A stretch of 64,000 nucleotides of DNA, taken from positions 1-64,000 of the forward strand of contig CAILUG010000034.1 in assembly GCA_903837345.1 (NCBI GenBank), written 5' to 3'. Source of the stretch: an uncultured Gammaproteobacteria bacterium (lineage in GTDB: Bacteria; Pseudomonadota; Gammaproteobacteria; Pseudomonadales; Pseudohongiellaceae). Position 1 is the first letter of the stretch; each line of letters opens with the position of its first letter. The notes beneath the pieces were generated by a model. That model made no database searches, was not told where the DNA came from, and was given only the letters and a program-made list of their open reading frames with translations. The translations under genes were made by a program, and so were the position numbers. Shown in pieces: positions 1 through 64,000 of the stretch.

Positions 1-14
1 ACCTCTTTGATGCG

Positions 15-317
15 TTAGTGTAACGCTATCAAGTGTCTAGAATATCGGGGGCTTGCCACACAGATCAGCAGAAGACTTTCTGACCACAATTCCGCTTTTT
101 TTCTTCGGATGATCAAGCCGGTAAAAAACGCAGATATGCTTATCAGTGCCCGCGTCAACGGCCTGGTTAATCCAATAAGGATGGCGTTCAGTACATGGAA
201 CAGTTCACTGGGAATCACTCTCAGGAATTGCAAAATGCTCTGCGAAGCCAGCAGGTAATACAGACCGGCAAAAACTACCAGCCCGAACAGAATCGAGTAA
301 CGTTTCAAAAAGGTCAT
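15..317 (-). CDS. Small putative membrane protein, unknown function
   Basis: A 100-residue reading frame not recognised as any family. The N-terminus (about residues 6-30) is a hydrophobic segment after a short positive start, and residues 37-70 hold a second hydrophobic stretch followed by RRKK, so one or two membrane segments with a basic cytoplasmic loop are likely. The ATG is preceded by AAGGA about 8 nt upstream, which favours a real gene. The C-terminal 30 residues are less convincing. It diverges from tadA. Existence is moderately supported; no role can be assigned. Confidence 0.45.
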   Translation of the reverse strand: MTFLKRYSILFGLVVFAGLYYLLASQSILQFLRVIPSELFHVLNAILIGLTRPLTRALISISAFFTGLIIRRKKAELWSESLLLICVASPRYSRHLIALH

Positions 318-450
318 AGGGCATCCTTTTGATCCACTCTGGCCGCAACCATTGATGATTTGTCATTTATACTTGAGCCAACGGGACCAGGCAATGCAGT
401 GTTACGTACAAAAATTCAAATTCAACCTTTTGTAAAGCAAGGACAAGTTC

Positions 451-951
451 TTGGGTGAATCATCAACAGGCACTGGAATTCCGGAGATCAATTCCTCTCT
501 GGCCGAGCAGGATGAGTTCTGGATGCAGCGGGCGCTGGCGCTGGCCAGCCAGGCCGCGGCCCATGGTGAAGTGCCAGTCGGTGCCGTGCTGGTACGGGAT
601 GGAAATGTGCTTGGCGAAGGATTCAATCAACCGATCAGGAGTCACGATCCCACCGCTCACGCTGAAATAGTCGCAGTGCGCAATGCTGCGGCAAGCGCAA
701 GCAACTACCGCCTGCCTGATTCCACCCTCTACGTCACTCTTGAGCCCTGCACGATGTGCATCGGTGCGCTGATTCATGCAAGGGTAGGGCGACTGGTATT
801 TGCCGCTCGCGAGCCGCGCGCTGGCGCTGTATGCAGCCAGCTGCATTTATGCGAATACACCAGCTACAACCACAGCATAGCCTGGCGTGAAGGTGTACTG
901 GCCGCAGAAAGCAGTGCATTGCTGACGGCCTTTTTCAAGGCACGCCGCTGA
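451..951 (+). CDS. tadA: tRNA-specific adenosine deaminase TadA
   Basis: Converts adenosine 34 in the anticodon wobble position of tRNA-Arg(ACG) to inosine, in the cytoplasm. The CDA-fold zinc signature is complete: His70-Ala-Glu72 (zinc ligand and proton shuttle) and Pro99-Cys100-x-x-Cys103 (zinc ligands). The 166-residue length is normal for bacterial TadA. The chosen start is a TTG preceded by AAGGACAAG; the next in-frame ATG (residue 25) would cut into the first helix of the fold. It converges with the SulP gene, with 6 bases between the stop codons and no obvious terminator hairpin. Confidence 0.93.
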   Translation: MGESSTGTGIPEINSSLAEQDEFWMQRALALASQAAAHGEVPVGAVLVRDGNVLGEGFNQPIRSHDPTAHAEIVAVRNAAASASNYRLPDSTLYVTLEPCTMCIGALIHARVGRLVFAAREPRAGAVCSQLHLCEYTSYNHSIAWREGVLAAESSALLTAFFKARR

Positions 952-957
952 GCGTGG

Positions 958-2436
958 TCATTCCCGCAGCCGCTTGAGCTGTTTATGCCTGCGTGGTGTG
1001 CCTTCGCTGGCCGGGCGATACCATTCTTCATGGGTCTCGTCTATGTCCACTTTGCCGCCGGTCATCTCATGATTGAGACGCCAGTTGTGGAGGGTTTCAA
1101 AGGCGGCATGATCGATGAAGTCCACAGCCAGGTCCAGGAACACGGTTGAGCTTCCCGGCAGCTTCGCGAGCTCGCTGGTGAGTTTCGGTACAGTGGCAAA
1201 GGTCAGGCTGCCTTCAATGGTCACATGCCAGTTGCCGTCGCGTTGTTCCATATGAATTTCCGTACGTGACAAACGCTGCAGTACGAAGAAAGTAGACAAG
1301 GCCAGACCCAAGCCTACGCCGCCCACCAGATTGATCAACAGCACCCCAGCCACCGTAACGCAATAAACCAGGATTTCCCTGTGTTTCTTCAATTCATGGA
1401 TGTGATGCAGATCCACCAGGTTGACGCCGATGTACACCAACAACCCCGCCAGCACTGACAGCGGGATGGTTTCTATCATGCGGCCGAAGAACAAGGTGAA
1501 CACCAGCACCCACATTCCGTGCAAAATTGCCGAAGCACGAGTGGCAGCATGGGCGCTGATGTTGGCGGAAGAGCGCACTATCACCCCGGTGACGGGCAGC
1601 CCGCCCAGCAGCCCGGATACCAGATTGCCGATACCCTGGGCAGACAATTCCTTGTCCAGATTGGAACGCACACCGCTGTGAAGCTTGTCGGTGGCCACTG
1701 CACACAGCAGGGACTCGATACTGGCAATCAATGCCACGGTGAATACGCCAATGACAAATGTACTCCAGTCGGCAGGCAGTGACAGCGGCGTCAGGCTGAA
1801 CCTGTCAGGCAGCTCAACACGGACCACGTCAGCTTTCATCAGGACAGAAACAGCGGTGGCCGCTGCTACCGCCACCAGGGCTCCGGGAATTATTTTCAGC
1901 ATGGCGATGTTGATGCGTTTCCACACCAGCAGAATCGTGATGGTGAGCAATCCCAGCAGGGTTGCCTGCATGTTGATCGTGCTGATCCGTTCAGGCAGAG
2001 CCAGCAGGTTGGCAACCGGTGAACTCAGTGGCGAGCCTCCCGCCACCACGTGGATTTGTGCCAACGCAATCGTAATACCGATACCGGCCAGCATGCCGTG
2101 TACAACGGAAGGAGCAATCATCAGTGCGCCGCGCGCCACCTTGAAATAACCCATTACGAACTGTACGACTCCGGCGCAGGCCGTCATCAGACACATGGTA
2201 GGCCAGCCCAGGTGGGTAATGTAGCCGACAACTACGACAGTGAGACCGGCAGCAGGCCCGGACACCTGCAAAGGGGAGCCGGCAAAGAGGCCGATCACGA
2301 TGCCGCCCACCACGGCACCGATGAGTCCGGCGATAATAGGTGCTCCTGATGCCAGTGCTATGCCAAGCGAGAGTGGAACCGCAACCAGGAATACCACGAG
2401 CGAGGCTGGCAAATCCCGCCGTAGCGAGGCAATCAT
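958..2436 (-). CDS. SulP-family anion permease with STAS domain
   Basis: An inner-membrane SLC26/SulP transporter of 492 residues. Residues about 10-395 are a chain of hydrophobic segments with the family-typical N-terminus, and residues about 400-475 form a STAS domain. SulP proteins carry sulfate, bicarbonate, dicarboxylates or other anions; the sequence alone does not fix the substrate. The gene overlaps the upstream beta-carbonic anhydrase by 4 bases (ATGA), so the two are translationally coupled. In this context bicarbonate is the likeliest substrate, an inference supported by similar pairings in other bacteria. The C-terminal tail after STAS is basic (RRHKQLKRLRE). Confidence 0.88.
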   Translation of the reverse strand: MIASLRRDLPASLVVFLVAVPLSLGIALASGAPIIAGLIGAVVGGIVIGLFAGSPLQVSGPAAGLTVVVVGYITHLGWPTMCLMTACAGVVQFVMGYFKVARGALMIAPSVVHGMLAGIGITIALAQIHVVAGGSPLSSPVANLLALPERISTINMQATLLGLLTITILLVWKRINIAMLKIIPGALVAVAAATAVSVLMKADVVRVELPDRFSLTPLSLPADWSTFVIGVFTVALIASIESLLCAVATDKLHSGVRSNLDKELSAQGIGNLVSGLLGGLPVTGVIVRSSANISAHAATRASAILHGMWVLVFTLFFGRMIETIPLSVLAGLLVYIGVNLVDLHHIHELKKHREILVYCVTVAGVLLINLVGGVGLGLALSTFFVLQRLSRTEIHMEQRDGNWHVTIEGSLTFATVPKLTSELAKLPGSSTVFLDLAVDFIDHAAFETLHNWRLNHEMTGGKVDIDETHEEWYRPASEGTPRRHKQLKRLRE

Positions 2437-3062
2437 GCTGCCGAAGCCTTCATTTTCTTGAACTGGCCTTCTGTGCTTTCGTAGACGTACATTTCACCGG
2501 TCTCGATCTTGTACATCCAGGCATGCAGATTGATCAGCCCGCGCGACAGCCGGCTGGCGATCACGGGCAAGGTGCGCAAGTGTTCAAGCTGTACCAATAC
2601 GTTTTCTTCGGATGCCACCGTGTAAAGGTCTTCTCCTTCGAGATGGCTGTAATGATCCTTGATGATCTCGCAGGTGGAGTCGCAATGAATCAGCCATTCC
2701 TTCAGTGAACGCAGATTGCTGATGCTTTCCGGATGGAACAGTCCGGCCATGGCGCCGCAATGGGTGTGTCCGCACACGATGACATCTTTCACTTCCAGTA
2801 CTGCCACTGCAAATTCCACCGCAGCCATTGCGCTGTTGTTGGCGGTGCCATAACACGGCACAACGTTGCCCGGGTTGCGGACGATGAACATCTGGCCAGG
2901 ACTGGCATTGGTGATCAGGTTGGGATCAATGCGTGAATCGGAACAGGTAATGAAACACGCTTCCGGATTCTGGCCTCCGGCCAGTCGTTCGAACAACTCT
3001 TTTTGTTGTTTGAAACCGACGTTCTGGAAGTAATGTACGCCTTCAATAAGGTGCTGCAGCAT
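2433..3062 (-). CDS. Beta-class carbonic anhydrase
   Basis: Zinc enzyme interconverting CO2 and bicarbonate. The zinc site is visible as the CSDSR motif (Cys and Asp of the Cys-Asp-Arg dyad) and the downstream GHTHCGAM motif (His and Cys). The frame could extend to 3119, but the 19 extra residues do not resemble the family. The ATG at 3062 has AAGGA about 8 nt upstream and gives a normal 209-residue protein beginning MLQHLIEG. A 16-bp palindrome lies 31 bp upstream of this start. The end overlaps the SulP start by 4 bases, suggesting a bicarbonate supply operon. Confidence 0.9.
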   Translation of the reverse strand: MLQHLIEGVHYFQNVGFKQQKELFERLAGGQNPEACFITCSDSRIDPNLITNASPGQMFIVRNPGNVVPCYGTANNSAMAAVEFAVAVLEVKDVIVCGHTHCGAMAGLFHPESISNLRSLKEWLIHCDSTCEIIKDHYSHLEGEDLYTVASEENVLVQLEHLRTLPVIASRLSRGLINLHAWMYKIETGEMYVYESTEGQFKKMKASAA

Positions 3063-3092
3063 GCGGGGAAATCCTTGCTGTGGGCTGGACAT

Positions 3093-3108
3093 GCGGTGTA
3101 AACACCGC
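3093..3108. promoter_or_regulatory. 16-bp palindrome upstream of carbonic anhydrase
   Basis: GCGGTGT and ACACCGC form a perfect 7-bp inverted repeat around a 2-bp centre, ending 31 bp before the chosen start of the carbonic anhydrase gene. It could be an operator for a dimeric regulator or a short RNA hairpin in the leader. No regulator gene is adjacent, so the role is inferred from position only. Confidence 0.4.
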
Positions 3109-3184
3109 AGATAAGCCAATTATCGCATGATCCCCGCCAGAGCTGAACCCGACCAGACTGTAATTTGGCCATCAGCAAGCACAA

Positions 3185-4438
3185 TTACTGCTGATGGGGA
3201 CGGTACCCTGGCTTGGCCAGCAAATATTGGGCAGTATGGATCACCCGCTCGAGAAAGCCGCCTTCGCAAAAGCACAGATAATAACGCCACATGCGGATGA
3301 AGGTCTCATCGCAGCCCAGCTCACGGACATGGGCGAGCTGGTCATGGAAGCGTTCACGCCAGGCACGCAGGGTAAGGGCATAGTCGAGCGTTATATCCCT
3401 GAGATCGATCAGCTGCATGTCGGTGTGCAGTGCAATCTGGCGGGTGATTTCGCTATTGCAGGGCAATTGGCCACCGGGGAAGATGTAACGTTTGATAAAG
3501 TCTGCACTTTGTACGGATTGCCGGTAGCGCTGGTCGGAAATGGTAATGGCCTGGATCAGCATCAGCCCCTCGGGTTTCAGCAATTGCGTACATTGCCTGA
3601 AGTAGAGCGGGTAATAGCCGGCTCCTACTGCCTCGATCATTTCCACTGAAACCAGTTTGTCATAGCTGCCACGCAAGTCACGGTAGTCCTGCTGCAAGAC
3701 GGTAATACGATCACTGAGCCCTTCATTCTCCACCCAGCTTCGCGCAAAACTGTATTGCTGGTGCGAGAGCGTTGTGGTTGTCACCCGGCAACCGAAATTT
3801 TTGGCGGCATATAGTGCGAGACCACCCCAGCCGGTACCAATTTCCAGCAAGTGATCTGTTGACTTGAGTTCGAGTTGTTCGCAGATACGCGCAAACTTGG
3901 CAAGTGATGCCTGCTCCAGTGTTGCCCCTGCCTGCGAAAATATGCCCGCCGAGTAGGCCATGGTGTCGTCCAGGAACAGACGGAAGAAATCATTGCTCAA
4001 ATCATAATGGGCCGCGATATTGCGACGGGAACCAGCACGGTTGTTGCGACGCAGCCAGTGGAAAACCTTTAACGCCAGTTGTTTCCAGAGCGAGCCTTGC
4101 ATGCTCTCCAATAGTTCCTTGTTGCTGACGAACACCCTGATCACTTCCAGCAAGCCGGGCGAATCCCACAGCCCGTGCATGTAAGTCTCTCCTGCACCGA
4201 TATCGCCGCTCTGCAATACTGCCAGGTAGACTGCAGGATCCTTTATCCTGATTGTGGCCTTGAGTGTTGCGTAGTGACGATCTTCGCCAAAATGCACTAC
4301 CTGGCCCGATTCCTCAAGCGTCAGGCATCCATGCCGGATTTTTGCCAGCAATGCATGTACGGCTTTGCGGGACCAACGCTCAATGAGCGGATTGCTGCCG
4401 GCAACGGCATTGCCGGAATCAAGTTTGGTGATCTTCAT
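3185..4438 (-). CDS. cfa: Cyclopropane-fatty-acyl-phospholipid synthase family methyltransferase
   Basis: S-adenosylmethionine-dependent enzyme that adds a methylene bridge to the double bond of unsaturated acyl chains in membrane phospholipids. The SAM-binding motif LLEIGTGWGGLALYAA is intact, preceded by the family HYDLSNDFF signature and followed by VSVEMIEAVG. The frame extends upstream to 4795, but the ATG at 4438 (MKITKLDSG) has an AGGAG site, overlaps the DUF1365 stop by 4 bases and gives 417 residues, normal for the family. It is the last gene of the operon read from the 7080-7051 promoter, so lipid modification is probably part of the RpoE-ChrR response. It could also make a methylated rather than cyclopropanated lipid. 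Confidence 0.9.
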   Translation of the reverse strand: MKITKLDSGNAVAGSNPLIERWSRKAVHALLAKIRHGCLTLEESGQVVHFGEDRHYATLKATIRIKDPAVYLAVLQSGDIGAGETYMHGLWDSPGLLEVIRVFVSNKELLESMQGSLWKQLALKVFHWLRRNNRAGSRRNIAAHYDLSNDFFRLFLDDTMAYSAGIFSQAGATLEQASLAKFARICEQLELKSTDHLLEIGTGWGGLALYAAKNFGCRVTTTTLSHQQYSFARSWVENEGLSDRITVLQQDYRDLRGSYDKLVSVEMIEAVGAGYYPLYFRQCTQLLKPEGLMLIQAITISDQRYRQSVQSADFIKRYIFPGGQLPCNSEITRQIALHTDMQLIDLRDITLDYALTLRAWRERFHDQLAHVRELGCDETFIRMWRYYLCFCEGGFLERVIHTAQYLLAKPGYRPHQQ

Positions 4439-5205
4439 GGAACGCTCCTGTCCACGTGGTGAGGATGGGAATAAAAAGGGTTGCCTTTCAGCCACAGCTT
4501 GAGCGCTTGCCAGTAGATGCCAATAACCACTTGCAGCGTCATCAGTGGGTATCTCCACAGCAGCCTGTGCATGCTGGCGCGAGTAAGTGCTGAATGATTC
4601 AGCAGCATTGAAGCGGCAAACACCTGGCTGCCCTCCTGCAGCAATGACATCTGTACTGACAGTTGTTGCAGCGGCGCCGAACTGTGCCATTGATAGGTCA
4701 TATCCATTGGCATGAAGGGGGACACATGCATGGCCTTGTCGAAAGCGGCTTCCGTACTGCCGTTGGCTCCGGACACTGGCAGTACATAGTGACAACGTTC
4801 ACGCCAAGGGGTGTTGGTGACTTCGGCAACCATGAAACGCAGCTCATTATTTTCGTCAAAACAGTAATAGAGTGTGAGCGGATTGATGATGAAGCCGAAA
4901 TAGCGCAGGTTGGTCAGCATGAACACACGGCCGAGCAGTGCCTGGCCGCTGCTGCGTTCCACGGTAGCCAGTACAGCCTGTTTCAACGGCAGGGCAGCTT
5001 TGTCGTGATAGTCGTGACGAAAGTATGCAGTGAGGTTCCACTTTTCCAGCGACCACAACGGACTTTTTCCGAACAGGACCGGCAATTCATCGAGGTCGAG
5101 ATACACCATCGCAACATTGTAGCTGAAGTGATGGGTATGCGGTTTCAGACGGGTGTGCATCACCACACCTTCATAAATGCCGCTTTGAATCATGGATTGC
5201 TTCAT
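4435..5205 (-). CDS. DUF1365 family protein
   Basis: A 256-residue member of the DUF1365 family, whose biochemical function is not established. The recognisable start is SGIYEGVVMHTRLKPHTHHFSYNVAMVYLDLDELP, followed by a region with YFGFIINPLTLYYCF. The ATG at 5205 overlaps the stop of the upstream FAD protein by 4 bases and is preferred to the longer frame starting at 5286. DUF1365 genes typically sit between an FAD-dependent oxidoreductase and a cfa gene in RpoE-ChrR-linked clusters, exactly as here. A role in acyl-chain or lipid modification is inferred from that constant context. Confidence 0.85.
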   Translation of the reverse strand: MKQSMIQSGIYEGVVMHTRLKPHTHHFSYNVAMVYLDLDELPVLFGKSPLWSLEKWNLTAYFRHDYHDKAALPLKQAVLATVERSSGQALLGRVFMLTNLRYFGFIINPLTLYYCFDENNELRFMVAEVTNTPWRERCHYVLPVSGANGSTEAAFDKAMHVSPFMPMDMTYQWHSSAPLQQLSVQMSLLQEGSQVFAASMLLNHSALTRASMHRLLWRYPLMTLQVVIGIYWQALKLWLKGNPFYSHPHHVDRSVP

Positions 5206-6503
5206 GACGCAACTGCCAGTGGAGCAGAGTGGGCTCCCGTATTGATTTGCCGTTGCAACTGGTCGGCAACACGGTGTGCACTCCACACACCATCTTCATG
5301 GAAACCGTGCCGCCACCAGGCGCCGCAGTACCAGGTGTTGCGAATACCGCTGATTTCAGCCCAGCGCTGCTGGGCCTTGATGCCGTCCAGCGTGAACAGC
5401 GGGTGGTCATAGTGAAACACCGCTTTGATATGTTCGTCCCTGATCTCTGCACTCTGGTTGAGGGTTACACACCAGGTGCGCCGGCTCTGTAATGCCTGCA
5501 GGATGTTCATGTTGTAGGTAAGGGCAGGTTTGCCATGGTTGCCATGGCCAAGACTGACATTCCAGCTGGACCAGGTACGACGCAATTTCGGCAACAATCC
5601 GGTATCGGTATGCAGCACCACTTCATTGCGACTGTAGGGTATGGCAGCAAGAATTTCCCGTTCGGCCGCGGAAGCATCGCCCAGCAGCTTGAGTGCCTGG
5701 TCACTGTGACAGGCCAGGATCACATGATCGAAGCTTTCCAGTCCCCGTGAACTGGCAACGGTGACCCAGGCTCTGCCATTGGGCAGTGAATTGCGGTGGA
5801 TTGCCGTAACCGGTGTAGACAGCCTGATGTCATTGCTGAATGAGCGGGTGAGCGGGGCAATATATTGGCGGGAGCCGCCCTTGATCACACGCCACTGGGG
5901 GCGATTGTGGAAATCCAGCAAGCCGTGGTTACGGAAGAACTGCACAAGGAAATGCAGCGGAAAACGTGTCATGTCATCAAAGGCAGAAGACCAGATCGCC
6001 GCACCCATCGGTAACAAATAGTAATCCCGGAATTCGCTGGAGTAGCGGAACTCCTGCAAATACTCGCCGAGCGGGACATTGGCCAGTAGCGGGTTGGCAC
6101 ACAGATCGCTTTCGACTTCGCGGTTGAATCGTACAATGTCCCTGACCAGCCTCCAGAAACGGGGGGAGACCAGGTTGCTGCGCTGGGCAAAAAGCGTATT
6201 GAGGCTGGTGCCGGCATACTCGAGACCGCTTGCTGCATCATTGACACTGAAACTCATGCTGGTTGGCTGGCTTTCAACGCCGAGTTGCTGCAATAGTTCG
6301 ATCAAGTGCGGGTAGGTCCGGTCATTGAACACGATAAAGCCGGTATCGATATGCTGTTCCACGCCATCGTCATCCACATCGATCGTTGCAGTGTGACCGC
6401 CCAGACGGTCCGCTGCCTCGAACAGCACCACCTGGTTTTGCCCGGACAGAAAACGGGCGGCTGCCATCCCTGCTATCCCGCTGCCGATTACTGCGATTTT
6501 CAT
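5202..6503 (-). CDS. FAD-dependent amine oxidase-like oxidoreductase
   Basis: A 433-residue flavoprotein. The N-terminal Rossmann motif IAVIGSGIAGMAAARFL (GxGxxG) and the acidic end of the second strand (FEAADRLGGHT) mark an amine oxidase/phytoene desaturase-type FAD domain. The C-terminal half carries the substrate-binding part. The true substrate is unknown; in this operon context an unsaturated or methylated fatty acyl chain is plausible. It follows the NTF2-like gene by 36 bases and overlaps the DUF1365 gene by 4. Confidence 0.85.
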   Translation of the reverse strand: MKIAVIGSGIAGMAAARFLSGQNQVVLFEAADRLGGHTATIDVDDDGVEQHIDTGFIVFNDRTYPHLIELLQQLGVESQPTSMSFSVNDAASGLEYAGTSLNTLFAQRSNLVSPRFWRLVRDIVRFNREVESDLCANPLLANVPLGEYLQEFRYSSEFRDYYLLPMGAAIWSSAFDDMTRFPLHFLVQFFRNHGLLDFHNRPQWRVIKGGSRQYIAPLTRSFSNDIRLSTPVTAIHRNSLPNGRAWVTVASSRGLESFDHVILACHSDQALKLLGDASAAEREILAAIPYSRNEVVLHTDTGLLPKLRRTWSSWNVSLGHGNHGKPALTYNMNILQALQSRRTWCVTLNQSAEIRDEHIKAVFHYDHPLFTLDGIKAQQRWAEISGIRNTWYCGAWWRHGFHEDGVWSAHRVADQLQRQINTGAHSAPLAVAS

Positions 6504-6539
6504 GACCTGCTTCCCGGGTGTGCCGTTTTCATATGCACG

Positions 6540-7025
6540 TCAGCTGGCCAGCCTCTGCTTCAGGCTGCGCGTGGCAAAACCGAGCAAGGGCACATGGTCA
6601 TACAATAAAGCACCCAGGTCGTAGCAGTCTTCGTGATAATAGACTTTGTCGGTGAATTTCAGCTGGGTCATGCCGCGCAAGGTTATCAGTTGTCCCTTGT
6701 TGATCAGTGGATGGCTGTAGGCCATTTCCCAGGCAAGGAAGGCAGCATTGGCTGCCGTTACTTCGTCAAGGTAACGGATCTGGTAATCCCGAAGGTTGAC
6801 CGCCATTTTGCGCAGGTAATGACGGAGTGCCAGACTGCCATGCAGTGTATGAACCGGATCGCGGAATTCGACATCGGCCGTATAGACGGAATCGATCAGA
6901 TCAAGGCGATCTGCGCTGAATTCCTGGTAGAAAGCCTTTAATTGCTGCAAAACGAGCTGGCTGCGCCCTGACTGCGGCGCGGAGAGCGACAACTCTGAAC
7001 CTGTTCCAGCCAAATCATCCCCCAT
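6540..7025 (-). CDS. NTF2/SnoaL-like protein, first gene of the RpoE-ChrR lipid operon
   Basis: A 161-residue protein with a nuclear transport factor 2-like fold signature: a helical start (VLQQLKAFYQEFSADRLDLIDSVYTADVEFRDPVHTLHG) followed by beta-rich sequence. The long frame runs to 7193, but the ATG at 7025 has an AGGAAG site and lies just downstream of the predicted minus-strand promoter; the extra N-terminus would span that promoter. NTF2-like genes are common members of RpoE-ChrR clusters. Whether it is an enzyme or an accessory protein is unknown. Confidence 0.8.
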   Translation of the reverse strand: MGDDLAGTGSELSLSAPQSGRSQLVLQQLKAFYQEFSADRLDLIDSVYTADVEFRDPVHTLHGSLALRHYLRKMAVNLRDYQIRYLDEVTAANAAFLAWEMAYSHPLINKGQLITLRGMTQLKFTDKVYYHEDCYDLGALLYDHVPLLGFATRSLKQRLAS

Positions 7026-7050
7026 ACAAGCTTCCTGTCCGCAATTCACT

Positions 7051-7080
7051 GTTTTACGTGTGTGGTTGTCTGGTGGATCA
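7051..7080 (-). promoter_or_regulatory. Predicted ECF11 (RpoE) promoter for the NTF2-FAD-DUF1365-cfa operon
   Basis: On the minus strand TGATCC (7080-7075) is followed by exactly 18 bases and TAAAAC (7056-7051). TGATCC is the known -35 core of promoters read by RpoE of the ChrR system. A start near 7044 would leave a short leader containing the AGGAAG site of the 7025 ATG. Confidence 0.7.
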
Positions 7081-7114
7081 ACCAGACCGCTATCCGGCAT
7101 ATACTTGCACCGAC

Positions 7115-7144
7115 TGATCCGGTTTCCCTGCAGTTGCGTATACA
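7115..7144 (+). promoter_or_regulatory. Predicted ECF11 (RpoE) autoregulatory promoter for rpoE-chrR
   Basis: TGATCC (7115-7120), an 18-base spacer, then TATACA (7139-7144). The architecture is the same as the minus-strand site 34 bp away. It predicts transcription from about 7151, upstream of both plausible sigma starts (7168 and 7192) and downstream of the longest reading frame start at 7060, which it therefore argues against. Confidence 0.65.
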
Positions 7145-7191
7145 GGGAAAATATCCGGATCCGACTCATGCGTACAGGCTCAATCAAAACC

Positions 7192-7827
7192 ATGGATTAC
7201 GAATCCGACGAGCAGCACCTGGCAACGCCCACTGATGAAAAGGTGCAACAATGGATCACATGCCTGGAACAAGTGGCAGCAAGGCAGGACATCAAAGCCT
7301 TCGCTGCATTGTTTGAGCATTTTTCACCGATGATCAAATCCTTTGCCTACAAAGTGCCGGCACTGGAGCAGGCTGATTCGTTTGCCGATGAACTGCTGCA
7401 GGAAACCATGCTGAAGGTGTGGACCAAAGCCGCCAGTTTTGACCCGAAACTGGCCAGTCCCAGTACCTGGATATTCACGATAGCCCGCAACATGAGAATA
7501 GACCTGTTGCGCAAACAGGCGCGTCATGTAGTCAATAATGTCCCGCTTTACAAGGATGGCGATGATGACGAAATCGATCTTGAAGATATCTGGTTCGAGG
7601 ACGAGAACAGTGACTTGTTCAATCATCTGGCCCAGCAGCGCAGTCGCAAGCAGATCCACGATTCCCTGCTTACTTTGCCGGCAGAACAGACGGAAGTGCT
7701 TGCCAAGGTTTACCTCGAGGACAAATCGCACGCCGAGGTGGCCGCTGAACTGAAATTGCCGCTTGGCACGGTCAAATCAAGAGTCAGGCTGGCTCTCAAC
7801 AAACTCAAACTGGTTGTGGATCGCTGA
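7192..7827 (+). CDS. rpoE: ECF sigma factor, RpoE/ECF11 type
   Basis: A 211-residue extracytoplasmic-function sigma factor. Region 2 runs from FAALFEHFSPMIKSFAYKV through TWIFTIARNMRIDLLRKQARH, and region 4 is LPAEQTEVLAKVYLEDKSHAEVAAEL with the helix-turn-helix LGTVKSRVRLALNKL. The gene is followed after 3 bases by chrR. Start at 7192 is preferred, but an ATG at 7168 is possible; neither has a strong ribosome site. In Rhodobacter sphaeroides the homologous pair answers singlet oxygen. The paired TGATCC promoters indicate autoregulation and control of the divergent lipid operon. Confidence 0.9.
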   Translation: MDYESDEQHLATPTDEKVQQWITCLEQVAARQDIKAFAALFEHFSPMIKSFAYKVPALEQADSFADELLQETMLKVWTKAASFDPKLASPSTWIFTIARNMRIDLLRKQARHVVNNVPLYKDGDDDEIDLEDIWFEDENSDLFNHLAQQRSRKQIHDSLLTLPAEQTEVLAKVYLEDKSHAEVAAELKLPLGTVKSRVRLALNKLKLVVDR

Positions 7828-7830
7828 TCC

Positions 7831-8526
7831 ATGAAAAACATCATTCCCATGGTCAAGTATCACCCCGACGCCCGTTTCCTCACCGATTATGCTGCTGGCA
7901 GTCTGCCGGCTTCCCAGGCATTGTGTGTGGCTACCCATTTGCATTATTGCGCTCTGTGCCGGCAAAAAAACCGTGAGCTCACCGAATTGGGTGCCGAACT
8001 TTTCATGCAGTTGCAACCAGCTGAAGTGGATCATTCCGAGTTTGAACGTCTGGTTGCGCGCATTGCTGTCGTGCCTGTCAATCAACCTGCAAAAACCCGG
8101 CAAGCACAGGTTGTTTCAATTTTGCCAACAGCCATCAACAAGCTGGCCAACGGCAACCTTGAACAACTGGAGTGGCGGCGTATAGGAAACAATCTGCGGG
8201 TTGCCAACCTCAATCTCGGCGACCAACAGCGCGAAACCTCATTGCTGAGCATAAAAGCCGGTGGGCATGTTCCCCATCACCGGCACAAGGGTGATGAAAT
8301 CACCGTCATTCTCAAGGGCAGTTTCTCTGACCATGAAGACAAGTATTCCACTGGTGATTTCATTGTCAGGACCAGGGGTGAAACCCACAGGCCGGTGGCA
8401 TCGCAGGACCAGGACTGTCTGTGCCTTTCCACGCTGGATGCTCCTATTGTGATGAGCAACTGGTTGCTGCGAATCGGTTTGTATCTCTACAACCTGGCTG
8501 CAGCCCCTCAACGCAGGCAGGCTTGA
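7831..8526 (+). CDS. chrR: ChrR-type zinc-binding cupin anti-sigma factor
   Basis: A 231-residue anti-sigma factor. The zinc-binding anti-sigma domain has His11 and the motif His36-x3-Cys40-x2-Cys43. The C-terminal cupin domain has His150, His152, Glu156 and His186, the same spacing as the metal ligands of R. sphaeroides ChrR (141, 143, 147, 177) shifted by nine. In the studied system the N-terminal domain holds RpoE inactive, and the cupin domain is needed for release under singlet oxygen. All key ligands are present, so it should be functional. It starts 3 bases after the sigma gene stop. Confidence 0.92.
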   Translation: MKNIIPMVKYHPDARFLTDYAAGSLPASQALCVATHLHYCALCRQKNRELTELGAELFMQLQPAEVDHSEFERLVARIAVVPVNQPAKTRQAQVVSILPTAINKLANGNLEQLEWRRIGNNLRVANLNLGDQQRETSLLSIKAGGHVPHHRHKGDEITVILKGSFSDHEDKYSTGDFIVRTRGETHRPVASQDQDCLCLSTLDAPIVMSNWLLRIGLYLYNLAAAPQRRQA

Positions 8527-8567
8527 TAACCGGCTTCCACCTGGCTCCGGGTTGGGCAGCTGCCCAT

Positions 8568-8599
8568 AAAAAAGGCCGGTGCACTCGCGTACACCGGCC
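8568..8599 (-). terminator. Rho-independent terminator of the porin gene
   Basis: GGCCGGTG (8574-8581) and CACCGGCC (8592-8599) form a perfect 8-bp stem with a 10-nt loop. On the minus strand it is followed by six T residues (8573-8568). The orientation fits termination of the porin transcript that ends at 8686; on the plus strand there is no T tract after the stem. Confidence 0.8.
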
Positions 8600-8685
8600 A
8601 ATCAAAATTGCAGACAAGAGGGGAGCTTGCTGCAAGGTTTGCTGCCCGTGAGGGCAGCAGAGGACAATGACGAGGCTTGCCGGCC

Positions 8686-9780
8686 TCAGAACTTGAAGAT
8701 TCCTCCAATAGCGACTGAATTCTGGTTGTCGGTTGCAATGCCGTTATCCATGAAAGTCGACTTGTCCGACCAGTCATGACGGCCTTCGAAACGTACTTCA
8801 AAACTCTTCTCGACCATATAAGCCACAGTAAAAGTCGCTTCTTTCAGCTTCTGTGGAGCGGCACCAAGACGGAAACCGTTTTTGTCATTGAAGTATTCGA
8901 GGCGACCGGATACGCGCCAGGAATCGTCAATGGCGTAATTGACATAACCCGCCAGGCCGGTCCATTTGGCAGTGCCCATGGCAGCGTTGTAATCTTCCTG
9001 CTTGCCCCAGTCATAGTTCAACACGAATGACAAGGCATCCGAGGCGTTGAACGTCGCAACAACGTCAATCAACTGTCTGCTGCCGTTGATGTTGGGCAGG
9101 GTAGGTTCGCTGCCAACATAGCCGGAAACGGCAAGTACGAAAGGTTTGGTCGTGTAAGCGACACCAAATTCCGCAGTTTTCTGGGTATTGAGGTCACGTA
9201 CCTGATCCCAGCCGTTATTGACACCCAGGATGAGACTGACTTCATCAGTAGCCGCAAACGTGGCGCGTACACCGGTATGCGTAAAGGGAACCGCATAACC
9301 GAACAGGACTGAGCGCGAGATATTGGTATTCAAGGCAGGGCTGATCACTTCAGCGCCGGCCAGCGTATTGAATTTGCCGGCGATTATCGTCGTCGTATCA
9401 GTTGCGTACTGAACGTAGGCCTGGGTGACATCGAACGAACCGGTATCACCTGACCCTACAGAGTGAATCAGCTGGGCATCGTCACCGGTGGTGAAATTGA
9501 CAAATGCGCCAAAGCCCGTTTTGGGTTGATAAGCCAGGTTCAATGCAGCCTGGTGCAGCGAGAAGGCGCTGTGCTCGGTATCAAAGACACGGTAAGAGGG
9601 GGTGGTGTTGGACACATATTCGTAACCGGCATCGACATAGCCAGTAGCAGTGATGCCGGATGCATCGAGCACCTGCGACAGCTTTGGAGCGGCTGGGGCT
9701 GCCGGTGCATCAGCTGCGGCTGCGACTCCGGCTGCGGTCAGCAGACCCATCAGTGCGGCCAATTTGGTAAGTTTGAACAT
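8686..9780 (-). CDS. Outer-membrane beta-barrel porin
   Basis: A 364-residue exported protein. Residues 1-23 are a signal peptide (MFKLTKLAALMGLLTAAGVAAAA) followed by an Ala/Pro-rich linker. The rest alternates polar and hydrophobic residues and ends in phenylalanine (GGIFKF), as outer-membrane barrels do. Motifs such as TGYVDAGYEY, NLAYQPKTGFGAFVNF and ARGRLEYF-like strands resemble the BBP2/putative porin family. The start has an AGGAGA site. It is monocistronic: a putative sigma-54 element lies upstream and a hairpin terminator downstream. The solute is unknown. Confidence 0.82.
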   Translation of the reverse strand: MFKLTKLAALMGLLTAAGVAAAADAPAAPAAPKLSQVLDASGITATGYVDAGYEYVSNTTPSYRVFDTEHSAFSLHQAALNLAYQPKTGFGAFVNFTTGDDAQLIHSVGSGDTGSFDVTQAYVQYATDTTTIIAGKFNTLAGAEVISPALNTNISRSVLFGYAVPFTHTGVRATFAATDEVSLILGVNNGWDQVRDLNTQKTAEFGVAYTTKPFVLAVSGYVGSEPTLPNINGSRQLIDVVATFNASDALSFVLNYDWGKQEDYNAAMGTAKWTGLAGYVNYAIDDSWRVSGRLEYFNDKNGFRLGAAPQKLKEATFTVAYMVEKSFEVRFEGRHDWSDKSTFMDNGIATDNQNSVAIGGIFKF

Positions 9781-10149
9781 GTTGCTTTCTCCTGGTTAGC
9801 AGATTGAGATTTGGCGATGTATCTTTTGTTAAGGAAAGTTTTGTTTTCCTGCAGAGGCTATAGCAAGCGCTGGGCCAACTTCATTAACCAATTGATATAT
9901 AAGAGGAATATAGAAATATTTTGTCAAAGCGCCTCAAGGTGGGGCGCTTCACTTCCTTCGTTTGCGATGAATTGGTGCGCACTGGAATGCATTTGCACCA
10001 AAACAAGCCGTCCCTGCCATGCAGGCAGTGTTACAACGAATATCAATGGGTTAAAACTGCTGAATAAGCTGCCATGCCAGCGGTCGGCCTTGCTGTTAGA
10101 ATGTGCCGCTTTTCCAATAGCCCCTCAGTATTAATCAGGCTGTCCAACA
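9781..10149. other. Divergent intergenic region between porin and purL
   Basis: A 369-base region without a convincing gene. It is AT-rich near 9880-9925. It contains the sigma-54-like element at 9862-9877 for the porin. No purine operator or riboswitch was recognised before purL. Confidence 0.5.
9862..9877 (-). promoter_or_regulatory. Putative sigma-54 (-24/-12) promoter for the porin
   Basis: The minus strand reads TGGCCCAGCGCTTGCT, which keeps the GG and GC dinucleotides at the invariant distance and the TTGCT -12 half of the RpoN consensus, with differences only in the less conserved middle (TGGCCC for TGGCAC). Transcription would start near 9850, about 70 bases before the porin ATG. No RpoN activator gene is in the window. 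Confidence 0.45.
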
Positions 10150-13100
10150 ATGCTGACCCTGCCAGGCGCCACGGCGCTTTCCGCATTTTCCCAAGCAAAA
10201 CTGCTTCATACCCTGCAACAACTTTGCCCCGCACTGGTCGGCGTTCAAGCCCGATTTATCCATTTCGTGGATGTCAGCCGTACCCTGACCAATGAGGAAC
10301 TCGCACTGCTGGACCGGCTGCTTCGTTATGGCCCCTCCCAACAGCCGGAAGCGATTACAACCGACCATCCCCTGGAGTTGCTGGTAGTGCCGCGTGCCGG
10401 CACCATTTCGCCCTGGTCCAGCAAAGCCACAGACATTGCCCACAATTGTGGTTTGACCGCAATCCGCCGGCTTGAACGGGGAGTGTTGTTCCGGTTGCAG
10501 GGCGCATCCGAACCGGATGAAGCCGTGCTTGCGCCGAAGTTGCATGACCGTATGACGCAGTCGATCCTGCATGCTGTATCAGATGCAGCAATGCTGTTTT
10601 CGGCGCCATCACCAAAACCCATGTCCAGCGTACCGGTGTTGCTGGGTGGCAAGACTGCGTTGATGCAGGCCAACACTGAACTGGGTCTTGCTCTGGCCGA
10701 TGATGAAATCGATTATCTGGTGCAGGCATTCACCGAGCTTGGTCGTGATCCCAACGATATTGAGTTGATGATGTTTGCCCAGGCCAATTCAGAGCATTGC
10801 CGTCACAAAATCTTCAACGCATCCTGGATCATCGATGAGACGCCGCAATCCCGTTCCTTGTTTGGCATGATTCGCAATACCCATGACGCCAACAGCAAAG
10901 GCATCCTGTCGGCCTACAAGGACAATGCCGCAGTGTTCGCCGGATTCGATGCTGGCCGCTTTTTTCCGGATCCGGCAAGCAAATCCTATGGATTCCACCA
11001 GGAGCCGGTGCACATCCTGGTCAAGGTGGAAACGCATAATCATCCGACTGCCATCGCGCCATTCCCGGGGGCATCAACCGGTGCCGGTGGCGAGATCCGT
11101 GACGAAGGCGCAACCGGCATCGGCTCCAAACCCAAGGCCGGGCTCACCGGCTTTACCGTGTCCAACCTGAAAATTCCGGGATTCATGCAACCTTGGGAGA
11201 CTGACTTCGGCAAGCCGGAACATTTTGCCTCGGCTTTTTCCATCATGATTGAAGGCCCGCTTGGTGGTGCTGCCTTCAACAATGAATACGGGCGTCCCAA
11301 TCTGTGCGGCTATTTCCGTACTTTCGAAATGCAAACACCAGAGCCGGCCTCGCAACAGCAGGGCATCACGGAAATCCGCGGCTATCACAAGCCGATCATG
11401 ATTGCGGGTGGTTACGGCAATATCCGCGACACGCACGTGCAGAAAAAAGACATCCCGGTAGGTGCCAAACTGATTGTACTGGGTGGACCTGCCATGCTGA
11501 TCGGTCTCGGTGGCGGCGCCGCCTCATCCATGACAGCCGGTGTCAGTTCAGCCAATCTGGATTTTGCTTCAGTCCAGCGTGATAACGCCGAAATGGAACG
11601 CCGTTGCCAGGAAGTAATAGATCAGTGCTGGGCGATGGGAAATCAGAATCCGATCCGTTTCATTCACGATGTGGGGGCCGGCGGACTGTCCAACGCACTG
11701 CCGGAACTGGTGAAAGACGGGGAACGCGGCGGCCGCTTTGACCTGCGCAGCATTCCCAGCGCGGAAACCGGTCTGTCACCACTGGAATTGTGGTGCAACG
11801 AGGCACAGGAACGCTATGTACTCGCAGTTGCTGCCGATGAGTTGCCGATATTCGCAGCGATGTGTGAGCGCGAACGTTGCCCGTTTGCCGTGGTGGGAGA
11901 GGCCACTGCCGAACATCATCTGACCCTGGCCGACAGCCAGTTTCACAACAAGCCCATCGATTTGCCAATGTCAGTGCTGTTTGGCAAGCCTCCAAAAATG
12001 CAGCGCAAAGCCAAAGCCTTGCGCAAACATCTGCGTCCTTTCGATACCAGCGGTATTACGCTGGCTGCAGCCATCGAGCGCGTGTTGCGCCTGCCGGCAG
12101 TTGCCAGCAAAAGTTTCCTGATCACCATTGGTGACCGTTCCATCACCGGCATGGTCGTACGTGACCAGATGGTGGGCCCCTGGCAGGTGCCAGTGGCAGA
12201 TGCTGCTGTCACCACACTTGCGTATGACTCGTTTCATGGTGAAGCCATGGCGATGGGAGAGCGTACTCCGCTGGCACTGCTGGATGCACCGGCTTCCGGC
12301 CGCATGGCAATTGCCGAAGCCATTACCAATATTGCAGGTGCCTATATTGGCCCCTTGTCGAATGTGCGGATGTCAGCCAACTGGATGGCTGCCGCCGGCT
12401 ATCCCGGCGAAGACCACAATCTGTTCAAAACCGTGGAAGCAGTGGGCATGGAACTGTGTCCGGAACTTGGCATAACGATTCCGGTTGGCAAGGATTCAAT
12501 GTCGATGCGTACCCAATGGCAGGATGAAGGCGGCAGCAAATGTGTGGCAGCACCGTTATCGCTGATCATTTCTGCGTTTGCACCTGTGCATGATGTGCGG
12601 CTGACACTGACTCCACAGTTGCGGACTGATGCCGGCCCCACTGTTTTGGTGCTGATTGATCTTGGTTGGGGCTCCGACCGGCTGGGCGGTTCCGCACTGG
12701 CGCAGGTCTATAACCAGTTGGGTGACGAAGCGCCTGATCTGCACAGTGCCAGCGACCTCAAACGCTTCTTTACCTTTATGCAGGATGCCATCGCGCAACA
12801 ACTGTTGCTGGCCTACCACGACCGCTCCGATGGCGGTCTTTTGGTGACAGTGCTGGAAATGGCATTTGCCGGCCACTGCGGCGTCGATCTGGTACTGGAC
12901 CCGATAGCCAATGGCAATGAAGTGCTGGGGGAATTGTTCTCGGAAGAACTCGGCGCCGTTATGCAAGTGCGGGAAGCGTTGCTGCCACAGTTGCTGGAAC
13001 TGGCAGAAGCCTATGGCCTCGCCGATATCTGTTTTGTGCTGGGCAAACCCAATGACCGTGATGTAATCGATATCAGGCTGGCAGACAAAACGCTGTACAG

Positions 13101-14064
13101 TGCTGCCCGCTCGACCCTGCAAGGCATGTGGGCAGAAACCAGCTTCCGTATGCAGGAACTGCGTGACAACTCCGAATGTGCCCGCCAGGAATTCGCGTTG
13201 ATCGGCGATGCTACCAATCCAGGTCTGCATTCAAAACTGGGTTACAACCTGCAGGAAGACATAGCCGCTCCCTATATCAAACTGGGCCGGCGGCCACGCA
13301 TTGCAGTATTGCGCGAGCAGGGCGTCAACGGCCAGATGGAAATGGCGGCGGCTTTTCATCGCGCCGGCTTTGATGCAGTCGACGTGCACATGAGTGACCT
13401 GATCAGCGGCCGGGTGCAGCTCGACAATTTCAACGCATTGGTGGCCTGTGGCGGCTTTTCCTACGGTGATGTGCTGGGTGCTGGTGAGGGCTGGGCCAAA
13501 TCCGTACTGTTCAATACCCGCGCCCGCCAGCAATTCGAAAATTTCTTTGCGCGTACCGGTACCCTCGGCTTCGGTATCTGCAACGGTTGCCAGATGATGG
13601 CCAATCTGCATGAACTGATCCCGGGCAGCTCGCACTGGCCGCGTTTCGTTCGCAACAATTCCGAGCAGTTCGAAGCTCGTACTGTCATGGTCAGTGTGGC
13701 AGAATCCCCGTCTGTACTGTTGCAGGGCATGCAAGGTTCGCGTTTTCCGATAGCGGTGGCACATGGCGAAGGGCGGGCCGAGTTTGCTGATGCAGCAGCC
13801 TTGCAACGGGTATTGCAAAGCGGCACGGTTGCGTTGCGATATGTCGACAATTACGGCAACACCACCGAGCAATATCCGGCCAATCCCAACGGTTCACCTG
13901 CCGGCATTGCCGGATTGTGCAACAGCGACGGGCGCTTCACCCTGATGATGCCGCATCCGGAACGGGTGTTCCGTGCAGTCACCAACTCCTGGCGGGACCC
14001 TGCCTGGCCGGAAGAGGGCCCGACCATGCGCATGTTCCGCAATGCGAGAGCCTGGCTCGGCTGA
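10150..14064 (+). CDS. purL: Phosphoribosylformylglycinamidine synthase PurL (large single-chain type)
   Basis: Fourth step of de novo purine synthesis: FGAR + glutamine + ATP to FGAM. The 1304-residue length matches the single-chain enzyme of Gammaproteobacteria. It has an N-terminal PurS-like part, then two AIRS-type halves ([20 protein letters not shown] in the first), and a C-terminal glutaminase with the catalytic Cys in [11 protein letters not shown] and the His/Glu pair in MPHPERVFR. No frameshift or missing domain is apparent. It is transcribed alone. Confidence 0.97.
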
Positions 14065-14259
14065 AAACGGGCCACTCGTTCTCGCCAATCCGGTCCAGAA
14101 TCTCCTTCCACATGCAGGGCACTGCCTGTGCACCGCGAACACTCTCGACATGACAGCAAAACACTGGGATTATCCGCTATGACGTCCTGAAGCCCCGCTA
14201 GAGGTGCTAAGCGGCGGCCTGAATCAACAGTAGTTCAACGTAACCTTCGGGGGATTTGA

Positions 14260-14799
14260 ATGATGTTAGCCAGGCTCCATTCCAACCTGCAAAAGCAGGA
14301 TAAACCACTGATCCAGTCTGCGTTACGTCAGTATATTCTGGCATTTGCCTGCCTGATACCGTTGGCTGCCGCCGGGCAACAATCCGGCGACGATGCTGGC
14401 CGGCAGAAGGGTGGAATTACTTCAGAAAAGGTCGGCAACTCATTGCGTTTGTCCTCAGAAAAACAGATCACTACCAAAGTGGAGTTTGTCCAGCCCGAAT
14501 CGAAAAGCTGCCAGGCTACGCTCACGCTGGGCTTTGATCAGCGCAACACCATGGCTGCCGTGGACGGTACCATTGAAAACACCATGTGTGCTGCCTCTGG
14601 CGGAGACTATGAACTTGCCATCACAGTCAAGGATGGAAGTGGCGAGTTGAAAACACTGGAGTTCACCGAGAAGTGGCAGCGCAGTGACAGCAAGTCAGTC
14701 ATATTCAGTTCCAGATATCCCATCGGTGACAACATGGATCTGGTCAGGGTCAGAGCCCGCAAAGTCCATTGTGTATGCACTGACGCTGCAGCCAAATGA
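14260..14799 (+). CDS. Hypothetical secreted protein
   Basis: A 179-residue protein not recognised as a known family. After a positively charged stretch, residues about 23-40 (LRQYILAFACLIPLAAAGQQ) form a signal-peptide-like hydrophobic segment. The mature part is beta-strand-rich with four to five cysteines (SCQATL, NTMCAASGG, VHCVCTDA), suggesting disulfide bonds in the periplasm or at the cell surface. Two consecutive ATGs are possible starts. It lies 195 bases after purL and 78 before the pseudouridine synthase. Confidence 0.65.
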   Translation: MMLARLHSNLQKQDKPLIQSALRQYILAFACLIPLAAAGQQSGDDAGRQKGGITSEKVGNSLRLSSEKQITTKVEFVQPESKSCQATLTLGFDQRNTMAAVDGTIENTMCAASGGDYELAITVKDGSGELKTLEFTEKWQRSDSKSVIFSSRYPIGDNMDLVRVRARKVHCVCTDAAAK

Positions 14800-14877
14800 G
14801 TTGAGCTGTCAGCAAGGCAGTTGGCAGTGCTGCTCAATCAACTCCACCCGGCAATCGAAAACAAGGTTAAGGATTTA

Positions 14878-15606
14878 ATGAGCGCACGTCGCAGTCGTCT
14901 GGATCGGCTAATCGGCAGGCAGCTCGGCATAAGCCGGGATGCGGTGCGGCTGTTGCTGGCGCAGAAACGCATCAAAGTGAATGGGAAAATTGTCGAAGCC
15001 CGCGACTTGATAGTTGACGGCTTCAGTGTCATCACTCTGGATGACAACCCTGTACAGTCGCAACCAGCAGTCTATCTCATGCTGCACAAGCCCTGTGGTG
15101 TGCTGAGTGCAACCAGAGACGGCAAGCACCCGGTTGTCACCGACCTTGTTACCCATGCAGCAGTAGCAGATCTGCATATCGCCGGCCGCCTGGATTTGCA
15201 TGCAAGCGGCTTGCTGCTGCTCACCAATGATGGCGCATGGTCACGCCAGCTAAGCCATCCGGTGAGTGGCCTAAACAAGCAGTATGAAGTAAGCCTGAAG
15301 AATCCAATCAATACAGACTACATCACGGCGTTTGCAGAGGGCATGTATTTCGGCTACGAAAACATCACCACCCGACCCGCGCAGCTGGAAATACTTGGCG
15401 AACGCACTGCCAGAGTCACCTTGCAGGAAGGCCGTTACCACCAACTCAAACGCATGTTCGGCCGTTTCCGGAATCCGGTGCTCGGCATTCATCGCACTGC
15501 CATAGGCGAATTGAAACTTGATGATTCCCTGCAGGCAGGGCAATACCGGGAATTGGACAGCAGCGAGGCGGGCGCTGCGAAAAAGCCATCCATTTGCCCA
15601 GGCTAA
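14878..15606 (+). CDS. rsuA: RsuA/RluB-family pseudouridine synthase
   Basis: Modifies a uridine in ribosomal RNA; by length and architecture the best guess is 16S rRNA U516 (RsuA). The 242-residue protein has an N-terminal S4 RNA-binding domain (RLDRLIGRQLGISRDAVRLLLAQKRIKVNG) and the catalytic motif GRLDLHASGLLLLTNDG with the essential Asp. The C-terminal GRYHQLKRMFGRF motif is typical. The frame opens at 14821, but the ATG at 14878 has AAGGA close upstream and begins right at the S4 domain. The rRNA target is inferred. Confidence 0.88.
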   Translation: MSARRSRLDRLIGRQLGISRDAVRLLLAQKRIKVNGKIVEARDLIVDGFSVITLDDNPVQSQPAVYLMLHKPCGVLSATRDGKHPVVTDLVTHAAVADLHIAGRLDLHASGLLLLTNDGAWSRQLSHPVSGLNKQYEVSLKNPINTDYITAFAEGMYFGYENITTRPAQLEILGERTARVTLQEGRYHQLKRMFGRFRNPVLGIHRTAIGELKLDDSLQAGQYRELDSSEAGAAKKPSICPG

Positions 15607-15700
15607 TCGGATTGGAACTCCAGTTTTATTGGACGGGAGGCTATACTTGTCGAAGTTTGCAAACGTGCCACATGTATTTACAGGAGAAGTACTCCCGGTT

Positions 15701-16717
15701 ATGGCCAACACAGTTTTTTTCAAACCAGCAACAATACTGATACGCAGCGCAGCGACGACGCTGATCTGGGCCTGTACCATGGCTTCAGCTTCGGCACAGG
15801 CCGTAGCAGATCCTTCGTATAAAGTGCAGATATACGGCAATACCACCACGATGGAACTGGCACCGGTATTGGCGACAATCCAGAACAATTTTTACAAGGG
15901 CCAGGCGGCCATCAGCAATGGCGGCATTCCCGATTTGTTTGGCACCGGCAAGAACAGTGCAGAGCCGACAGCCTCCACCGTGCTGCTGGCCACCAATGCT
16001 GAAACCCAGGCGTTGCGCCAGTCGGTGGATCATCCTGATCTGCGAATAATATTCACGGTGTCGGAGGGTCTTTATCGGATCGTCGCCAAACGCTCCGCCG
16101 GAATCAGGAAACTTGCCGATCTCAAAGGCAAAAAAATCGGCACCATTCCCAATACTTCATCACAATATTTCCTGCACAAGATGCTGGGTACCGTGGGGTT
16201 GTCGATTGATGATGTAAAAGTTGTGCCGGTGGTCTCGCTGGACAAATACAAGACGGCACTTACCGAACAGGGGCTCGATGCCATCACAATTTGGGAGCCA
16301 GGTGCCGACTATGCGGCTGCGTCCATCGGTGCCGATGCCATTGAATTTTCCGGCAAGGGCATCTATCGCGAAATTTTCAACCTCTATACCACCGCTGGTG
16401 CCCTGGCAGATCCGGTCAAACACGCAGTCATTTTGAAGTTTGTACAGGCCCTGAAAGCTGCCACCAGGGAACTCAATGCTACCCCGCAAGTGGCAGTGCC
16501 ACTGGTGGCCAAAAGTGCAGGCTTGCCGGAACAGGTGGTGGCGCATGCCTGGCAGCACCATGAATATTCCGCCGATCTGGCCCCTGACCTGCTGGATGTG
16601 ATGACAGAGGAAGACCAATGGGTGGCGCGGGAAACCAATCGTACTCCCCGCACACGTGAGCAACTGGCACAATTGATCGATGCCAGTGTCTATCTGCAAG
16701 CCAAAATAGGCCGGTAA
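15701..16717 (+). CDS. NMT1/SsuA-like periplasmic substrate-binding protein
   Basis: A 338-residue solute-binding protein of the ABC type II fold (NMT1/SsuA/TauA group). Residues about 1-32 are a signal peptide ending near ASASAQA. The motifs VAKRSAGIRKLADLKGKKIGTIPNTSSQYFLHKML and LDAITIWEPGADYA match the ligand-cleft regions of the family. The ATG at 15701 has AGGAG 14 nt upstream, rather far; the longer frame from 15518 overlaps the pseudouridine synthase and is rejected. No permease or ATPase is adjacent. It precedes an amidohydrolase by 9 bases, so both may act on the same, unknown compound. Confidence 0.8.
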   Translation: MANTVFFKPATILIRSAATTLIWACTMASASAQAVADPSYKVQIYGNTTTMELAPVLATIQNNFYKGQAAISNGGIPDLFGTGKNSAEPTASTVLLATNAETQALRQSVDHPDLRIIFTVSEGLYRIVAKRSAGIRKLADLKGKKIGTIPNTSSQYFLHKMLGTVGLSIDDVKVVPVVSLDKYKTALTEQGLDAITIWEPGADYAAASIGADAIEFSGKGIYREIFNLYTTAGALADPVKHAVILKFVQALKAATRELNATPQVAVPLVAKSAGLPEQVVAHAWQHHEYSADLAPDLLDVMTEEDQWVARETNRTPRTREQLAQLIDASVYLQAKIGR

Positions 16718-16726
16718 TTCCATCCC

Positions 16727-17542
16727 ATGAAAAACACCAATACTGACTGGCGCATTCCGCTGGTTGATACCCACGCCCACATTTTTCTGAAGTCGATGCC
16801 GCTGATCAACAACCCACGGCATGCTCCCACTTATAGTCACACCGTGGCCGACTACATGGCCGTCCTCGACCAGCACGGCATCAAATACGGTGTCATCGCT
16901 GCCGCAAGTCCATGGGGCGACTACAACGATTACACAGTGCAGAGTGTCGGCAAAGAGCCGCGTCTGCGCGGTACCGTAATACTGCATCCGGGCAAGCGTT
17001 ATGATTTCAAACACATGAGTGCCAATGGTATCCTGGGGGTACGGCTACCTTTCATCGGGCTGCCAGAGGTGCCGGACCTGACGACACCTGATTACCAGAA
17101 ACTGTTGCACCAGATTGCCGATGCCGGCTGGCATGTACATCCACACATCGATGGCAAACATTTGCCTGCGCTGTTGACGATCCTGGAGCGGGCAGGGCTC
17201 AACATCGTGGTCGATCATCTGGGACGGCCTGCAGCCGACGAGCCGGTGGGCAGTGCAGGATTTCGTGCGTTGGTGGATTCAGTCAAACGCGGCAAGAGCT
17301 GGATCAAGGTGTCGTGCGGCTATCGACTGGGGCCGCGCGCGGAAGAGCATTTTTTCGGGTTCATGCAGGAGTTGGGGCCCGACCGCATGTTCTGGGCCAG
17401 CGACTGTCCTTTCGTTGGCCACGAAGGGCAGTTCCCTTTTGCTGATACCATCAAGTGGCTGACTGACCGCATCAGTGATGAAGCGGCTGGCCGCAAACTG
17501 CTGGGCACCAATGCCAGGCTGTTTTACGGATTTCCGGAATAA
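16727..17542 (+). CDS. Amidohydrolase_2 family TIM-barrel hydrolase
   Basis: A 271-residue metal-dependent hydrolase of the COG3618/PF04909 group. The beta-strand 1 motif VDTHAHIF provides the first metal ligands; the later VDHLGRP and FWASDCPF motifs supply the His and Asp at the barrel mouth. No signal peptide is visible, so it should act in the cytoplasm. Relatives hydrolyse lactones and 2-pyrone-4,6-dicarboxylate; the exact substrate is not decidable. It is probably cotranscribed with the binding protein upstream. Confidence 0.82.
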   Translation: MKNTNTDWRIPLVDTHAHIFLKSMPLINNPRHAPTYSHTVADYMAVLDQHGIKYGVIAAASPWGDYNDYTVQSVGKEPRLRGTVILHPGKRYDFKHMSANGILGVRLPFIGLPEVPDLTTPDYQKLLHQIADAGWHVHPHIDGKHLPALLTILERAGLNIVVDHLGRPAADEPVGSAGFRALVDSVKRGKSWIKVSCGYRLGPRAEEHFFGFMQELGPDRMFWASDCPFVGHEGQFPFADTIKWLTDRISDEAAGRKLLGTNARLFYGFPE

Positions 17543-17603
17543 GCTGCAGTCGAGTCAAAGCCAGAAACGCCATGGTTAGTCTCCTTCAGCAATCAACGAT
17601 GGT

Positions 17604-18830
17604 CTATTCATAGCGCAATGCTTCGATCGGATCGAGATTGGCGGCCTTGGCTGCAGGCATGATGCCGAATACCAGGCCCACTCCCGCCGAGAAGCCGACG
17701 GAAAGCAGGATGGCCCACAGCGGCACGACTGCGGCCGGGAAATTGGGAATCGCAGCAGCGGCGAACGCTCCGATGCCATACCCTATCAGCAGCCCGACAA
17801 GGCCACCCAGCAAGCACAGCAATAACGACTCGAACAGGAACTGCATCAGAATCTGGTGGCGCTTGGCGCCGATGGCCTTGCAGATGCCGATCTCGCGTGT
17901 GCGCTCGGTGACCGACACCAGCATGATGTTCATGATGCCGATGCCGCCTACCAGCAGCGAGATGGCAACGATGCCGCCAGCCACAATTGTCACCGTGGTC
18001 AGCACGGTGTTGAAGGTGGAGGTGAGCTGTTGCGAGGTCTGTACACGGAAGTCGTCATCGTCCTTGGGAGCAAGTTTGTGTGCGGTACGCAGCAAGGTGA
18101 TGACGCGGTCCTGCACCACCTCCATCTGGCTGATGTCACCCAGGATGATCTGGATCACCACGTCGAGCTTGTTCTGGTTGCCGGTGATCGAGCGCATGGT
18201 GCCGTAAGGAATCACCACCATGTTGTCCTGGTTTTGGCCGAGTATCTGGCCGCGCTCTTCGGCGAGACCGATCACCTTCATCCACTCGTCGCCGATGCGG
18301 ATGTATTCCCCTACCGGATTCGCCGGCAAGTGCAGGTTCTGGCGCACGGTTTCGCCGATTACTGCTACACGTCGGCGGGTCTGGTCATCGTTGTCGGACA
18401 GAAAGCGTCCATATTTGATGAATATCCTGCCCACGACCTGGTAGTTGTAGTCGGAACCGGTAACCTGTACCGCTGTCACCTGTGAACCGTAGCGCACGGA
18501 GTTGCCGGCACCGGCAATGATGGGAGAGATGGTGGCAATACCTTCGACCCTTGTCGACAGCATCTCGAAATCCTGTGGCGTAATGCGGGAGATGATGCCT
18601 TGTATACGCCGCTCAAAGGTGTTGACGGACTGGACCACAATACTATTGGTACCCAGGCCCTCAAACTGCTGGTTAATGGTGAATTGCAGGCCCTGGATGA
18701 TGGACACCACCGCAATGACCGCGGCCACTCCAATGATGATGCCAAGTGTGGTCAGGAAACTGCGGAATCCATGGGCCCGGATCGAGAGCAGGGCTGCACG
18801 GAAACTTTCCATCATATCGAATACAAACAT
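17604..18830 (-). CDS. MacB-type ABC transporter permease (FtsX fold)
   Basis: A 408-residue permease. It has an N-terminal membrane helix (LTTLGIIIGVAAVIAVVSII), a large periplasmic MacB_PCD domain (about residues 40-270) and three C-terminal helices of the FtsX domain containing SVTERTREIGICKAIGAKRHQIL. Unlike E. coli MacB, the ATPase is a separate gene just upstream. It is the last gene of a TolC-YIP1-adaptor-ATPase-permease operon, so it should drive export or periplasm-to-outside expulsion by mechanotransmission. The substrate is unknown. GGAGA lies 9 nt before the ATG. Confidence 0.9.
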   Translation of the reverse strand: MFVFDMMESFRAALLSIRAHGFRSFLTTLGIIIGVAAVIAVVSIIQGLQFTINQQFEGLGTNSIVVQSVNTFERRIQGIISRITPQDFEMLSTRVEGIATISPIIAGAGNSVRYGSQVTAVQVTGSDYNYQVVGRIFIKYGRFLSDNDDQTRRRVAVIGETVRQNLHLPANPVGEYIRIGDEWMKVIGLAEERGQILGQNQDNMVVIPYGTMRSITGNQNKLDVVIQIILGDISQMEVVQDRVITLLRTAHKLAPKDDDDFRVQTSQQLTSTFNTVLTTVTIVAGGIVAISLLVGGIGIMNIMLVSVTERTREIGICKAIGAKRHQILMQFLFESLLLCLLGGLVGLLIGYGIGAFAAAAIPNFPAAVVPLWAILLSVGFSAGVGLVFGIMPAAKAANLDPIEALRYE

Positions 18831-18876
18831 TCAGTCATTCTCCGTTGCTTTCAGGAACAGACGCACACAGTGCGCC

Positions 18877-19560
18877 CTATGATTTTCGGCGGTCTTCGGC
18901 AACGCGGCCGTCCTCGAGCCGGACAATGCGCAAACAGTGGTTGGCGATCTCCGGTTCATGGGTAACGATGATTATGGTCTGATTCTGCTTATGCAGTTCA
19001 TCAAACAGTTTCATGATCTCGACCGTAGTACGTGAATCAAGGTTGCCGGTCGGTTCATCGGCCAGCAGAATGGATGGCTTGGTCACCAGTGCTCGTGCAA
19101 CGGCAACGCGCTGGCGCTGGCCGCCCGATAGCTGGTTGGGCAAATGGTCCATGCGGTTGCCGAGATTGACGTGATTGAGTGCCTCCTCGGCGCGCCGTTT
19201 CCGTTCATGCAGGGGAACGCCCTGGTAAACCAGCGGTTGCATCACGTTCTGCAGAGCAGTGGCACGTGTCAACAGGTTGAAACTCTGGAAGATAAAGCCG
19301 ATTTCACGATTGCGGATTTCCGCCAGCTCATCCGGATCCAGGTGGCCAACGTCTTTGCCATTGAGTACGTAGTTGCCGGAGGTGGGGCGGTCGAGACAGC
19401 CGAGCACATTCAGCATGGTAGATTTGCCGGAGCCGGAAGTGCCGGTGATGGCGACATAGTCGTTGCGCTCGATGCCAAGATTTACGCCATCGAGTGCACG
19501 CAAAATATTTTCGCCCATCACGTATTCCTTTACGAGATTGTTTATCTGTATTAACGACAT
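18877..19560 (-). CDS. MacB/LolD-type ABC transporter ATP-binding protein
   Basis: A 227-residue ATPase with Walker [10 protein letters not shown], signature [15 protein letters not shown], Walker [16 protein letters not shown] and the H-loop [11 protein letters not shown], all intact. The EPTGNLD form is characteristic of the LolD/MacB group. It sits between the membrane fusion protein and the FtsX permease of the same operon and energises that permease. Confidence 0.92.
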
Positions 19561-19592
19561 GGGTATTCCATTGGGTCAGTGGTTGGACAGGA

Positions 19593-20789
19593 TTACTTCT
19601 TGCCGTTCTCTTTGCTGATCTCTTCCTGGGTTTTCTCCTTCACCTTGTCGCCGTCCTGCAGATTGCGCAGGATGCGGTTGGGACCGGTGATGATGCGATC
19701 GCCGGAAGCAAGCCCGTTCCTGATCTGCTGGTAGGAGTCGTCGGCAATGCCGGTTTCCACGCTGACTTTGCGGGCAACACCATTGTCAAACTTGTAGACG
19801 ATGTGCTTCTTGGAGTTGAGGCTGCGGTCCTCTTCTTCAACGATGGCCTGGATCGGTACTGCCAGTACACTGCTGCTGTTGCTGGTAAATATTTCGGCAC
19901 GTGCTGACATGCCGGGATGCAGCTTGATGCCGTTGGTATCGTTGATCTGGATCTTGACCAGGAATATGAGCAGCGTACTGGTCTGGGTGGGTGGCTTGGC
20001 AGTGATGGCGATTTCCTTGACGGTTCCTTTCATCGGCTGGTCGGGATAGCCGATGGCTACGATGCTGGCTTCTTGCCCAACCTTGATATTGGCGATATCG
20101 GCTTCATCCACATTGACCTGGGCCTGGATGGTCTCCGGGTTGCCGATGGTCATCAGCGATGAACCGGGCACGTTGGTGGTGGAAGAAATCGCCATTTCAC
20201 CCACTTTGATGTCAAGCGAAGTAACTTCACCGGCCAGTGGTGAAAACACCTGGGTTTTCTTCAGGTTCTTTTCGGCTTCAGACAGACTGGCGTGGGACTG
20301 GTCAAGGGAAGCCTGGCGGGTTTTGAGGGTCAACCGGGCCAGGTCAAGTTCATTGGTGGACGCTTCGAAAGTGTTGTCATCAATGAGCTTGCGGTCATGC
20401 AGCAGCTTTTTGCGCTGCCATGCAGTTTCCAGATTGGCCAACTGCACCTTCTGCGAGTCGATGGCGATTTCCTGCATACGTGTCGAGGCGCGCTGCTGGT
20501 CCACAAGGGCACGTGGCGTTTCATCGTTGATCTGCGCTACCAACTGGCCTTTTTCAACGCGATTGCCTTCCTGGACATAAAGTGCAGCAACTTTGCCCAC
20601 AACTTCAGTGCTGAGTTTCACTTCGTCCTCGGGCGTAAGTTTGCCGGAGGCGAGTATGGAGGCGCTGATGCTGCGGTTTTGCAGCGTTTCCAGCGTGACT
20701 GCCAGGCCGTCGCTCGATGAGCGCTTTTGCAAAAATACCGCTATTCCTACAAGCGCGAGCAGGCCGACGATAATTAACACTTTTTTCAT
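19593..20789 (-). CDS. MacA-like periplasmic adaptor (membrane fusion protein)
   Basis: A 398-residue adaptor anchored by an N-terminal helix (MKKVLIIVGLLALVGIAVFLQKR). It has the lipoyl half-motifs (VGKVAALYVQEGNRVEKGQLVAQI and SPLAGEVTSLDIKVGEMA), an alpha-hairpin coiled coil between them (about residues 95-175), and beta-barrel and membrane-proximal domains after. The Lys/Glu-rich C-terminus is unusual. The ATG at 20789, with AAGG upstream, is preferred to the longer frame at 20891. It connects the permease to the TolC-like channel of this operon. Confidence 0.9.
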   Translation of the reverse strand: MKKVLIIVGLLALVGIAVFLQKRSSSDGLAVTLETLQNRSISASILASGKLTPEDEVKLSTEVVGKVAALYVQEGNRVEKGQLVAQINDETPRALVDQQRASTRMQEIAIDSQKVQLANLETAWQRKKLLHDRKLIDDNTFEASTNELDLARLTLKTRQASLDQSHASLSEAEKNLKKTQVFSPLAGEVTSLDIKVGEMAISSTTNVPGSSLMTIGNPETIQAQVNVDEADIANIKVGQEASIVAIGYPDQPMKGTVKEIAITAKPPTQTSTLLIFLVKIQINDTNGIKLHPGMSARAEIFTSNSSSVLAVPIQAIVEEEDRSLNSKKHIVYKFDNGVARKVSVETGIADDSYQQIRNGLASGDRIITGPNRILRNLQDGDKVKEKTQEEISKENGKK

Positions 20790-20800
20790 GAGAATACCTT

Positions 20801-21484
20801 TTACAGTGTGAAATAGAGAATTGCGCCATAAATGACGACAGTAGGAGCGAGAGCAACCAGGCTTGCGCCGAGCCAGCTGGTGCCTGTCCACTGGCGATAG
20901 CCGATGACACCCAATACCAGTCCCCAGATTTGCATCAGGCCGAATTGTTGCAGTGTCTGGCTGTGGATATTCAGATTCAGCAGATGAACCAGTCCGAGCA
21001 CCTGCAGGTCACCTTGCGGGACCTGGTGGTTGGCATCAGTCAGTAACACCAGCAAGGCAGCCAGATTTGAGAAGAAGGTGGGAACCGTATTCCAGCAGGT
21101 CATGGTAAACCAGTGGCGGAAGTCGAGTGGGGCACTGCCGAACTTGGCCATCAGGGTCAGATAGGCGGCACTGATAGCAAGTACTACCGGCACAACGATG
21201 CAGACGGCGATACTGGACACAATGGCCTGGGTAGTCAGTGATAACGCCTGTACTGATTTTTCCAGCTGGGCCCGCTGTTCCTTGGTCATTTGCCGGAAAT
21301 TGCCCGCTTGTTCAATCATCTGGTCGCGTACAAAGCCCTCATTGTTGAGCAGCATGTAGCCGCAAGTGGTAGCAATGGTCATGACCAGTAGCAACAGCAG
21401 TGGCGCCCAGAACGTCGGGAACTGCTTGAGGCGGGTGAACGCCGCAGTGGGCGCGGTGAGAATGTCGATGAAATTATTCAGCAT
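20801..21484 (-). CDS. YIP1-family membrane protein
   Basis: A 227-residue integral membrane protein with about five hydrophobic segments and the YIP1-type N-terminus (DILTAPTAAFTRLKQFPTFWAPLLLLLVMTIATT). Its function is not known in bacteria. It is inserted between the outer-membrane channel gene and the adaptor gene of a tripartite ABC exporter operon, with 28 and 11 bases of spacing, so it is likely an accessory component or assembly factor of that exporter (inference). Confidence 0.78.
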   Translation of the reverse strand: MLNNFIDILTAPTAAFTRLKQFPTFWAPLLLLLVMTIATTCGYMLLNNEGFVRDQMIEQAGNFRQMTKEQRAQLEKSVQALSLTTQAIVSSIAVCIVVPVVLAISAAYLTLMAKFGSAPLDFRHWFTMTCWNTVPTFFSNLAALLVLLTDANHQVPQGDLQVLGLVHLLNLNIHSQTLQQFGLMQIWGLVLGVIGYRQWTGTSWLGASLVALAPTVVIYGAILYFTL

Positions 21485-21512
21485 GGACTTGTCCTCATGA
21501 TTGTTGTTCCTT

Positions 21513-22925
21513 TTATTGATGCAGCCATTGGTTCAGGTCTGTCACATCCTGCGGGCTAAGTACGCCGGCAGCCTGTTTGAGTGCAATCGTATCCAGCACA
21601 TAGGTGAAACGCGCATTGGCCAGATCGCGCTGTGACTGGAACAAGGTTCTTTGCGCCAGCACTACTTCGACGATATTGCGTGTGCCCACTTCTGCACCCG
21701 TCTGCGTGGATTCAAACGCACTCTGGGCTGATACAAGCGCCTGGGCCCGTGCTGCCACGGCTTTCACATCGGATGCGACACCTCGATAAGCGTTGCGTGC
21801 AGCGCTGATGTTGTCGCGCTCTGATTTCAGCAGGGCTTCTTCGAAGGCATCACGGGTGTAATCTGCCTGGCGGATCTGGGCAGTTCGCGAACCGCCGGTA
21901 TAGAGCGGAATGCTGAAACTAAGGCCCACACTGCTGCCCTCGTTGGCCTGTGCCGGGAAAAAGCTGGCAGAAAGACCGCTTTTATTCCAGCTGTAGCTCA
22001 TGTTGAGCGCTACAGTTGGATAGCCTGCTGCCCTGGTAGCTTTGGCATCCAGTTGTTTGGCATCCAGATCCAGATGGGCGATTTTCATGGCAATGTTGTT
22101 GTCCTGAGCCAGATTTACCCATGCTTCGATACTGTCAGGGTCTGCCGGCTGTATCGGGAAATTGGGATTGAGGGAGGCAAGCTCACCTACTTGCTGGCCG
22201 GTGATTGCGACCAGGGCTTCTTGCAAACGGCTCAGATTGTTTTCTTCCACCAGCTTGTTGACGCTGGCCAGGTCGGCCGCCGCCTGGCTGTCGTATACAT
22301 CCGTAATGGTGACAAGGCCCACATCAAATTTCTGTTTGTTCTGGTCCAGTACTTGCCTGGCAGCATTTTCTTCGGCGGTGAACGACTCTAGGTTGGCTTT
22401 GCTTTTCAGCACGTTGAAATAGGCAGTTGCCACTTTCACGATCAATTGCTGTTCAGATTGCGCCAACGTCAGCGTAGCAGATTCGTCCCCCTTCCTGGCT
22501 GACTGGAAAGCGTACCAGGCCTGGAAATTCACCACTGCCTGTTGCAGTCTGATGCCGTAGCTTGAAGAATAATAACCGTTGCCAAAATCGTGTTGTTTCG
22601 GGTTTCCGAATGCGTCAAACGAAGGATTGGCAGTCCCGTTGGTATCGCGTGAGCCGGCCATGGTGGCGCTGATGGTAGGCAGCAACTGTGCCCGTCCCTG
22701 GTCGATGACAGTGTGCTTGGCATTGTAGGTGGCGCGGGCCTGGCGGATCTCGGGATCTCTTTTCACGGCGATCTGGAAAATATCCTGCAGGTTTTCAGCC
22801 AGTACAGCCGGTGCTGCCAGTACACATAACAACAGTGCGGCAATCGGGCGCAATTTCGCCAGCCCGACTGGCAGGCAGTCTCCGCTTTGGTTGCGAGCCG
22901 GTTTACGGTCAGTTCTTGCTTGCAT
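21513..22925 (-). CDS. TolC-family outer-membrane channel
   Basis: A 470-residue TolC-like protein. A signal peptide (LRPIAALLLCVLAAPAVLA) precedes two repeated outer-membrane-efflux-protein halves rich in long helices. Features include NLQDIFQIAVKRDPEIRQARA at the start of the mature protein and a C-terminal LDTIALKQAAGVLSPQDV. A TTG at 22943 could extend it by six codons, but those codons contain the AAGGAG site placed 9 nt before the ATG at 22925, so the latter is chosen. First gene of the MacAB-like operon. Confidence 0.92.
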   Translation of the reverse strand: MQARTDRKPARNQSGDCLPVGLAKLRPIAALLLCVLAAPAVLAENLQDIFQIAVKRDPEIRQARATYNAKHTVIDQGRAQLLPTISATMAGSRDTNGTANPSFDAFGNPKQHDFGNGYYSSSYGIRLQQAVVNFQAWYAFQSARKGDESATLTLAQSEQQLIVKVATAYFNVLKSKANLESFTAEENAARQVLDQNKQKFDVGLVTITDVYDSQAAADLASVNKLVEENNLSRLQEALVAITGQQVGELASLNPNFPIQPADPDSIEAWVNLAQDNNIAMKIAHLDLDAKQLDAKATRAAGYPTVALNMSYSWNKSGLSASFFPAQANEGSSVGLSFSIPLYTGGSRTAQIRQADYTRDAFEEALLKSERDNISAARNAYRGVASDVKAVAARAQALVSAQSAFESTQTGAEVGTRNIVEVVLAQRTLFQSQRDLANARFTYVLDTIALKQAAGVLSPQDVTDLNQWLHQ

Positions 22926-22989
22926 CAGTGTTGACTCCTTCAAATATCCTGTGATCTGTGTTGTTTGCCTAAATGATTTTCCCTTGCTC

Positions 22990-24255
22990 TCAGGGTTGGT
23001 GCAGCCATCGCATGAACTGTTTCACGGTGGGTTGCTGGCCGGTGGCGAGAATGCTTATACGGTAGATCTTGCCGCCCGCCTTGATGGCCAGCCAGCAACA
23101 GATGCCGTTCAACAGCAGCGCCAGCAGTGGTTGCCAGAGTGGCACTTCCAGCACTGCCAAGCGTAATGGCATCACGTAAAGTGAGGTAAAGGGCGCAATC
23201 GACAAAATTTCCACCACCGAGCTGGCCGGGTTGCCGATGGCCGCGAAGACCGTGTAGAACGGCAACATCATCAGTATGGTGACCGGCCACATGGCCTGGC
23301 CGGCGTCCTGTGAACTGTCGAACATTGCGGAGAAACCACCCCAAACCGACAACATGGCGGTCAAGCCCAATACGTAGTTGGTGAAGAAAAACAACAGCAT
23401 GCCGGTATGGATGTCGAGCTGGAATTGCGGGGGCAACATCATCATGGCCGGGAACAACACGAAGACGAACAACGGCACCAGCCACACCAGCATCTGTGTC
23501 AGGCCGGTGGTGGTGCGCGCCAGGATCTTGCCAGCCAACAGTTCTTTCGGATTCACCGATGTAAGCAGCACTTCAACCGCGCGGTTGCTCTTTTCCTCGA
23601 TGATCATGGACGAGAAAGGCATGACAATGCCCATGATGCTCATAAACATCAGGATTGCCATAGCGAAGCCGACGATGGTGTTGCCGGCACTACCTTGCTG
23701 CTGACCCTGCTTCGACAGGGTAAATCCCTTGATATCAACATTCCTGACAGCGAAGGCGAGATCGTCCTGCGCGACATTCAGCCCGCTGAAGCGGCGGAGG
23801 TTCAACGTTTGGTTGATCGATTCGCCGATTGCATTGCGCAGAATCTGGTTGCCGATATTGGTGGAATAGTAACGCGCTTCCTTGTCCGACAATGCTGTGC
23901 CAGGCACATAGAACAGGCCGTTGTTGCTGTTGGCGAGAATGTCCGGTTTTTTGCTGGCCAGGTAGTCATCAAAGCTGTCCGGCTGCACCAGCTGGAAGTC
24001 GAGCTGGTAAATGCCGTTCTTCACTTCCTTGCGGGTTTGCAGTTGCGTTTGCAATGCGTCGAGCAGGCTCTGGCCGTCGCTGGCGATGTAGATATGCGAT
24101 TTTTCCGGCTGGTTGAGGCTGGCCAGCTTCATCTGCATGCCAATAATCCCGAACATGATGACCGGCATCAGCAAAGTGGAAATCACGAAAGCTTTGCTCA
24201 GCAACTGCTGCTTGATATGCATTTTGTATACGGTAAAAAATCCCCGGCTGATCAT
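22990..24255 (-). CDS. ABC-2 type permease, NatB-like
   Basis: A 421-residue permease. One N-terminal membrane helix (FVISTLLMPVIMFGIIGMQM) is followed by a periplasmic domain of about 130 residues and five to six C-terminal helices with the MPFSSMIIEEKSNRAVEVLLTSVNPKELLAGKI motif seen in NatB-type exporters. It overlaps the partner ATPase by 4 bases. Family members export sodium or other small molecules; the substrate here is unknown. Confidence 0.88.
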   Translation of the reverse strand: MISRGFFTVYKMHIKQQLLSKAFVISTLLMPVIMFGIIGMQMKLASLNQPEKSHIYIASDGQSLLDALQTQLQTRKEVKNGIYQLDFQLVQPDSFDDYLASKKPDILANSNNGLFYVPGTALSDKEARYYSTNIGNQILRNAIGESINQTLNLRRFSGLNVAQDDLAFAVRNVDIKGFTLSKQGQQQGSAGNTIVGFAMAILMFMSIMGIVMPFSSMIIEEKSNRAVEVLLTSVNPKELLAGKILARTTTGLTQMLVWLVPLFVFVLFPAMMMLPPQFQLDIHTGMLLFFFTNYVLGLTAMLSVWGGFSAMFDSSQDAGQAMWPVTILMMLPFYTVFAAIGNPASSVVEILSIAPFTSLYVMPLRLAVLEVPLWQPLLALLLNGICCWLAIKAGGKIYRISILATGQQPTVKQFMRWLHQP

Positions 24256-25163
24256 GCAGCTTCTCCTTTTGCTCCGGTCTGGCTGAGGAAGATGTCATTG
24301 AGCGAAATATCGTTGGCATCGAATTTATGGACTTGCACACCGTTACTGACCAGATCGAGCAACAGACGCTGGCAGTCACTGCGCTCGGCCACTTCAATGC
24401 CCGAGTAGTTGCCGAAATCCTGCACCTTGCGCACATAGGGCATCTGCTGCAGGAACGCCAGCGAGCCCTCGTACTGCAGAATTACGTTGCGCGAGGAAAA
24501 ACGTTTTTTCACCTCAGCCAATGTCCCGCCCAGCAACACCTTGCCCTGATGAATCAGCGCAATGTGGTCACACATTTTTTCGGCGAACTCCATCAGGTGG
24601 GTGGAAAATATGATCGCTTTCCCCTGGTCCCGCAGTTCCAGAATGATGTCCTTGAAGAGGTTGACGTTGACCGGGTCGAGACCCGAGAACGGCTCATCAA
24701 GAATGATGAAGTCGGGGTCATGCAGAAAGGTGGAAATAAACTGGATCTTCTGCTGGTTGCCCTTGGACAGTTCCTGCACTTTGCTGCGGGTGCGGGTATC
24801 GAGTTCAAAGCGCTGCAGGTAGGCCATGGCCTTGTCTTTCACAGCAACACCCTGTTTGCCTTTCAATTCGGCCAGGTAGAGCAGGGTATCCAGCACCCGT
24901 ATTTTGGTATTGAGCCCACGCTCTTCCGGCAGGTAGCCGACCCGGTCACGGAAATCCTGGCCCACCCGGTTGCCGCGGAACATGATGGTGCCGGCGTCGG
25001 GTTCATAAATGTTCATCAACATGCGAATGGTGGTGGTCTTGCCGGCACCGTTGCGGCCGAGCAAACCGAAGATCACACCTTCCGGGATCGTGAAGCTGAC
25101 TCCGTCCACCGCCTTGAAGGTGCCGAAACATTTGGTGAGATTGGAGACTTCAAGTGCGTTCAT
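24252..25163 (-). CDS. ABC transporter ATP-binding protein, NatA-like with DUF4162 tail
   Basis: A 303-residue ATPase with Walker A LLGRNGAGKTT, signature LSKGNQQKIQFI (a K in the second variable position, as in NatA-type proteins), Walker B DFIILDEPFSGLD and the H-loop STHLMEFAEKM. Residues about 215-300 form a DUF4162-type C-terminal domain. The stop of this gene overlaps the start of the NatB-like permease (ATGA), forming a two-gene exporter. Confidence 0.9.
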   Translation of the reverse strand: MNALEVSNLTKCFGTFKAVDGVSFTIPEGVIFGLLGRNGAGKTTTIRMLMNIYEPDAGTIMFRGNRVGQDFRDRVGYLPEERGLNTKIRVLDTLLYLAELKGKQGVAVKDKAMAYLQRFELDTRTRSKVQELSKGNQQKIQFISTFLHDPDFIILDEPFSGLDPVNVNLFKDIILELRDQGKAIIFSTHLMEFAEKMCDHIALIHQGKVLLGGTLAEVKKRFSSRNVILQYEGSLAFLQQMPYVRKVQDFGNYSGIEVAERSDCQRLLLDLVSNGVQVHKFDANDISLNDIFLSQTGAKGEAA

Positions 25164-25391
25164 ATCGAGAGTCCGTGCTTATTGTTGTTCTCTATACCTA
25201 AGGGCATGCAGCGCTTGATGCTTTGACTTCAGCAGATGAGGGGCACTCAGCACAGGCCGTGCCAATCCTAAAGCCATCTCTAACACCATGAAATATATGA
25301 ACTTTAATAACCATACCACTCTTCATTGATCCAACAGATACAGTCCATATCCCAGTTATTGGCCAATTTCACCAACGCGAACCATAGGCTT

Positions 25392-26753
25392 TCACATGGC
25401 GTTTCTTGCCTGCAGGGGTTTAACAACCAGCCAATCAATACTCTGCAGTTTTTGGCGGGCCAGCCTGCGAAATTTGAAGGCACCGGCAATCAACAGCACT
25501 TCAAGACCAAAAAACGGTCTGGTGTCGTGCCAGACGATAGCCACCCATAAACACCCAAACATGAGACAGGAACCCGCAATCGAAACTATCAAGCCCCAAT
25601 AAGTGGGCCAGGTGCTGATACGCGCACAGACTATGCAATAGGCCAATAACGCATTGAAAACCAGGATCAATACGGGATAGTGCAACAACAGGGCAGCCGG
25701 CAGCTGTGAAAACAGCAAGGCACTCAGCGTCAATACGCCACAGGGCAGCATAAGCAAGGCCATATTGATGACAATTTGCTGCTCCAGAAACGGCCATAAC
25801 CGGCTGCGCTGTTTGTCACTGCGCAGCCACAACAGTCGCAATCTCGTAACCCATTCCACATTCTGGAATGTTGCAAACGCCAACGGATACAAACTGGTAC
25901 CCATGAAGATATCCAGCACCGAAGGATGCCAGGAAAAACCCTCGCCGAAATTCGCAATGCTGATAAAAAAGGTACCGATGAGAGGCCCCAGAAAAACCAG
26001 ATAGAGCTGAACCCGCAAACGGGCAGTCAACGTAGCGGGATAACCCAGCAACAATGAGACTGCCGGATCTGCCACGGCGTTGCTGCCATAAACAAGCCAT
26101 GCAGCCATGGTTGACCGCTGGTAACCGTCGATTTTGTAATTTTCCAGGCTTTTGTGTGCAGTCCTGAATTGATGACGTCCCCTGGTGCGCAAAGTTGCCA
26201 GCACCCAGCCAATCAACGCCAGCACCAGCAACAACACAATATGTTCATCGCTGATCAGCAACTGGATTTTGTCCTGCAACAGAAAGCCGAATGCCGCAAT
26301 GCAGGTGACGGGGAAAATACTGAGAGGAAACATGGCCCAGGCAGTAGTGACCACGTATTGCATGACAGCGATATAGGCACTGCTCAAAACGAACAATTGC
26401 GTGGCGTTGCGCAGGTGGTACCCGTTGACATGGTAGAGCGAAGCAAAAAACCCCAGGAATCCTGACTGCACCAATGTGAAGAAGAATGCAGTCAGCACCG
26501 CACGGGATGCAAAGCCCGGCACCAATAACAGGGACCGGTTGCAGATCAATCCTCGCAATACCTTCGGGGCAAGCATGAACGGCAATGCCAGCAGAATCAT
26601 GTAGTCCGCGACCGCCAAAACAAAAGCAGAGCGTGGTTGCGAGAATCCGGTAATGATCAACACCGGCAACAGCGCCAGTCCCAGGTAATGCAACCAGGGC
26701 GAGCCGTTGAATGGCATGAAGAATTGTCGTAATAGTTGGAGAAAGCTCTTCAC
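25392..26753 (-). CDS. Large hydrophobic membrane protein, probable ABC exporter membrane subunit
   Basis: A 453-residue polytopic protein with roughly ten to twelve hydrophobic segments and no recognised family motif. It overlaps the preceding ABC ATPase by 4 bases and is the third gene of a YtrA-type regulator/ATPase/membrane protein operon, so it is probably the transmembrane subunit (inference from position). A central loop (RTRGRHQFRTAHKSLENYKIDG) and a WVTRLRLLWLRSDKQRSRLW loop are basic and should be cytoplasmic. It may be a divergent ABC-2 permease. Confidence 0.7.
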   Translation of the reverse strand: MKSFLQLLRQFFMPFNGSPWLHYLGLALLPVLIITGFSQPRSAFVLAVADYMILLALPFMLAPKVLRGLICNRSLLLVPGFASRAVLTAFFFTLVQSGFLGFFASLYHVNGYHLRNATQLFVLSSAYIAVMQYVVTTAWAMFPLSIFPVTCIAAFGFLLQDKIQLLISDEHIVLLLVLALIGWVLATLRTRGRHQFRTAHKSLENYKIDGYQRSTMAAWLVYGSNAVADPAVSLLLGYPATLTARLRVQLYLVFLGPLIGTFFISIANFGEGFSWHPSVLDIFMGTSLYPLAFATFQNVEWVTRLRLLWLRSDKQRSRLWPFLEQQIVINMALLMLPCGVLTLSALLFSQLPAALLLHYPVLILVFNALLAYCIVCARISTWPTYWGLIVSIAGSCLMFGCLWVAIVWHDTRPFFGLEVLLIAGAFKFRRLARQKLQSIDWLVVKPLQARNAM

Positions 26754-27637
26754 GCGTGCAGCTCCAGAAACAGGTCTTCCAGCGACAAGGTTTCTATCTG
26801 CGTATCCTTGCCCAGCGCGCTGGCCAGTCCCCGGGAGGAATAGGCGTCCCAGTCTTTCAGCAACACGATGCTGACTCCACGGCTGTCAGTGCGAGAATGC
26901 AGCACGGAATTTTTTGCTATAGCGGCGGGTAACAGCTGGCCGGCCGGCAGCTGGATGCGAACAAAGTTTTCTTTCAGGTCATCCATGCTGGCGTCGATAC
27001 GCAGATTGCCTGCCTGCATCAGCCAGACGCGCGAAGCAACCCGTTCAAGATCGCTGACAATATGCGTGGAGAACAGGATCGTGCGGGTCTGCGAGCTGGC
27101 AATATCGACCAGCTCTTTCAGGAACTGGCGACGCGCTACCGGGTCAAGACTGGCAACCGGCTCATCGAGAATGATCAGGTCAGGTTCGTGGCCGAGTGCG
27201 GAGATGATCGACAGTTTCTGGCGTTGGCCAACCGAGAGCTTGTTGATGCGGGTATCGAGCGGCACAGCCCATTCGCTGGCCAGTCGTGCCACCAGACCAT
27301 GGTTCCACGAGGGATAGAACTCGGCAATCAGTGCGAGATAGCTGTCGCCTTTCATGCCTTCCAGCAGTTCGTCACGTTGCGGTACAAAGCCTACACGAGC
27401 CTTGGTCAGTCCATCCATCGCGATGCTGTTCTGGCCAAAGATGCTGGCACTGCCGCTGCTTGGCAATGAGAAACCAAGTGCGGTTTCCAGCAAGGTGGTC
27501 TTGCCTGCACCATTGAGCCCAAGCAGGCCGATGACTTCACCTGCCTGCACGCTGGCCGTGATGCCTTTCAATACCTGGACCGCATCAAAGTTTTTGCAGA
27601 GGTTGGCAAGTTCGAGAGCAGCAGCTGTCATCATCAT
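26750..27637 (-). CDS. ABC transporter ATP-binding protein, YtrB-like
   Basis: A 295-residue ATPase with Walker A LLGLNGAGKTT, signature LSVGQRQKLSIISAL, Walker B DLIILDEPVASLDP and the H-loop STHIVSDLERV. Three ATG codons stand in a row at the start; the AAGGAG site at the end of the regulator gene best suits the third (27631), and the first overlaps the regulator stop. The GntR-ATPase-membrane order recalls Ytr-type exporters of cell-envelope or antibiotic response. Confidence 0.9.
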   Translation of the reverse strand: MMMTAAALELANLCKNFDAVQVLKGITASVQAGEVIGLLGLNGAGKTTLLETALGFSLPSSGSASIFGQNSIAMDGLTKARVGFVPQRDELLEGMKGDSYLALIAEFYPSWNHGLVARLASEWAVPLDTRINKLSVGQRQKLSIISALGHEPDLIILDEPVASLDPVARRQFLKELVDIASSQTRTILFSTHIVSDLERVASRVWLMQAGNLRIDASMDDLKENFVRIQLPAGQLLPAAIAKNSVLHSRTDSRGVSIVLLKDWDAYSSRGLASALGKDTQIETLSLEDLFLELHA

Positions 27638-28014
27638 TCTCCTTGTTCATCCATCGCAATACGCAACGCCTTCACGACTTCGTCAGGGCTCAATTCGAGT
27701 TGCCGGGCCGCCATCACCAGCTGATCGATGGCGGGATGCAAGCGTTCCAGGCGTGCGCCTTTGCTTTCTTTGGTCTTGTGCTGGTGCGCAATGGTCATGG
27801 CCTTGCCACGCTGGCGGTCCAGCAATCCTTCTGCTTCCAGCAGGCTGTAGGCCTTGGAGATCGTCATCGGATTTACCGCATGGTTTACTGCCAGTTCACG
27901 CACCGAAGGCAGTTCGTTGCCTGGCAGCAATTGCCCGCTCGACACCATGCGCCGCACCTGCTCCATGAGCTGGCGGTAGATGGGGATACCGGAGTTGGGA
28001 TTGAGGGTGAACAA
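27634..28014 (-). CDS. GntR-family transcriptional regulator, YtrA type
   Basis: A 126-residue regulator: an N-terminal winged helix-turn-helix (GIPIYRQLMEQVRRMVSSGQLLPGNELPSVRELAVNHAVNPMTISKAYSLLEAEGLL) and a short helical C-terminus, the length of the YtrA subfamily. It starts with TTG. It is the first gene of the operon encoding the ABC exporter at 25392-27637 and has an inverted repeat just upstream, so autoregulation of the whole operon is likely. The inducer is unknown. Confidence 0.9.
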   Translation of the reverse strand: MFTLNPNSGIPIYRQLMEQVRRMVSSGQLLPGNELPSVRELAVNHAVNPMTISKAYSLLEAEGLLDRQRGKAMTIAHQHKTKESKGARLERLHPAIDQLVMAARQLELSPDEVVKALRIAMDEQGE

Positions 28015-28030
28015 TGCCTGGGGCCTCTAT

Positions 28031-28058
28031 GTGTATTGGTAGAGTAATACACCAATAC
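28031..28058. promoter_or_regulatory. Operator-like overlapping inverted repeats for the YtrA-type regulator
   Basis: Two overlapping inverted repeats share this stretch: GTGTATT (28031-28037) with AATACAC (28046-28052), and GTATTGGT (28033-28040) with ACCAATAC (28051-28058). The site lies 17-44 bases upstream of the regulator start, where an autorepressor would block the promoter. Confidence 0.6.
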
Positions 28059-28169
28059 GCATGGTGCAAGTGGGCGGAAAATTATTTGCAGTGGTGCTGC
28101 TGGTTCGTAACCCAAGTTAGGGATTCAATAGGTTGCTATAGTCCGAACCAGGAAAAGGAGAAGCATAAA

Positions 28170-28484
28170 ATGTACAAAATCGGTTTCTATGTCCCCGATA
28201 CCCATGTGGAATCAGTCAAAAAAGCCATGTTCATGGCGGGGGCAGGGCGTATGGGTGAATATGACAGTTGCTGCTGGCAAACGTTGGGGCAGGGGCAATT
28301 CCGGGCTCTGGAAGGCAGCCAGCCTTATCTGGGCCAACAGGGCGTTGTGGAGAGGGTGCCGGAATTACGGGTGGAAATGGTGTGTAATGACGAGGCAATC
28401 AAGGCGGCGGTCGCAGCACTGCGAGCCACCCACCCCTATGAAGAGCCGGCGTTTGATGTGGTGAAACTGGAGGCAGTGGAGTGA
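28170..28484 (+). CDS. YqfO/NIF3-insert-like small protein
   Basis: A 104-residue protein like the stand-alone form of the PII/CutA-like domain inserted in YqfO/NIF3 proteins: MYKIGFYVPDTHVESVKKAMFMAGAGRMGEYDSC at the start and ALRATHPYEEPAFDVVKL at the end. Its biochemical function is not established. The ATG has AAGGAG 9 nt upstream; the frame extending back to 28014 crosses the YtrA operator and is rejected. No NIF3 core domain is encoded nearby. Confidence 0.85.
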   Translation: MYKIGFYVPDTHVESVKKAMFMAGAGRMGEYDSCCWQTLGQGQFRALEGSQPYLGQQGVVERVPELRVEMVCNDEAIKAAVAALRATHPYEEPAFDVVKLEAVE

Positions 28485-28618
28485 TTGATTCATTTTTAAG
28501 CAATTCATCAACTTGGCAGTGAAACCTTAAGGAAAATTTAATTGCCGGGGTGCTTGTCACCGTGTGTACACTGCTTTAGGCTACTTCAAAAATCATGACA
28601 GGAGGGGATCCGCGCATC

Positions 28619-30664
28619 ATGGTCAAGCCACGCCGCTTTGCCGGCTGTTTCCTTGCTGTAGTTTGCTTGCTGGGCGCAAATGCCCTGTGGGCCGGCGAAG
28701 CCGATTTCCCGCTGCCCTCCAACCTGGTGCCTGCTGTCAATTTCTGGGTCAAGGTCTATACCCAGGCCGATACCGAAAGCGGCTTCCTGCATGACAGTGA
28801 AAACCTTGATATTGTTTATGAAAAGCTCCCGCGTGATCTCGAACTGATTGATCAGCATCGCAAGCAGATCAGTCGTGACTTGCGCGTGCTGGCTACCGGT
28901 GTGCGCAGCAGCCTGACCGACAACCAGCAGCACATCCTGCAATTATGGGGAGCCGGCGTTACCAATGAACGCTTGCAGGAAGCCTCCGACAATATCCGCT
29001 GGCAGTTGGGACAGTCAGACCGCTATCAGGAAGGCTTGAACCGCTCAGGCGCCTATCTGCCGCATATCCGCGCTGTTGCCCGCAATCTCGGCATGCCGGA
29101 AGAGCTGGCCTCGTTGCCGCATGTGGAATCCTCGTTTCATCCGGGTGCTTTTTCGAGTGCTTCGGCTTCCGGCATGTTCCAGTTCATGCGCGGTACTGCG
29201 CGTCGCTTCATGCGGGTCGACAATCTGGTCGATGAACGCCTGGATCCCTACAAATCCGCTTACGGGGCGATGAAACTGCTGAAGGAAAACTATGATGAGC
29301 TGGGCACCTGGCCACTGGCATTGACCGCCTACAACCATGGCACCAATGGCATGGTGAAAGCCGTGCAATTGACCGGGACCCAGGACATTGGCGAGATCGT
29401 TGAAAAATACAAAGGCCCGCGTTTCGGCTTTGCTTCCCGCAATTTCTACGCCCAGTTCCTGGCCGCGCGCCAGGTGGAAAAGAATTCCGACACTTACTTT
29501 GGCCAGGTTGCACGCCAGCAGGCACCCAAATTTACCGAAATCGAAATGACCGGTTTCGTGGATGCCAGGGTGCTTGCCAAAACACTGGGGGTGAATGTCC
29601 AGACCTTGCAACTCGATAACCCGGCCTTGCTGAAACCGGTGTGGAACGGCAACAAGCGTATTCCGAAAGGTTACATCGTCAAACTGGATCGCAGCCATTT
29701 CGAGGGAGATGCTGAAGTTGCCGTGAACAATATTGAAGCGAACAACTTCCACACCGCGCAGACGGTTGACGAAAGTCATACCGTGCAAAAAGGTGATTCG
29801 CTGTCGAGCATAGCCACCCGCTACCACACCTCCGTATCAGAGCTGATTGCAATCAACCAGCTCGGCAACCGCAATGCCATCAAATTGGGGCAGAAACTGG
29901 TGCTGCCGCAAAACGGTACAGTCCCGACTCTGGTGGTCAACCGCAGCGAACAGGGAACGCCTGCTGTCACATCCGGCCGTTATGCAGTTGCCAGGGGTGA
30001 CACGCTTTCAAAAATTGCCGATCGCTTCAGGATTCCGGAGCCGACCTTGATGGCATTGAACAACATGCAGGACGCCAATACGCTGCAACCTGGCCAGCAG
30101 TTGTTGCTGCGGCCGGAGCCCACCGGGAAAATCGAAAAAACCACGGTGACTGTCGAGCTTGAACGCAGTGTGGCTGGCAGTGCCCCGATTCCGGAACAAG
30201 CGTCAGCGCTGGCCGCCATGGTGCATAGCATGAACCCGGCTGATTATGCGGTGGCGAAAGACGGCAAAATTGTGGTGCTGCCGGAAGAAACCATTGGCCA
30301 CTACGCCGACTGGCTCAAGCTGAACAGCAAGGAACTCTACAGTCTGAATGGCATTCATTCAGAAAAAGCAGTCAAGGTTGGAGCCAGGCTGAAACTGGAT
30401 TTCAGCCACGTTGACCGTGACCGCTTCGAGAGCCATCGCCGCCAGTTCCATACCAATTTGCAGGCGCAGTATTTTTCGGCCTGGCGTATCAGTGAAACCA
30501 GCAGCTACAAGATCAGGAACAATGATTCGCTGGCCAGCCTGGTGCGCAGCAATGATATTCCGTTGTGGTTGTTCCGCCAGTACAACCCGGGCGTGGATGC
30601 AGCGCGCATCCAGGTCGGCCAGACCGTAGTGATTCCCAAAGTCGAAAGACTGGCTGCCAATTGA
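28619..30664 (+). CDS. mltD: Membrane-bound lytic murein transglycosylase D with LysM repeats
   Basis: Cleaves the glycan strands of peptidoglycan to 1,6-anhydro products in the periplasm. The 681-residue protein has a signal peptide (residues 1-26), an SLT domain with catalytic Glu170 in SLPHVESSFHPGAFSSASASGMFQFM, and three clear LysM modules (HTVQKGDSLSSIA, YAVARGDTLSKIA, YKIRNNDSLASLV) plus a degenerate one between the second and the last. E. coli MltD has fewer LysM modules and is shorter. The ATG at 28619 with GGAGGGG upstream is preferred to 28595. No lipobox is apparent. Confidence 0.9.
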   Translation: MVKPRRFAGCFLAVVCLLGANALWAGEADFPLPSNLVPAVNFWVKVYTQADTESGFLHDSENLDIVYEKLPRDLELIDQHRKQISRDLRVLATGVRSSLTDNQQHILQLWGAGVTNERLQEASDNIRWQLGQSDRYQEGLNRSGAYLPHIRAVARNLGMPEELASLPHVESSFHPGAFSSASASGMFQFMRGTARRFMRVDNLVDERLDPYKSAYGAMKLLKENYDELGTWPLALTAYNHGTNGMVKAVQLTGTQDIGEIVEKYKGPRFGFASRNFYAQFLAARQVEKNSDTYFGQVARQQAPKFTEIEMTGFVDARVLAKTLGVNVQTLQLDNPALLKPVWNGNKRIPKGYIVKLDRSHFEGDAEVAVNNIEANNFHTAQTVDESHTVQKGDSLSSIATRYHTSVSELIAINQLGNRNAIKLGQKLVLPQNGTVPTLVVNRSEQGTPAVTSGRYAVARGDTLSKIADRFRIPEPTLMALNNMQDANTLQPGQQLLLRPEPTGKIEKTTVTVELERSVAGSAPIPEQASALAAMVHSMNPADYAVAKDGKIVVLPEETIGHYADWLKLNSKELYSLNGIHSEKAVKVGARLKLDFSHVDRDRFESHRRQFHTNLQAQYFSAWRISETSSYKIRNNDSLASLVRSNDIPLWLFRQYNPGVDAARIQVGQTVVIPKVERLAAN

Positions 30665-30697
30665 CGGTTATCTGGCCGGTTGTGCCCGATTGACCAT

Positions 30698-30722
30698 GTG
30701 ATTGGCTGGTTCAGCCAATCAC
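30698..30722. terminator. Probable bidirectional terminator hairpin
   Basis: GTGATTGGCT (30698-30707), a 5-nt loop, and AGCCAATCAC (30713-30722) make a perfect 10-bp stem between the convergent mltD and ABC permease genes. No T tract follows on either side, so it may act as a weak terminator or a 3'-end stabiliser. Confidence 0.5.
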
Positions 30723-30727
30723 GGCGA

Positions 30728-31813
30728 TCAACCGGCTACGTCTTTCCACACAAATAGCCTGATGGCCAGCAACAGCGCTATCGCACCCCAGACCACCAGT
30801 CCCAGCACATCAGGAAGGATATCCAGCAAGCTGGCACCATTGACGATGATTTCGCGGAAACTGGTTGCCACAAAACTGAGCGGCAGCAGTTTGGCGAGTG
30901 GCTGCACAAAGTGCGGCAGACTGTCGATCGGGTAGAAAATACCTGACAGCAGCATCTGTGGAAATGTTACCAGGTTGCCTATGGCCTGGATGGTTTCCTG
31001 GGTTTTGGCGATACTGCCAAGGCAGAAGCCGATACCTAGAAAAACGCCGGTGCCAAGCAGGATGATTGCCAGCAGTGAAGCCAGATTGCCGGCGATGGTG
31101 AGTTTAAGCAGGAATACACCAATTGCCAGTACAACGGACAACTGCACCACGCAGATGATGGCGCGCGAAATCACCAGTCCGCCAATAAAATGCTTCGGCT
31201 GGATCGGCGTGACAAACAACCGTTTGAGAATGCCTTTGCGACGGTATTCGACAATGTTGAAACCGCTGCCGGCTATGCTGATTGACATCAGGCTCATTGC
31301 CAGCAATCCCGGCACCACGAATGCCAGATAGTTCTGCGCACGTGCCTGCACATCCTCCACCTGCAGGCTGAACAGCGCCTGGGTACCACGCAAGGTACGC
31401 TCGGCGCTCACCAGCGCCTGGTCAAGCACCGGCATGATCAGTGCGAGCTCGCGCACTTGTGCTGCATCCACCACCACAGGCAGTTTGGTGGGAGTGCCGT
31501 TGTCCTGGAAGCTCTGCGGCAGTATCAGGGCCATCTTCAAATCGCCGCTATTTACCTGATTGCGCAAATCCGCTTCGCTGCCTTCGGTAATCCTGAACAA
31601 CGGATTCTGGCGCAGCGCGGTTTTGAAATTTTCAGAGAGGGTGTTGCCGGCATTATCGGCGATGCCGATCCCGAACGGCTCGGGTGCACGACTGCCGGTG
31701 AAGCCGAAAATGGCCATGAAAATCAGCGGGAACATCAGTGAAAACATGATGGCCCGGCGGTCACGTAAAAAAATCAGCAGGAAAGTACGCGTGAGTTTCA
31801 GGATCATGGCCAT
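30728..31813 (-). CDS. ABC-2 type permease
   Basis: A 361-residue permease with an N-terminal helix (IMFSLMFPLIFMAIFGFTGS), a periplasmic domain to about residue 150, and five C-terminal helices containing NIVEYRRKGILKRLFVTPIQPKHFIGG, typical of ABC-2 exporters such as YhhJ/DrrB types. The start at 31813 overlaps the ATPase stop by one base (TAATG) and has GAGGG upstream; the frame opening at 32053 lies inside the ATPase. The substrate is unknown. Confidence 0.88.
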   Translation of the reverse strand: MAMILKLTRTFLLIFLRDRRAIMFSLMFPLIFMAIFGFTGSRAPEPFGIGIADNAGNTLSENFKTALRQNPLFRITEGSEADLRNQVNSGDLKMALILPQSFQDNGTPTKLPVVVDAAQVRELALIMPVLDQALVSAERTLRGTQALFSLQVEDVQARAQNYLAFVVPGLLAMSLMSISIAGSGFNIVEYRRKGILKRLFVTPIQPKHFIGGLVISRAIICVVQLSVVLAIGVFLLKLTIAGNLASLLAIILLGTGVFLGIGFCLGSIAKTQETIQAIGNLVTFPQMLLSGIFYPIDSLPHFVQPLAKLLPLSFVATSFREIIVNGASLLDILPDVLGLVVWGAIALLLAIRLFVWKDVAG

Positions 31814-32577
31814 TATTCCCTCAGGGCCGAACCGGTGAGATGCAGAAACACATCTTCCAGATTGCCGTGACGTGGTACCGGTGGAACATCGGGAGCATAT
31901 TGCTGTATCAACTCTGCTGGTGTGCCGGCCGCAATCACCTTGCCGTGATCCATGATGGCAAGCCGGTCGCATAGGAATTCGGCTTCTTCCATGTTGTGGG
32001 TCGTCAGCACAATGGTCATGCCGCTGGCATTGAGTTCCAGCACCAGGTCCCACAAGTTGCGTTTGGCTTGTGGATCCAGACCGGTGGTGGGTTCATCCAG
32101 AAACAGCACCTTGGGTTCATTGACCAATGCACATGCAATTGAAAAGCGCTGCTTCTGGCCGCCCGAGAGACGATTGGGGCGAGCCTGCGCCTTGTCGAGC
32201 AGATTCACCTTGCCCAGCAGTGATTCCGGTGGCGTATTGCGGCCATACAACGCAGTGAACAGTGCCAGCAATTCGTGCAGCGACAGTTTGTCGAGATATT
32301 CATTCGCCTGCAGCTGCACGCCGATCTGCTGCTTGACCTTGTAAGGCTCGGTTTTCACGTCGAGACCGGCCACGCGTACTTCACCCCCGTCAATGTCGGT
32401 GAGGCCTTCAATCATTTCCAGGGTGGTGGTCTTGCCGGCGCCATTGGGACCGAGCAGTCCGAAAATTTCCCCTTCCGCGATCGACAGTGAAATGCCGGCA
32501 ACGGCTTCGAATGTTTCGCGCTTGTTGTCGGCGCGCGGATAGCGTTTGACCAGATTGCGTACTTCCACTATATCCAT
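31813..32577 (-). CDS. ABC transporter ATP-binding protein
   Basis: A 254-residue ATPase with Walker [12 protein letters not shown], signature LSGGQKQRFSIACAL, Walker B KVLFLDEPTTGLDP and the H-loop TTHNMEEAEFL. It pairs with the ABC-2 permease whose start overlaps its stop. A strong terminator directly upstream separates it from the ankyrin operon, so it has its own promoter in the short gap after 32602. Confidence 0.92.
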   Translation of the reverse strand: MDIVEVRNLVKRYPRADNKRETFEAVAGISLSIAEGEIFGLLGPNGAGKTTTLEMIEGLTDIDGGEVRVAGLDVKTEPYKVKQQIGVQLQANEYLDKLSLHELLALFTALYGRNTPPESLLGKVNLLDKAQARPNRLSGGQKQRFSIACALVNEPKVLFLDEPTTGLDPQAKRNLWDLVLELNASGMTIVLTTHNMEEAEFLCDRLAIMDHGKVIAAGTPAELIQQYAPDVPPVPRHGNLEDVFLHLTGSALRE

Positions 32578-32601
32578 TGCCTGCTTCCTTGGTTGAAAAC
32601 G

Positions 32602-32626
32602 AAAAACCCGGCAGCGCCGGGTTTTT
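32602..32626 (-). terminator. Rho-independent terminator of the ankyrin operon
   Basis: AAAAACCCGGC and GCCGGGTTTTT pair as an 11-bp stem around a 3-nt loop. Read on the minus strand the stem ends in five T residues, 20 bases after the ankyrin gene stop. It cleanly closes the operon at 32647-39107. Confidence 0.88.
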
Positions 32627-32646
32627 CTTCAGAGCCTGTCATGGTC

Positions 32647-34266
32647 TTATTTGATAGCAGCCGGGTTGCTGAAATCAACCGGGGAGGGTATCTGGCAGTT
32701 ATCTGTTTTCTGGCATTCCTCCTGCAGCATCCTGGCAGTATCAACAATCGGCTGCGCCGGAGGTTGCAGGAACGCGGGAGGGTAACGGCCCATTGCCAGA
32801 TCAAACGGTGTGCGTCCGGCGGTATCCTTGACCTGTTGTTTGATGCCATTGTCGATAAGGAATTTGGCAATTTTGGTCCAGCCGACTTTGGAGGCACCAT
32901 GCAGTGCGTTCTGGCCATCGGTAAGCTGAGCACCACGTATCGCCGGTTGCAGGCCTGCACCACGATCGGGATCGGTTACCACAGTCTTGGGCCGACGCGC
33001 AGGGTCACCGGTGAGGGCATTGATATTGGCACCATGCTCCAGCAGGATTTTGATGGTATCGATGCTGGCTTCCTGCGTCTTGAAGCGGCCGCGTGTCGGC
33101 TCGGCGGCCCAGTCGATGCCCGCTACTACCAGCAGCGGGGTATGACCACGGGCGTTGGGAAGGTCAACCAGTGCGCCATGTTCAAGCAACAGTTTTACAC
33201 TGGCGTTGTCCGCAGCACGGGCGGCGCGAATCAATGGTGTGGCACCTTCTGCCAGACTGTTGTCAGCACCACGATCAAAAATCGCATTGCGGTAGGGAGG
33301 ACGCACTTTCAACTGCTGATTGGGGTTGGCGCCTTTTTCCAGCAGCACTTTCGCAACATCGTAACCGGTTACCTTGTCTTCTGACGGAATGTCGGGCCTG
33401 CCGCCTGTTGGCAGGGTATTGAGATCAAGGGCATTGAACAACGGCGCTCGCCCGAACAGATCGAACTGGTTGACGTCGGCACCGGCTTTGATCAGTGCCA
33501 TCGCCGTTTCAAAATGCTGGTTCATAAGAGCCATGTTCAGCGAAGCGGTACGGTCAGGATCCGTGGCGCCAACATCAGCACCGGCTTCCTTGAGTATGGA
33601 AATACAGGCTGTGCAGCCTTCACGTGCTGCATAAAGCAGTGCCGTCAAACCGCCTTTGTTCATGTCTTTCGGACGCGGCTCACTCAGTGTGCGGCGATCC
33701 CACAGGCGCATGGCCCCTTGCAGGTTCACATCGGCGCCGTTCTTGATCAGCAGCTTCAGCATCTCGGTCTGGCTTTGCGCTGCAGCCCACATAACGGCGG
33801 TCTGGCCACCCCAGTTTTCTTTTGCATTGACCTTGGCCCCGGCTTTCAGGAGTGCTTGTGCTGCCGCCAGGTTGCCGCTGCGTGCTGCTACCATCAATGC
33901 TGTTTCACCTTCGACATTGCCCAGGTTGGGGTCGGCTTTGTGGGCCAGCAGCATGTCAACAATCACTTGCGAACCTTGCTGCACTGCTTCCGACAACGGA
34001 AAGGCGCCATATTCATTGCGCAAATTCGGATTGGCGCCCTTGTCGAGCAAAGCTTTCACCAAGTCTGCATCGCCTTGATAGGCAGCATAGAGCAAAGCCG
34101 AAGAGCCGTCAGTGCGCACTGCATTCACATCGGCGCCTGCGGCAATCTGCTGCATGGCTTCGGTTTTCTGGCCGTTGCTGACCAGTAGTGCCAGCTGGGA
34201 ACTGGCGGCATCCGCCACATTCATGGCTGCCAGCAACATGGCCGCTGCCAATAACTTCAATTTCAT
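32647..34266 (-). CDS. Exported ankyrin-repeat protein
   Basis: A 539-residue protein with a signal peptide (MKLKLLAAAMLLAAMNVADA) followed by about ten ankyrin repeats, for example DGSSALLYAAYQGDADLVKALLDKGANPN and GETALMVAARSGNLAAAQALLKAGAKVN. Several repeats carry long inserts (about residues 190-215, 280-330 and 400-440). Cysteines appear near the end (EECQKTDNCQ). Ankyrin arrays bind proteins; a periplasmic one at the end of a DUF1592-DUF1552 operon may scaffold those partners (inference). It is followed by a terminator. Confidence 0.88.
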   Translation of the reverse strand: MKLKLLAAAMLLAAMNVADAASSQLALLVSNGQKTEAMQQIAAGADVNAVRTDGSSALLYAAYQGDADLVKALLDKGANPNLRNEYGAFPLSEAVQQGSQVIVDMLLAHKADPNLGNVEGETALMVAARSGNLAAAQALLKAGAKVNAKENWGGQTAVMWAAAQSQTEMLKLLIKNGADVNLQGAMRLWDRRTLSEPRPKDMNKGGLTALLYAAREGCTACISILKEAGADVGATDPDRTASLNMALMNQHFETAMALIKAGADVNQFDLFGRAPLFNALDLNTLPTGGRPDIPSEDKVTGYDVAKVLLEKGANPNQQLKVRPPYRNAIFDRGADNSLAEGATPLIRAARAADNASVKLLLEHGALVDLPNARGHTPLLVVAGIDWAAEPTRGRFKTQEASIDTIKILLEHGANINALTGDPARRPKTVVTDPDRGAGLQPAIRGAQLTDGQNALHGASKVGWTKIAKFLIDNGIKQQVKDTAGRTPFDLAMGRYPPAFLQPPAQPIVDTARMLQEECQKTDNCQIPSPVDFSNPAAIK

Positions 34267-34293
34267 GCGTGTCTCCTGTTTCTTTGCGCTTGC

Positions 34294-35601
34294 TTATACT
34301 TCAGACAATTCGCCGGTGCTGTCGCCGAAGCTGGCTTCATTGACGCCAGCACGGTGCAGCAAAGTCAGCAGCAGGTTGGCATGTGGGGTGTCCTGTTTGT
34401 AGTGCAGGTGCTGTCCACCCTTGATAGTACCGCCGCCATGGCCGAATACTGCACTCGGCAACGGGTCATTGTTGTGCTTGTCGCTGTTGCTCATGTTGGC
34501 ACCGAACAGGATGATCGAGTTGTCGAGCACACTGCCGTTGCCTTCTTTCATGCCATCCAGTTTTTCCAGGAAAGAAGTGAACACCTTGGTGTGATAAGCC
34601 TGGACCAGAGTCAGCTTGGCCATTTTTTCAGGGTCTTCACCATGATGGGACAACGGATGGAATGCTTCTGCCACACCGATATTGGTATAGGTGCGCATGC
34701 TGACTTCCCGTTCCATCATGTAGGTGGCGACATGGCTGAGATTGACCTGGAAGGACAGGGCGACCAGATCAAACAAGGACTTCAGGTGATCTTCAAACAA
34801 GGGCGGGATGCCCACCGGCGCGGTCGGGATGTCGACATTGCTGGTATCCTGGTGCTGCATTTTCACAACCCGTTGTTCGATTTCACGCACTGATTCCAGA
34901 TAGTTGCTGACCATGGCGCTATCGGTCGCACCGAGTTTGCGCTGCAATGAAGCAGCTTCACCCATTACCGAATCCAGGATGCTGCCGTTCTGGTTGACGA
35001 TGGCAGCGCGTTCTTTGGCGTCATCACCCAGACCAAACATCTGGTAGAACAATTTGCGGGGATTGTTCTCTATAGGCAGACCTTCATGCGGTGTACGGAA
35101 AGCCAGTGAACTGCCGAATGCACAGGAAAAGCCTGGCGCGCAGGGGCCGTTGTCGGGTGTGCCGACTTCGATTGACGGGAATGTGGTGGACTTGCCGATC
35201 TGGCGGGCGGCAATCTGGTCGCAAGTGATGCCCTTGTTGGGGTCCTGGTCTTTTGGAGACACGCAACGCAGCCACGTGCCGGCAATGATGCCGTGCGGGT
35301 CGTTGCTTTCAGCCGGCTTGTTGCGCAACCCCGACACAATTGTCATCTTGTCCCTGAACTTTTCTGCCGGCTTGAGAATTTCCATCATCTGGAAATCACG
35401 GCCGGTAGCAGCCGGTGTCCAGTTTTTCATTACTGCACCGTGCGGGAAAAATACAAAGCCCATGCGGGTCTGTGGTTTGGCAGCCGTTTGTGCCCAAGAA
35501 GTGGAGGCCGGAACCATTGCATCCAGCAAGGGGAGGGCTATTCCGGTGCCCAGCCCGCGCAGCAAGGTACGACGTGACAGATGCTTTTTGGTAATGAACA
35601 T
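34294..35601 (-). CDS. DUF1552 family exported protein (Tat signal)
   Basis: A 435-residue DUF1552 member with a twin-arginine signal (SRRTLLRGLGTGIALPLLDA). Family stretches include MGFVFFPHGAVMKNWTPAATGRDF, GLRNKPAESNDPHG, and SDKHNNDPLPSAVFGHGGG. The function is unknown; DUF1552 resembles the DUF1501 family, which I believe shares an alkaline-phosphatase-like fold, but I cannot verify this here. It is 15 bases after the DUF1592 gene. Pairing of DUF1592 and DUF1552 genes is a recurrent arrangement. Tat export implies folding, perhaps around a metal, before transport. Confidence 0.88.
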   Translation of the reverse strand: MFITKKHLSRRTLLRGLGTGIALPLLDAMVPASTSWAQTAAKPQTRMGFVFFPHGAVMKNWTPAATGRDFQMMEILKPAEKFRDKMTIVSGLRNKPAESNDPHGIIAGTWLRCVSPKDQDPNKGITCDQIAARQIGKSTTFPSIEVGTPDNGPCAPGFSCAFGSSLAFRTPHEGLPIENNPRKLFYQMFGLGDDAKERAAIVNQNGSILDSVMGEAASLQRKLGATDSAMVSNYLESVREIEQRVVKMQHQDTSNVDIPTAPVGIPPLFEDHLKSLFDLVALSFQVNLSHVATYMMEREVSMRTYTNIGVAEAFHPLSHHGEDPEKMAKLTLVQAYHTKVFTSFLEKLDGMKEGNGSVLDNSIILFGANMSNSDKHNNDPLPSAVFGHGGGTIKGGQHLHYKQDTPHANLLLTLLHRAGVNEASFGDSTGELSEV

Positions 35602-35616
35602 GGCTCTATTCTCCTC

Positions 35617-38118
35617 TCAATGGGACTGGGTGCTGGTGTTGTCAGCCAGCGCTGCAACTGTTGGTAGCGGCACGGTGTTCTTGAGGAACAGATCACTGTG
35701 GACAATGCTCTCGATCATGGCGGAGAAGCGGTAGTTCTGGGCTGCAGTATCGTGCACAACGCCACGCACGACCGGCATGTCGCGTGCATCCAATGTGCGA
35801 CCGAGTGCATAGATCATCATCTTGCCGGCCAAACCTTGCACGAAGTTGTTGGGACGGGCCATCAAGGCGGTGCGCAATTCGGCCGCACCTTTCACACTGG
35901 AGCCATTCGGCATGATGCCGGAAGCATCCACTGGTGTGCCGGTGAAACGGTCCATGTCACGCCAGCGGCCAACAGCATCGAAATTGTCGAGCGCAAAGCC
36001 GAGTGGATCCATAACCGAATGGCAGGAGAAACATACCGGATTTTCGCGGTGGCGTTCCAGGCGTGCACGTACCGTGGTTGCGACCTGACCCTTGCCGTTT
36101 TCTTTAAGCGCCGGCACGTTGGCCGGGGGAGTTGGTGGAGGTGCACCCATGATGACTTCAAGAATCCAGGAACCTCGCAAGACCGGGCTGGTACGGTTGG
36201 GGTAGGCCGTCACCATCAATACGCCGCCTTTGCCGAGCAGGCCGAAGCGGTTGCTGTCGGTCAATTGCACACGCCGGAAACGGTCACCTTTGACATCCTT
36301 GATACCGTAATGCAGCGCCAGTCTTTCATTGAGAAACGTATAGTTGGCATCCAGCAACCGCATCAGGTTCTTGTCTTCGCGGAAGATGCTGTCAATAAAC
36401 AGACTCAGTTCCTGCTTGAAGTCCGGCCGCAAATCACCGGCACCTGCGGCGTAAGGGAAGATGGCCGGATCCGGATTCAACTCATCCAGCTTGCTCAGCT
36501 TAAGCCATTGATAGGCAAAATTTTCCGCCAGTGCACTGGAACGTGGATCGGCCAGCATGCGCTTGACTTCCGATTCCAGCACATTGCGATCCTGCAATTT
36601 GTTGTTTATGGCAAGTTCCAGCAATTTTTCATCCGGAATGCTGCTCCACAGGAAGAATGACAGACGCGAGGCAAGGTCTATGCTGTTCAGAGTGTATATC
36701 TCGCCTGGTTTGGCATTGGCAGGTGCCACTTCGGCGCGATACAGGAAATTGGGACTGGCAAGAATACGGATCAATGCGCGGCGCATGCCTTCATCAAAAC
36801 CACTGTCGGTGCGGCCATCGTTGAAGAACTTCATCAGCGGTTGCAGGTCTTCGTCGGTCAGCGGGCGACGATAGGCACGGGTGGCGGTCTGCGTAATGAT
36901 CTGTTTGCCACAACTGATTTCCTCATCGCTGTTTTTGGGCTGGCAGCTATAAAGCCGTTGCCGCGCGGGGGTCATGCTTTGACCGGTAACCTTGAAAGGC
37001 CCGCGGATTTCCACCGATGGTACATCCAGTATACGGTCCTGGACCGAGCCGGGAATGAAGTGCTGCAACTGGTCATCGGATTCGGCGAAAGACCTGCGTA
37101 CAAAAGACACACCGACCTTGTGCGGACCGGCTGTGGTGCTGAAACGGATGTTCTTGGTGCGGCCGTTGATGTCATCCATCGGCGGCCCCTGGTTCAGATC
37201 GAGTGCGATCCGGTCCTTGTCACCACCAATGACGGTTTGATAAACCTTTTCGCCATCAACGGTTACCACCATCCTGTTTTCGAATTCTATGTTGTACATC
37301 CACGCAGACAGGTTGAAATCGCCGATATTGACAGCGTATTCACCGTCTGCAGGGAACCAGTGATCTACCAGCAGGCCACCGCGCGTGCCAAGCGGCAGCC
37401 CGTCGATATGGAATTGCTGGGAGCCGCCGCCCTCTGCACGTATCGGCAGGGATTCCTTGGGGCTATATACCTGGCTGCCAAGTGTCGGAGTAGGGTCGCC
37501 AACGACCTGCTCACTGATCTTGCGGGCTGCTGAAATGTATTGGTCAATGAAAGCCGGTGATACAGAAAGTGCTTCGGCTACGTTGTCAAAGCCCGCGCTG
37601 TTGGAATCCTGCGGCAGCAGTTGGGTGGCATCAACCTTGATGCCGAACAGATCACGGATTGTATTGGCGTATTCCTTGCGGTTAAGGCGGTGGATCGCAA
37701 TGTGTGACGGATTCTCATGACCCTTGCCGGCTTCATCCAGATAGTTCTCCATCCAGTTCACAAACGCATCTGTCCTGGTTTCATCGGGACGTGTGTGATT
37801 GGGCGGCGGCATCATGCGCCCGCGCAGTTTCACCAGTACTTTTTCAAACAGTTCCGCAGACATCGGCACGTCGGATGGCTTGACTTCAGTGAAATCGATT
37901 CCGCCCGAGAAATCATCCAGGTTATGGCACTCGGTGCAGTAGTCCTTCAGATAGCCCCAGACATTGTCTGCCTTCTTGAGCGCTTCAAAATCATGTTGTT
38001 GTGCTTGCTGGGCCTGCGCTGTGCTCCAGGCAACTGTCATGGCCACGGCGGCGATGGTGGTTTGCAGACAAGTGTGAATCCTGGATCGGAATAGTTGCCG
38101 TTTTTGGACGCTGCTCAT
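35617..38118 (-). CDS. DUF1592 family periplasmic heme-binding protein
   Basis: An 833-residue exported protein. A signal peptide (residues about 16-36) is followed by a c-type heme motif CTECH (61-65), a DUF1587-like segment (HRLNRKEYANTIRDLFGI), a beta-rich module (about residues 245-375) resembling a ligand-binding domain, then DUF1595, DUF1592, DUF1588 and DUF1585-like regions. A second CFSCH motif lies near residue 696 in the MDPLGFALDNFDAVGRWR block. This Planctomycete-like domain string is of unknown function; heme binding and electron transfer are likely. The ATG at 38118 has AAGG upstream and is preferred to 38220, which overlaps the gene before. Confidence 0.88.
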   Translation of the reverse strand: MSSVQKRQLFRSRIHTCLQTTIAAVAMTVAWSTAQAQQAQQHDFEALKKADNVWGYLKDYCTECHNLDDFSGGIDFTEVKPSDVPMSAELFEKVLVKLRGRMMPPPNHTRPDETRTDAFVNWMENYLDEAGKGHENPSHIAIHRLNRKEYANTIRDLFGIKVDATQLLPQDSNSAGFDNVAEALSVSPAFIDQYISAARKISEQVVGDPTPTLGSQVYSPKESLPIRAEGGGSQQFHIDGLPLGTRGGLLVDHWFPADGEYAVNIGDFNLSAWMYNIEFENRMVVTVDGEKVYQTVIGGDKDRIALDLNQGPPMDDINGRTKNIRFSTTAGPHKVGVSFVRRSFAESDDQLQHFIPGSVQDRILDVPSVEIRGPFKVTGQSMTPARQRLYSCQPKNSDEEISCGKQIITQTATRAYRRPLTDEDLQPLMKFFNDGRTDSGFDEGMRRALIRILASPNFLYRAEVAPANAKPGEIYTLNSIDLASRLSFFLWSSIPDEKLLELAINNKLQDRNVLESEVKRMLADPRSSALAENFAYQWLKLSKLDELNPDPAIFPYAAGAGDLRPDFKQELSLFIDSIFREDKNLMRLLDANYTFLNERLALHYGIKDVKGDRFRRVQLTDSNRFGLLGKGGVLMVTAYPNRTSPVLRGSWILEVIMGAPPPTPPANVPALKENGKGQVATTVRARLERHRENPVCFSCHSVMDPLGFALDNFDAVGRWRDMDRFTGTPVDASGIMPNGSSVKGAAELRTALMARPNNFVQGLAGKMMIYALGRTLDARDMPVVRGVVHDTAAQNYRFSAMIESIVHSDLFLKNTVPLPTVAALADNTSTQSH

Positions 38119-38183
38119 TGCATTTACCTTGTTGCTTGATTCTGTGAATACGATTGGGTTTGACACGGATTGATCCATATTTG

Positions 38184-39107
38184 TCATGCATCCGGGGTCA
38201 GGTGTGGAATAAGGCTCCAATGCGCCAGTGTTATGAATGCATCAGCTGAACCATATTGTGCCTCCCAGGCTGCAGCCGGTTTGGCAGCCACGACTTGTTC
38301 CACTGTATTGGCTTTCTGGAACATGTTGCGCACTGTGGTGAAGATCTTTGAATACATGTCTCGTTGCACCTGCAACTCGGCCCGGGTAATGGGTTTGCCG
38401 GTGGCAGGAATGATCAAGGTACCCTTATTGGCTACACTCAACAGGATTTCCAGGCCATCAACCTGGCCGCCGATCCAGCCGCCGGTCCACCAGTCGAGGA
38501 AGGGCCAGCCATCGGTGCTGAGTGCGCCACCGGCATGCAGAATATTGGCCTCAGGCAGATAGACATACATGTCACCATCAGTATGCGCCTGACGCAGATA
38601 ACCGAATTCGACCTTGATGTTGCCATGGTTGAATTCACCATAGTTGTAGAAGACATCATTGGGACGGGCAGCTTCAGGGAGTGGCTTGTAGACCTTGTCT
38701 TCCTGCAGACGCTTGACCTGGGTGCTGAGCCATTCGCGGGTGTTTTCATGGGCAAAGATTCGGGTATTTTTGTTGCCCAGCTCTTCATTGAGGCCGGTCT
38801 GCTCAGGATGCCAGTGGGTGTTGATGAGTGTGGCAAACTTGCGGCTTTCCATGCTTGATTCGATGGTGCTACGCAATTCTTTCGCGCCGCTCTTGAGACC
38901 GCCATCGACCACCAACAGTTCACCGTTGGCAGCCTTGGTTACCAGGACATTGCAAGCACCGCCACTGATCAGGGCCAAGCCAGGATGCAGCATCTGCACC
39001 TTCAAGGCAGCGCTTTGTGCCATGACTCGTTGCAACAGCGCAGCGGGGAGGAGCGCCGCACTGCCGGCAAGTGTGGAAAACTGCATGAAATTTCTACGAT
39101 TTAACAT
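38184..39107 (-). CDS. Exported metallo-beta-lactamase-fold protein with altered metal site
   Basis: A 307-residue MBL-fold protein with a twin-arginine-type signal (NRRNFMQFSTLAGSAALLPAALL). The fold's metal motif is present but changed: His98-x-His100 are kept, while the usual Asp-His pair is Glu102-Gln103 (THWHPEQTG). His175 (QAHTDGD) is kept. The last ligand position, normally a GHG-type histidine, reads PATGK (234-238). The Zn1 site is thus complete and the Zn2 site lost. It is the first gene of the exported operon and is divergent from an MFS transporter. Its activity cannot be predicted from the family. Confidence 0.83.
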   Translation of the reverse strand: MLNRRNFMQFSTLAGSAALLPAALLQRVMAQSAALKVQMLHPGLALISGGACNVLVTKAANGELLVVDGGLKSGAKELRSTIESSMESRKFATLINTHWHPEQTGLNEELGNKNTRIFAHENTREWLSTQVKRLQEDKVYKPLPEAARPNDVFYNYGEFNHGNIKVEFGYLRQAHTDGDMYVYLPEANILHAGGALSTDGWPFLDWWTGGWIGGQVDGLEILLSVANKGTLIIPATGKPITRAELQVQRDMYSKIFTTVRNMFQKANTVEQVVAAKPAAAWEAQYGSADAFITLAHWSLIPHLTPDA

Positions 39108-39191
39108 GTATTCAAAGCCAAAGTTGTTGTTGCTGGTTGCTGTTTTAGTATAAAGCAGATGCCAGTATCAGGCCATGTGGGTGGGGCGTCC

Positions 39192-39326
39192 TTGTTATGG
39201 ATCAAGAGCTGATTTATGCTCCGGAACGCCGATGGCGACTGCATGCATATTTGCTGCAAATTGCATCGCTTTGAACCGGCAGCAAACCAAAGTCCGCTAC
39301 CGAAACAACCGGATTATCCATAACAA
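39192..39326. promoter_or_regulatory. Divergent region with an 11-bp inverted repeat
   Basis: TTGTTATGGAT (39192-39202) and its exact complement ATCCATAACAA (39316-39326) flank a 113-bp spacer between the MBL-DUF1592-DUF1552-ankyrin operon and the MFS gene. Similarity extends one or two bases beyond. Each copy faces one of the divergent genes, which fits a shared regulator binding two sites. The right copy ends 18 bases before the MFS start. Confidence 0.5.
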
Positions 39327-39344
39327 TATCAGGGGGATTCACGC

Positions 39345-40709
39345 ATGACCGATCCACGCGAAATAATTGACAAATCAGCGATGACGATGCTGCAGTTCGT
39401 GATCGTCGCGATCACGGTAATGCTCAATGCCCTCGATGGATTTGATGTGCTGGCCATCAGTGTATCCGGCCCCGGCATCCGCACCGAATATGGCATCGAC
39501 CAGGCCCAGCTTGGCTTTGTACTGTCGATGGAATTGATCGGCATGGCCATTGGCTCCATCTTTCTGGGCGGCGTAGCCGACAAAATCGGCCGTCGCAACA
39601 TGACACTGGGTTGTCTCGTCGTCATGGCCTCCGGCATGTTTCTGGCGACCACATCCACCTCACTCATGATGCTGATGATCTGGCGCGTTTACACCGGTCT
39701 GGGAATCGGCGGCATGCTGTCTACCACCAATGCTGTGGTGGCAGAATTTTCCAACAATCGTCAGCGCGGTTTCTGTATCTCGATGATGGTGATCGGCTAT
39801 CCGCTCGGCGGCATCGTTTGCGGTGAAGTCGGCAAAGCGCTGTTGAATGCCGGCGCGCTGAACTGGCGGGTGATGTTCACCACCGGAGCCGTGTTGTCTG
39901 CCGTGCTGATCCCGTTTGTGTATTTCCTGGTACCGGAATCAGTGCATTGGCTGACACGTCGGCAACCGCAGAATGCCCTGCAACGCATCAATGCTGCATT
40001 GAGCAAGCTGGGTCATAACGTGATTTCAGCACTGCCGGTCCTGCCGGTGGAAATCCGAGCCAAATCAGTGTTCGACATTTTTTCACCGGCACTGGCGCTT
40101 ACCACTATTCTGGTAACAATGGCCTACTTCTTCCACATCATCACTTTCTACTACATCCTCAAGTGGACCCCGACCATCGTTACCACCATGGGCATCCCGG
40201 CTGCGGCTGCGTCGGGCGTACTGACCTGGGCCAATGTCGGCGGCGCCCTCGGGGGTGCGGCATTTGGCATACTTACCACCCGGGTAGGTCTGAAGCCACT
40301 GACCATCGGCATCCTGGCCATGACAATGCTGGGTGTAGCGCTATTTGGCCAATCTGCCCATGAAGTGAACCAGTTGAGCTATCTGGCGGCGTTTGCCGGC
40401 TTCTTCGGCAATGCCGGCGTGTCCGGCTTGTATACGATAGTGGCTTATGTGTTCCCGACCCATGTGCGGGCAACCGGCACCGGATTCGTGATCGGTGTTG
40501 GTCGTGGCGGGGCTGTGCTGGCTCCGATCCTGGCAGGCTACTTGCTGAAGGGTGGTGCCACCCTGGGCACCGTAGCCCTTGTGATGGGTATTGGTTCACT
40601 GCTCGCTGCAATCACACTGGTCTTTCTCAAGCTGGGTACCAACAAGCCGGCTGACGGGACAGTTACTGATGGCAAAGCTGCAGGCAAACTGGATATTTCA
40701 ATGGCTTGA
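39345..40709 (+). CDS. MFS transporter, aromatic acid:H+ symporter-like
   Basis: A 454-residue major facilitator with twelve hydrophobic segments. The [16 protein letters not shown] motif in helix 1 (with the Asp pair seen in aromatic acid symporters) and the [17 protein letters not shown] loop 2-3 motif place it near the AAHS group (PcaK/MhpT type). It should import a small organic, perhaps aromatic, acid across the inner membrane. AGGGGG lies 8 nt before the ATG. It is divergent from the exported MBL/DUF1592 operon, with shared repeats between them, and ends in a terminator. Confidence 0.87.
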
Positions 40710-40737
40710 CAGTGCACGCTGGTGCAACGGACTTGCA

Positions 40738-40769
40738 GAAAGGCAGAGTAAAATCTGCCTTTCTTTTTT
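40738..40769 (+). terminator. Rho-independent terminator of the MFS gene
   Basis: GAAAGGCAGA (40738-40747) and TCTGCCTTTC (40754-40763) form a perfect 10-bp stem with a 6-nt loop, followed by six T residues. It lies 29 bases after the MFS stop. Confidence 0.88.
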
Positions 40770-40864
40770 CATGTACTGGCAAGGTTCCACTGGCAAGTTG
40801 TTTGCATCGATTGGGTACTATTGCTTCGAACGCCGCAGGCGCTTCCTTCTCTTTGGGTTCTACC

Positions 40865-41797
40865 ATGTCTGCCATCATCAAAATCGAGAATCTCGACAAG
40901 GTTTATGCCTCCGGGTTTCAGGCGCTCAAAAACATCAACCTGGAAATCCGTGAAGGCGAGATCATCGCGTTGCTGGGGCCCAACGGTGCCGGCAAAACCA
41001 CACTGATCAGTGTCATCTGCGGGATAGTGAATCCAAGCGGCGGCAGGGTGTTGATCGATGGTTATGACATCATCAAGGACTATCGTGCCGCCCGTAAACT
41101 GATCGGACTGGTGCCACAGGAACTGGCCACTGATGCGTTCGAAACGCCAACTGCCACGCTGACATTTTCGCGTGGCGTATTCGGCAAGAAACCGGATCCT
41201 GCTTTCATACAGTCCGTACTCAAATCCCTGTCGCTCGATGACAGGAAGGACAGTCGCATCATGACTCTGTCAGGCGGCATGAAGCGCCGCGTGATGATCG
41301 GCAAGGCGCTGGCACATGAGCCTCGTATCCTGTTTCTTGACGAGCCCACAGCCGGCGTCGATGTGGAGCTGCGCAAGGACATGTGGAACGTGGTGCGTGA
41401 ACTGAAAAAATCCGGCGTTACCATCATCCTGACCACCCATTACATAGAAGAAGCCGAAGAAATGGCTGATCGGGTAGCTGTAATCAACAAGGGTGAGATC
41501 ATCCTGGTTGAAGACAAGGATGTGCTTATGCGAAAGCTTGGTGAAAAGCGGCTTTTCCTGCATCTGTTGCAACCGCTCAGTGCGATTCCGGCCACCCTTG
41601 CCAACTTCAATCTGAACCTGCAGGCCGAAGGCAGTACCCTGGTCTATACCTACGATACCCGCAGCACCGGAAGCACTGAGAATTCGGACATCACGCATCT
41701 GTTGGACGCAGTGGAAGCAGCCGGCATCCGTTTCAAGGATCTCGATACGCGCCAGAACACGCTCGAAGAAATTTTCGTCAACCTGGTGAAGAAGTAA
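40865..41797 (+). CDS. ABC transporter ATP-binding protein (YadG-like)
   Basis: A 310-residue ATPase with Walker [12 protein letters not shown], signature [15 protein letters not shown], Walker [14 protein letters not shown] and the H-loop [11 protein letters not shown]. The LSGGMKRR and [11 protein letters not shown] forms match the YadG type, whose partner is a YadH-like permease, found 12 bases downstream. The reading frame opens at 40706 but crosses the terminator at 40738-40769; the ATG at 40865 begins directly at the ATPase domain. Confidence 0.9.
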
Positions 41798-41809
41798 CGG
41801 AGCCAACCC

Positions 41810-42571
41810 ATGAATTTTTATGCGATCCGCGCCATCTACCAGTTTGAAATGGGACGCACTTTCCGCACGTTGATCCAGAGCATTCTGTCACCAGTGCTGT
41901 CAACCTCGCTGTATTTCATCGTGTTCGGCAGTGCCATTGGCTCACGCATGACCAATATAGAAGGTGTGGCCTATGGGGCGTTCCTGGTGCCAGGCCTGAT
42001 CATGCTGTCGATACTCACCGAAAGCATTTCCAATGCCTCTTTCGGCATTTATTTTCCGCGTTTTATCGGCACCATTTATGAAGTGCTGTCAGCACCGGTT
42101 TCACCGCTGGAGATAGTGATTGGCTATGTCAGCGCCGCTGCCAGCAAGTCGATCATGATCGGATCGATCATCCTGCTGACAGCCTCATTGTTCGTGGATA
42201 TGACCATCAAGCACCCGTTCACGATGGCGCTGTTCCTGGTGCTGACTTCGGTCACGTTCAGCATGTTCGGTTTCATCATAGGCATCTGGGCAGACAGCTG
42301 GGAAAAACTGCAGATCATTCCTCTGTTGATCATTACGCCGCTGACATTTCTCGGCGGCAGTTTTTACTCCATCAACATGCTGCCGCCCTTGTGGCAGAAA
42401 CTCACCCTGTTCAATCCGGTGGTTTATCTGGTGAGCGGTTTCCGCTGGAGCTTCTATGAAATTGCCGACGTCAATGTGGTCACCAGTCTTGGCATGACTG
42501 CGTTGTTCCTGCTGGTATTTGCGCTCATCCTGTACTGGATCTTCAAGACCGGTTACCGGCTGAAAAAATAG
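41810..42571 (+). CDS. ABC-2 type permease (YadH-like)
   Basis: A 253-residue permease with six hydrophobic segments. It shows the ABC-2 hallmarks [30 protein letters not shown] and [34 protein letters not shown]. It is paired with the ATPase just upstream. Its last 19 bases overlap the 3' end of the convergent lipoprotein gene. The substrate is unknown. Confidence 0.92.
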
Positions 42572-43095
42572 GCAATACCATCGTCCTGCCAGGGATAGCT
42601 GTCCTGTTTGACCGGCACAAAATACAAATTCCCGTTTCTGCGCCACGCATCCAGTACCAGTCCACTGTCCCAGGGCGCGTCTTTCACGGTCACCGTCAAC
42701 GCATGATGTTCATCCAGATGACCCCAATTGGCTGCCACATAATGCATTTCCAGATGTTCATTGCTGACATATTTCAGTCTCTCATACAGGTCATCCGCAT
42801 ACTGGTAACAAAGACCACGGGCTTTCAAGCCGACCAGAATGCTTGCGTTGTGCAACCACGGACGTAAAGCCACATCATATTTCTTGCCGAGCCCGGCAGA
42901 TGTTTCAACTGCCGCTTTTGCAAATTCATGCGCTTCCTGCCAATCGATGGCGGGGGACAGCACCAGAATTTCCCGTGTCAATTGTTCGGTACGCTCGGCG
43001 CGCTGGTCAGTTGGTTCAATCGGAAAGGCGCAACCGGCAAGCAGTGCCGTCAACAGCAACAACATGGTGTTACAGATGAGGAATGTGAATTTCAT
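42553..43095 (-). CDS. Lipoprotein with a putative transglutaminase-like Cys-His-Asp triad
   Basis: A 180-residue protein not assigned to a named family. The signal peptide ends in a lipobox (LLAGC, Cys22), so it should be membrane-anchored in the periplasm. Cys96 in RGLCYQYAD, His131 in HHALTV and Asp149 in VLDAW have the order and strand/helix setting of transglutaminase-like cysteine peptidases, which suggests a thiol hydrolase (inference). The start at 43095 gives a proper signal peptide. It follows the VirJ-like gene by 47 bases and may share its operon with mprF. Confidence 0.7.
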
Positions 43096-43142
43096 GGACC
43101 AGCCCCGGGGGTTCCGACAACCTGGCATGTGCAGCAACCACG

Positions 43143-44405
43143 TCATTCAGTCAGCATGGTGGCAATGTCATCCGTGTAATTATACGGATGATGGCCACCA
43201 GGGAAGCCCTGCGTTTTGATGGGCGTTGATTCCAGGCCAGGACACACCGATGCCTTGTCGGCACTGCCATAGAGACACAGGATGGTGAAATCCTGCTTCT
43301 CTTTCAGTTTGGGGAGCAGTTGCATGCCTGAATCGGTGCTGTGCACCCAGTTCCCCATATGGAATTCAAATTGGGCATATTGCTCGGGGCTGATCAGCGC
43401 AACTTTCGCTACGGCAGCTTTCGATTCCTTGGCTAGCAGAGGCAACGTGAACGGCAGTACGTTGGCGCCTTGCGAAAAGCCCATGAGATAAATGCGTTTT
43501 TTGGACCAGTGCTGCTTGTAATAAGCAATAACCTTGTCAAGGTCGGCGGCGAGTGATTCCGGCGTGCTAGGTTTCCAGAAGTACCGCAGTGAGTCCCAAC
43601 CGATCACGGATACTCCGCGTTTAAGCAGGGAATTGGCCATTTTTTTGTCAAATCCGGCCCAGCCGCCATCACCGGAAATCAGGATGGCCATGCTGTTGTT
43701 TTTGTTGTCCCCCGGCAATTCCGTCAAAGGCAGGTCACCTACCGTGCTGTCGAGAGTCTGGCCGGCTGGTACTCTTTGCCGCAGCGTTGTCAGCGCCAGT
43801 TCCAGTTGGGCGTTGTCGGCCGTATTGCCAGACTCACTGACAAAAAACACCGGGGCAGGATGGGCAGGATCATCGGGGCCAATCGTGCAGTTGAATTCCG
43901 TCACGGCGGCTGGCGGCGGATCGCCATGTTTGGGTGCATAGGAACCTCTGGTGCCGGTAAAGGATACCTTGCCGAGAAACGCTTCCGGTGCGACCGGGGT
44001 CAGCACTGTATCAGCCAGCATCTCACTTGAAGGTGTGGCTGCAAATACCGGCGGAACAAAGCCTGGATACTGGAAATAGGCTTCCAGATAACGCGAAAGG
44101 TTTTCGAAATCGCCGCTGAGGTTGTAGCAATTTTTGATATCCCTGGGGAAATCCTGCTGCAAACGCTCGGTGCTGATGGTGAACACGTCGGTATTGCGGG
44201 CCAGCAGTTGTCGTATCAGGTTGGTAGTAAATCCGGCTTCACTCTTTTCACTGTAGATCAAAACCACCGGCGGGGTGTCATTGTCGGCTTCATGATAAAC
44301 TTTCACTTCCTTGAAACGGCCGTGCGCCACAATGGTGGCTTCCGGCAACTTTTCGCAACCGGCAATCAGCAGACACATGCTTGCTGCCAGCAACAACAGT
44401 CTCAC
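43143..44405 (-). CDS. VirJ/AcvB-type lipoprotein hydrolase (probable lysyl-phosphatidylglycerol hydrolase)
   Basis: A 420-residue alpha/beta hydrolase. The GTG start at 44405 overlaps the mprF stop by 4 bases, has AAGGGAG upstream, and yields a signal peptide with a lipobox (LLIAGC, Cys17). The VirJ domain (about residues 200-420) carries ISGDGGWAGFDKKMANSL and the nucleophile motif GFSQGAN, with a C-terminal His in GGHHPY. In Agrobacterium and Rhizobium, AcvB-type proteins hydrolyse lysyl-phosphatidylglycerol made by the neighbouring LpiA/MprF. The same pairing here supports that role. Confidence 0.85.
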   Translation of the reverse strand: MRLLLLAASMCLLIAGCEKLPEATIVAHGRFKEVKVYHEADNDTPPVVLIYSEKSEAGFTTNLIRQLLARNTDVFTISTERLQQDFPRDIKNCYNLSGDFENLSRYLEAYFQYPGFVPPVFAATPSSEMLADTVLTPVAPEAFLGKVSFTGTRGSYAPKHGDPPPAAVTEFNCTIGPDDPAHPAPVFFVSESGNTADNAQLELALTTLRQRVPAGQTLDSTVGDLPLTELPGDNKNNSMAILISGDGGWAGFDKKMANSLLKRGVSVIGWDSLRYFWKPSTPESLAADLDKVIAYYKQHWSKKRIYLMGFSQGANVLPFTLPLLAKESKAAVAKVALISPEQYAQFEFHMGNWVHSTDSGMQLLPKLKEKQDFTILCLYGSADKASVCPGLESTPIKTQGFPGGHHPYNYTDDIATMLTE

Positions 44406-46999
44406 TTGCTGATCACTCCCTTGATCCCGCCGCCCACCAGCACGGCGATGTCTTTGAGAGCAACAATAGGCAGGTAGCCAGGTGTTGTGACCAGATAACG
44501 TGCTTCCCATTCCGGACCGAATTTCTGCTTGAACGCGCGCAAGCCCTGGAAGTTGTAGAAATGCTCGCCGTGGTTGTAGATGAATTTGGCCAGTCTATGC
44601 CAGCGGTTGGCCAGACGATGCTGGGGCATGCCCGACATCGGCGCCATCCCCAGCGAGAAACGCTGGAAACCCTGGTCACGGTAATTCAGCAACAATTGCA
44701 GAAACAGGAATTCCATGCAGGATTTGGGCGCAGTATCAGCATGGCGCATGAGGTCGAGACTGACCTCGTGTTTGCTGTGGGTGGCTTGCAGGGTGGCAAA
44801 GGCCACGATTTTTCCGTGCTCTTTCACGATGGCGATGGATTGGGCCGCTATGTAGTCATACTCGAAATGACCAAGCGAAAAGGTTTTCTCACGTGTATTC
44901 TGCGCTTGCAGCCATTCATCAGACACTGCTTGCAGATGCGGAAATATCTTCGGCAACTCATCGCGGCCCATGATGGTCAGTTCCAGCCCGTCGCGTTCCC
45001 CGCGCTTCAAGGCTTGCCGCAACTTGTAGCGGTGCGAACCCTCAAGATCAAAACCTGGCAGGTCAATGATCGCGCATTCGCCTACTTTCCAGGTCTTCAT
45101 GCCGGCATCAAGATAATAGGGCAGGTTTTCGGGCCGTACTTCATAGAATGCCACGCGTCCGCCATGCCGCTCGGCACGATCTATGAAATCCCAGATCAGG
45201 TCGACATGCTCGCTTTCCGGCCCCACGGGATCATAGAGTGCAATCCATGACCTGCCGATCTTGCGATACATCACAAACGCTTTTTCGTTGGCGGAAAAGT
45301 GCAGCGATTTGTCGCCCAACGTCACCAGCAGCGCATCCGGATTGTTCTGCTCGAGTGCAATTGCCACTGCCTTGCGGATTGCTTCAGCATCGCCGGGCGG
45401 ATCTTCCACATCCGGCTCCCGCAGCAATTGCCAGATGCCGACAGCGAAAGTAATCAGGATCACACTCATCATCGCGCGCAATGAACGCGGTGCGTGGCCA
45501 TTGAATTCGAATTCCCACCAGAGTTGCTGCGAATACTCCACGTCGCGATAGGCAAAGAAAAACAGCCACAAACTGCATGCCAGCACAGCCACCAGATAGA
45601 GCCACCAGCCCAGCGTGAGTGAGCCATTGAGCAGCATGGACTGGCGAGTGAACAGTTTGCGGGACATGTAAAGATAAAGGCAGAGCAGCAGGGACACTGA
45701 CAATTCCAGCACGGCCACACCTTTCGGCAATGCGAGCAGCGCGCCAATCATTGCGCTGACCAGCGCTACCCACCAGGCCCCATTCTGGCGATGCAGCAAG
45801 CCGCGTGTCACCAGCAGCAAGGTGAGGCCGGCAATGCTGCCGAAGAAATGTGAGGCTTCCACCAGCACCAGAGGCACTCCGGCGTGCAGTGCTTCTTCTG
45901 CTTCCTGGGTTGCAGGCGTGGCGCCTGAAAGCAGCAGCAGTGTACCGACCAGGGCAGCTACCATTGCCAGCAGATTGGGAGCCACGCCAATGAACACTTT
46001 GTGCAGCGGCTTGAGCAGGTTGTCGAGCAATTCGTACCACACCACCAGACCGGTTGCGACCAGCAGTGGCAGCACATAATAAACAAGACGGTAGACCACC
46101 AGTGCACTGGCGATGCTGGGGACATCCATGTAGTCGTCGAGAGCCGACAGAATTACTGCTTCAAATACTCCGATACCGCCGGGAATCTGGCTCAGCAAAC
46201 CCAATGAAATCGCCAGGGTGTAGATGGCGGCAAACGGGCCATAGCCGATGCTGCCCGGCGGCAGCAGCAACCACAGCACCAGCGCTGACAAACCGATGTC
46301 GAGTGCGCCGGCCGCGAGGAAACCTGCTGCCTGGCTTGCTGAGGGCAGACGAATCAGCAGGCGTCGCTCGATTTTGCGCGAGAGCCAGGGTGTAAAAGTC
46401 AGAATCAACAGGATATCCACGACCACAAAAAGAATTGTGGCTGCATGCAAAAATCCCGGAGGCACCTGCTCGATTTCGGCCAGCGCATCGCTGTTGAAGA
46501 TCATCGCAATCGAACCAAAAACGATGATGGTGATGAGATAGGCAATACCGTTCAGCGAGATCAGTTGGGCAACTGTCCGGGTTTCCAGACCAGCGTTGAG
46601 ATAGGCGCGGGCTCGCACCGCCCCGCCGGTCAACAGGCCGAAACCCACGAAATTGCCGAACGTAAACGCAATAAAGGAAGTAGCCATCACCTGGCGTGGT
46701 GAAACCTTGGCCTTGAGAAAGGCAAGTGAAATGAAATCAAAGGCAGTCAGCACCGTAAAACTGGCGGCAGTGGCCAGGATTGCCATCAGCAGATATGGCA
46801 GTCTGGTGGTCTTGATACCGTTGACTATGTCCTGGTAATGCACCATCGCCAGTTGATGACGCAGTGCGAAAAACAGCAGCGTGGCAAGTACCAGAACAGC
46901 CAGCACAGTCAGCCGCCTGAGCCAGTCACGGCCTGCTGTTTCTTCCTCTTTCTCTTCCTTGCTGCTGACGGTATTGCTCATCCCCGGGGTCTCTTGCAT
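44402..46999 (-). CDS. mprF: Bifunctional phosphatidylglycerol lysyltransferase/flippase MprF
   Basis: An 865-residue inner-membrane enzyme. Residues about 25-525 are a polytopic flippase/UPF0104 region (for example VGFGLLTGGAVRARAYLNAG and GGIGVFEAVILSAL). Residues about 545-865 are the cytoplasmic DUF2156 synthase domain (GRSWIALYDPVGPE, RYKLRQALKRGERDGL, FSLGMAPMSGM). It transfers an aminoacyl group, typically lysine from Lys-tRNA, to phosphatidylglycerol, lowering surface charge and helping resist cationic peptides or acid. A second start at 46981 is possible. It overlaps the VirJ-like hydrolase. Confidence 0.92.
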   Translation of the reverse strand: MQETPGMSNTVSSKEEKEEETAGRDWLRRLTVLAVLVLATLLFFALRHQLAMVHYQDIVNGIKTTRLPYLLMAILATAASFTVLTAFDFISLAFLKAKVSPRQVMATSFIAFTFGNFVGFGLLTGGAVRARAYLNAGLETRTVAQLISLNGIAYLITIIVFGSIAMIFNSDALAEIEQVPPGFLHAATILFVVVDILLILTFTPWLSRKIERRLLIRLPSASQAAGFLAAGALDIGLSALVLWLLLPPGSIGYGPFAAIYTLAISLGLLSQIPGGIGVFEAVILSALDDYMDVPSIASALVVYRLVYYVLPLLVATGLVVWYELLDNLLKPLHKVFIGVAPNLLAMVAALVGTLLLLSGATPATQEAEEALHAGVPLVLVEASHFFGSIAGLTLLLVTRGLLHRQNGAWWVALVSAMIGALLALPKGVAVLELSVSLLLCLYLYMSRKLFTRQSMLLNGSLTLGWWLYLVAVLACSLWLFFFAYRDVEYSQQLWWEFEFNGHAPRSLRAMMSVILITFAVGIWQLLREPDVEDPPGDAEAIRKAVAIALEQNNPDALLVTLGDKSLHFSANEKAFVMYRKIGRSWIALYDPVGPESEHVDLIWDFIDRAERHGGRVAFYEVRPENLPYYLDAGMKTWKVGECAIIDLPGFDLEGSHRYKLRQALKRGERDGLELTIMGRDELPKIFPHLQAVSDEWLQAQNTREKTFSLGHFEYDYIAAQSIAIVKEHGKIVAFATLQATHSKHEVSLDLMRHADTAPKSCMEFLFLQLLLNYRDQGFQRFSLGMAPMSGMPQHRLANRWHRLAKFIYNHGEHFYNFQGLRAFKQKFGPEWEARYLVTTPGYLPIVALKDIAVLVGGGIKGVISK

Positions 47000-47095
47000 G
47001 AACTACAGCTGACTGGCACCTGTGGCTCTGTTTTTTTGGTTGTGGGTTCACACCTGGCAAGACCAACAGGATTGCCGGCCCTGTCTGCCCGGTTC

Positions 47096-48013
47096 TCAGG
47101 CAGTAAACAGGTCAGCAATCGACAGATAGCGCTCACCCGTGTCGTAGCAAAAGCAAAGTACACGTGATCCAGCCGGAATTTCGGCCAGTTTCTGTGCTAC
47201 TGCAGCAAGTGTTGCGCCGGATGAGATTCCCAGCAGCACACCTTCTTCCCTGGCAGCGCGCCGCGTCATGTCGAAAGCAGCTTCTTCGCTGACAGCGATC
47301 GTGCCATCCAGCAGGCTGCGGTCAAGAACAGCCGGGACAAAACCGGCACCAATACCCTGGATCCGGTGCAAACCTTTTTCCTTGCCGGCAATCACCTGGG
47401 ATTTTTCCGGTTCCACTGCCAATACTTTCATTTGCGGGAATTTCGCCTTCAGCGCTTGTGCAACTCCGCTGATATGCCCGCCGGTGCCAACGCCGGTAAT
47501 CAGGTAGTCAAAACCTGCGGGGAAGTCTGCCAGGATTTCCTGGGCAGTGGTGGTGCGATGGATTTCTGCGTTGACCGGATTGGTGAATTGCGACGGCATC
47601 CAGCTGTTGGGTGTCTCCTGCAACAGTTCATTGGCTTTTTCTATGGCGCCGCCCATGGCTTTTTCCCGGGGGGTGAGGACCAGTTCGGCACCCAATGCTT
47701 TCATCACCTGGCGCCGTTCCATCGACATTGATTCCGGCATCGTCAGGATCAGCCGGTAACCCTTGACGGTGGCTACCATGGCCAGGCCTATGCCGGTATT
47801 GCCGGATGTGGGTTCGATGATCACGCTGCCAGGCCTGATTACGCCGCGCTGTTCAGCGTCTTCAATCATGGCCTTGGCAATACGATCCTTGATGCTGGCA
47901 CCCGGATTGCTGCGCTCAAGTTTCATCCACACTTCGGCGTGGTTGCCAAACAGGCGATTGATGCGCAAATGCGGGGTGTTGCCAATGGTGTCGAGTATGC
48001 TGTTGGCTTTCAT
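47096..48013 (-). CDS. cysK: Cysteine synthase A
   Basis: O-acetylserine (thiol)-lyase, making cysteine from O-acetylserine and sulfide. The 305-residue PLP enzyme has the Schiff-base lysine (Lys42) in NPGASIKDR, the substrate loop [10 protein letters not shown] and the phosphate-binding loop [10 protein letters not shown]. The C-terminus [10 protein letters not shown] is typical. It starts 17 bases after the amidohydrolase stop, so the two may share a transcript, though no functional link is clear. Confidence 0.93.
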
Positions 48014-48030
48014 GTTCTGTTCCGTTCAGT

Positions 48031-48903
48031 TCAGTTGGTGAAGCCGTACAACCTGTGCGGATTGTCGACCAGTAATTTTTGTTGCATTTCGGGGGTCTGT
48101 GCCATCAATGGAATCAGATCAACCAGATCACCGTCATTCGGCATGTGTTCCTTGATGTTCGGATGCGGCCAGTCAGTGCCCCACAATACACGGTCAGGTG
48201 CGATGTCGATCAGGGCCTTGGCAAAAGGAATGGCGTCGGTAAAGGGTGGGCCCATGGACGAAATGCGCTCGGCGCCGCACACCTTGATCCAGCAATTGTC
48301 CCGCCTGGCGAACTCCAGCAGGATGCGGAAGGGCTCTTGTTGCAGACCGTCCCGGGTGGGTACGCGTCCCATGTGATCAATGATGTAAGGCACTGGCAGG
48401 TTGTCGAGCAGACTTTGATGGCTCACCAGATCAATGGCATCGAAATGCAACACCACATGCCATTTGAACCCCTTGATCCGGTTGATGATCAGATGGAATT
48501 CGTCCATGTCGGGTACACCACCCAGGTGTTTGACGAAATTGAAACGGCAACCACGAATGCCCTGGCTATCCAGTTTTTCTATGGCCTTTTCGTCAAACGA
48601 GCGGTCTATATTGGCAACACCACGGTAGGCGCCGCCACTTTGGGCGATGGCATCAATGATCGGGTCGTTATTGACACCGTGGCAACTGGCATTCACCAGC
48701 ACGGCACGGCTCAAGCCAAGAATGCGTTGCAGTTGCTGGAAGCGGTCGAGACCGGCATCCGGTGGCGTGTAGGTGCGATCTGGTGCGTACGGATATTTGG
48801 CGGCGGGGCCAAAGATATGACAATGGGCATCAGTGGCATTCACTGGCAGTTTGAACAGCGGGGTCTTGGTGTTGGGATCAGGGGCACGGCAAGGCTTGGT
48901 CAT
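48031..48903 (-). CDS. 2-pyrone-4,6-dicarboxylate hydrolase-like amidohydrolase
   Basis: A 290-residue TIM-barrel hydrolase of the LigI group. The metal/catalytic motifs are DAHCHIFGP (His-x-His), IIDHMGRVP and WGTDWPHPN (Asp), and the ASCHGVNNDPIIDAI and GCRFNFVKHLGG stretches are typical of LigI-like lactonases. LigI opens 2-pyrone-4,6-dicarboxylate in protocatechuate 4,5-cleavage and related lignin-aromatic pathways. No other pathway gene flanks it, so the exact substrate remains open. Confidence 0.85.
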   Translation of the reverse strand: MTKPCRAPDPNTKTPLFKLPVNATDAHCHIFGPAAKYPYAPDRTYTPPDAGLDRFQQLQRILGLSRAVLVNASCHGVNNDPIIDAIAQSGGAYRGVANIDRSFDEKAIEKLDSQGIRGCRFNFVKHLGGVPDMDEFHLIINRIKGFKWHVVLHFDAIDLVSHQSLLDNLPVPYIIDHMGRVPTRDGLQQEPFRILLEFARRDNCWIKVCGAERISSMGPPFTDAIPFAKALIDIAPDRVLWGTDWPHPNIKEHMPNDGDLVDLIPLMAQTPEMQQKLLVDNPHRLYGFTN

Positions 48904-49203
48904 GATGTTTTAATTCCAAAACTGGATGGGGCAGGGCAAGTTCAAGGCATTCTGCCGGCATCGGGTCAGACAAAAAATGAGCCGTTAATTTACCATAGAC
49001 CCAAGGACTGCACCTTCAAATTCACAGGCAAAACCGGCTGGACAATACGGTAGCGGGCAGCGCATGGAAGTTCCTGGAACCAGCAGTAAATTTCCGTAAT
49101 CATTACATGGTTTGTGCTGTATTTCGCCGATCTTTTCCAGTAGTCTGCCCGCGTTTTTCCATGGGTCAGTAGCCACCCTCCAGAGTCCCGGACTCACCTC
49201 CCG
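48904..49203. other. Divergent intergenic region before sirB2
   Basis: About 300 bases without a convincing gene, hairpin terminator or repeat. It separates the divergent LigI-like and SirB2 genes and presumably holds both promoters. Confidence 0.4.
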
Positions 49204-49584
49204 ATGTATTTGACCATCAAAACCATCCACATGACCTGTGCCCTGATCAGTTTCACAGGCTTCCTGTTGCGCTCCTATCTGATGGTGATCGAGTCGCATT
49301 GGCTCAACCAGAAATGGGTGCTGATAGCTCCCCATGTCATTGACTCCATCTTCCTGTTGAGTGGTGCCACCATGGCCTTCATGGTCAATTTTGGCCTGTT
49401 CAACCAGTTCTGGCTGACGTCCAAACTGGCATTGCTGATGTTCTATCTGTTTTTCGTGGGGATGGCGCTCAATCGGGGCCGTACCAAGGCCATCAGGATA
49501 GGCTCTTTCTTCTGCGCATTACTGACATTCGGCTACATTGTAGGCATCGCCGTCCATAAAACCCCGCTCAGCTGGTTTTCCTGA
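49204..49584 (+). CDS. SirB2-family membrane protein
   Basis: A 126-residue protein with four hydrophobic helices and the SirB2-type opening MYLTIKTIHMTCALISFTGFLLR and the middle HVIDSIFLLSGATMAFMVN. The family name comes from a Salmonella invasion-gene regulator locus, but the molecular function is unknown. No strong ribosome site is visible before the ATG. The next gene follows after 103 bases. Confidence 0.85.
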   Translation: MYLTIKTIHMTCALISFTGFLLRSYLMVIESHWLNQKWVLIAPHVIDSIFLLSGATMAFMVNFGLFNQFWLTSKLALLMFYLFFVGMALNRGRTKAIRIGSFFCALLTFGYIVGIAVHKTPLSWFS

Positions 49585-49687
49585 TCACGACCAAAGCCGG
49601 TACACCCTTTTCCCTGAAGTGACTTTGCTGCAATAATCCGGGCAGAAGCCGGCAGATTGCTGCCCGGCCCCGGGAACCACAGCGCAC

Positions 49688-50347
49688 ATGCAAGTAATCA
49701 AGACGCTCCCTCACAGGCATTTGCTGATATTTTGCATCGCCGCCGCCGCCCCGTTGTTGCTGATTGCGCTGTTGTTCAACATTCCGCTGGCAAACCACGG
49801 CAGGTTTTTCCCGGGGACCAGCCAGTTGATGCTGGGCTACGTGATGCATTCCGCCTTCCTGGCCGCTGCCAGTGGCATATTCCCGCTGATACCGCTGCTT
49901 TTCTCATTCAAGCGCAAACTGTTCAGGTTCGTTCCAAAAGCCATTTTCGCCGTGTTCGGCTTCGGCTGCGCCTGGCTCGCCCACATGATCGCAGGCACCG
50001 CTGGCATGTTGTTCTATGTGCTTTTGGTATTCGTAACCTATGGCGGCGGCACGCTGTTCATTTTTGACTGGCTAAGCAGTGTTACGCGCACATTTCTGTC
50101 GTTATTGCGCTGGTCAATGGCACTTTTCATCTATGTCACTCTGCAGCTCCATCTGAACCTTGATGTGGACATCGAAAACTGGCGCAATACCAGGAGTGCA
50201 ATCGAGTTTGGCGCGAGTTATTTCTACATTTTGTGCTTGCTGGAAGTGGTGCTGTATCCACCGCTTACCTGGTATCTCGAGTACCGTTTGCAGGGGGAGC
50301 AAAGCTATTCACGGGCACTGGATGGATTCGGCAAGGCCATGGAGTGA
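49688..50347 (+). CDS. Hypothetical integral membrane protein
   Basis: A 219-residue protein with about six hydrophobic segments and no recognised family. The first (HLLIFCIAAAAPLLLIALLFNI) could be a signal anchor. No catalytic motif was seen. It may follow sirB2 on the same transcript. It converges with the gene at 50352, the stop codons being 4 bases apart. Confidence 0.7.
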   Translation: MQVIKTLPHRHLLIFCIAAAAPLLLIALLFNIPLANHGRFFPGTSQLMLGYVMHSAFLAAASGIFPLIPLLFSFKRKLFRFVPKAIFAVFGFGCAWLAHMIAGTAGMLFYVLLVFVTYGGGTLFIFDWLSSVTRTFLSLLRWSMALFIYVTLQLHLNLDVDIENWRNTRSAIEFGASYFYILCLLEVVLYPPLTWYLEYRLQGEQSYSRALDGFGKAME

Positions 50348-50351
50348 TGGT

Positions 50352-50930
50352 TTATTTCTGCCTGTCATAAACCCGTTTCAGTTTTATTTCTGAAGTAAAT
50401 GTGCCTGGCTTGATAACGAAACCGGCCTGCAACCGTTTGCCACCCTCAATCAACGCATAGGTGGCGTTGACGTAGCCGCCATCACGCGGATGCATTTCAA
50501 CCAGGAAAAGGCCGGCTTCCCAGATTCCGAGCTGAAAATCTTCGGACTGCTCAAGCGCGTTCAGGCTGACTGAATGGCTGCGATTGTCGGTATATATTGT
50601 GGTCCTGAAGTCGTCAGCGTACTCAAACATGTAACTGTTGTTCTGCTGGGTGATGGTGAGGACTGGGTCGTAGGAAAGCCGGTCATAAAGTTCCTGGTCG
50701 GCCGGACCACCGCGGTATTTGTCCTTGCGCCGGTCGAACCACGAGTGTTCCACCTTTTCCCCTGAAGCCTTCATTCCCTTCTCGACCTGGTCATCGGTAT
50801 CGTCACTCAGTTTGTCATTGATGCGCCAATGCCCGACCAGTGCCGGGTCCGCCTGGGCACAAACGGCGCCTGCTGTCAGCAGTGTGGCGAACATCAAGAG
50901 AGTAGCGGGCAAGATTTTGTTGAAGTTCAA
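50352..50930 (-). CDS. Hypothetical exported protein
   Basis: About 192 residues, not assigned to a family. A signal peptide (KILPATLLMFATLLTAGAVCAQA) precedes a mature part that begins LVGHWRINDKLSDDTDDQVEKGM and is followed by beta-rich sequence, reminiscent of small lipocalin-like or copper-resistance-like barrels, but this is only a resemblance. No ATG fits; TTG codons at 50930 or 50954 are the candidates, and 50930 has GCAGG at a good distance. It is divergent from the SnoaL-like pair. Confidence 0.65.
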   Translation of the reverse strand: MNFNKILPATLLMFATLLTAGAVCAQADPALVGHWRINDKLSDDTDDQVEKGMKASGEKVEHSWFDRRKDKYRGGPADQELYDRLSYDPVLTITQQNNSYMFEYADDFRTTIYTDNRSHSVSLNALEQSEDFQLGIWEAGLFLVEMHPRDGGYVNATYALIEGGKRLQAGFVIKPGTFTSEIKLKRVYDRQK

Positions 50931-51076
50931 GGTCAAAGCCTGCAAACAAGTCAAGGTGGATCAGCTCGCCAACACTGCCTGTGCAGCAGTGACTAGTCAA
51001 TCAGCAGCACCGGCACTCTGGCAAGTTCCTGGGTCCTCAGGCAAACTCCGGACACTTTTCAGAGAAGGGGGACGCC

Positions 51077-51898
51077 ATGCTTACTACAAGAACAAGCTGG
51101 CAACACAAAAACATCTGTCCATTGTTGGCGCTGCTGTCCTTGCTGTTGGCAGGCAGCTGTTCCGGCCCGCCGGTTACAACCCAACCGGTAACGGGTGAAA
51201 CCGCCGATCTCGCGGTGTTGCAGCAACAACTGTCAACGCTGCAAGCACGGGCAGAGCAGGTCAAGGATGCCAATGCCATCAAGAAATTGCAGCGTGCCTA
51301 CGGCTATTACGTGGAAAAAGGCCTGTGGGACGAAGCGACCAAATTGTTTGCGGACGATGCCACCCTTGAACTGGCTCGCGATGGTGTCTACATCGGCAAG
51401 GAGCGTATCCGCCAATATTTCTACGCGCTCGGTGAGGGCAAACAGGGTCTGCGACAGGGCCAGCTCAACGAACAACTGCAAGTGATGCCGGTAGTGACAT
51501 TGGGTGCAGACGGCAAGTCTGCCAAGGCCCGCTGGCGCAACATCCTGCTGCTGGGTGCACTGGGCAAGCATGCCGAGTTGGGAGAAGGGCCGTTTGAAAA
51601 TGAATATGTGAAAGACAACGGCATCTGGAAATTCAGCAAGATGAAATGGCAGCAGGCCGTTCTGGTGCCCTACACCGGCGGCTGGGCCAAAAATGAAGAC
51701 TACAACAAGGGCATCTGGGTTTCCGGCAAGTTGCCACCGGATGCCCCGCCTACCGAAGATCATGGCTGGTGGCCGCAAACCTGGCTGCTGCCATTCCACT
51801 TTTCCAACCCGGTTGCCACTTATGCACCACCGTCAGCACCGGTCGCCGCTGCCCCGGCAAGTCCCGGCAGTCAGCCAAAACAGGGAGACAAGCCATGA
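51077..51898 (+). CDS. Exported SnoaL-like protein (one module)
   Basis: A 273-residue exported protein. The N-terminus (about residues 14-30, ICPLLALLSLLLAGSCSG) is a signal peptide with a possible, non-canonical lipobox. A short coiled-coil-like helix (LQQQLSTLQARAEQVKDANAIKKLQRA) leads into an NTF2/SnoaL_4-like module (YGYYVEKGLWDEATKLFADDATLEL through NGIWKFSKMKW). The C-terminus is Pro/Ala-rich. Relatives include dehydratases and hydrolases of cyclic compounds as well as binding proteins; the activity is unknown. It overlaps the next gene by 4 bases. Confidence 0.75.
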   Translation: MLTTRTSWQHKNICPLLALLSLLLAGSCSGPPVTTQPVTGETADLAVLQQQLSTLQARAEQVKDANAIKKLQRAYGYYVEKGLWDEATKLFADDATLELARDGVYIGKERIRQYFYALGEGKQGLRQGQLNEQLQVMPVVTLGADGKSAKARWRNILLLGALGKHAELGEGPFENEYVKDNGIWKFSKMKWQQAVLVPYTGGWAKNEDYNKGIWVSGKLPPDAPPTEDHGWWPQTWLLPFHFSNPVATYAPPSAPVAAAPASPGSQPKQGDKP

Positions 51899-53259
51899 TC
51901 CGACATCCGGCTCTGAACATGCTCCGCAAACTGCGCGGTGTAGCACTGTTGACAGGTAGTGTATCAATGCTGGCGCTGGCCGCTGATGCGCCAAAATCGG
52001 TACAGCAGCTGGCACAGGACGTCGCCAGGTTGCAGGCAGAAGTAGTCAATCTCGAAGCAGAAAACGATCTTGAAAACCTGCAGGGTATCTTCGGTTTTTA
52101 CTTCGACAAGAATGAATGGCAGCAAGCGGCTGACCTGTTCACCGACGATGCCACGCTGGAATGGGGTGGTTCCGGCGTATATGCAGGCAAGGCCCGCATA
52201 CTGGCTTATTTACAGAGTCTGGGCGCTGAAGGACCGCAGGAAGGTCTGCTTAACGACCAGATGCAACTGCAGCCGATCGTAACTGTGGCACCGGATGGAC
52301 TGAGCGCCAAAGCCCGCTGGCATTTGTTCTCGCAGGAAGCCGTGCACGGTGTGAATCACTTCTGGGGTACCGGCGTTTATGAAAATGAATATCGCCGCGA
52401 AAACGGTATCTGGAAAATCAGCAAATTGCAGCTGTACTCCACCATGCTTACTCCCTATCAGGATGGCTGGGGAGTTACTGCGCTGCCGCGCAGCAAGCCC
52501 AGCACCAGGCTGCCACCTGACAGGCCACCCAGCACTGACTACCAAAACTATCCGGCTGTGTTTGTGCCGCCATTCCATTACGAAAATCCGGTAACCGGCG
52601 CCCAAGTCCTGGCTCAGCCGGCGGCTGATGCTGCGGCCAAACTGACCAGCATGTCAGCACTGAGTGAAGAGCTGGCGTCACTCGACAAGCGTATCGGGCT
52701 GTTGCAGGACGCTGATGCCGTCGAACGGCTGCACACGATCTATGGCTACTACCTGGCCCATAACAAATGGGATGAACTTGCCGGCATCTTCACCAGTGAC
52801 GGCACCATCGAAATCGCATTGCGCGGCGTTTACAAAGGCCGCGACAGCGTGCGTCGCAATCTCAATCTCTACGGTGTGCAGGACGAACTGAAAGGCACCT
52901 TGCACAACCACATGCAGTATCAGCCGGTCATACACATCGCGCCGGACGGCCAGAGTGCACTGATGCGCTCACGTGCCTTCAGCCTGATGGGAAATTACGG
53001 TGGCAGCGGACGTTTCATGGGTGGCACCTACGAGAACCTGTTCGTCAAACGCGACGGTATCTGGCAACTGCACCTTGATCACCAGTTCAACACCTATTTT
53101 GCGTCTTACGATGTGGGCTGGAAGGATCTGCAATGGATTGCTGCGCCGGGCATCAGCCAGACCAATCCGCCCGACAGTCCGCCGACAGTGCAGTTTGAAA
53201 TGTATCCGCGACCGTTCCTGCCACCGTACCACTACAAGAATCCGGTGACAGGGAAGTAA
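51895..53259 (+). CDS. Exported tandem SnoaL-like protein (two modules)
   Basis: A 454-residue exported protein with a signal peptide (LRGVALLTGSVSMLALAADA) and two SnoaL-like modules, each preceded by a short helix. The modules begin FGFYFDKNEWQQAADLFTDDATLE and YGYYLAHNKWDELAGIFTSDGTIE and each ends in a PPFHYENPVTG-type motif. They are clearly related to each other and to the single module of the gene upstream. The start at 51895 overlaps the upstream stop (ATGA); the longer frame from 51769 lies inside the previous gene. The function is unknown. Confidence 0.75.
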   Translation: MIRHPALNMLRKLRGVALLTGSVSMLALAADAPKSVQQLAQDVARLQAEVVNLEAENDLENLQGIFGFYFDKNEWQQAADLFTDDATLEWGGSGVYAGKARILAYLQSLGAEGPQEGLLNDQMQLQPIVTVAPDGLSAKARWHLFSQEAVHGVNHFWGTGVYENEYRRENGIWKISKLQLYSTMLTPYQDGWGVTALPRSKPSTRLPPDRPPSTDYQNYPAVFVPPFHYENPVTGAQVLAQPAADAAAKLTSMSALSEELASLDKRIGLLQDADAVERLHTIYGYYLAHNKWDELAGIFTSDGTIEIALRGVYKGRDSVRRNLNLYGVQDELKGTLHNHMQYQPVIHIAPDGQSALMRSRAFSLMGNYGGSGRFMGGTYENLFVKRDGIWQLHLDHQFNTYFASYDVGWKDLQWIAAPGISQTNPPDSPPTVQFEMYPRPFLPPYHYKNPVTGK

Positions 53260-53281
53260 GCAGCGTGTTGGCAATGCCGGG

Positions 53282-54523
53282 CTATTTGGCCGGCATGATG
53301 CGCAGCACTGCACCCTCTTTCTGTTCCGTGGCCAGGTATATGAAGCCGTCCGGACCCTGCTTTACATCGCGCACACGCTGATGCAGGTCGGCCAGCAGGC
53401 TTTCACGGCGCAGTTCTTCGAACTTGTCGTTGAACAGGATACGCTCCACATGCCCGGTACCATTGATTTCACCGGTGCGTAACGAGCCGACGAACACATC
53501 ACCTTTCCATTTCGGCAAGGCATCGCCGGTGTAGAACAGCAGGCCGGACACAGCGATGGCGGGCATCCAGTACACGACAGGAGGTTCATAACCGAGATGG
53601 TTGGGGCCTTCCGGTGACTGCCACGGCCCCTTGTAGTCACGCCCCAGGCTCACCTTGGGCCAGCCATAGTTGGCCTTGGGCTTGATGATGTTGATCTCGT
53701 CACCGCCGTTGGGGCCGTTTTCAGTCTCCCAGATGGCACCTGTCACCGGATGGATTGCCAGCCCCAGCGCACTGCGATGGCCCCAGGAATAGACTTCCGG
53801 CCGTGTGTTGGGGGTGCCGACATAGGGATTGTCACTGGGAATGGTACCGTCATCGTTCAATCGGAGCACTTTGCCGCCGATAGTGTTGAGGTCCTGCGGG
53901 TCATTACCGCTTATCGAGACGATCAGCTTGCCATCTTTGGCAAAGGCAAGACGTGACACACCGGCACCCTTGCCCTGGCTGTCCCAGATATCGGCGAAAT
54001 TTTCCAGTTTGCCGTTGTTGAGTTTGCCGCGGCCGATGGCGATGCCGCCGCGGTTGCTGCCCGCGACGGGTTTGGTATAGCTGATATACAGATACTGGTT
54101 TTTCGCGAAATCCGGATGCAGCACGACATCGATATAACCATGCGAAGTACCCAGACCGCCGGATTCACCGGCGAATACTGATGGTGGACCACCAGGGATT
54201 TCAGTGGCCTTGCCATTGGCGATCGACAACAGCTTGCCCTTGCGGGTGACCAGCAGCATTTCGCCTTTGGGAGTGAAAGTGAGAGCCATCGGGTATTCGA
54301 TATCGCGCGCTACCACTTCCACCTTGATGTCCATGGTTTCGCCAGTGTGATAGATCCAGGGACCGGCGCCGAGTTTGATGTCGGCAAGGCCGGTAGGGGC
54401 CACCGGTACGCCGTTGGCGAAAGGCACGTTCTGTTGCGCATTGGCAACGTTGCCAAGCATGCTGCCTCCGATGAGCGCGACAATCAAGGCTAGCGGGCGC
54501 AAGGTAAAGCTGGCTACTTTCAT
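53282..54523 (-). CDS. PQQ-type sugar dehydrogenase (soluble, six-bladed propeller)
   Basis: A 413-residue periplasmic protein of the GSDH/sorbosone dehydrogenase family (PF07995). The signal peptide (residues 1-29) is followed by blades with SHGYIDVVLHPDFAKNQYLYISYT, the RPEVYSWGHRSALGLAIHP stretch and ENGPNGGDEINII, which hold the catalytic His and Ca/PQQ-contacting residues in the family. It would oxidise an aldose or other polyol with PQQ, passing electrons to the respiratory chain. The ATG at 54523 has AAGGGG upstream; the longer frame from 54817 is rejected. Confidence 0.85.
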   Translation of the reverse strand: MKVASFTLRPLALIVALIGGSMLGNVANAQQNVPFANGVPVAPTGLADIKLGAGPWIYHTGETMDIKVEVVARDIEYPMALTFTPKGEMLLVTRKGKLLSIANGKATEIPGGPPSVFAGESGGLGTSHGYIDVVLHPDFAKNQYLYISYTKPVAGSNRGGIAIGRGKLNNGKLENFADIWDSQGKGAGVSRLAFAKDGKLIVSISGNDPQDLNTIGGKVLRLNDDGTIPSDNPYVGTPNTRPEVYSWGHRSALGLAIHPVTGAIWETENGPNGGDEINIIKPKANYGWPKVSLGRDYKGPWQSPEGPNHLGYEPPVVYWMPAIAVSGLLFYTGDALPKWKGDVFVGSLRTGEINGTGHVERILFNDKFEELRRESLLADLHQRVRDVKQGPDGFIYLATEQKEGAVLRIMPAK

Positions 54524-54554
54524 GGTGGTTCCCCTTTGCTGTGTTGGTTTTATG

Positions 54555-56564
54555 TCAAGGCTGGCGCGGGCCGTAATGCGGCAGTGGTGCGCCGTATTCG
54601 TAGGCCCCGAGATCCGGCGCCTTCCCGCTGAAGTTATCAGTAATGCCGGGCAGTACCAAGCCTGCATCAATTGCGACTGACTTCGGTTGCAGACGCAGAT
54701 CCACATCCTCGGGCTTGTAGACGTGAGTGGCCTGATCCAGCGCCGGTATCGCTGCCCGCTGGAAAATGCTGTAGTCGACCAGGATACTGTGCTGGTCCTG
54801 ACCGGTGGCAGCGGCATATTCCTTCAGGGTGGCATAGTTGCGCACCACACGTTTGTTGCTGATTTCACTGCGTTTGCTGAACTCCGGTGTATGCCAGATG
54901 AAAGAAACCGGCTGCCGGGGATTCGGCATGAAACCGTTGTAATCGGAACTGCTGTAGTTGGTATAGGAATTCATTTCCATCAGCGCCGGGCGCCGGCCGG
55001 TGCCGAGTACCAGGTTGTTGCGGTAATGCATGTTGGACACCGGCGTCAGCTGGTAGAGCTCGCCGATATAGGTATTGTTGTAATGCAGGATGCCGGAAGG
55101 ATCGGCTTGCGCCTTGAGAATGCCACCGACTGCCTGGTACACGACATTGCGTACAAAATACACCGGGCCACCCAGCAGCGGCTGGAAGCTGAGCGCACCG
55201 GTGGCGGAATTGAAGCAACGATTGCGCAATACCCTGATGTTGTAGGCCGCACCATCGGTCTCGATGCAGTTGTCATGCATGTTGCTGATGTCGTTGTTGT
55301 AGATGTCAATGGCGACCGGCATGCGGTCACGCGGGGTATTGGGCCAATTGTCGGGATTGCCGTAGGTGGCATGGTCGATCCCATCATGGAAATTGCGCAC
55401 CTCGTTATAGGCAATGACATGGCCGGAGCCGTACAGCTTGATTGCATAATAGGAGCGCATCGCACTCAGTTGATCGTAATTGCCGAGTCCTGTGAACGGC
55501 TGCTTCACACCACGCCAGACTTCCGGCAGCCAGCTGTTGAGCACATCCGGGTTGTGGCGACCAATGAACACATTGTCGGCAATGTAGAAATTGCGGGAAC
55601 CGGACCAGTCACTGTGGATGCCGATGCCGACATCGACAAACCGGCTGTGTTTCACCACCAGGCCCTCGCTGCCGGCAATTTTTTTGCGGCCGGCCAGAAT
55701 CGCATGGCGGGTATTGCGGAAGGTGAGCCCTTCAAAATACAGATAATTGGCACCCATCACGTCGAACAGCACTTCATTGCCGTGGCCGTCGAAAATAACC
55801 TCGCCATCACCGGCCGCCTTGATGACGATAGGGCGCGCGGCGGTGCCGCTCTGGGTCAGGTAGTAGGTGCCATCCCAGGTGGTGTAGCAACAGCTGCCTT
55901 CGTTGTACATCTCATGGCTGTAGTGATCGGCCGGATCCATGTAGGTGCCGGCATGTACCAGCAGGATATCGCCGGGCTCTACGCGTGGTGGTGTGGAGTT
56001 GCTCCAGTCGCCGGATTCCGAACTGGTGTAAAAGGCACCTAGCAGACCCTTGAATCCGGGCTGCTGCATTTCACCTTTATAGTCGGTGGGGTAGACATGG
56101 TAGACGTGTCCATCCGCGGCCGGTTGCGGCTCGGCCCGGGTATGCAACGCCAGCGTTTGTACTGCCGTACCACTGATGCCATCCGGATCACTGAGAGTCA
56201 GTTGCACCTCGTAGCCGGTGTTTTCCTTCAGGTCAAAGATGCTGCCGCTGAACATGTTGGGCGCGGTGTAATTCACGGCTTCATATTGTTTGGTGTATTC
56301 ACCCTGCAGTCGCAGCAAGGGCAAAGCCTGGTGCCAGTTGTTGCTGCCGGTTTCGCGATATTTCACGTCGACGCTGGCATTGCGGTTATCGTCACCGGCT
56401 ATGTGCCATTCAAAACCGAACGCAATCAGCGTAGGGGGTTCAACAATGAATTCACCGCTGGTAACGGCATTGACAGCTGCCGTCTGCGCCATGGCGGGCG
56501 GGCTGGCAAGCAGGGACGCGGCAAGCGCGAGCAACAGCAGGCTACTGGTCTGAATGTTCGGCAT
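54555..56564 (-). CDS. Secreted right-handed parallel beta-helix protein
   Basis: A 669-residue exported protein. After the signal peptide (SLLLLALAASLLASPPAMAQ), residues about 35-140 look like a fibronectin-III-type domain (beta-rich, SGSIFDLKENTGYEVQLTLSDPDG). Residues about 190-600 contain repeated turns with N and D ladders (NYLYFEGLTFRNTRHAIL, NFYIADNVFIGRHN, IRVLRNRCFNS), typical of a beta-helix such as pectate lyases or polysaccharide epimerases. A catalytic residue could not be identified. It may act on polysaccharide, with the adjacent sugar dehydrogenase (32 bases downstream) using the products; this is an inference. Confidence 0.78.
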   Translation of the reverse strand: MPNIQTSSLLLLALAASLLASPPAMAQTAAVNAVTSGEFIVEPPTLIAFGFEWHIAGDDNRNASVDVKYRETGSNNWHQALPLLRLQGEYTKQYEAVNYTAPNMFSGSIFDLKENTGYEVQLTLSDPDGISGTAVQTLALHTRAEPQPAADGHVYHVYPTDYKGEMQQPGFKGLLGAFYTSSESGDWSNSTPPRVEPGDILLVHAGTYMDPADHYSHEMYNEGSCCYTTWDGTYYLTQSGTAARPIVIKAAGDGEVIFDGHGNEVLFDVMGANYLYFEGLTFRNTRHAILAGRKKIAGSEGLVVKHSRFVDVGIGIHSDWSGSRNFYIADNVFIGRHNPDVLNSWLPEVWRGVKQPFTGLGNYDQLSAMRSYYAIKLYGSGHVIAYNEVRNFHDGIDHATYGNPDNWPNTPRDRMPVAIDIYNNDISNMHDNCIETDGAAYNIRVLRNRCFNSATGALSFQPLLGGPVYFVRNVVYQAVGGILKAQADPSGILHYNNTYIGELYQLTPVSNMHYRNNLVLGTGRRPALMEMNSYTNYSSSDYNGFMPNPRQPVSFIWHTPEFSKRSEISNKRVVRNYATLKEYAAATGQDQHSILVDYSIFQRAAIPALDQATHVYKPEDVDLRLQPKSVAIDAGLVLPGITDNFSGKAPDLGAYEYGAPLPHYGPRQP

Positions 56565-56724
56565 GGAAGTATCCTTTCGGGGTTCACCTGAGGGTAATTA
56601 AGCTCTGTTACAATCGCAAGGTAATCACAGCCTTGTCCATCTTTGCTGCATGCTTGCCTTCATCCAATTCAAAACCGCCGGTTACCTGACCATGGTCCTA
56701 CCAGCGGATGCGTGACCACCATCA

Positions 56725-57621
56725 ATGAATTCTTCATTATTGACAGCTGTTGACAGTTTTATTGCCAGCGAAAAACTGCCGGAGAATTTCAGGACTACTG
56801 TTGAACAATGGTTTCTGCCCCTCGCCGAATCCGTTTTGCAGCAGGCTTCCACCAGTAAACGCACCCTGATTGTCGGCATCAGTGGCTGCCAGGGTAGTGG
56901 CAAGTCGACGCTGGCAGCCTTGCTGGTGCTGCTGCTGCGCGAATTGATGGGGCTGCGTGCAGTCAACCTGTCCATCGACGATTTTTATCATACCCATGCC
57001 CACCGCCAGCATCTGGCCCGCACTGTACATCCGCTATTGGCTACGCGCGGCGTACCCGGCACGCATGATGTGGCACTGGCGATGCAAACACTGTCGGCAC
57101 TGACGCGGGAAGGTGAAGTACTGGTGCCTCGCTTCAGCAAATTGATGGACGACCGCATGTCAACCTCCGAGTGGACGCGTATGCTGGCGCCGCTGGACGT
57201 GATCGTGCTGGAAGGCTGGTGTCTGGCCATCCCCGCCCAGCCAGATGCCGATTTACTGCTGCCGGCAAACACACTGGAAACCCAGGAAGACTGTGATGGC
57301 CGCTGGCGCCAGTATGTGAACCAGCAGATCCGCCAGGACTATGCCGGTTTTTACCGGATGGTGGACTATCTGGTGATGCTGAAGGCACCCAGCTTCGACA
57401 AGGTTTACGAATGGCGGCAGAATCAGGAAACCAAACTGGCCGGGCAGGTAGCGGGAGGGGTTGGTACTGGCGCCAAACTGATGGATCGCGAACAATTGCA
57501 GCGCTTTATCCAGCACTATGAACGCCTGACCCGGCATGGTCTGGAAGTATTGCCGGCGTTGTCAGATGTGGTATTTGAGTTGACCGATCAGCAAACCATC
57601 GCCGGCAAACTCAAAGGCTAA
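56725..57621 (+). CDS. D-glycerate 3-kinase-like P-loop kinase
   Basis: A 298-residue kinase of the plant-type GLYK/YggC group. The P-loop GCQGSGKST (54-62) and the strand NLSIDDFYHTHAHRQHLAR, typical of this group and of uridine/pantothenate kinase-like folds, are intact, as is VIVLEGWCLA. It would phosphorylate D-glycerate to 3-phosphoglycerate, the last step of the photorespiratory/glycolate salvage route. The gene downstream is a GlcD-like oxidase, 24 bases away, which supports glycolate/glycerate metabolism. Confidence 0.85.
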   Translation: MNSSLLTAVDSFIASEKLPENFRTTVEQWFLPLAESVLQQASTSKRTLIVGISGCQGSGKSTLAALLVLLLRELMGLRAVNLSIDDFYHTHAHRQHLARTVHPLLATRGVPGTHDVALAMQTLSALTREGEVLVPRFSKLMDDRMSTSEWTRMLAPLDVIVLEGWCLAIPAQPDADLLLPANTLETQEDCDGRWRQYVNQQIRQDYAGFYRMVDYLVMLKAPSFDKVYEWRQNQETKLAGQVAGGVGTGAKLMDREQLQRFIQHYERLTRHGLEVLPALSDVVFELTDQQTIAGKLKG

Positions 57622-57645
57622 GACCTACCCAACCAAGGAAACACC

Positions 57646-59025
57646 ATGTCCCAGTTGTTGCAGCAACTTCAAACCCGACTCAGCTCGCCGCTGCTCACCG
57701 GCACCGACATCAGTGCCCGCTATCAGCATGACTGGTCGTCGGAACCTGTCGGCATGCCGATAGCAGTGGCGCGCCCGGGCACTACTGAGGAAGTGTCTGT
57801 CATCATGAAGCTGTGCTCACAATTTGGGCAGCAAGTGGTGGTACAGGGCGGACTCAGCGGTTTGTGCGGCGGTGGCAACCCCCGCGGCCAGGAATTGGCT
57901 ATCTCGATGGAGCGCATGAGCGGTATTGAGGAAATCGACAGCGCTTCGATGACAATGACAGTCAAGGCCGGTACGCCGTTGCAAGTGATCCAGGAAGCCG
58001 CAGCTGCGCAGGGTTTTGTGTTTCCGCTGGATCTCGGCGCACGCGGCACCTGCAACATCGGTGGCAATATCTCTACCAATGCCGGCGGCAACCAGGTGCT
58101 GCGCTTCGGCATGACCCGCAACCTGGTGCTGGGTCTGGAAGCCGTACTGGCAGATGGCACCGTCATCTCCTCGATGAACAAAATGTTGAAGAACAACGCA
58201 GCCTATGATCTCAAGCAGCTGTTCATCGGCACCGAAGGCACGCTCGGCATCGTAACCCGTACTGTATTACGGCTGTTTCCGAAAGCATTGAGCCGCTGCA
58301 GTGCGCTGTTGGCGGTAACCGAATTCCCCAAAATCATCGAACTTTTGCACAAGGTGACCCGTGATTTCTCCGGCAGCCTCAGCGCCTTCGAAGTCATGTG
58401 GCACAGCTACTATCACTTCATTACCGACAACGTGAAGGGCATCATTTCACCGTTGGGCGAGCGGCATCCCCTGTATGTGCTGGTGGAACTGGAAGGCGGC
58501 GACCAGGAACGAGACCAGCTGCTGTTTGAAAATTGTCTGGGTGATGCAATAGAGCAGGGCATTGTCACTGATGCAGTGGTTGCCAGCTCACAACGTGAAC
58601 GCGAAGGTTTCTGGAAAATCCGCGATGGCGTGGCTGAAATCGGCCAGTTCATTCGCAACACCGCCAACTTCGACATCAGTGTGCCAATCTCGGTCATGCA
58701 TGAGTTTCTTGATTCGATCGAAAGCGAACTCGTGGCCAAAGTACCGGCCGCCAAAATGCTGGTGTTCGGCCATATCGCCGACAGCAACCTGCACATCATC
58801 TGTTACACCGGCCGTCGCGAAGACATCAAGACCATGTACGGCATCGTTTACAGCATCGTCGGCCGCTTCCACGGCTCCGTATCGGCCGAACACGGCATTG
58901 GTGTGCAGAAACTCAATTATCTGCACTACTCACGCTCCCCGGCAGAATTGGCACTTATGCAAACCCTTAAAGAGGCACTGGATCCGCAAGGTTTGCTGAA
59001 CAGCGGCCGCGTGTTGCCGAAATAA
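57646..59025 (+). CDS. GlcD-like FAD-binding oxidase/dehydrogenase of D-2-hydroxyacids
   Basis: A 459-residue flavoenzyme. The N-terminal PCMH-type FAD domain has GGLSGLCGGGNP and the TCNIGGNISTNAGGNQVLRFGMTRNLVLG segment. The C-terminal domain has FGHIADSNLHIICY (metal-binding His) and SAEHGIGVQKL. It oxidises a 2-hydroxyacid such as glycolate, D-lactate or D-2-hydroxyglutarate. The pairing with glycerate kinase favours glycolate or glycerate-type substrates, but GlcE and GlcF subunits are missing. AAGGAA lies near the ATG. Confidence 0.88.
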   Translation: MSQLLQQLQTRLSSPLLTGTDISARYQHDWSSEPVGMPIAVARPGTTEEVSVIMKLCSQFGQQVVVQGGLSGLCGGGNPRGQELAISMERMSGIEEIDSASMTMTVKAGTPLQVIQEAAAAQGFVFPLDLGARGTCNIGGNISTNAGGNQVLRFGMTRNLVLGLEAVLADGTVISSMNKMLKNNAAYDLKQLFIGTEGTLGIVTRTVLRLFPKALSRCSALLAVTEFPKIIELLHKVTRDFSGSLSAFEVMWHSYYHFITDNVKGIISPLGERHPLYVLVELEGGDQERDQLLFENCLGDAIEQGIVTDAVVASSQREREGFWKIRDGVAEIGQFIRNTANFDISVPISVMHEFLDSIESELVAKVPAAKMLVFGHIADSNLHIICYTGRREDIKTMYGIVYSIVGRFHGSVSAEHGIGVQKLNYLHYSRSPAELALMQTLKEALDPQGLLNSGRVLPK

Positions 59026-59834
59026 TGCATATGGATATCCAGCTCGCCATCATCTGTGGCCTCACTTTCGTCATCCACCTGATTGGGACCCTGGCCTATG
59101 CAGTGCGGATTGCCGGTGTACGTACGCGCCGCATCGCAATGTCATTTGCACTGTTCAACATCCTGGTGCTGGTGTCCCGTACTTCCAATTCGTTTCAGGG
59201 TCCGTTTCTGGCAAAACGCATTGAAGACAACATCAATCACGGCATCAACCAGGGCTTGCTGACCGACTTCCGCTGGCTGCTGCTGTCGGCAACTCTCGCC
59301 ACAGTGGTGGGCGCTTTCCTGATCCCGACCTTCCAGCGCATCTTCAGCAATGCCGTGCAGCACTTCCAGCAACACCGCTCGATGGCGCGCTTGCTGTTGC
59401 ACGGGTTCTTCAAGGGCGGCATATCGCAGTTGAAGGAAGTGGTGGCGATGCCAGCGGCAGCCAACCTCAGGAAGTTGAAAATGGGGCACGGGATTTCCGT
59501 GTGGGTAATCTTTCTGAACATCGCCGCAGTGGCGCTGTGGACAATAGGTGTGTTTGCTTCGCTCTACGCCGGCTATCTGAAGCCGGAACTGCGCGTCACT
59601 TCCAGCCAGCTGTCGGCAGTGGTGAACGGCGCAGCTACCATCATGATGTTTGTGTTCATCGACCCCAACATGTCGGTGATGACTGATGATGTAGTGGAAG
59701 GCAAAATCACCGAGCCGCAATTCCGCAAGGCCATCGTGTGGCTGGTGGGCAGTCGTCTGGTCGGCACGCTGCTGGCGCAAGTGCTGTTGATTCCTGCTGC
59801 CATGACCATCGTCGCAGTAGCAGAAATCATGTGA
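59025..59834 (+). CDS. Amj-type (DUF2837) alternate lipid II flippase-like protein
   Basis: A 269-residue membrane protein with about six hydrophobic segments. The N-terminus LTFVIHLIGTLAYAVRIAGVRTRRIAMSFALFNILVLVSRTSNSFQGP is characteristic of the Amj (YdaH) family, which in Bacillus can flip lipid II in place of MurJ. The start codon overlaps the stop of the oxidase gene by one base (TAATG); another ATG lies at 59031. Its presence in a Gram-negative, coupled to a metabolic oxidase, is unexpected, so the peptidoglycan role is inferred only. Confidence 0.78.
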   Translation: MHMDIQLAIICGLTFVIHLIGTLAYAVRIAGVRTRRIAMSFALFNILVLVSRTSNSFQGPFLAKRIEDNINHGINQGLLTDFRWLLLSATLATVVGAFLIPTFQRIFSNAVQHFQQHRSMARLLLHGFFKGGISQLKEVVAMPAAANLRKLKMGHGISVWVIFLNIAAVALWTIGVFASLYAGYLKPELRVTSSQLSAVVNGAATIMMFVFIDPNMSVMTDDVVEGKITEPQFRKAIVWLVGSRLVGTLLAQVLLIPAAMTIVAVAEIM

Positions 59835-59856
59835 TGGAAACCAGTTTGCAGGACAA

Positions 59857-60273
59857 CTACCAATGCAGCATGACTTTGACCAGTGTTGCCTTGTCTGTAC
59901 TCATTGGCGTTTCAGCTGTGGCCATGTCATTGCGCGACAGGATGTAAGCCACTGCACTGGTATATTGCTCCGGCGTCAATGACATGGGTTTGTCGGGCGG
60001 CATTTTTTCATAAACAAAAGTCAGCAGCTCACCCACACTTTTACCATTCCATTTGTCCTGGAAGTAACTGCCACGCAGCGGCGTGCCAAACTGGCCGTTG
60101 ACCATCGAGGAGCCATGGCAGAGCTGGCAGCTTTCCTTGTACAAATCCTTGCCGCTATCCACTTGCGCCCTGATAAATGTTATTTCCTGCGCACAGGTGA
60201 ACTCCGCCAATGGCATGAGCAGGCAAAGGGCAATCAGCGCTGCGCTGCGACGAATCATCATTGGGCGTGGCAC
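59857..60273 (-). CDS. Small exported class I cytochrome c
   Basis: A 138-residue protein with a signal peptide (RRSAALIALCLLMPLAEFTCA) and a single heme c domain: CQLCH and a distal Met in the MPPDKPMSLTPEQYTSAVAYIL stretch. It carries electrons in the periplasm, perhaps between a dehydrogenase and an oxidase. A GTG at 60273 preceded by AGGAA is chosen; ATGs at 60261 and 60258 are alternatives. It lies 25 bases after the MATE gene and could be cotranscribed. Confidence 0.82.
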   Translation of the reverse strand: MPRPMMIRRSAALIALCLLMPLAEFTCAQEITFIRAQVDSGKDLYKESCQLCHGSSMVNGQFGTPLRGSYFQDKWNGKSVGELLTFVYEKMPPDKPMSLTPEQYTSAVAYILSRNDMATAETPMSTDKATLVKVMLHW

Positions 60274-60298
60274 GTCATTTCCTGTGGTTCTGGTTGGC

Positions 60299-61669
60299 CT
60301 AAGCCAGCTGCGGCTGTTTGACCAACAGGCGTTTGGTATAGACACTGATCCATTTTGTTATCACCACGCCGGCCAGCAAATTGCCGATGGCTGCACCGAT
60401 AAACAAACCTTTGATGCCTCCCAGTGAATTGCCAAGCAGCGCCAGTGGCACATAAAACACGAAAAAACGCAGCAAACTGGTGATAAGTCCGTTACGAGGC
60501 GCATGCAGTGCGTTGAAAGACGACGCACTGAGGATCACCATGCCCTGGAACGCATAGGAGGCCGGCATGATGCGCAGCACCATCGTGATGATGTCCTTGA
60601 CGCTCTGTTCCTGCGTGAAGACTGCGGCAATCCAGGGCGCCAGCAGTGCGACGACCACGTAGAGCGCAAACTGCCAGATCAGCACAAACTTCAGTGCCAG
60701 TCGCAAACCCTGGCGCACACGGTCGTAATGATGAGCCCCGAAATTCTGGCTGATAAACGGCGGCACACTCATCGACATGCCGAGCACCACGATCATGATG
60801 AAGCTCTCCAGACGACTGGCCACCCCGTAGGCTGCCACTGCCTCGGCGCCATAGACGGCCAGCGTTGCGGTAAGCACCCCGGTTGCCATGGGTGTAATCA
60901 TGTTGGCGAGGGCGGCCGGGGCGGTAATCACCAGCAACCGGCGCCACGATTCCAGCAAGTGATTGAACCCGGGCAGTTTGAAACCCAGCAGTTTTTCCTT
61001 CACGCTCAACTGGTAGCAGATCACCACAATGGTAAACAGCCAGGCGATCACAGTAGCCAGTGCTGCCCCCCCTATGCCCATGCCCTGAATCGGGCCGAGG
61101 CCGAAGATCAATAGCGGATCGAATATCGCGTTGATGATGGCGCTTATCGTCATCAACTTGCCGTGCAGACGGGCATTGCCGGTGGCACGGATCACTGCAG
61201 TACCGGAAAACTGCATGAGTTGCAGCGGCATCCCCACATACCAGATGCTCATATAGGAACGGATCAGCGCCATATGTTCCGGCCGTGCGCCGAGCCGCGG
61301 AAACACGAAATCAATCGAGAGCAGCGCGGGGATCATCAACACCAAACCCAGCAGCAGTCCCATTGTCATGCTGGCAAATGTGATTTCACTGGCCTGTTCG
61401 GGATTCTTGCTGCCTATGGCCCGGCCTACCAGCGCCGAGGTGCCAATGCCGAGGCCGACGCCAAAGTAGGTGAACAGAATGGTGGCCGGGAAGGTGAAGC
61501 CGATCGCAGCCAGCTGATTGGTGCCGAGCAGGCTGACAAAAAAGGTGTTGGCGAGGTAGTAGGCAATGACCGCAATGGCACCGATTGTAGTGGGGACAGC
61601 AGTGCGGTAGAGCGTTGTGCCTACTGGATCATTGATCAGGTCGGGCTTGACTGCTGGTCTGCTGCTCAA
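60299..61669 (-). CDS. MATE-family multidrug/metabolite exporter
   Basis: A 456-residue transporter with twelve hydrophobic segments in two related halves. MATE-type features are GVGLGIGTSALVGRAIGSKNPEQA in the first half and VAAYGVASRLESFIMIVVLGMSMSVPPFISQNFGA in the second. It would export organic cations or other compounds in exchange for Na+ or H+. Substrate unknown. Confidence 0.9.
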   Translation of the reverse strand: MSSRPAVKPDLINDPVGTTLYRTAVPTTIGAIAVIAYYLANTFFVSLLGTNQLAAIGFTFPATILFTYFGVGLGIGTSALVGRAIGSKNPEQASEITFASMTMGLLLGLVLMIPALLSIDFVFPRLGARPEHMALIRSYMSIWYVGMPLQLMQFSGTAVIRATGNARLHGKLMTISAIINAIFDPLLIFGLGPIQGMGIGGAALATVIAWLFTIVVICYQLSVKEKLLGFKLPGFNHLLESWRRLLVITAPAALANMITPMATGVLTATLAVYGAEAVAAYGVASRLESFIMIVVLGMSMSVPPFISQNFGAHHYDRVRQGLRLALKFVLIWQFALYVVVALLAPWIAAVFTQEQSVKDIITMVLRIMPASYAFQGMVILSASSFNALHAPRNGLITSLLRFFVFYVPLALLGNSLGGIKGLFIGAAIGNLLAGVVITKWISVYTKRLLVKQPQLA

Positions 61670-61781
61670 AGCGTGGTCTTCCCCTGCAAGTGTGCGGGAC
61701 GCGCCCGCATTCTAGCAGAGCAAGCTGCTTGCACAATGACACAGACAGGCAGGATCAGGAAAAAATTTCAGCGCAACTTGA

Positions 61782-62687
61782 CTAGACCGGCACTTCCCCG
61801 TTGACGATGGTGCGGATCATTTCGCGTTTGTAGCCATCGTAATCGTTGAAGGCCTTGTGCACACAGATCCGGTTGTCCCACATTACCAGTGTGCCCGGCG
61901 TCCACCGCAAACGGCAGGAAAACTCTTCACGTGCCACATGCTTGCTCAGGAAATCGATGAGGGGGCGGGCTTCCTCATCCTTGAGTCCCTGGATGCCCTG
62001 GGAGTAGATGGTATCGACATACAGGGCTTTCTTGCCGGTTACCGGATGCGTGCGCACCAGCGGGTGGAAGTTGCCCCTGATCATTTCCTGCTCTTCCTCC
62101 ATCACCAGCTGCATGTCGCCGACAATTTCCTTGCCTTGCTCATCCTTGCGCACAGTCAGCCGGATCGCTTCGCGTGCAGTCATGTGCACCCGCAAGCCCG
62201 TGAGCAGCTTTTTCATGCCGTCGCTGAGAAACTCATAGGCCGCTTCGGCGTTGCTCCACCAGGTATCTCCACCATAGGGAGGAATATGGATGCCATAGAG
62301 CAAACTCACTGCCGGTGGCTGGGCCAGAAATGGTGAATCGGTATGCCAGCCTTCGCCAAAGACACGATCCACCCGGGTGGTGGCTTCCTTCAGCAGGTGC
62401 TGCACATTGGGGTGACCGGGCATGCCCTTGGTATAGGCATCGGTACCGAAAGGGCCAAAACGCAGAGTCAGTTTTTCCTGATCAGTAATGGTCAGGTTCT
62501 GGTCGCGGAAATACACCATCTTGTAACGGTATAGTGCCGATTTCACCTGTTCAAACTGGGCATCGCTCATGGTGGCGAGATGCACTCCCTGGATTTCAGC
62601 TCCCATCGCGCTTGCAAGCGGCACGGTCTTGATCAGGGTGTAGCCGTTGGCTTTGTCATCATAGTGGGAGGGTGGGTAAAGCTGCAT
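61782..62687 (-). CDS. TauD/TfdA-family Fe(II)/2-oxoglutarate dioxygenase
   Basis: A 301-residue oxygenase. The iron triad is His115-x-Asp117 in WHTDSPF and His277 in RICVHKAFNDYDG; Arg288 or Arg292 should bind the 2-oxoglutarate carboxylate. The WTPGTLVMWDNR block before the distal His is typical of TauD/TfdA. It hydroxylates, and often thereby cleaves, a small sulfonated, ether or amino compound. The ATG at 62687 is preferred to the frame opening at 62858. It is divergent from an esterase gene. Confidence 0.88.
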   Translation of the reverse strand: MQLYPPSHYDDKANGYTLIKTVPLASAMGAEIQGVHLATMSDAQFEQVKSALYRYKMVYFRDQNLTITDQEKLTLRFGPFGTDAYTKGMPGHPNVQHLLKEATTRVDRVFGEGWHTDSPFLAQPPAVSLLYGIHIPPYGGDTWWSNAEAAYEFLSDGMKKLLTGLRVHMTAREAIRLTVRKDEQGKEIVGDMQLVMEEEQEMIRGNFHPLVRTHPVTGKKALYVDTIYSQGIQGLKDEEARPLIDFLSKHVAREEFSCRLRWTPGTLVMWDNRICVHKAFNDYDGYKREMIRTIVNGEVPV

Positions 62688-62754
62688 GGCTGTATCTCTC
62701 TGGTAGTTATGGCCGGATAATACTCCAGACGGTTTCACCAATTCGAGTAACCTG

Positions 62755-63762
62755 ATGCGATCTGGATCAACTGCACCGCACGGCAGCGTGCAAACCCTGT
62801 GGCTCGACAGCCGGCTGCTGCAATCCAACTTCCTTGGCGATGACCCGCACCGGCGCATAGATGTTTATCTGCCACATGGCCACAACGGGGCAGAATTGCC
62901 GCTACTGGTGGATCTGGCGGGTTTCCTGTCAGGTGGGCCGGTACACAACAACTGGAAGGGCTTTGGGGAAAATCTGCCGGAGCGACTCGACCGCCTGATA
63001 GCCGCCGGCACCATGCCGCCGGTGGTGGTGGCAATGCCGGACTGCTTCACCAGACTGGGAGGCAATCAATATATCAACAGTGCCGTGATGGGGCCGTGGG
63101 CGGATGTACTGCTGCAGGAAGTGGTGCCACTGGTTGAGCAAAGTTTCAGCTGTGGCGGCAGCGGCCGCCGCGGGGTGTTCGGCAAAAGTTCGGGGGGTTA
63201 TGGTGCGATAGTGCATGCGCTGTTGCATCCGCAATTCTGGTCGGCAGCGGCCTGTCATTCCGGCGATATGGGATTTGAACTGATGTTCCTGTCGGAGTTT
63301 CCCGGCGTGCTGCGTGCACTGGCGCCCTATGACATGAACATCCGGGCCTGGCTCGACAATTTTTTCAGCAAGCACAAACAGAAGAGCGGTGATCTGCACA
63401 CCTTGCTGCTGTTGGCGATGTGCGCCAGTTTTGACCCCGACATCTCGTTGCCTTTTGGCATCAGGCTGCCGGTGGATCATCACACTTGCGAGATCATTCC
63501 CGAACGCTGGCACAACTTCCTGCGCTGGGACCCGCTGAAGCTGGCAGAAGAACATGGGGCAGGGCTCAAGCAACTGAAAGCGCTGTTTATCGACTGTGGC
63601 ACCTTCGACCAGTACAACCTGCTCTATGGTGCGCGCCGTTTGCATCGCCAGCTGGAACAGCGCGGCATCAGCCACGTCTACGAAGAGTTCAAGGATGACC
63701 ACAGCAGCATCGACTACCGGCTGGACCGCAGTCTGCCGCTGCTGTGCAAGGCGCTCAGCTAA
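62755..63762 (+). CDS. Esterase D/PHB depolymerase-like alpha/beta hydrolase
   Basis: A 335-residue alpha/beta hydrolase of the putative-esterase (PF00756) group. The nucleophile Ser145 lies in GKSSG, preceded by a GVFGKSSGGYGAI strand-turn, and the C-terminal EFKDDHSSIDYR provides the probable catalytic His. No signal peptide is evident. It may be an S-formylglutathione-type or feruloyl-type esterase; the substrate is not determinable. The ribosome site is weak. It converges with the acyl-CoA synthetase gene, sharing 4 bases. Confidence 0.78.
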   Translation: MRSGSTAPHGSVQTLWLDSRLLQSNFLGDDPHRRIDVYLPHGHNGAELPLLVDLAGFLSGGPVHNNWKGFGENLPERLDRLIAAGTMPPVVVAMPDCFTRLGGNQYINSAVMGPWADVLLQEVVPLVEQSFSCGGSGRRGVFGKSSGGYGAIVHALLHPQFWSAAACHSGDMGFELMFLSEFPGVLRALAPYDMNIRAWLDNFFSKHKQKSGDLHTLLLLAMCASFDPDISLPFGIRLPVDHHTCEIIPERWHNFLRWDPLKLAEEHGAGLKQLKALFIDCGTFDQYNLLYGARRLHRQLEQRGISHVYEEFKDDHSSIDYRLDRSLPLLCKALS

Positions 63763-64000
63763 AGCTGAAACGCCTTGTGTCCTTCATTGAATTGGATGAA
63801 GTAGTCCAGCGAATGCGGATTGCTCATCGCATCCTTGTTGGCAGATTTCTCCAGCGCAAAACCCAGCAGGATCTTGCGCACCGGCACTTCCATTTTCTTG
63901 CCGGTCAGCGTGTAGGGCACTTCCTCGATCTGGTAGATCTGGTCGGGCACATGCCGCGGGCTGTAATCTGCGCGCAACTTGCTGTTGATCTTCTGCCTGA
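63759..64000 (-). CDS. Acetoacetyl-CoA synthetase-like enzyme, C-terminal end (partial)
   Basis: The gene runs off the right edge; only the last 80 or so codons are visible. The sequence SPRHVPDQIYQIEEVPYTLTGKKMEVPVRKILLGF matches the C-terminal subdomain of ANL adenylating enzymes; the LTGKKMEVPVRK form, with the conserved acylating Lys, is that of acetoacetyl-CoA synthetase. It would activate acetoacetate or a related short acid with ATP and CoA. The identity rests on this end only. Confidence 0.8.
   Translation of the reverse strand, partial: RQKINSKLRADYSPRHVPDQIYQIEEVPYTLTGKKMEVPVRKILLGFALEKSANKDAMSNPHSLDYFIQFNEGHKAFQL

Follow-up and report, generated by a model that had tools for sequence, protein, structure and literature searches.

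DUF1592 and DUF1552 proteins abound in bacteria from the environment, yet no function has been assigned to either family since its naming. The closest described systems are the planctomycete-type PSCyt/PSD gene sets with DUF1552, which have the same DUF1592 domains and the same partner gene as the locus described here and occur in many copies per genome; for these sets, with the PSCyt2/PSD1 proteins as a parallel, function is unassigned (PMC5615132, PMC2754498). In Verrucomicrobia, uncharacterized gene families accompany the PSCyt genes, which also adjoin sulfatases and carbohydrate-binding modules (PMC5615132). A second comparison is offered by Cbp2D and Cbp2E of Cellvibrio japonicus. In the available text of the reports on these proteins (PMC8981238; PMC12542752), Cbp2D is an exported cytochrome protein with a DUF1587 domain (PF07626, equivalent to PSD3 of the DUF1592 protein studied here) that is required for growth on insoluble cellulose, and one of its cytochrome domains reduces LPMOs. 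Cbp2D additionally has CBM2, X158, X183 and FN3, its likeness to DUF1592 is by shared Pfam name alone, and the same available text makes no mention of DUF1552, ankyrin or MBL partners.

Here we analyze a 64,000-nucleotide stretch of DNA (the window) from an uncultured gammaproteobacterium whose genome assembly comprises 3.26 Mb in 63 contigs. Unlike the planctomycete-type sets, the cassette found here lies in a small proteobacterial genome, has an ankyrin gene as a constant third member and, in one subfamily, an MBL-fold gene as a fourth. The DUF1592/DUF1552 pair is already known; our literature search found no paper describing an ankyrin gene as its constant companion, an MBL limited to one subfamily or the 10-21-fold expansion reported below. 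As defined here, the unit has three core genes, joined in one subfamily by an MBL gene, and is common to Pseudomonadota and Acidobacteriota.

Four adjacent genes for predicted exported proteins

The window encodes MBL, DUF1592, DUF1552 and ankyrin proteins in four consecutive minus-strand genes (Table 1). Every coordinate given for them in the first-pass annotation was confirmed, and the gaps between them are exactly 65, 15 and 27 bases. The DUF1592 gene starts at an ATG; an alternative TTG at 38220 would run into the MBL gene.

Table 1. Features of the cassette and its neighbors, in window coordinates.
Feature	Position	Strand	Size and basis
MBL-fold protein, predicted twin-arginine leader	38184..39107	-	307 aa; ORF list, PF00753 (Lactamase_B)
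DUF1592 diheme c-type cytochrome, predicted Sec-like leader	35617..38118	-	833 aa; ORF list, Pfam, AF2, conservation
DUF1592 heme motif 1, CTECH, residues 61-65	37924..37938	-	invariant in 56/56 homologues
DUF1592 heme motif 2, CFSCH, residues 696-700	36019..36033	-	invariant in 56/56 homologues
DUF1552 (HXXSHH) protein, predicted twin-arginine leader	34294..35601	-	435 aa; PF07586, AF2, Foldseek, conservation
HxxSHH motif of DUF1552 (His315, Ser318, His319, His320)	34642..34659	-	alignment of 76
Exported (predicted) ankyrin-repeat protein, Sec-like leader	32647..34266	-	539 aa; PF12796 and PF00023
Terminator-like hairpin 3′ of the ankyrin gene	32601..32627	-	-19.9 kcal/mol, z -4.5
Divergent MFS transporter, aromatic-acid symporter-like; neighbor outside the cassette	39345..40709	+	
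ABC transporter ATPase, downstream neighbor	31813..32577	-	synteny kept in orthologous loci
ABC transporter permease, downstream neighbor	30728..32053	-	listed ORF start overlaps the ATPase gene; ORF list and orthologous-locus comparison

The operon had also been described as ending in a strong terminator. The hairpin does fold with the energy given in Table 1; however, its T-run lies mostly within the stem, a consensus terminator scan missed it, and three orthologous loci have no equivalent hairpin at this position. We regard it as a probable terminator of this copy alone. No RNA elements were found across the window.

All four products are predicted to be exported, as previously proposed, the MBL and DUF1552 proteins by twin-arginine leaders and the DUF1592 and ankyrin proteins by Sec-like leaders, which were judged by eye. 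A crude signal scan missed the short ankyrin leader of the window and nearly all DUF1552 leaders. All 76 homologues of DUF1552 keep the twin arginine, and the leader is unusual in that an invariant Asp27 lies within its hydrophobic stretch. TatC and CcmF are both encoded in the source genome.

The cassette recurs within the source genome and across phyla

We observe 14 DUF1552 genes and 15 DUF1592 genes in the source genome. Every one of the DUF1552 genes, in the window and at 13 other places, adjoins both DUF1592 and a relative of the window ankyrin gene, and with 14 of 14 sitting in such a cassette the grouping is far beyond chance. The MBL gene is present in eight of these cassettes (window, L011, L012, L013, L015, L016, L020 and L021) and missing from six (L009, L010, L014, L017, L018 and L019). 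Elsewhere the genome has a solitary ankyrin gene (L139) and, where a contig ends, a truncated DUF1592 ORF (L138).

The expansion is a feature of the lineage: ten further genomes of the genus, with sizes of 2-3.5 Mb, contain 10-21 DUF1552 copies each, a neighboring genus (g2) contains 16-17, and other genera of the family contain 0-5. In a sample of 398 Pseudomonadota genomes, DUF1552 occurs in 9, namely the source genome and 8 further genomes that each have a single copy. Such copy numbers in small genomes suggest that these bacteria depend on catabolic chemistry overlooked by present annotation.

By scanning named genomes we collected at least 80 related loci, the nearest relatives among the matches listed, and these fall in Gammaproteobacteria, Alphaproteobacteria and Acidobacteriota. 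The MAG titles of four of them (L069, L076, L081 and L092) read 'Klebsiella pneumoniae' and are evidently wrong labels. Among the matches listed, 40 related loci with full flanks have the ankyrin gene in 38 cases, DUF1592 in 36 and MBL in 33; when the source genome is included, 56 of 59 full-flank cassettes have the ankyrin gene and 54 of 59 have DUF1592. The first-pass annotation had taken the four genes to act together and had named a lack of association elsewhere as what would refute this; we find the opposite, a recurring unit. The same gene sets in several bacterial groups point to a widespread redox system. As a single set of four, the claim stands for the DUF1592, DUF1552 and ankyrin core, whereas the MBL is a frequent accessory that a whole subfamily lacks.

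The same division is seen in co-divergence. Pairwise distances of the DUF1592, DUF1552 and ankyrin proteins correlate both in the source genome (r 0.62-0.77, n=14) and in the related loci (r 0.84-0.87, among the matches listed), and none of 2000 permutations reached the observed value. MBL distances track the others in the related loci (r 0.71-0.77, among the matches listed) but not within the source genome (r 0.07-0.26, n=8). DUF1592, DUF1552 and the ankyrin protein are inherited together as a core triad, to which the MBL is a looser but regular partner.

A maximum-likelihood tree of 89 DUF1552 proteins has two sides with full support. When cassettes with full flanks or with MBL are counted among the matches listed, MBL is found in 65 of 71 on the side with the window copy, against 0 of 7 on the opposite side (Fisher p 6e-7, with related rows), so that only one of the two DUF1552 subfamilies has the MBL. 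The 14 paralogs of the source genome are scattered over the tree. Since at least 10 label changes are required and most of these proteins are closest to those of other lineages (for example L021 with an alphaproteobacterial Euryhalocaulis MAG), the tree indicates that the paralogs are old and not recent copies. The window copy has 36-56% identity to the other paralogs, which have differing surroundings.

A survey for the order MBL-DUF1592-DUF1552-ankyrin had been suggested; we find that the genes associate across phyla but that their order varies by clade. The MBL gene comes first in the part of the tree around the window copy, lies 3′ of DUF1552 in the L020 clade and 3′ of the ankyrin gene in the L021 clade, and each of these three orders is also found in Acidobacteriota. 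At least four MBL placements occur (before, between, after and divergent), and the ankyrin gene lies before or after the DUF1592/DUF1552 pair. Two close orthologues of the window cassette, L026 and L027, have lost DUF1592 and retain about 230 bases between MBL and DUF1552, so DUF1592 is dispensable in cis there.

It could be argued that adjacency is merely inherited synteny or a by-product of block duplication and that the genes have no joint function, since close orthologues of the window cassette keep unrelated neighbor genes too. The association of the same genes across phyla in these rearranged orders, and the divergence and differing surroundings of the paralogs, make this almost certainly wrong.

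Conserved heme motifs and candidate metal sites

The DUF1592 protein has the layout PSCyt1-PSD3-beta-sandwich-PSD5-PSD4(DUF1592)-PSCyt3-PSD2 from Pfam and the structure model, with PSD3, PSD5, PSD4, PSCyt3 and PSD2 all above Pfam cut-offs. The two CxxCH heme motifs reported previously are borne out, as all 56 homologues have exactly two. Also invariant in these homologues are Met103, His690 (near motif 2) and a cysteine pair (392/403); Met103 is the likely sixth ligand of heme 1. Covalent heme on DUF1592 is plausible, as the genome encodes CcmF of the Ccm system, which attaches c-type hemes. The AF2 model is confident (pLDDT 87, pTM 0.85), and comparing it with solved folds gave no match; the best, a CBM35 beta-sandwich at E 0.07, is only a hint. 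Searches by sequence found no solved relatives of either DUF1592 or DUF1552.

The DUF1552 protein matches the Pfam HXXSHH family at 256.7 bits against a cut-off of 30, and the HxxSHH motif is conserved. In the 76-row alignment His103, His315, His319 and His376 are invariant and His54, His320 and His398 nearly so; His315, Ser318, His319, His320 and His376 are invariant in the 14 paralogs of the source genome. This conservation of histidines suggests a metal site. The AF2 model (pLDDT 85) has a weak likeness to the alkaline-phosphatase/sulfatase superfamily: Foldseek matches to sulfatases (glycan sulfatases among them), LtaS-type enzymes and YejM reach E 7e-6 and probability 1.00, but at a TM-score of ~0.4 with an rmsd of ~10 A or more. 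Profile comparison gave no residue-level alignment and no sequence similarity to sulfatases, and the sulfatase signature C/S-x-P-x-R is not conserved, a loose pattern occurring at scattered positions in 30 of 76 sequences. We therefore rejected sulfatase membership: the DUF1552 model weakly resembles the fold of sulfatases, LtaS and YejM, but the protein has conserved histidines and not the sulfatase signature.

Profile matches of the MBL protein are to BcII-type structures, and we used the BcII chain from the profile-match alignment as the reference for a metal-ligand census of 63 cassette-linked sequences. The zinc-1 histidines His116, His118 and His196 are kept in 56, 57 and 58 of the 63, respectively. 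At the second zinc site the final His is lost in 58 of 63, Gln usually replaces His121, and nearly all sequences have Asp or Gly for Cys221. The window protein, with an HWHPEQ motif, has an intact three-His zinc site and a degenerate second site without the final metal His. Two families were considered and rejected, subclass B1 metallo-beta-lactamases (54.1 bits against a curated cut-off of 200, with the two-zinc site incomplete) and the SoxH-related quinoprotein-relay metallohydrolases of TIGR04559 (44.9 bits against 280). The cassette MBL shares the fold, the three-His zinc site and (by prediction) export with both; however, it falls far below both cut-offs and has mostly lost the second zinc site.

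These features bear on whether the system is hydrolytic, with DUF1552 a genuine sulfatase- or phosphoesterase-like enzyme, the MBL a second hydrolase and the cytochrome secondary. The superfamily match, which takes in glycan sulfatases, the three-His zinc site kept in ~90% of MBL copies, and the sulfatases and carbohydrate-binding modules beside verrucomicrobial PSCyt genes (PMC5615132) would all fit. However, conserved histidines stand in DUF1552 in place of the signature, the source genome has only 3 ordinary sulfatase-superfamily genes, and the cytochrome is almost always kept (54 of 59, among the matches listed). We consider a hydrolytic system distinctly unlikely.

The ankyrin protein as a possible scaffold or heme helper

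The ankyrin protein has tandem ankyrin repeats above the Pfam cut-offs. These repeats were the sole PADLOC match, with nothing for MBL, DUF1592 or DUF1552, and an anti-phage defence system was rejected as a candidate.

That the ankyrin protein is the scaffold of a complex is a guess, and the precedent for a heme or assembly helper is equally good. Cj1386, an ankyrin protein, hands heme to KatA (PMC11442138), similar ankyrin proteins bind catalase and raise its activity, and the same source cites the periplasmic AnkB of Pseudomonas aeruginosa for KatB (PMC10294975). In these cases an ankyrin-repeat protein serves a heme protein, outside the cytoplasm for AnkB; in contrast to the cassette, the partner is a catalase and not a c-type cytochrome, Cj1386 is described as cytoplasmic, and the likeness is one of description. 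The cassette ankyrin protein could by analogy deliver heme or aid maturation, leaving DUF1592-DUF1552 alone as the working enzyme. However, with the Ccm system present an additional chaperone is in principle unnecessary, we identified no heme-binding residue in the ankyrin protein, and its distances follow those of DUF1552 (r 0.77 in the source genome, 0.87 in the related loci) as strongly as those of DUF1592. We regard the helper role as unlikely, though worth keeping in view.

Neighboring genes and a proposed redox role

Electron transfer is suggested by genes for cytochrome b561, cytochrome c' and PQQ dehydrogenases that flank cassettes. A cytochrome b561 gene comes after the ankyrin gene at four loci (L041, L057, L064 and L077) and downstream of DUF1552 at a fifth (L054), and cytochrome c' is close by in 4 of these 5 proteobacterial loci. 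An independent case is plasmid pMSHV of Sphingobium herbicidovorans, with the order DUF1592-DUF1552-cytochrome c'-cytochrome b561. Within the source genome, a small cytochrome-like gene overlaps the end of DUF1552 at L018 and a GSDH-cytochrome gene follows the ankyrin gene at L017. Exported CxxCH ORFs are ~5 times denser within 2 kb of cassettes (21 in 280 kb) than at 2-8 kb (8 in 570 kb), a count that takes in related, non-independent loci; all exported ORFs are also denser near cassettes, by ~1.5-fold. The oxidoreductase role suggested earlier fits these nearby cytochrome and quinoprotein genes together with the two invariant heme motifs.

The PQQ (quinohemoprotein) dehydrogenase is the commonest recurrent neighbor (21 of 93 loci, among the matches listed). 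As the source genome has ~30 such genes, their presence beside 2 of its 14 cassettes, with 2-3 expected, is no excess; we rejected this enzyme as the main partner and retain it as weak support. Other neighbors in the source genome include genes for LigAB, a carboxylesterase, GMC, FMN and molybdopterin enzymes, a retinal-pigment-epithelium-type oxygenase, GH3, a TonB receptor and an MFS transporter, and this raw listing lends an oxidative-catabolism flavor.

Our best reading, which we hold tentatively as quite possible, is that these four genes are one example of an exported redox cassette that occurs repeatedly, with one cassette per substrate. DUF1592 would be a diheme electron-transfer or redox subunit whose beta-sandwich may bind carbohydrate-like ligands, and DUF1552, holding the metal site, would probably act as its catalytic or substrate-binding partner. 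The ankyrin protein would tether the two or aid heme loading, and the MBL, with its one intact zinc site, might process the product or an ester or lactone intermediate. Electrons would pass to cytochrome c'/b561, other periplasmic cytochromes or quinohemoprotein dehydrogenases and then to the quinone pool. Retention of 14 divergent cassettes would be explained if each serves a different substrate. A bolder form, which we think rather unlikely, is that DUF1592-DUF1552 is a new exported heme-dependent enzyme class acting on a family of natural substrates. Its mechanism would differ from those of known oxygenases, dehydrogenases and hydrolases, the ankyrin and MBL proteins would be dedicated partners, and each cassette would have one substrate. 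The unit as defined here offers specific proteins for co-expression and makes a clear genetic test possible.

Substrate specificity itself could be doubted if the proteins instead protect or modify the cell surface in envelope stress or a structural role, and a DUF1552 gene, RB9955, is listed in a Rhodopirellula stress transcriptome (PMC2754498). We give this little credence: 14 ancient divergent copies in differing surroundings look like substrate diversification, and the raw listing of their neighbors includes a ring-opening dioxygenase, a carboxylesterase, molybdopterin, GMC and FMN oxidoreductases, TonB receptors and MFS transporters.

The tie to the divergent organic-acid importer drawn in the first-pass annotation found no support. 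The importer is conserved only beside direct orthologues of the window cassette and is not among the top neighbor families of other cassettes, and with synteny so limited we rejected aromatic-acid import as the purpose of the cassette. Against TIGR00895 (aromatic acid:H+ symporter) the neighboring MFS protein scores 307 bits, with a cut-off of 418.55, and is thus a relative and not a member of that family.

Cassette variants and neighbouring families

Two orthologues of the window cassette, L026 and L027, were found to lack DUF1592 while retaining the MBL, DUF1552 and ankyrin genes, the L026 ankyrin gene being partly cut by the contig end. Cassette genes are also left over elsewhere in the window's own genome, G000 (L138 and L139).

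Gaps and leftover cassette genes
Feature	Locus:position	Remark
Gap at missing DUF1592	L026:3150-3400	~230 bases
Gap at missing DUF1592	L027:9770-10001	~230 bases
Shortened DUF1592 ORF	L138:134-2017	At contig end
Ankyrin paralog	L139:8476-10248	No DUF1552 nearby

The DUF1552 tree places four loci titled Klebsiella pneumoniae (L069, L076, L081 and L092) among environmental Gammaproteobacteria, and these are evidently mislabelled MAGs. In the DUF1552 leader (window gene 34294-35601, residues 10-32), R10, R11, L23, P24, L26, D27, M29 and P31 are invariant. We observe that this conservation is at the level of an active site, beyond the needs of an ordinary signal peptide.

With ~30 PQQ-dehydrogenase genes in G000 and no PqqE match there close to the cut-off (59 vs 381 bits), gene content suggests that the organism may depend on external PQQ or synthesize it via an unrecognised route.

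Two small exported families recur near cassettes (L009, L012, L015, L017, L018 and others): DUF6152 and an unnamed family of 250-300 aa with no Pfam match. The two often adjoin each other.
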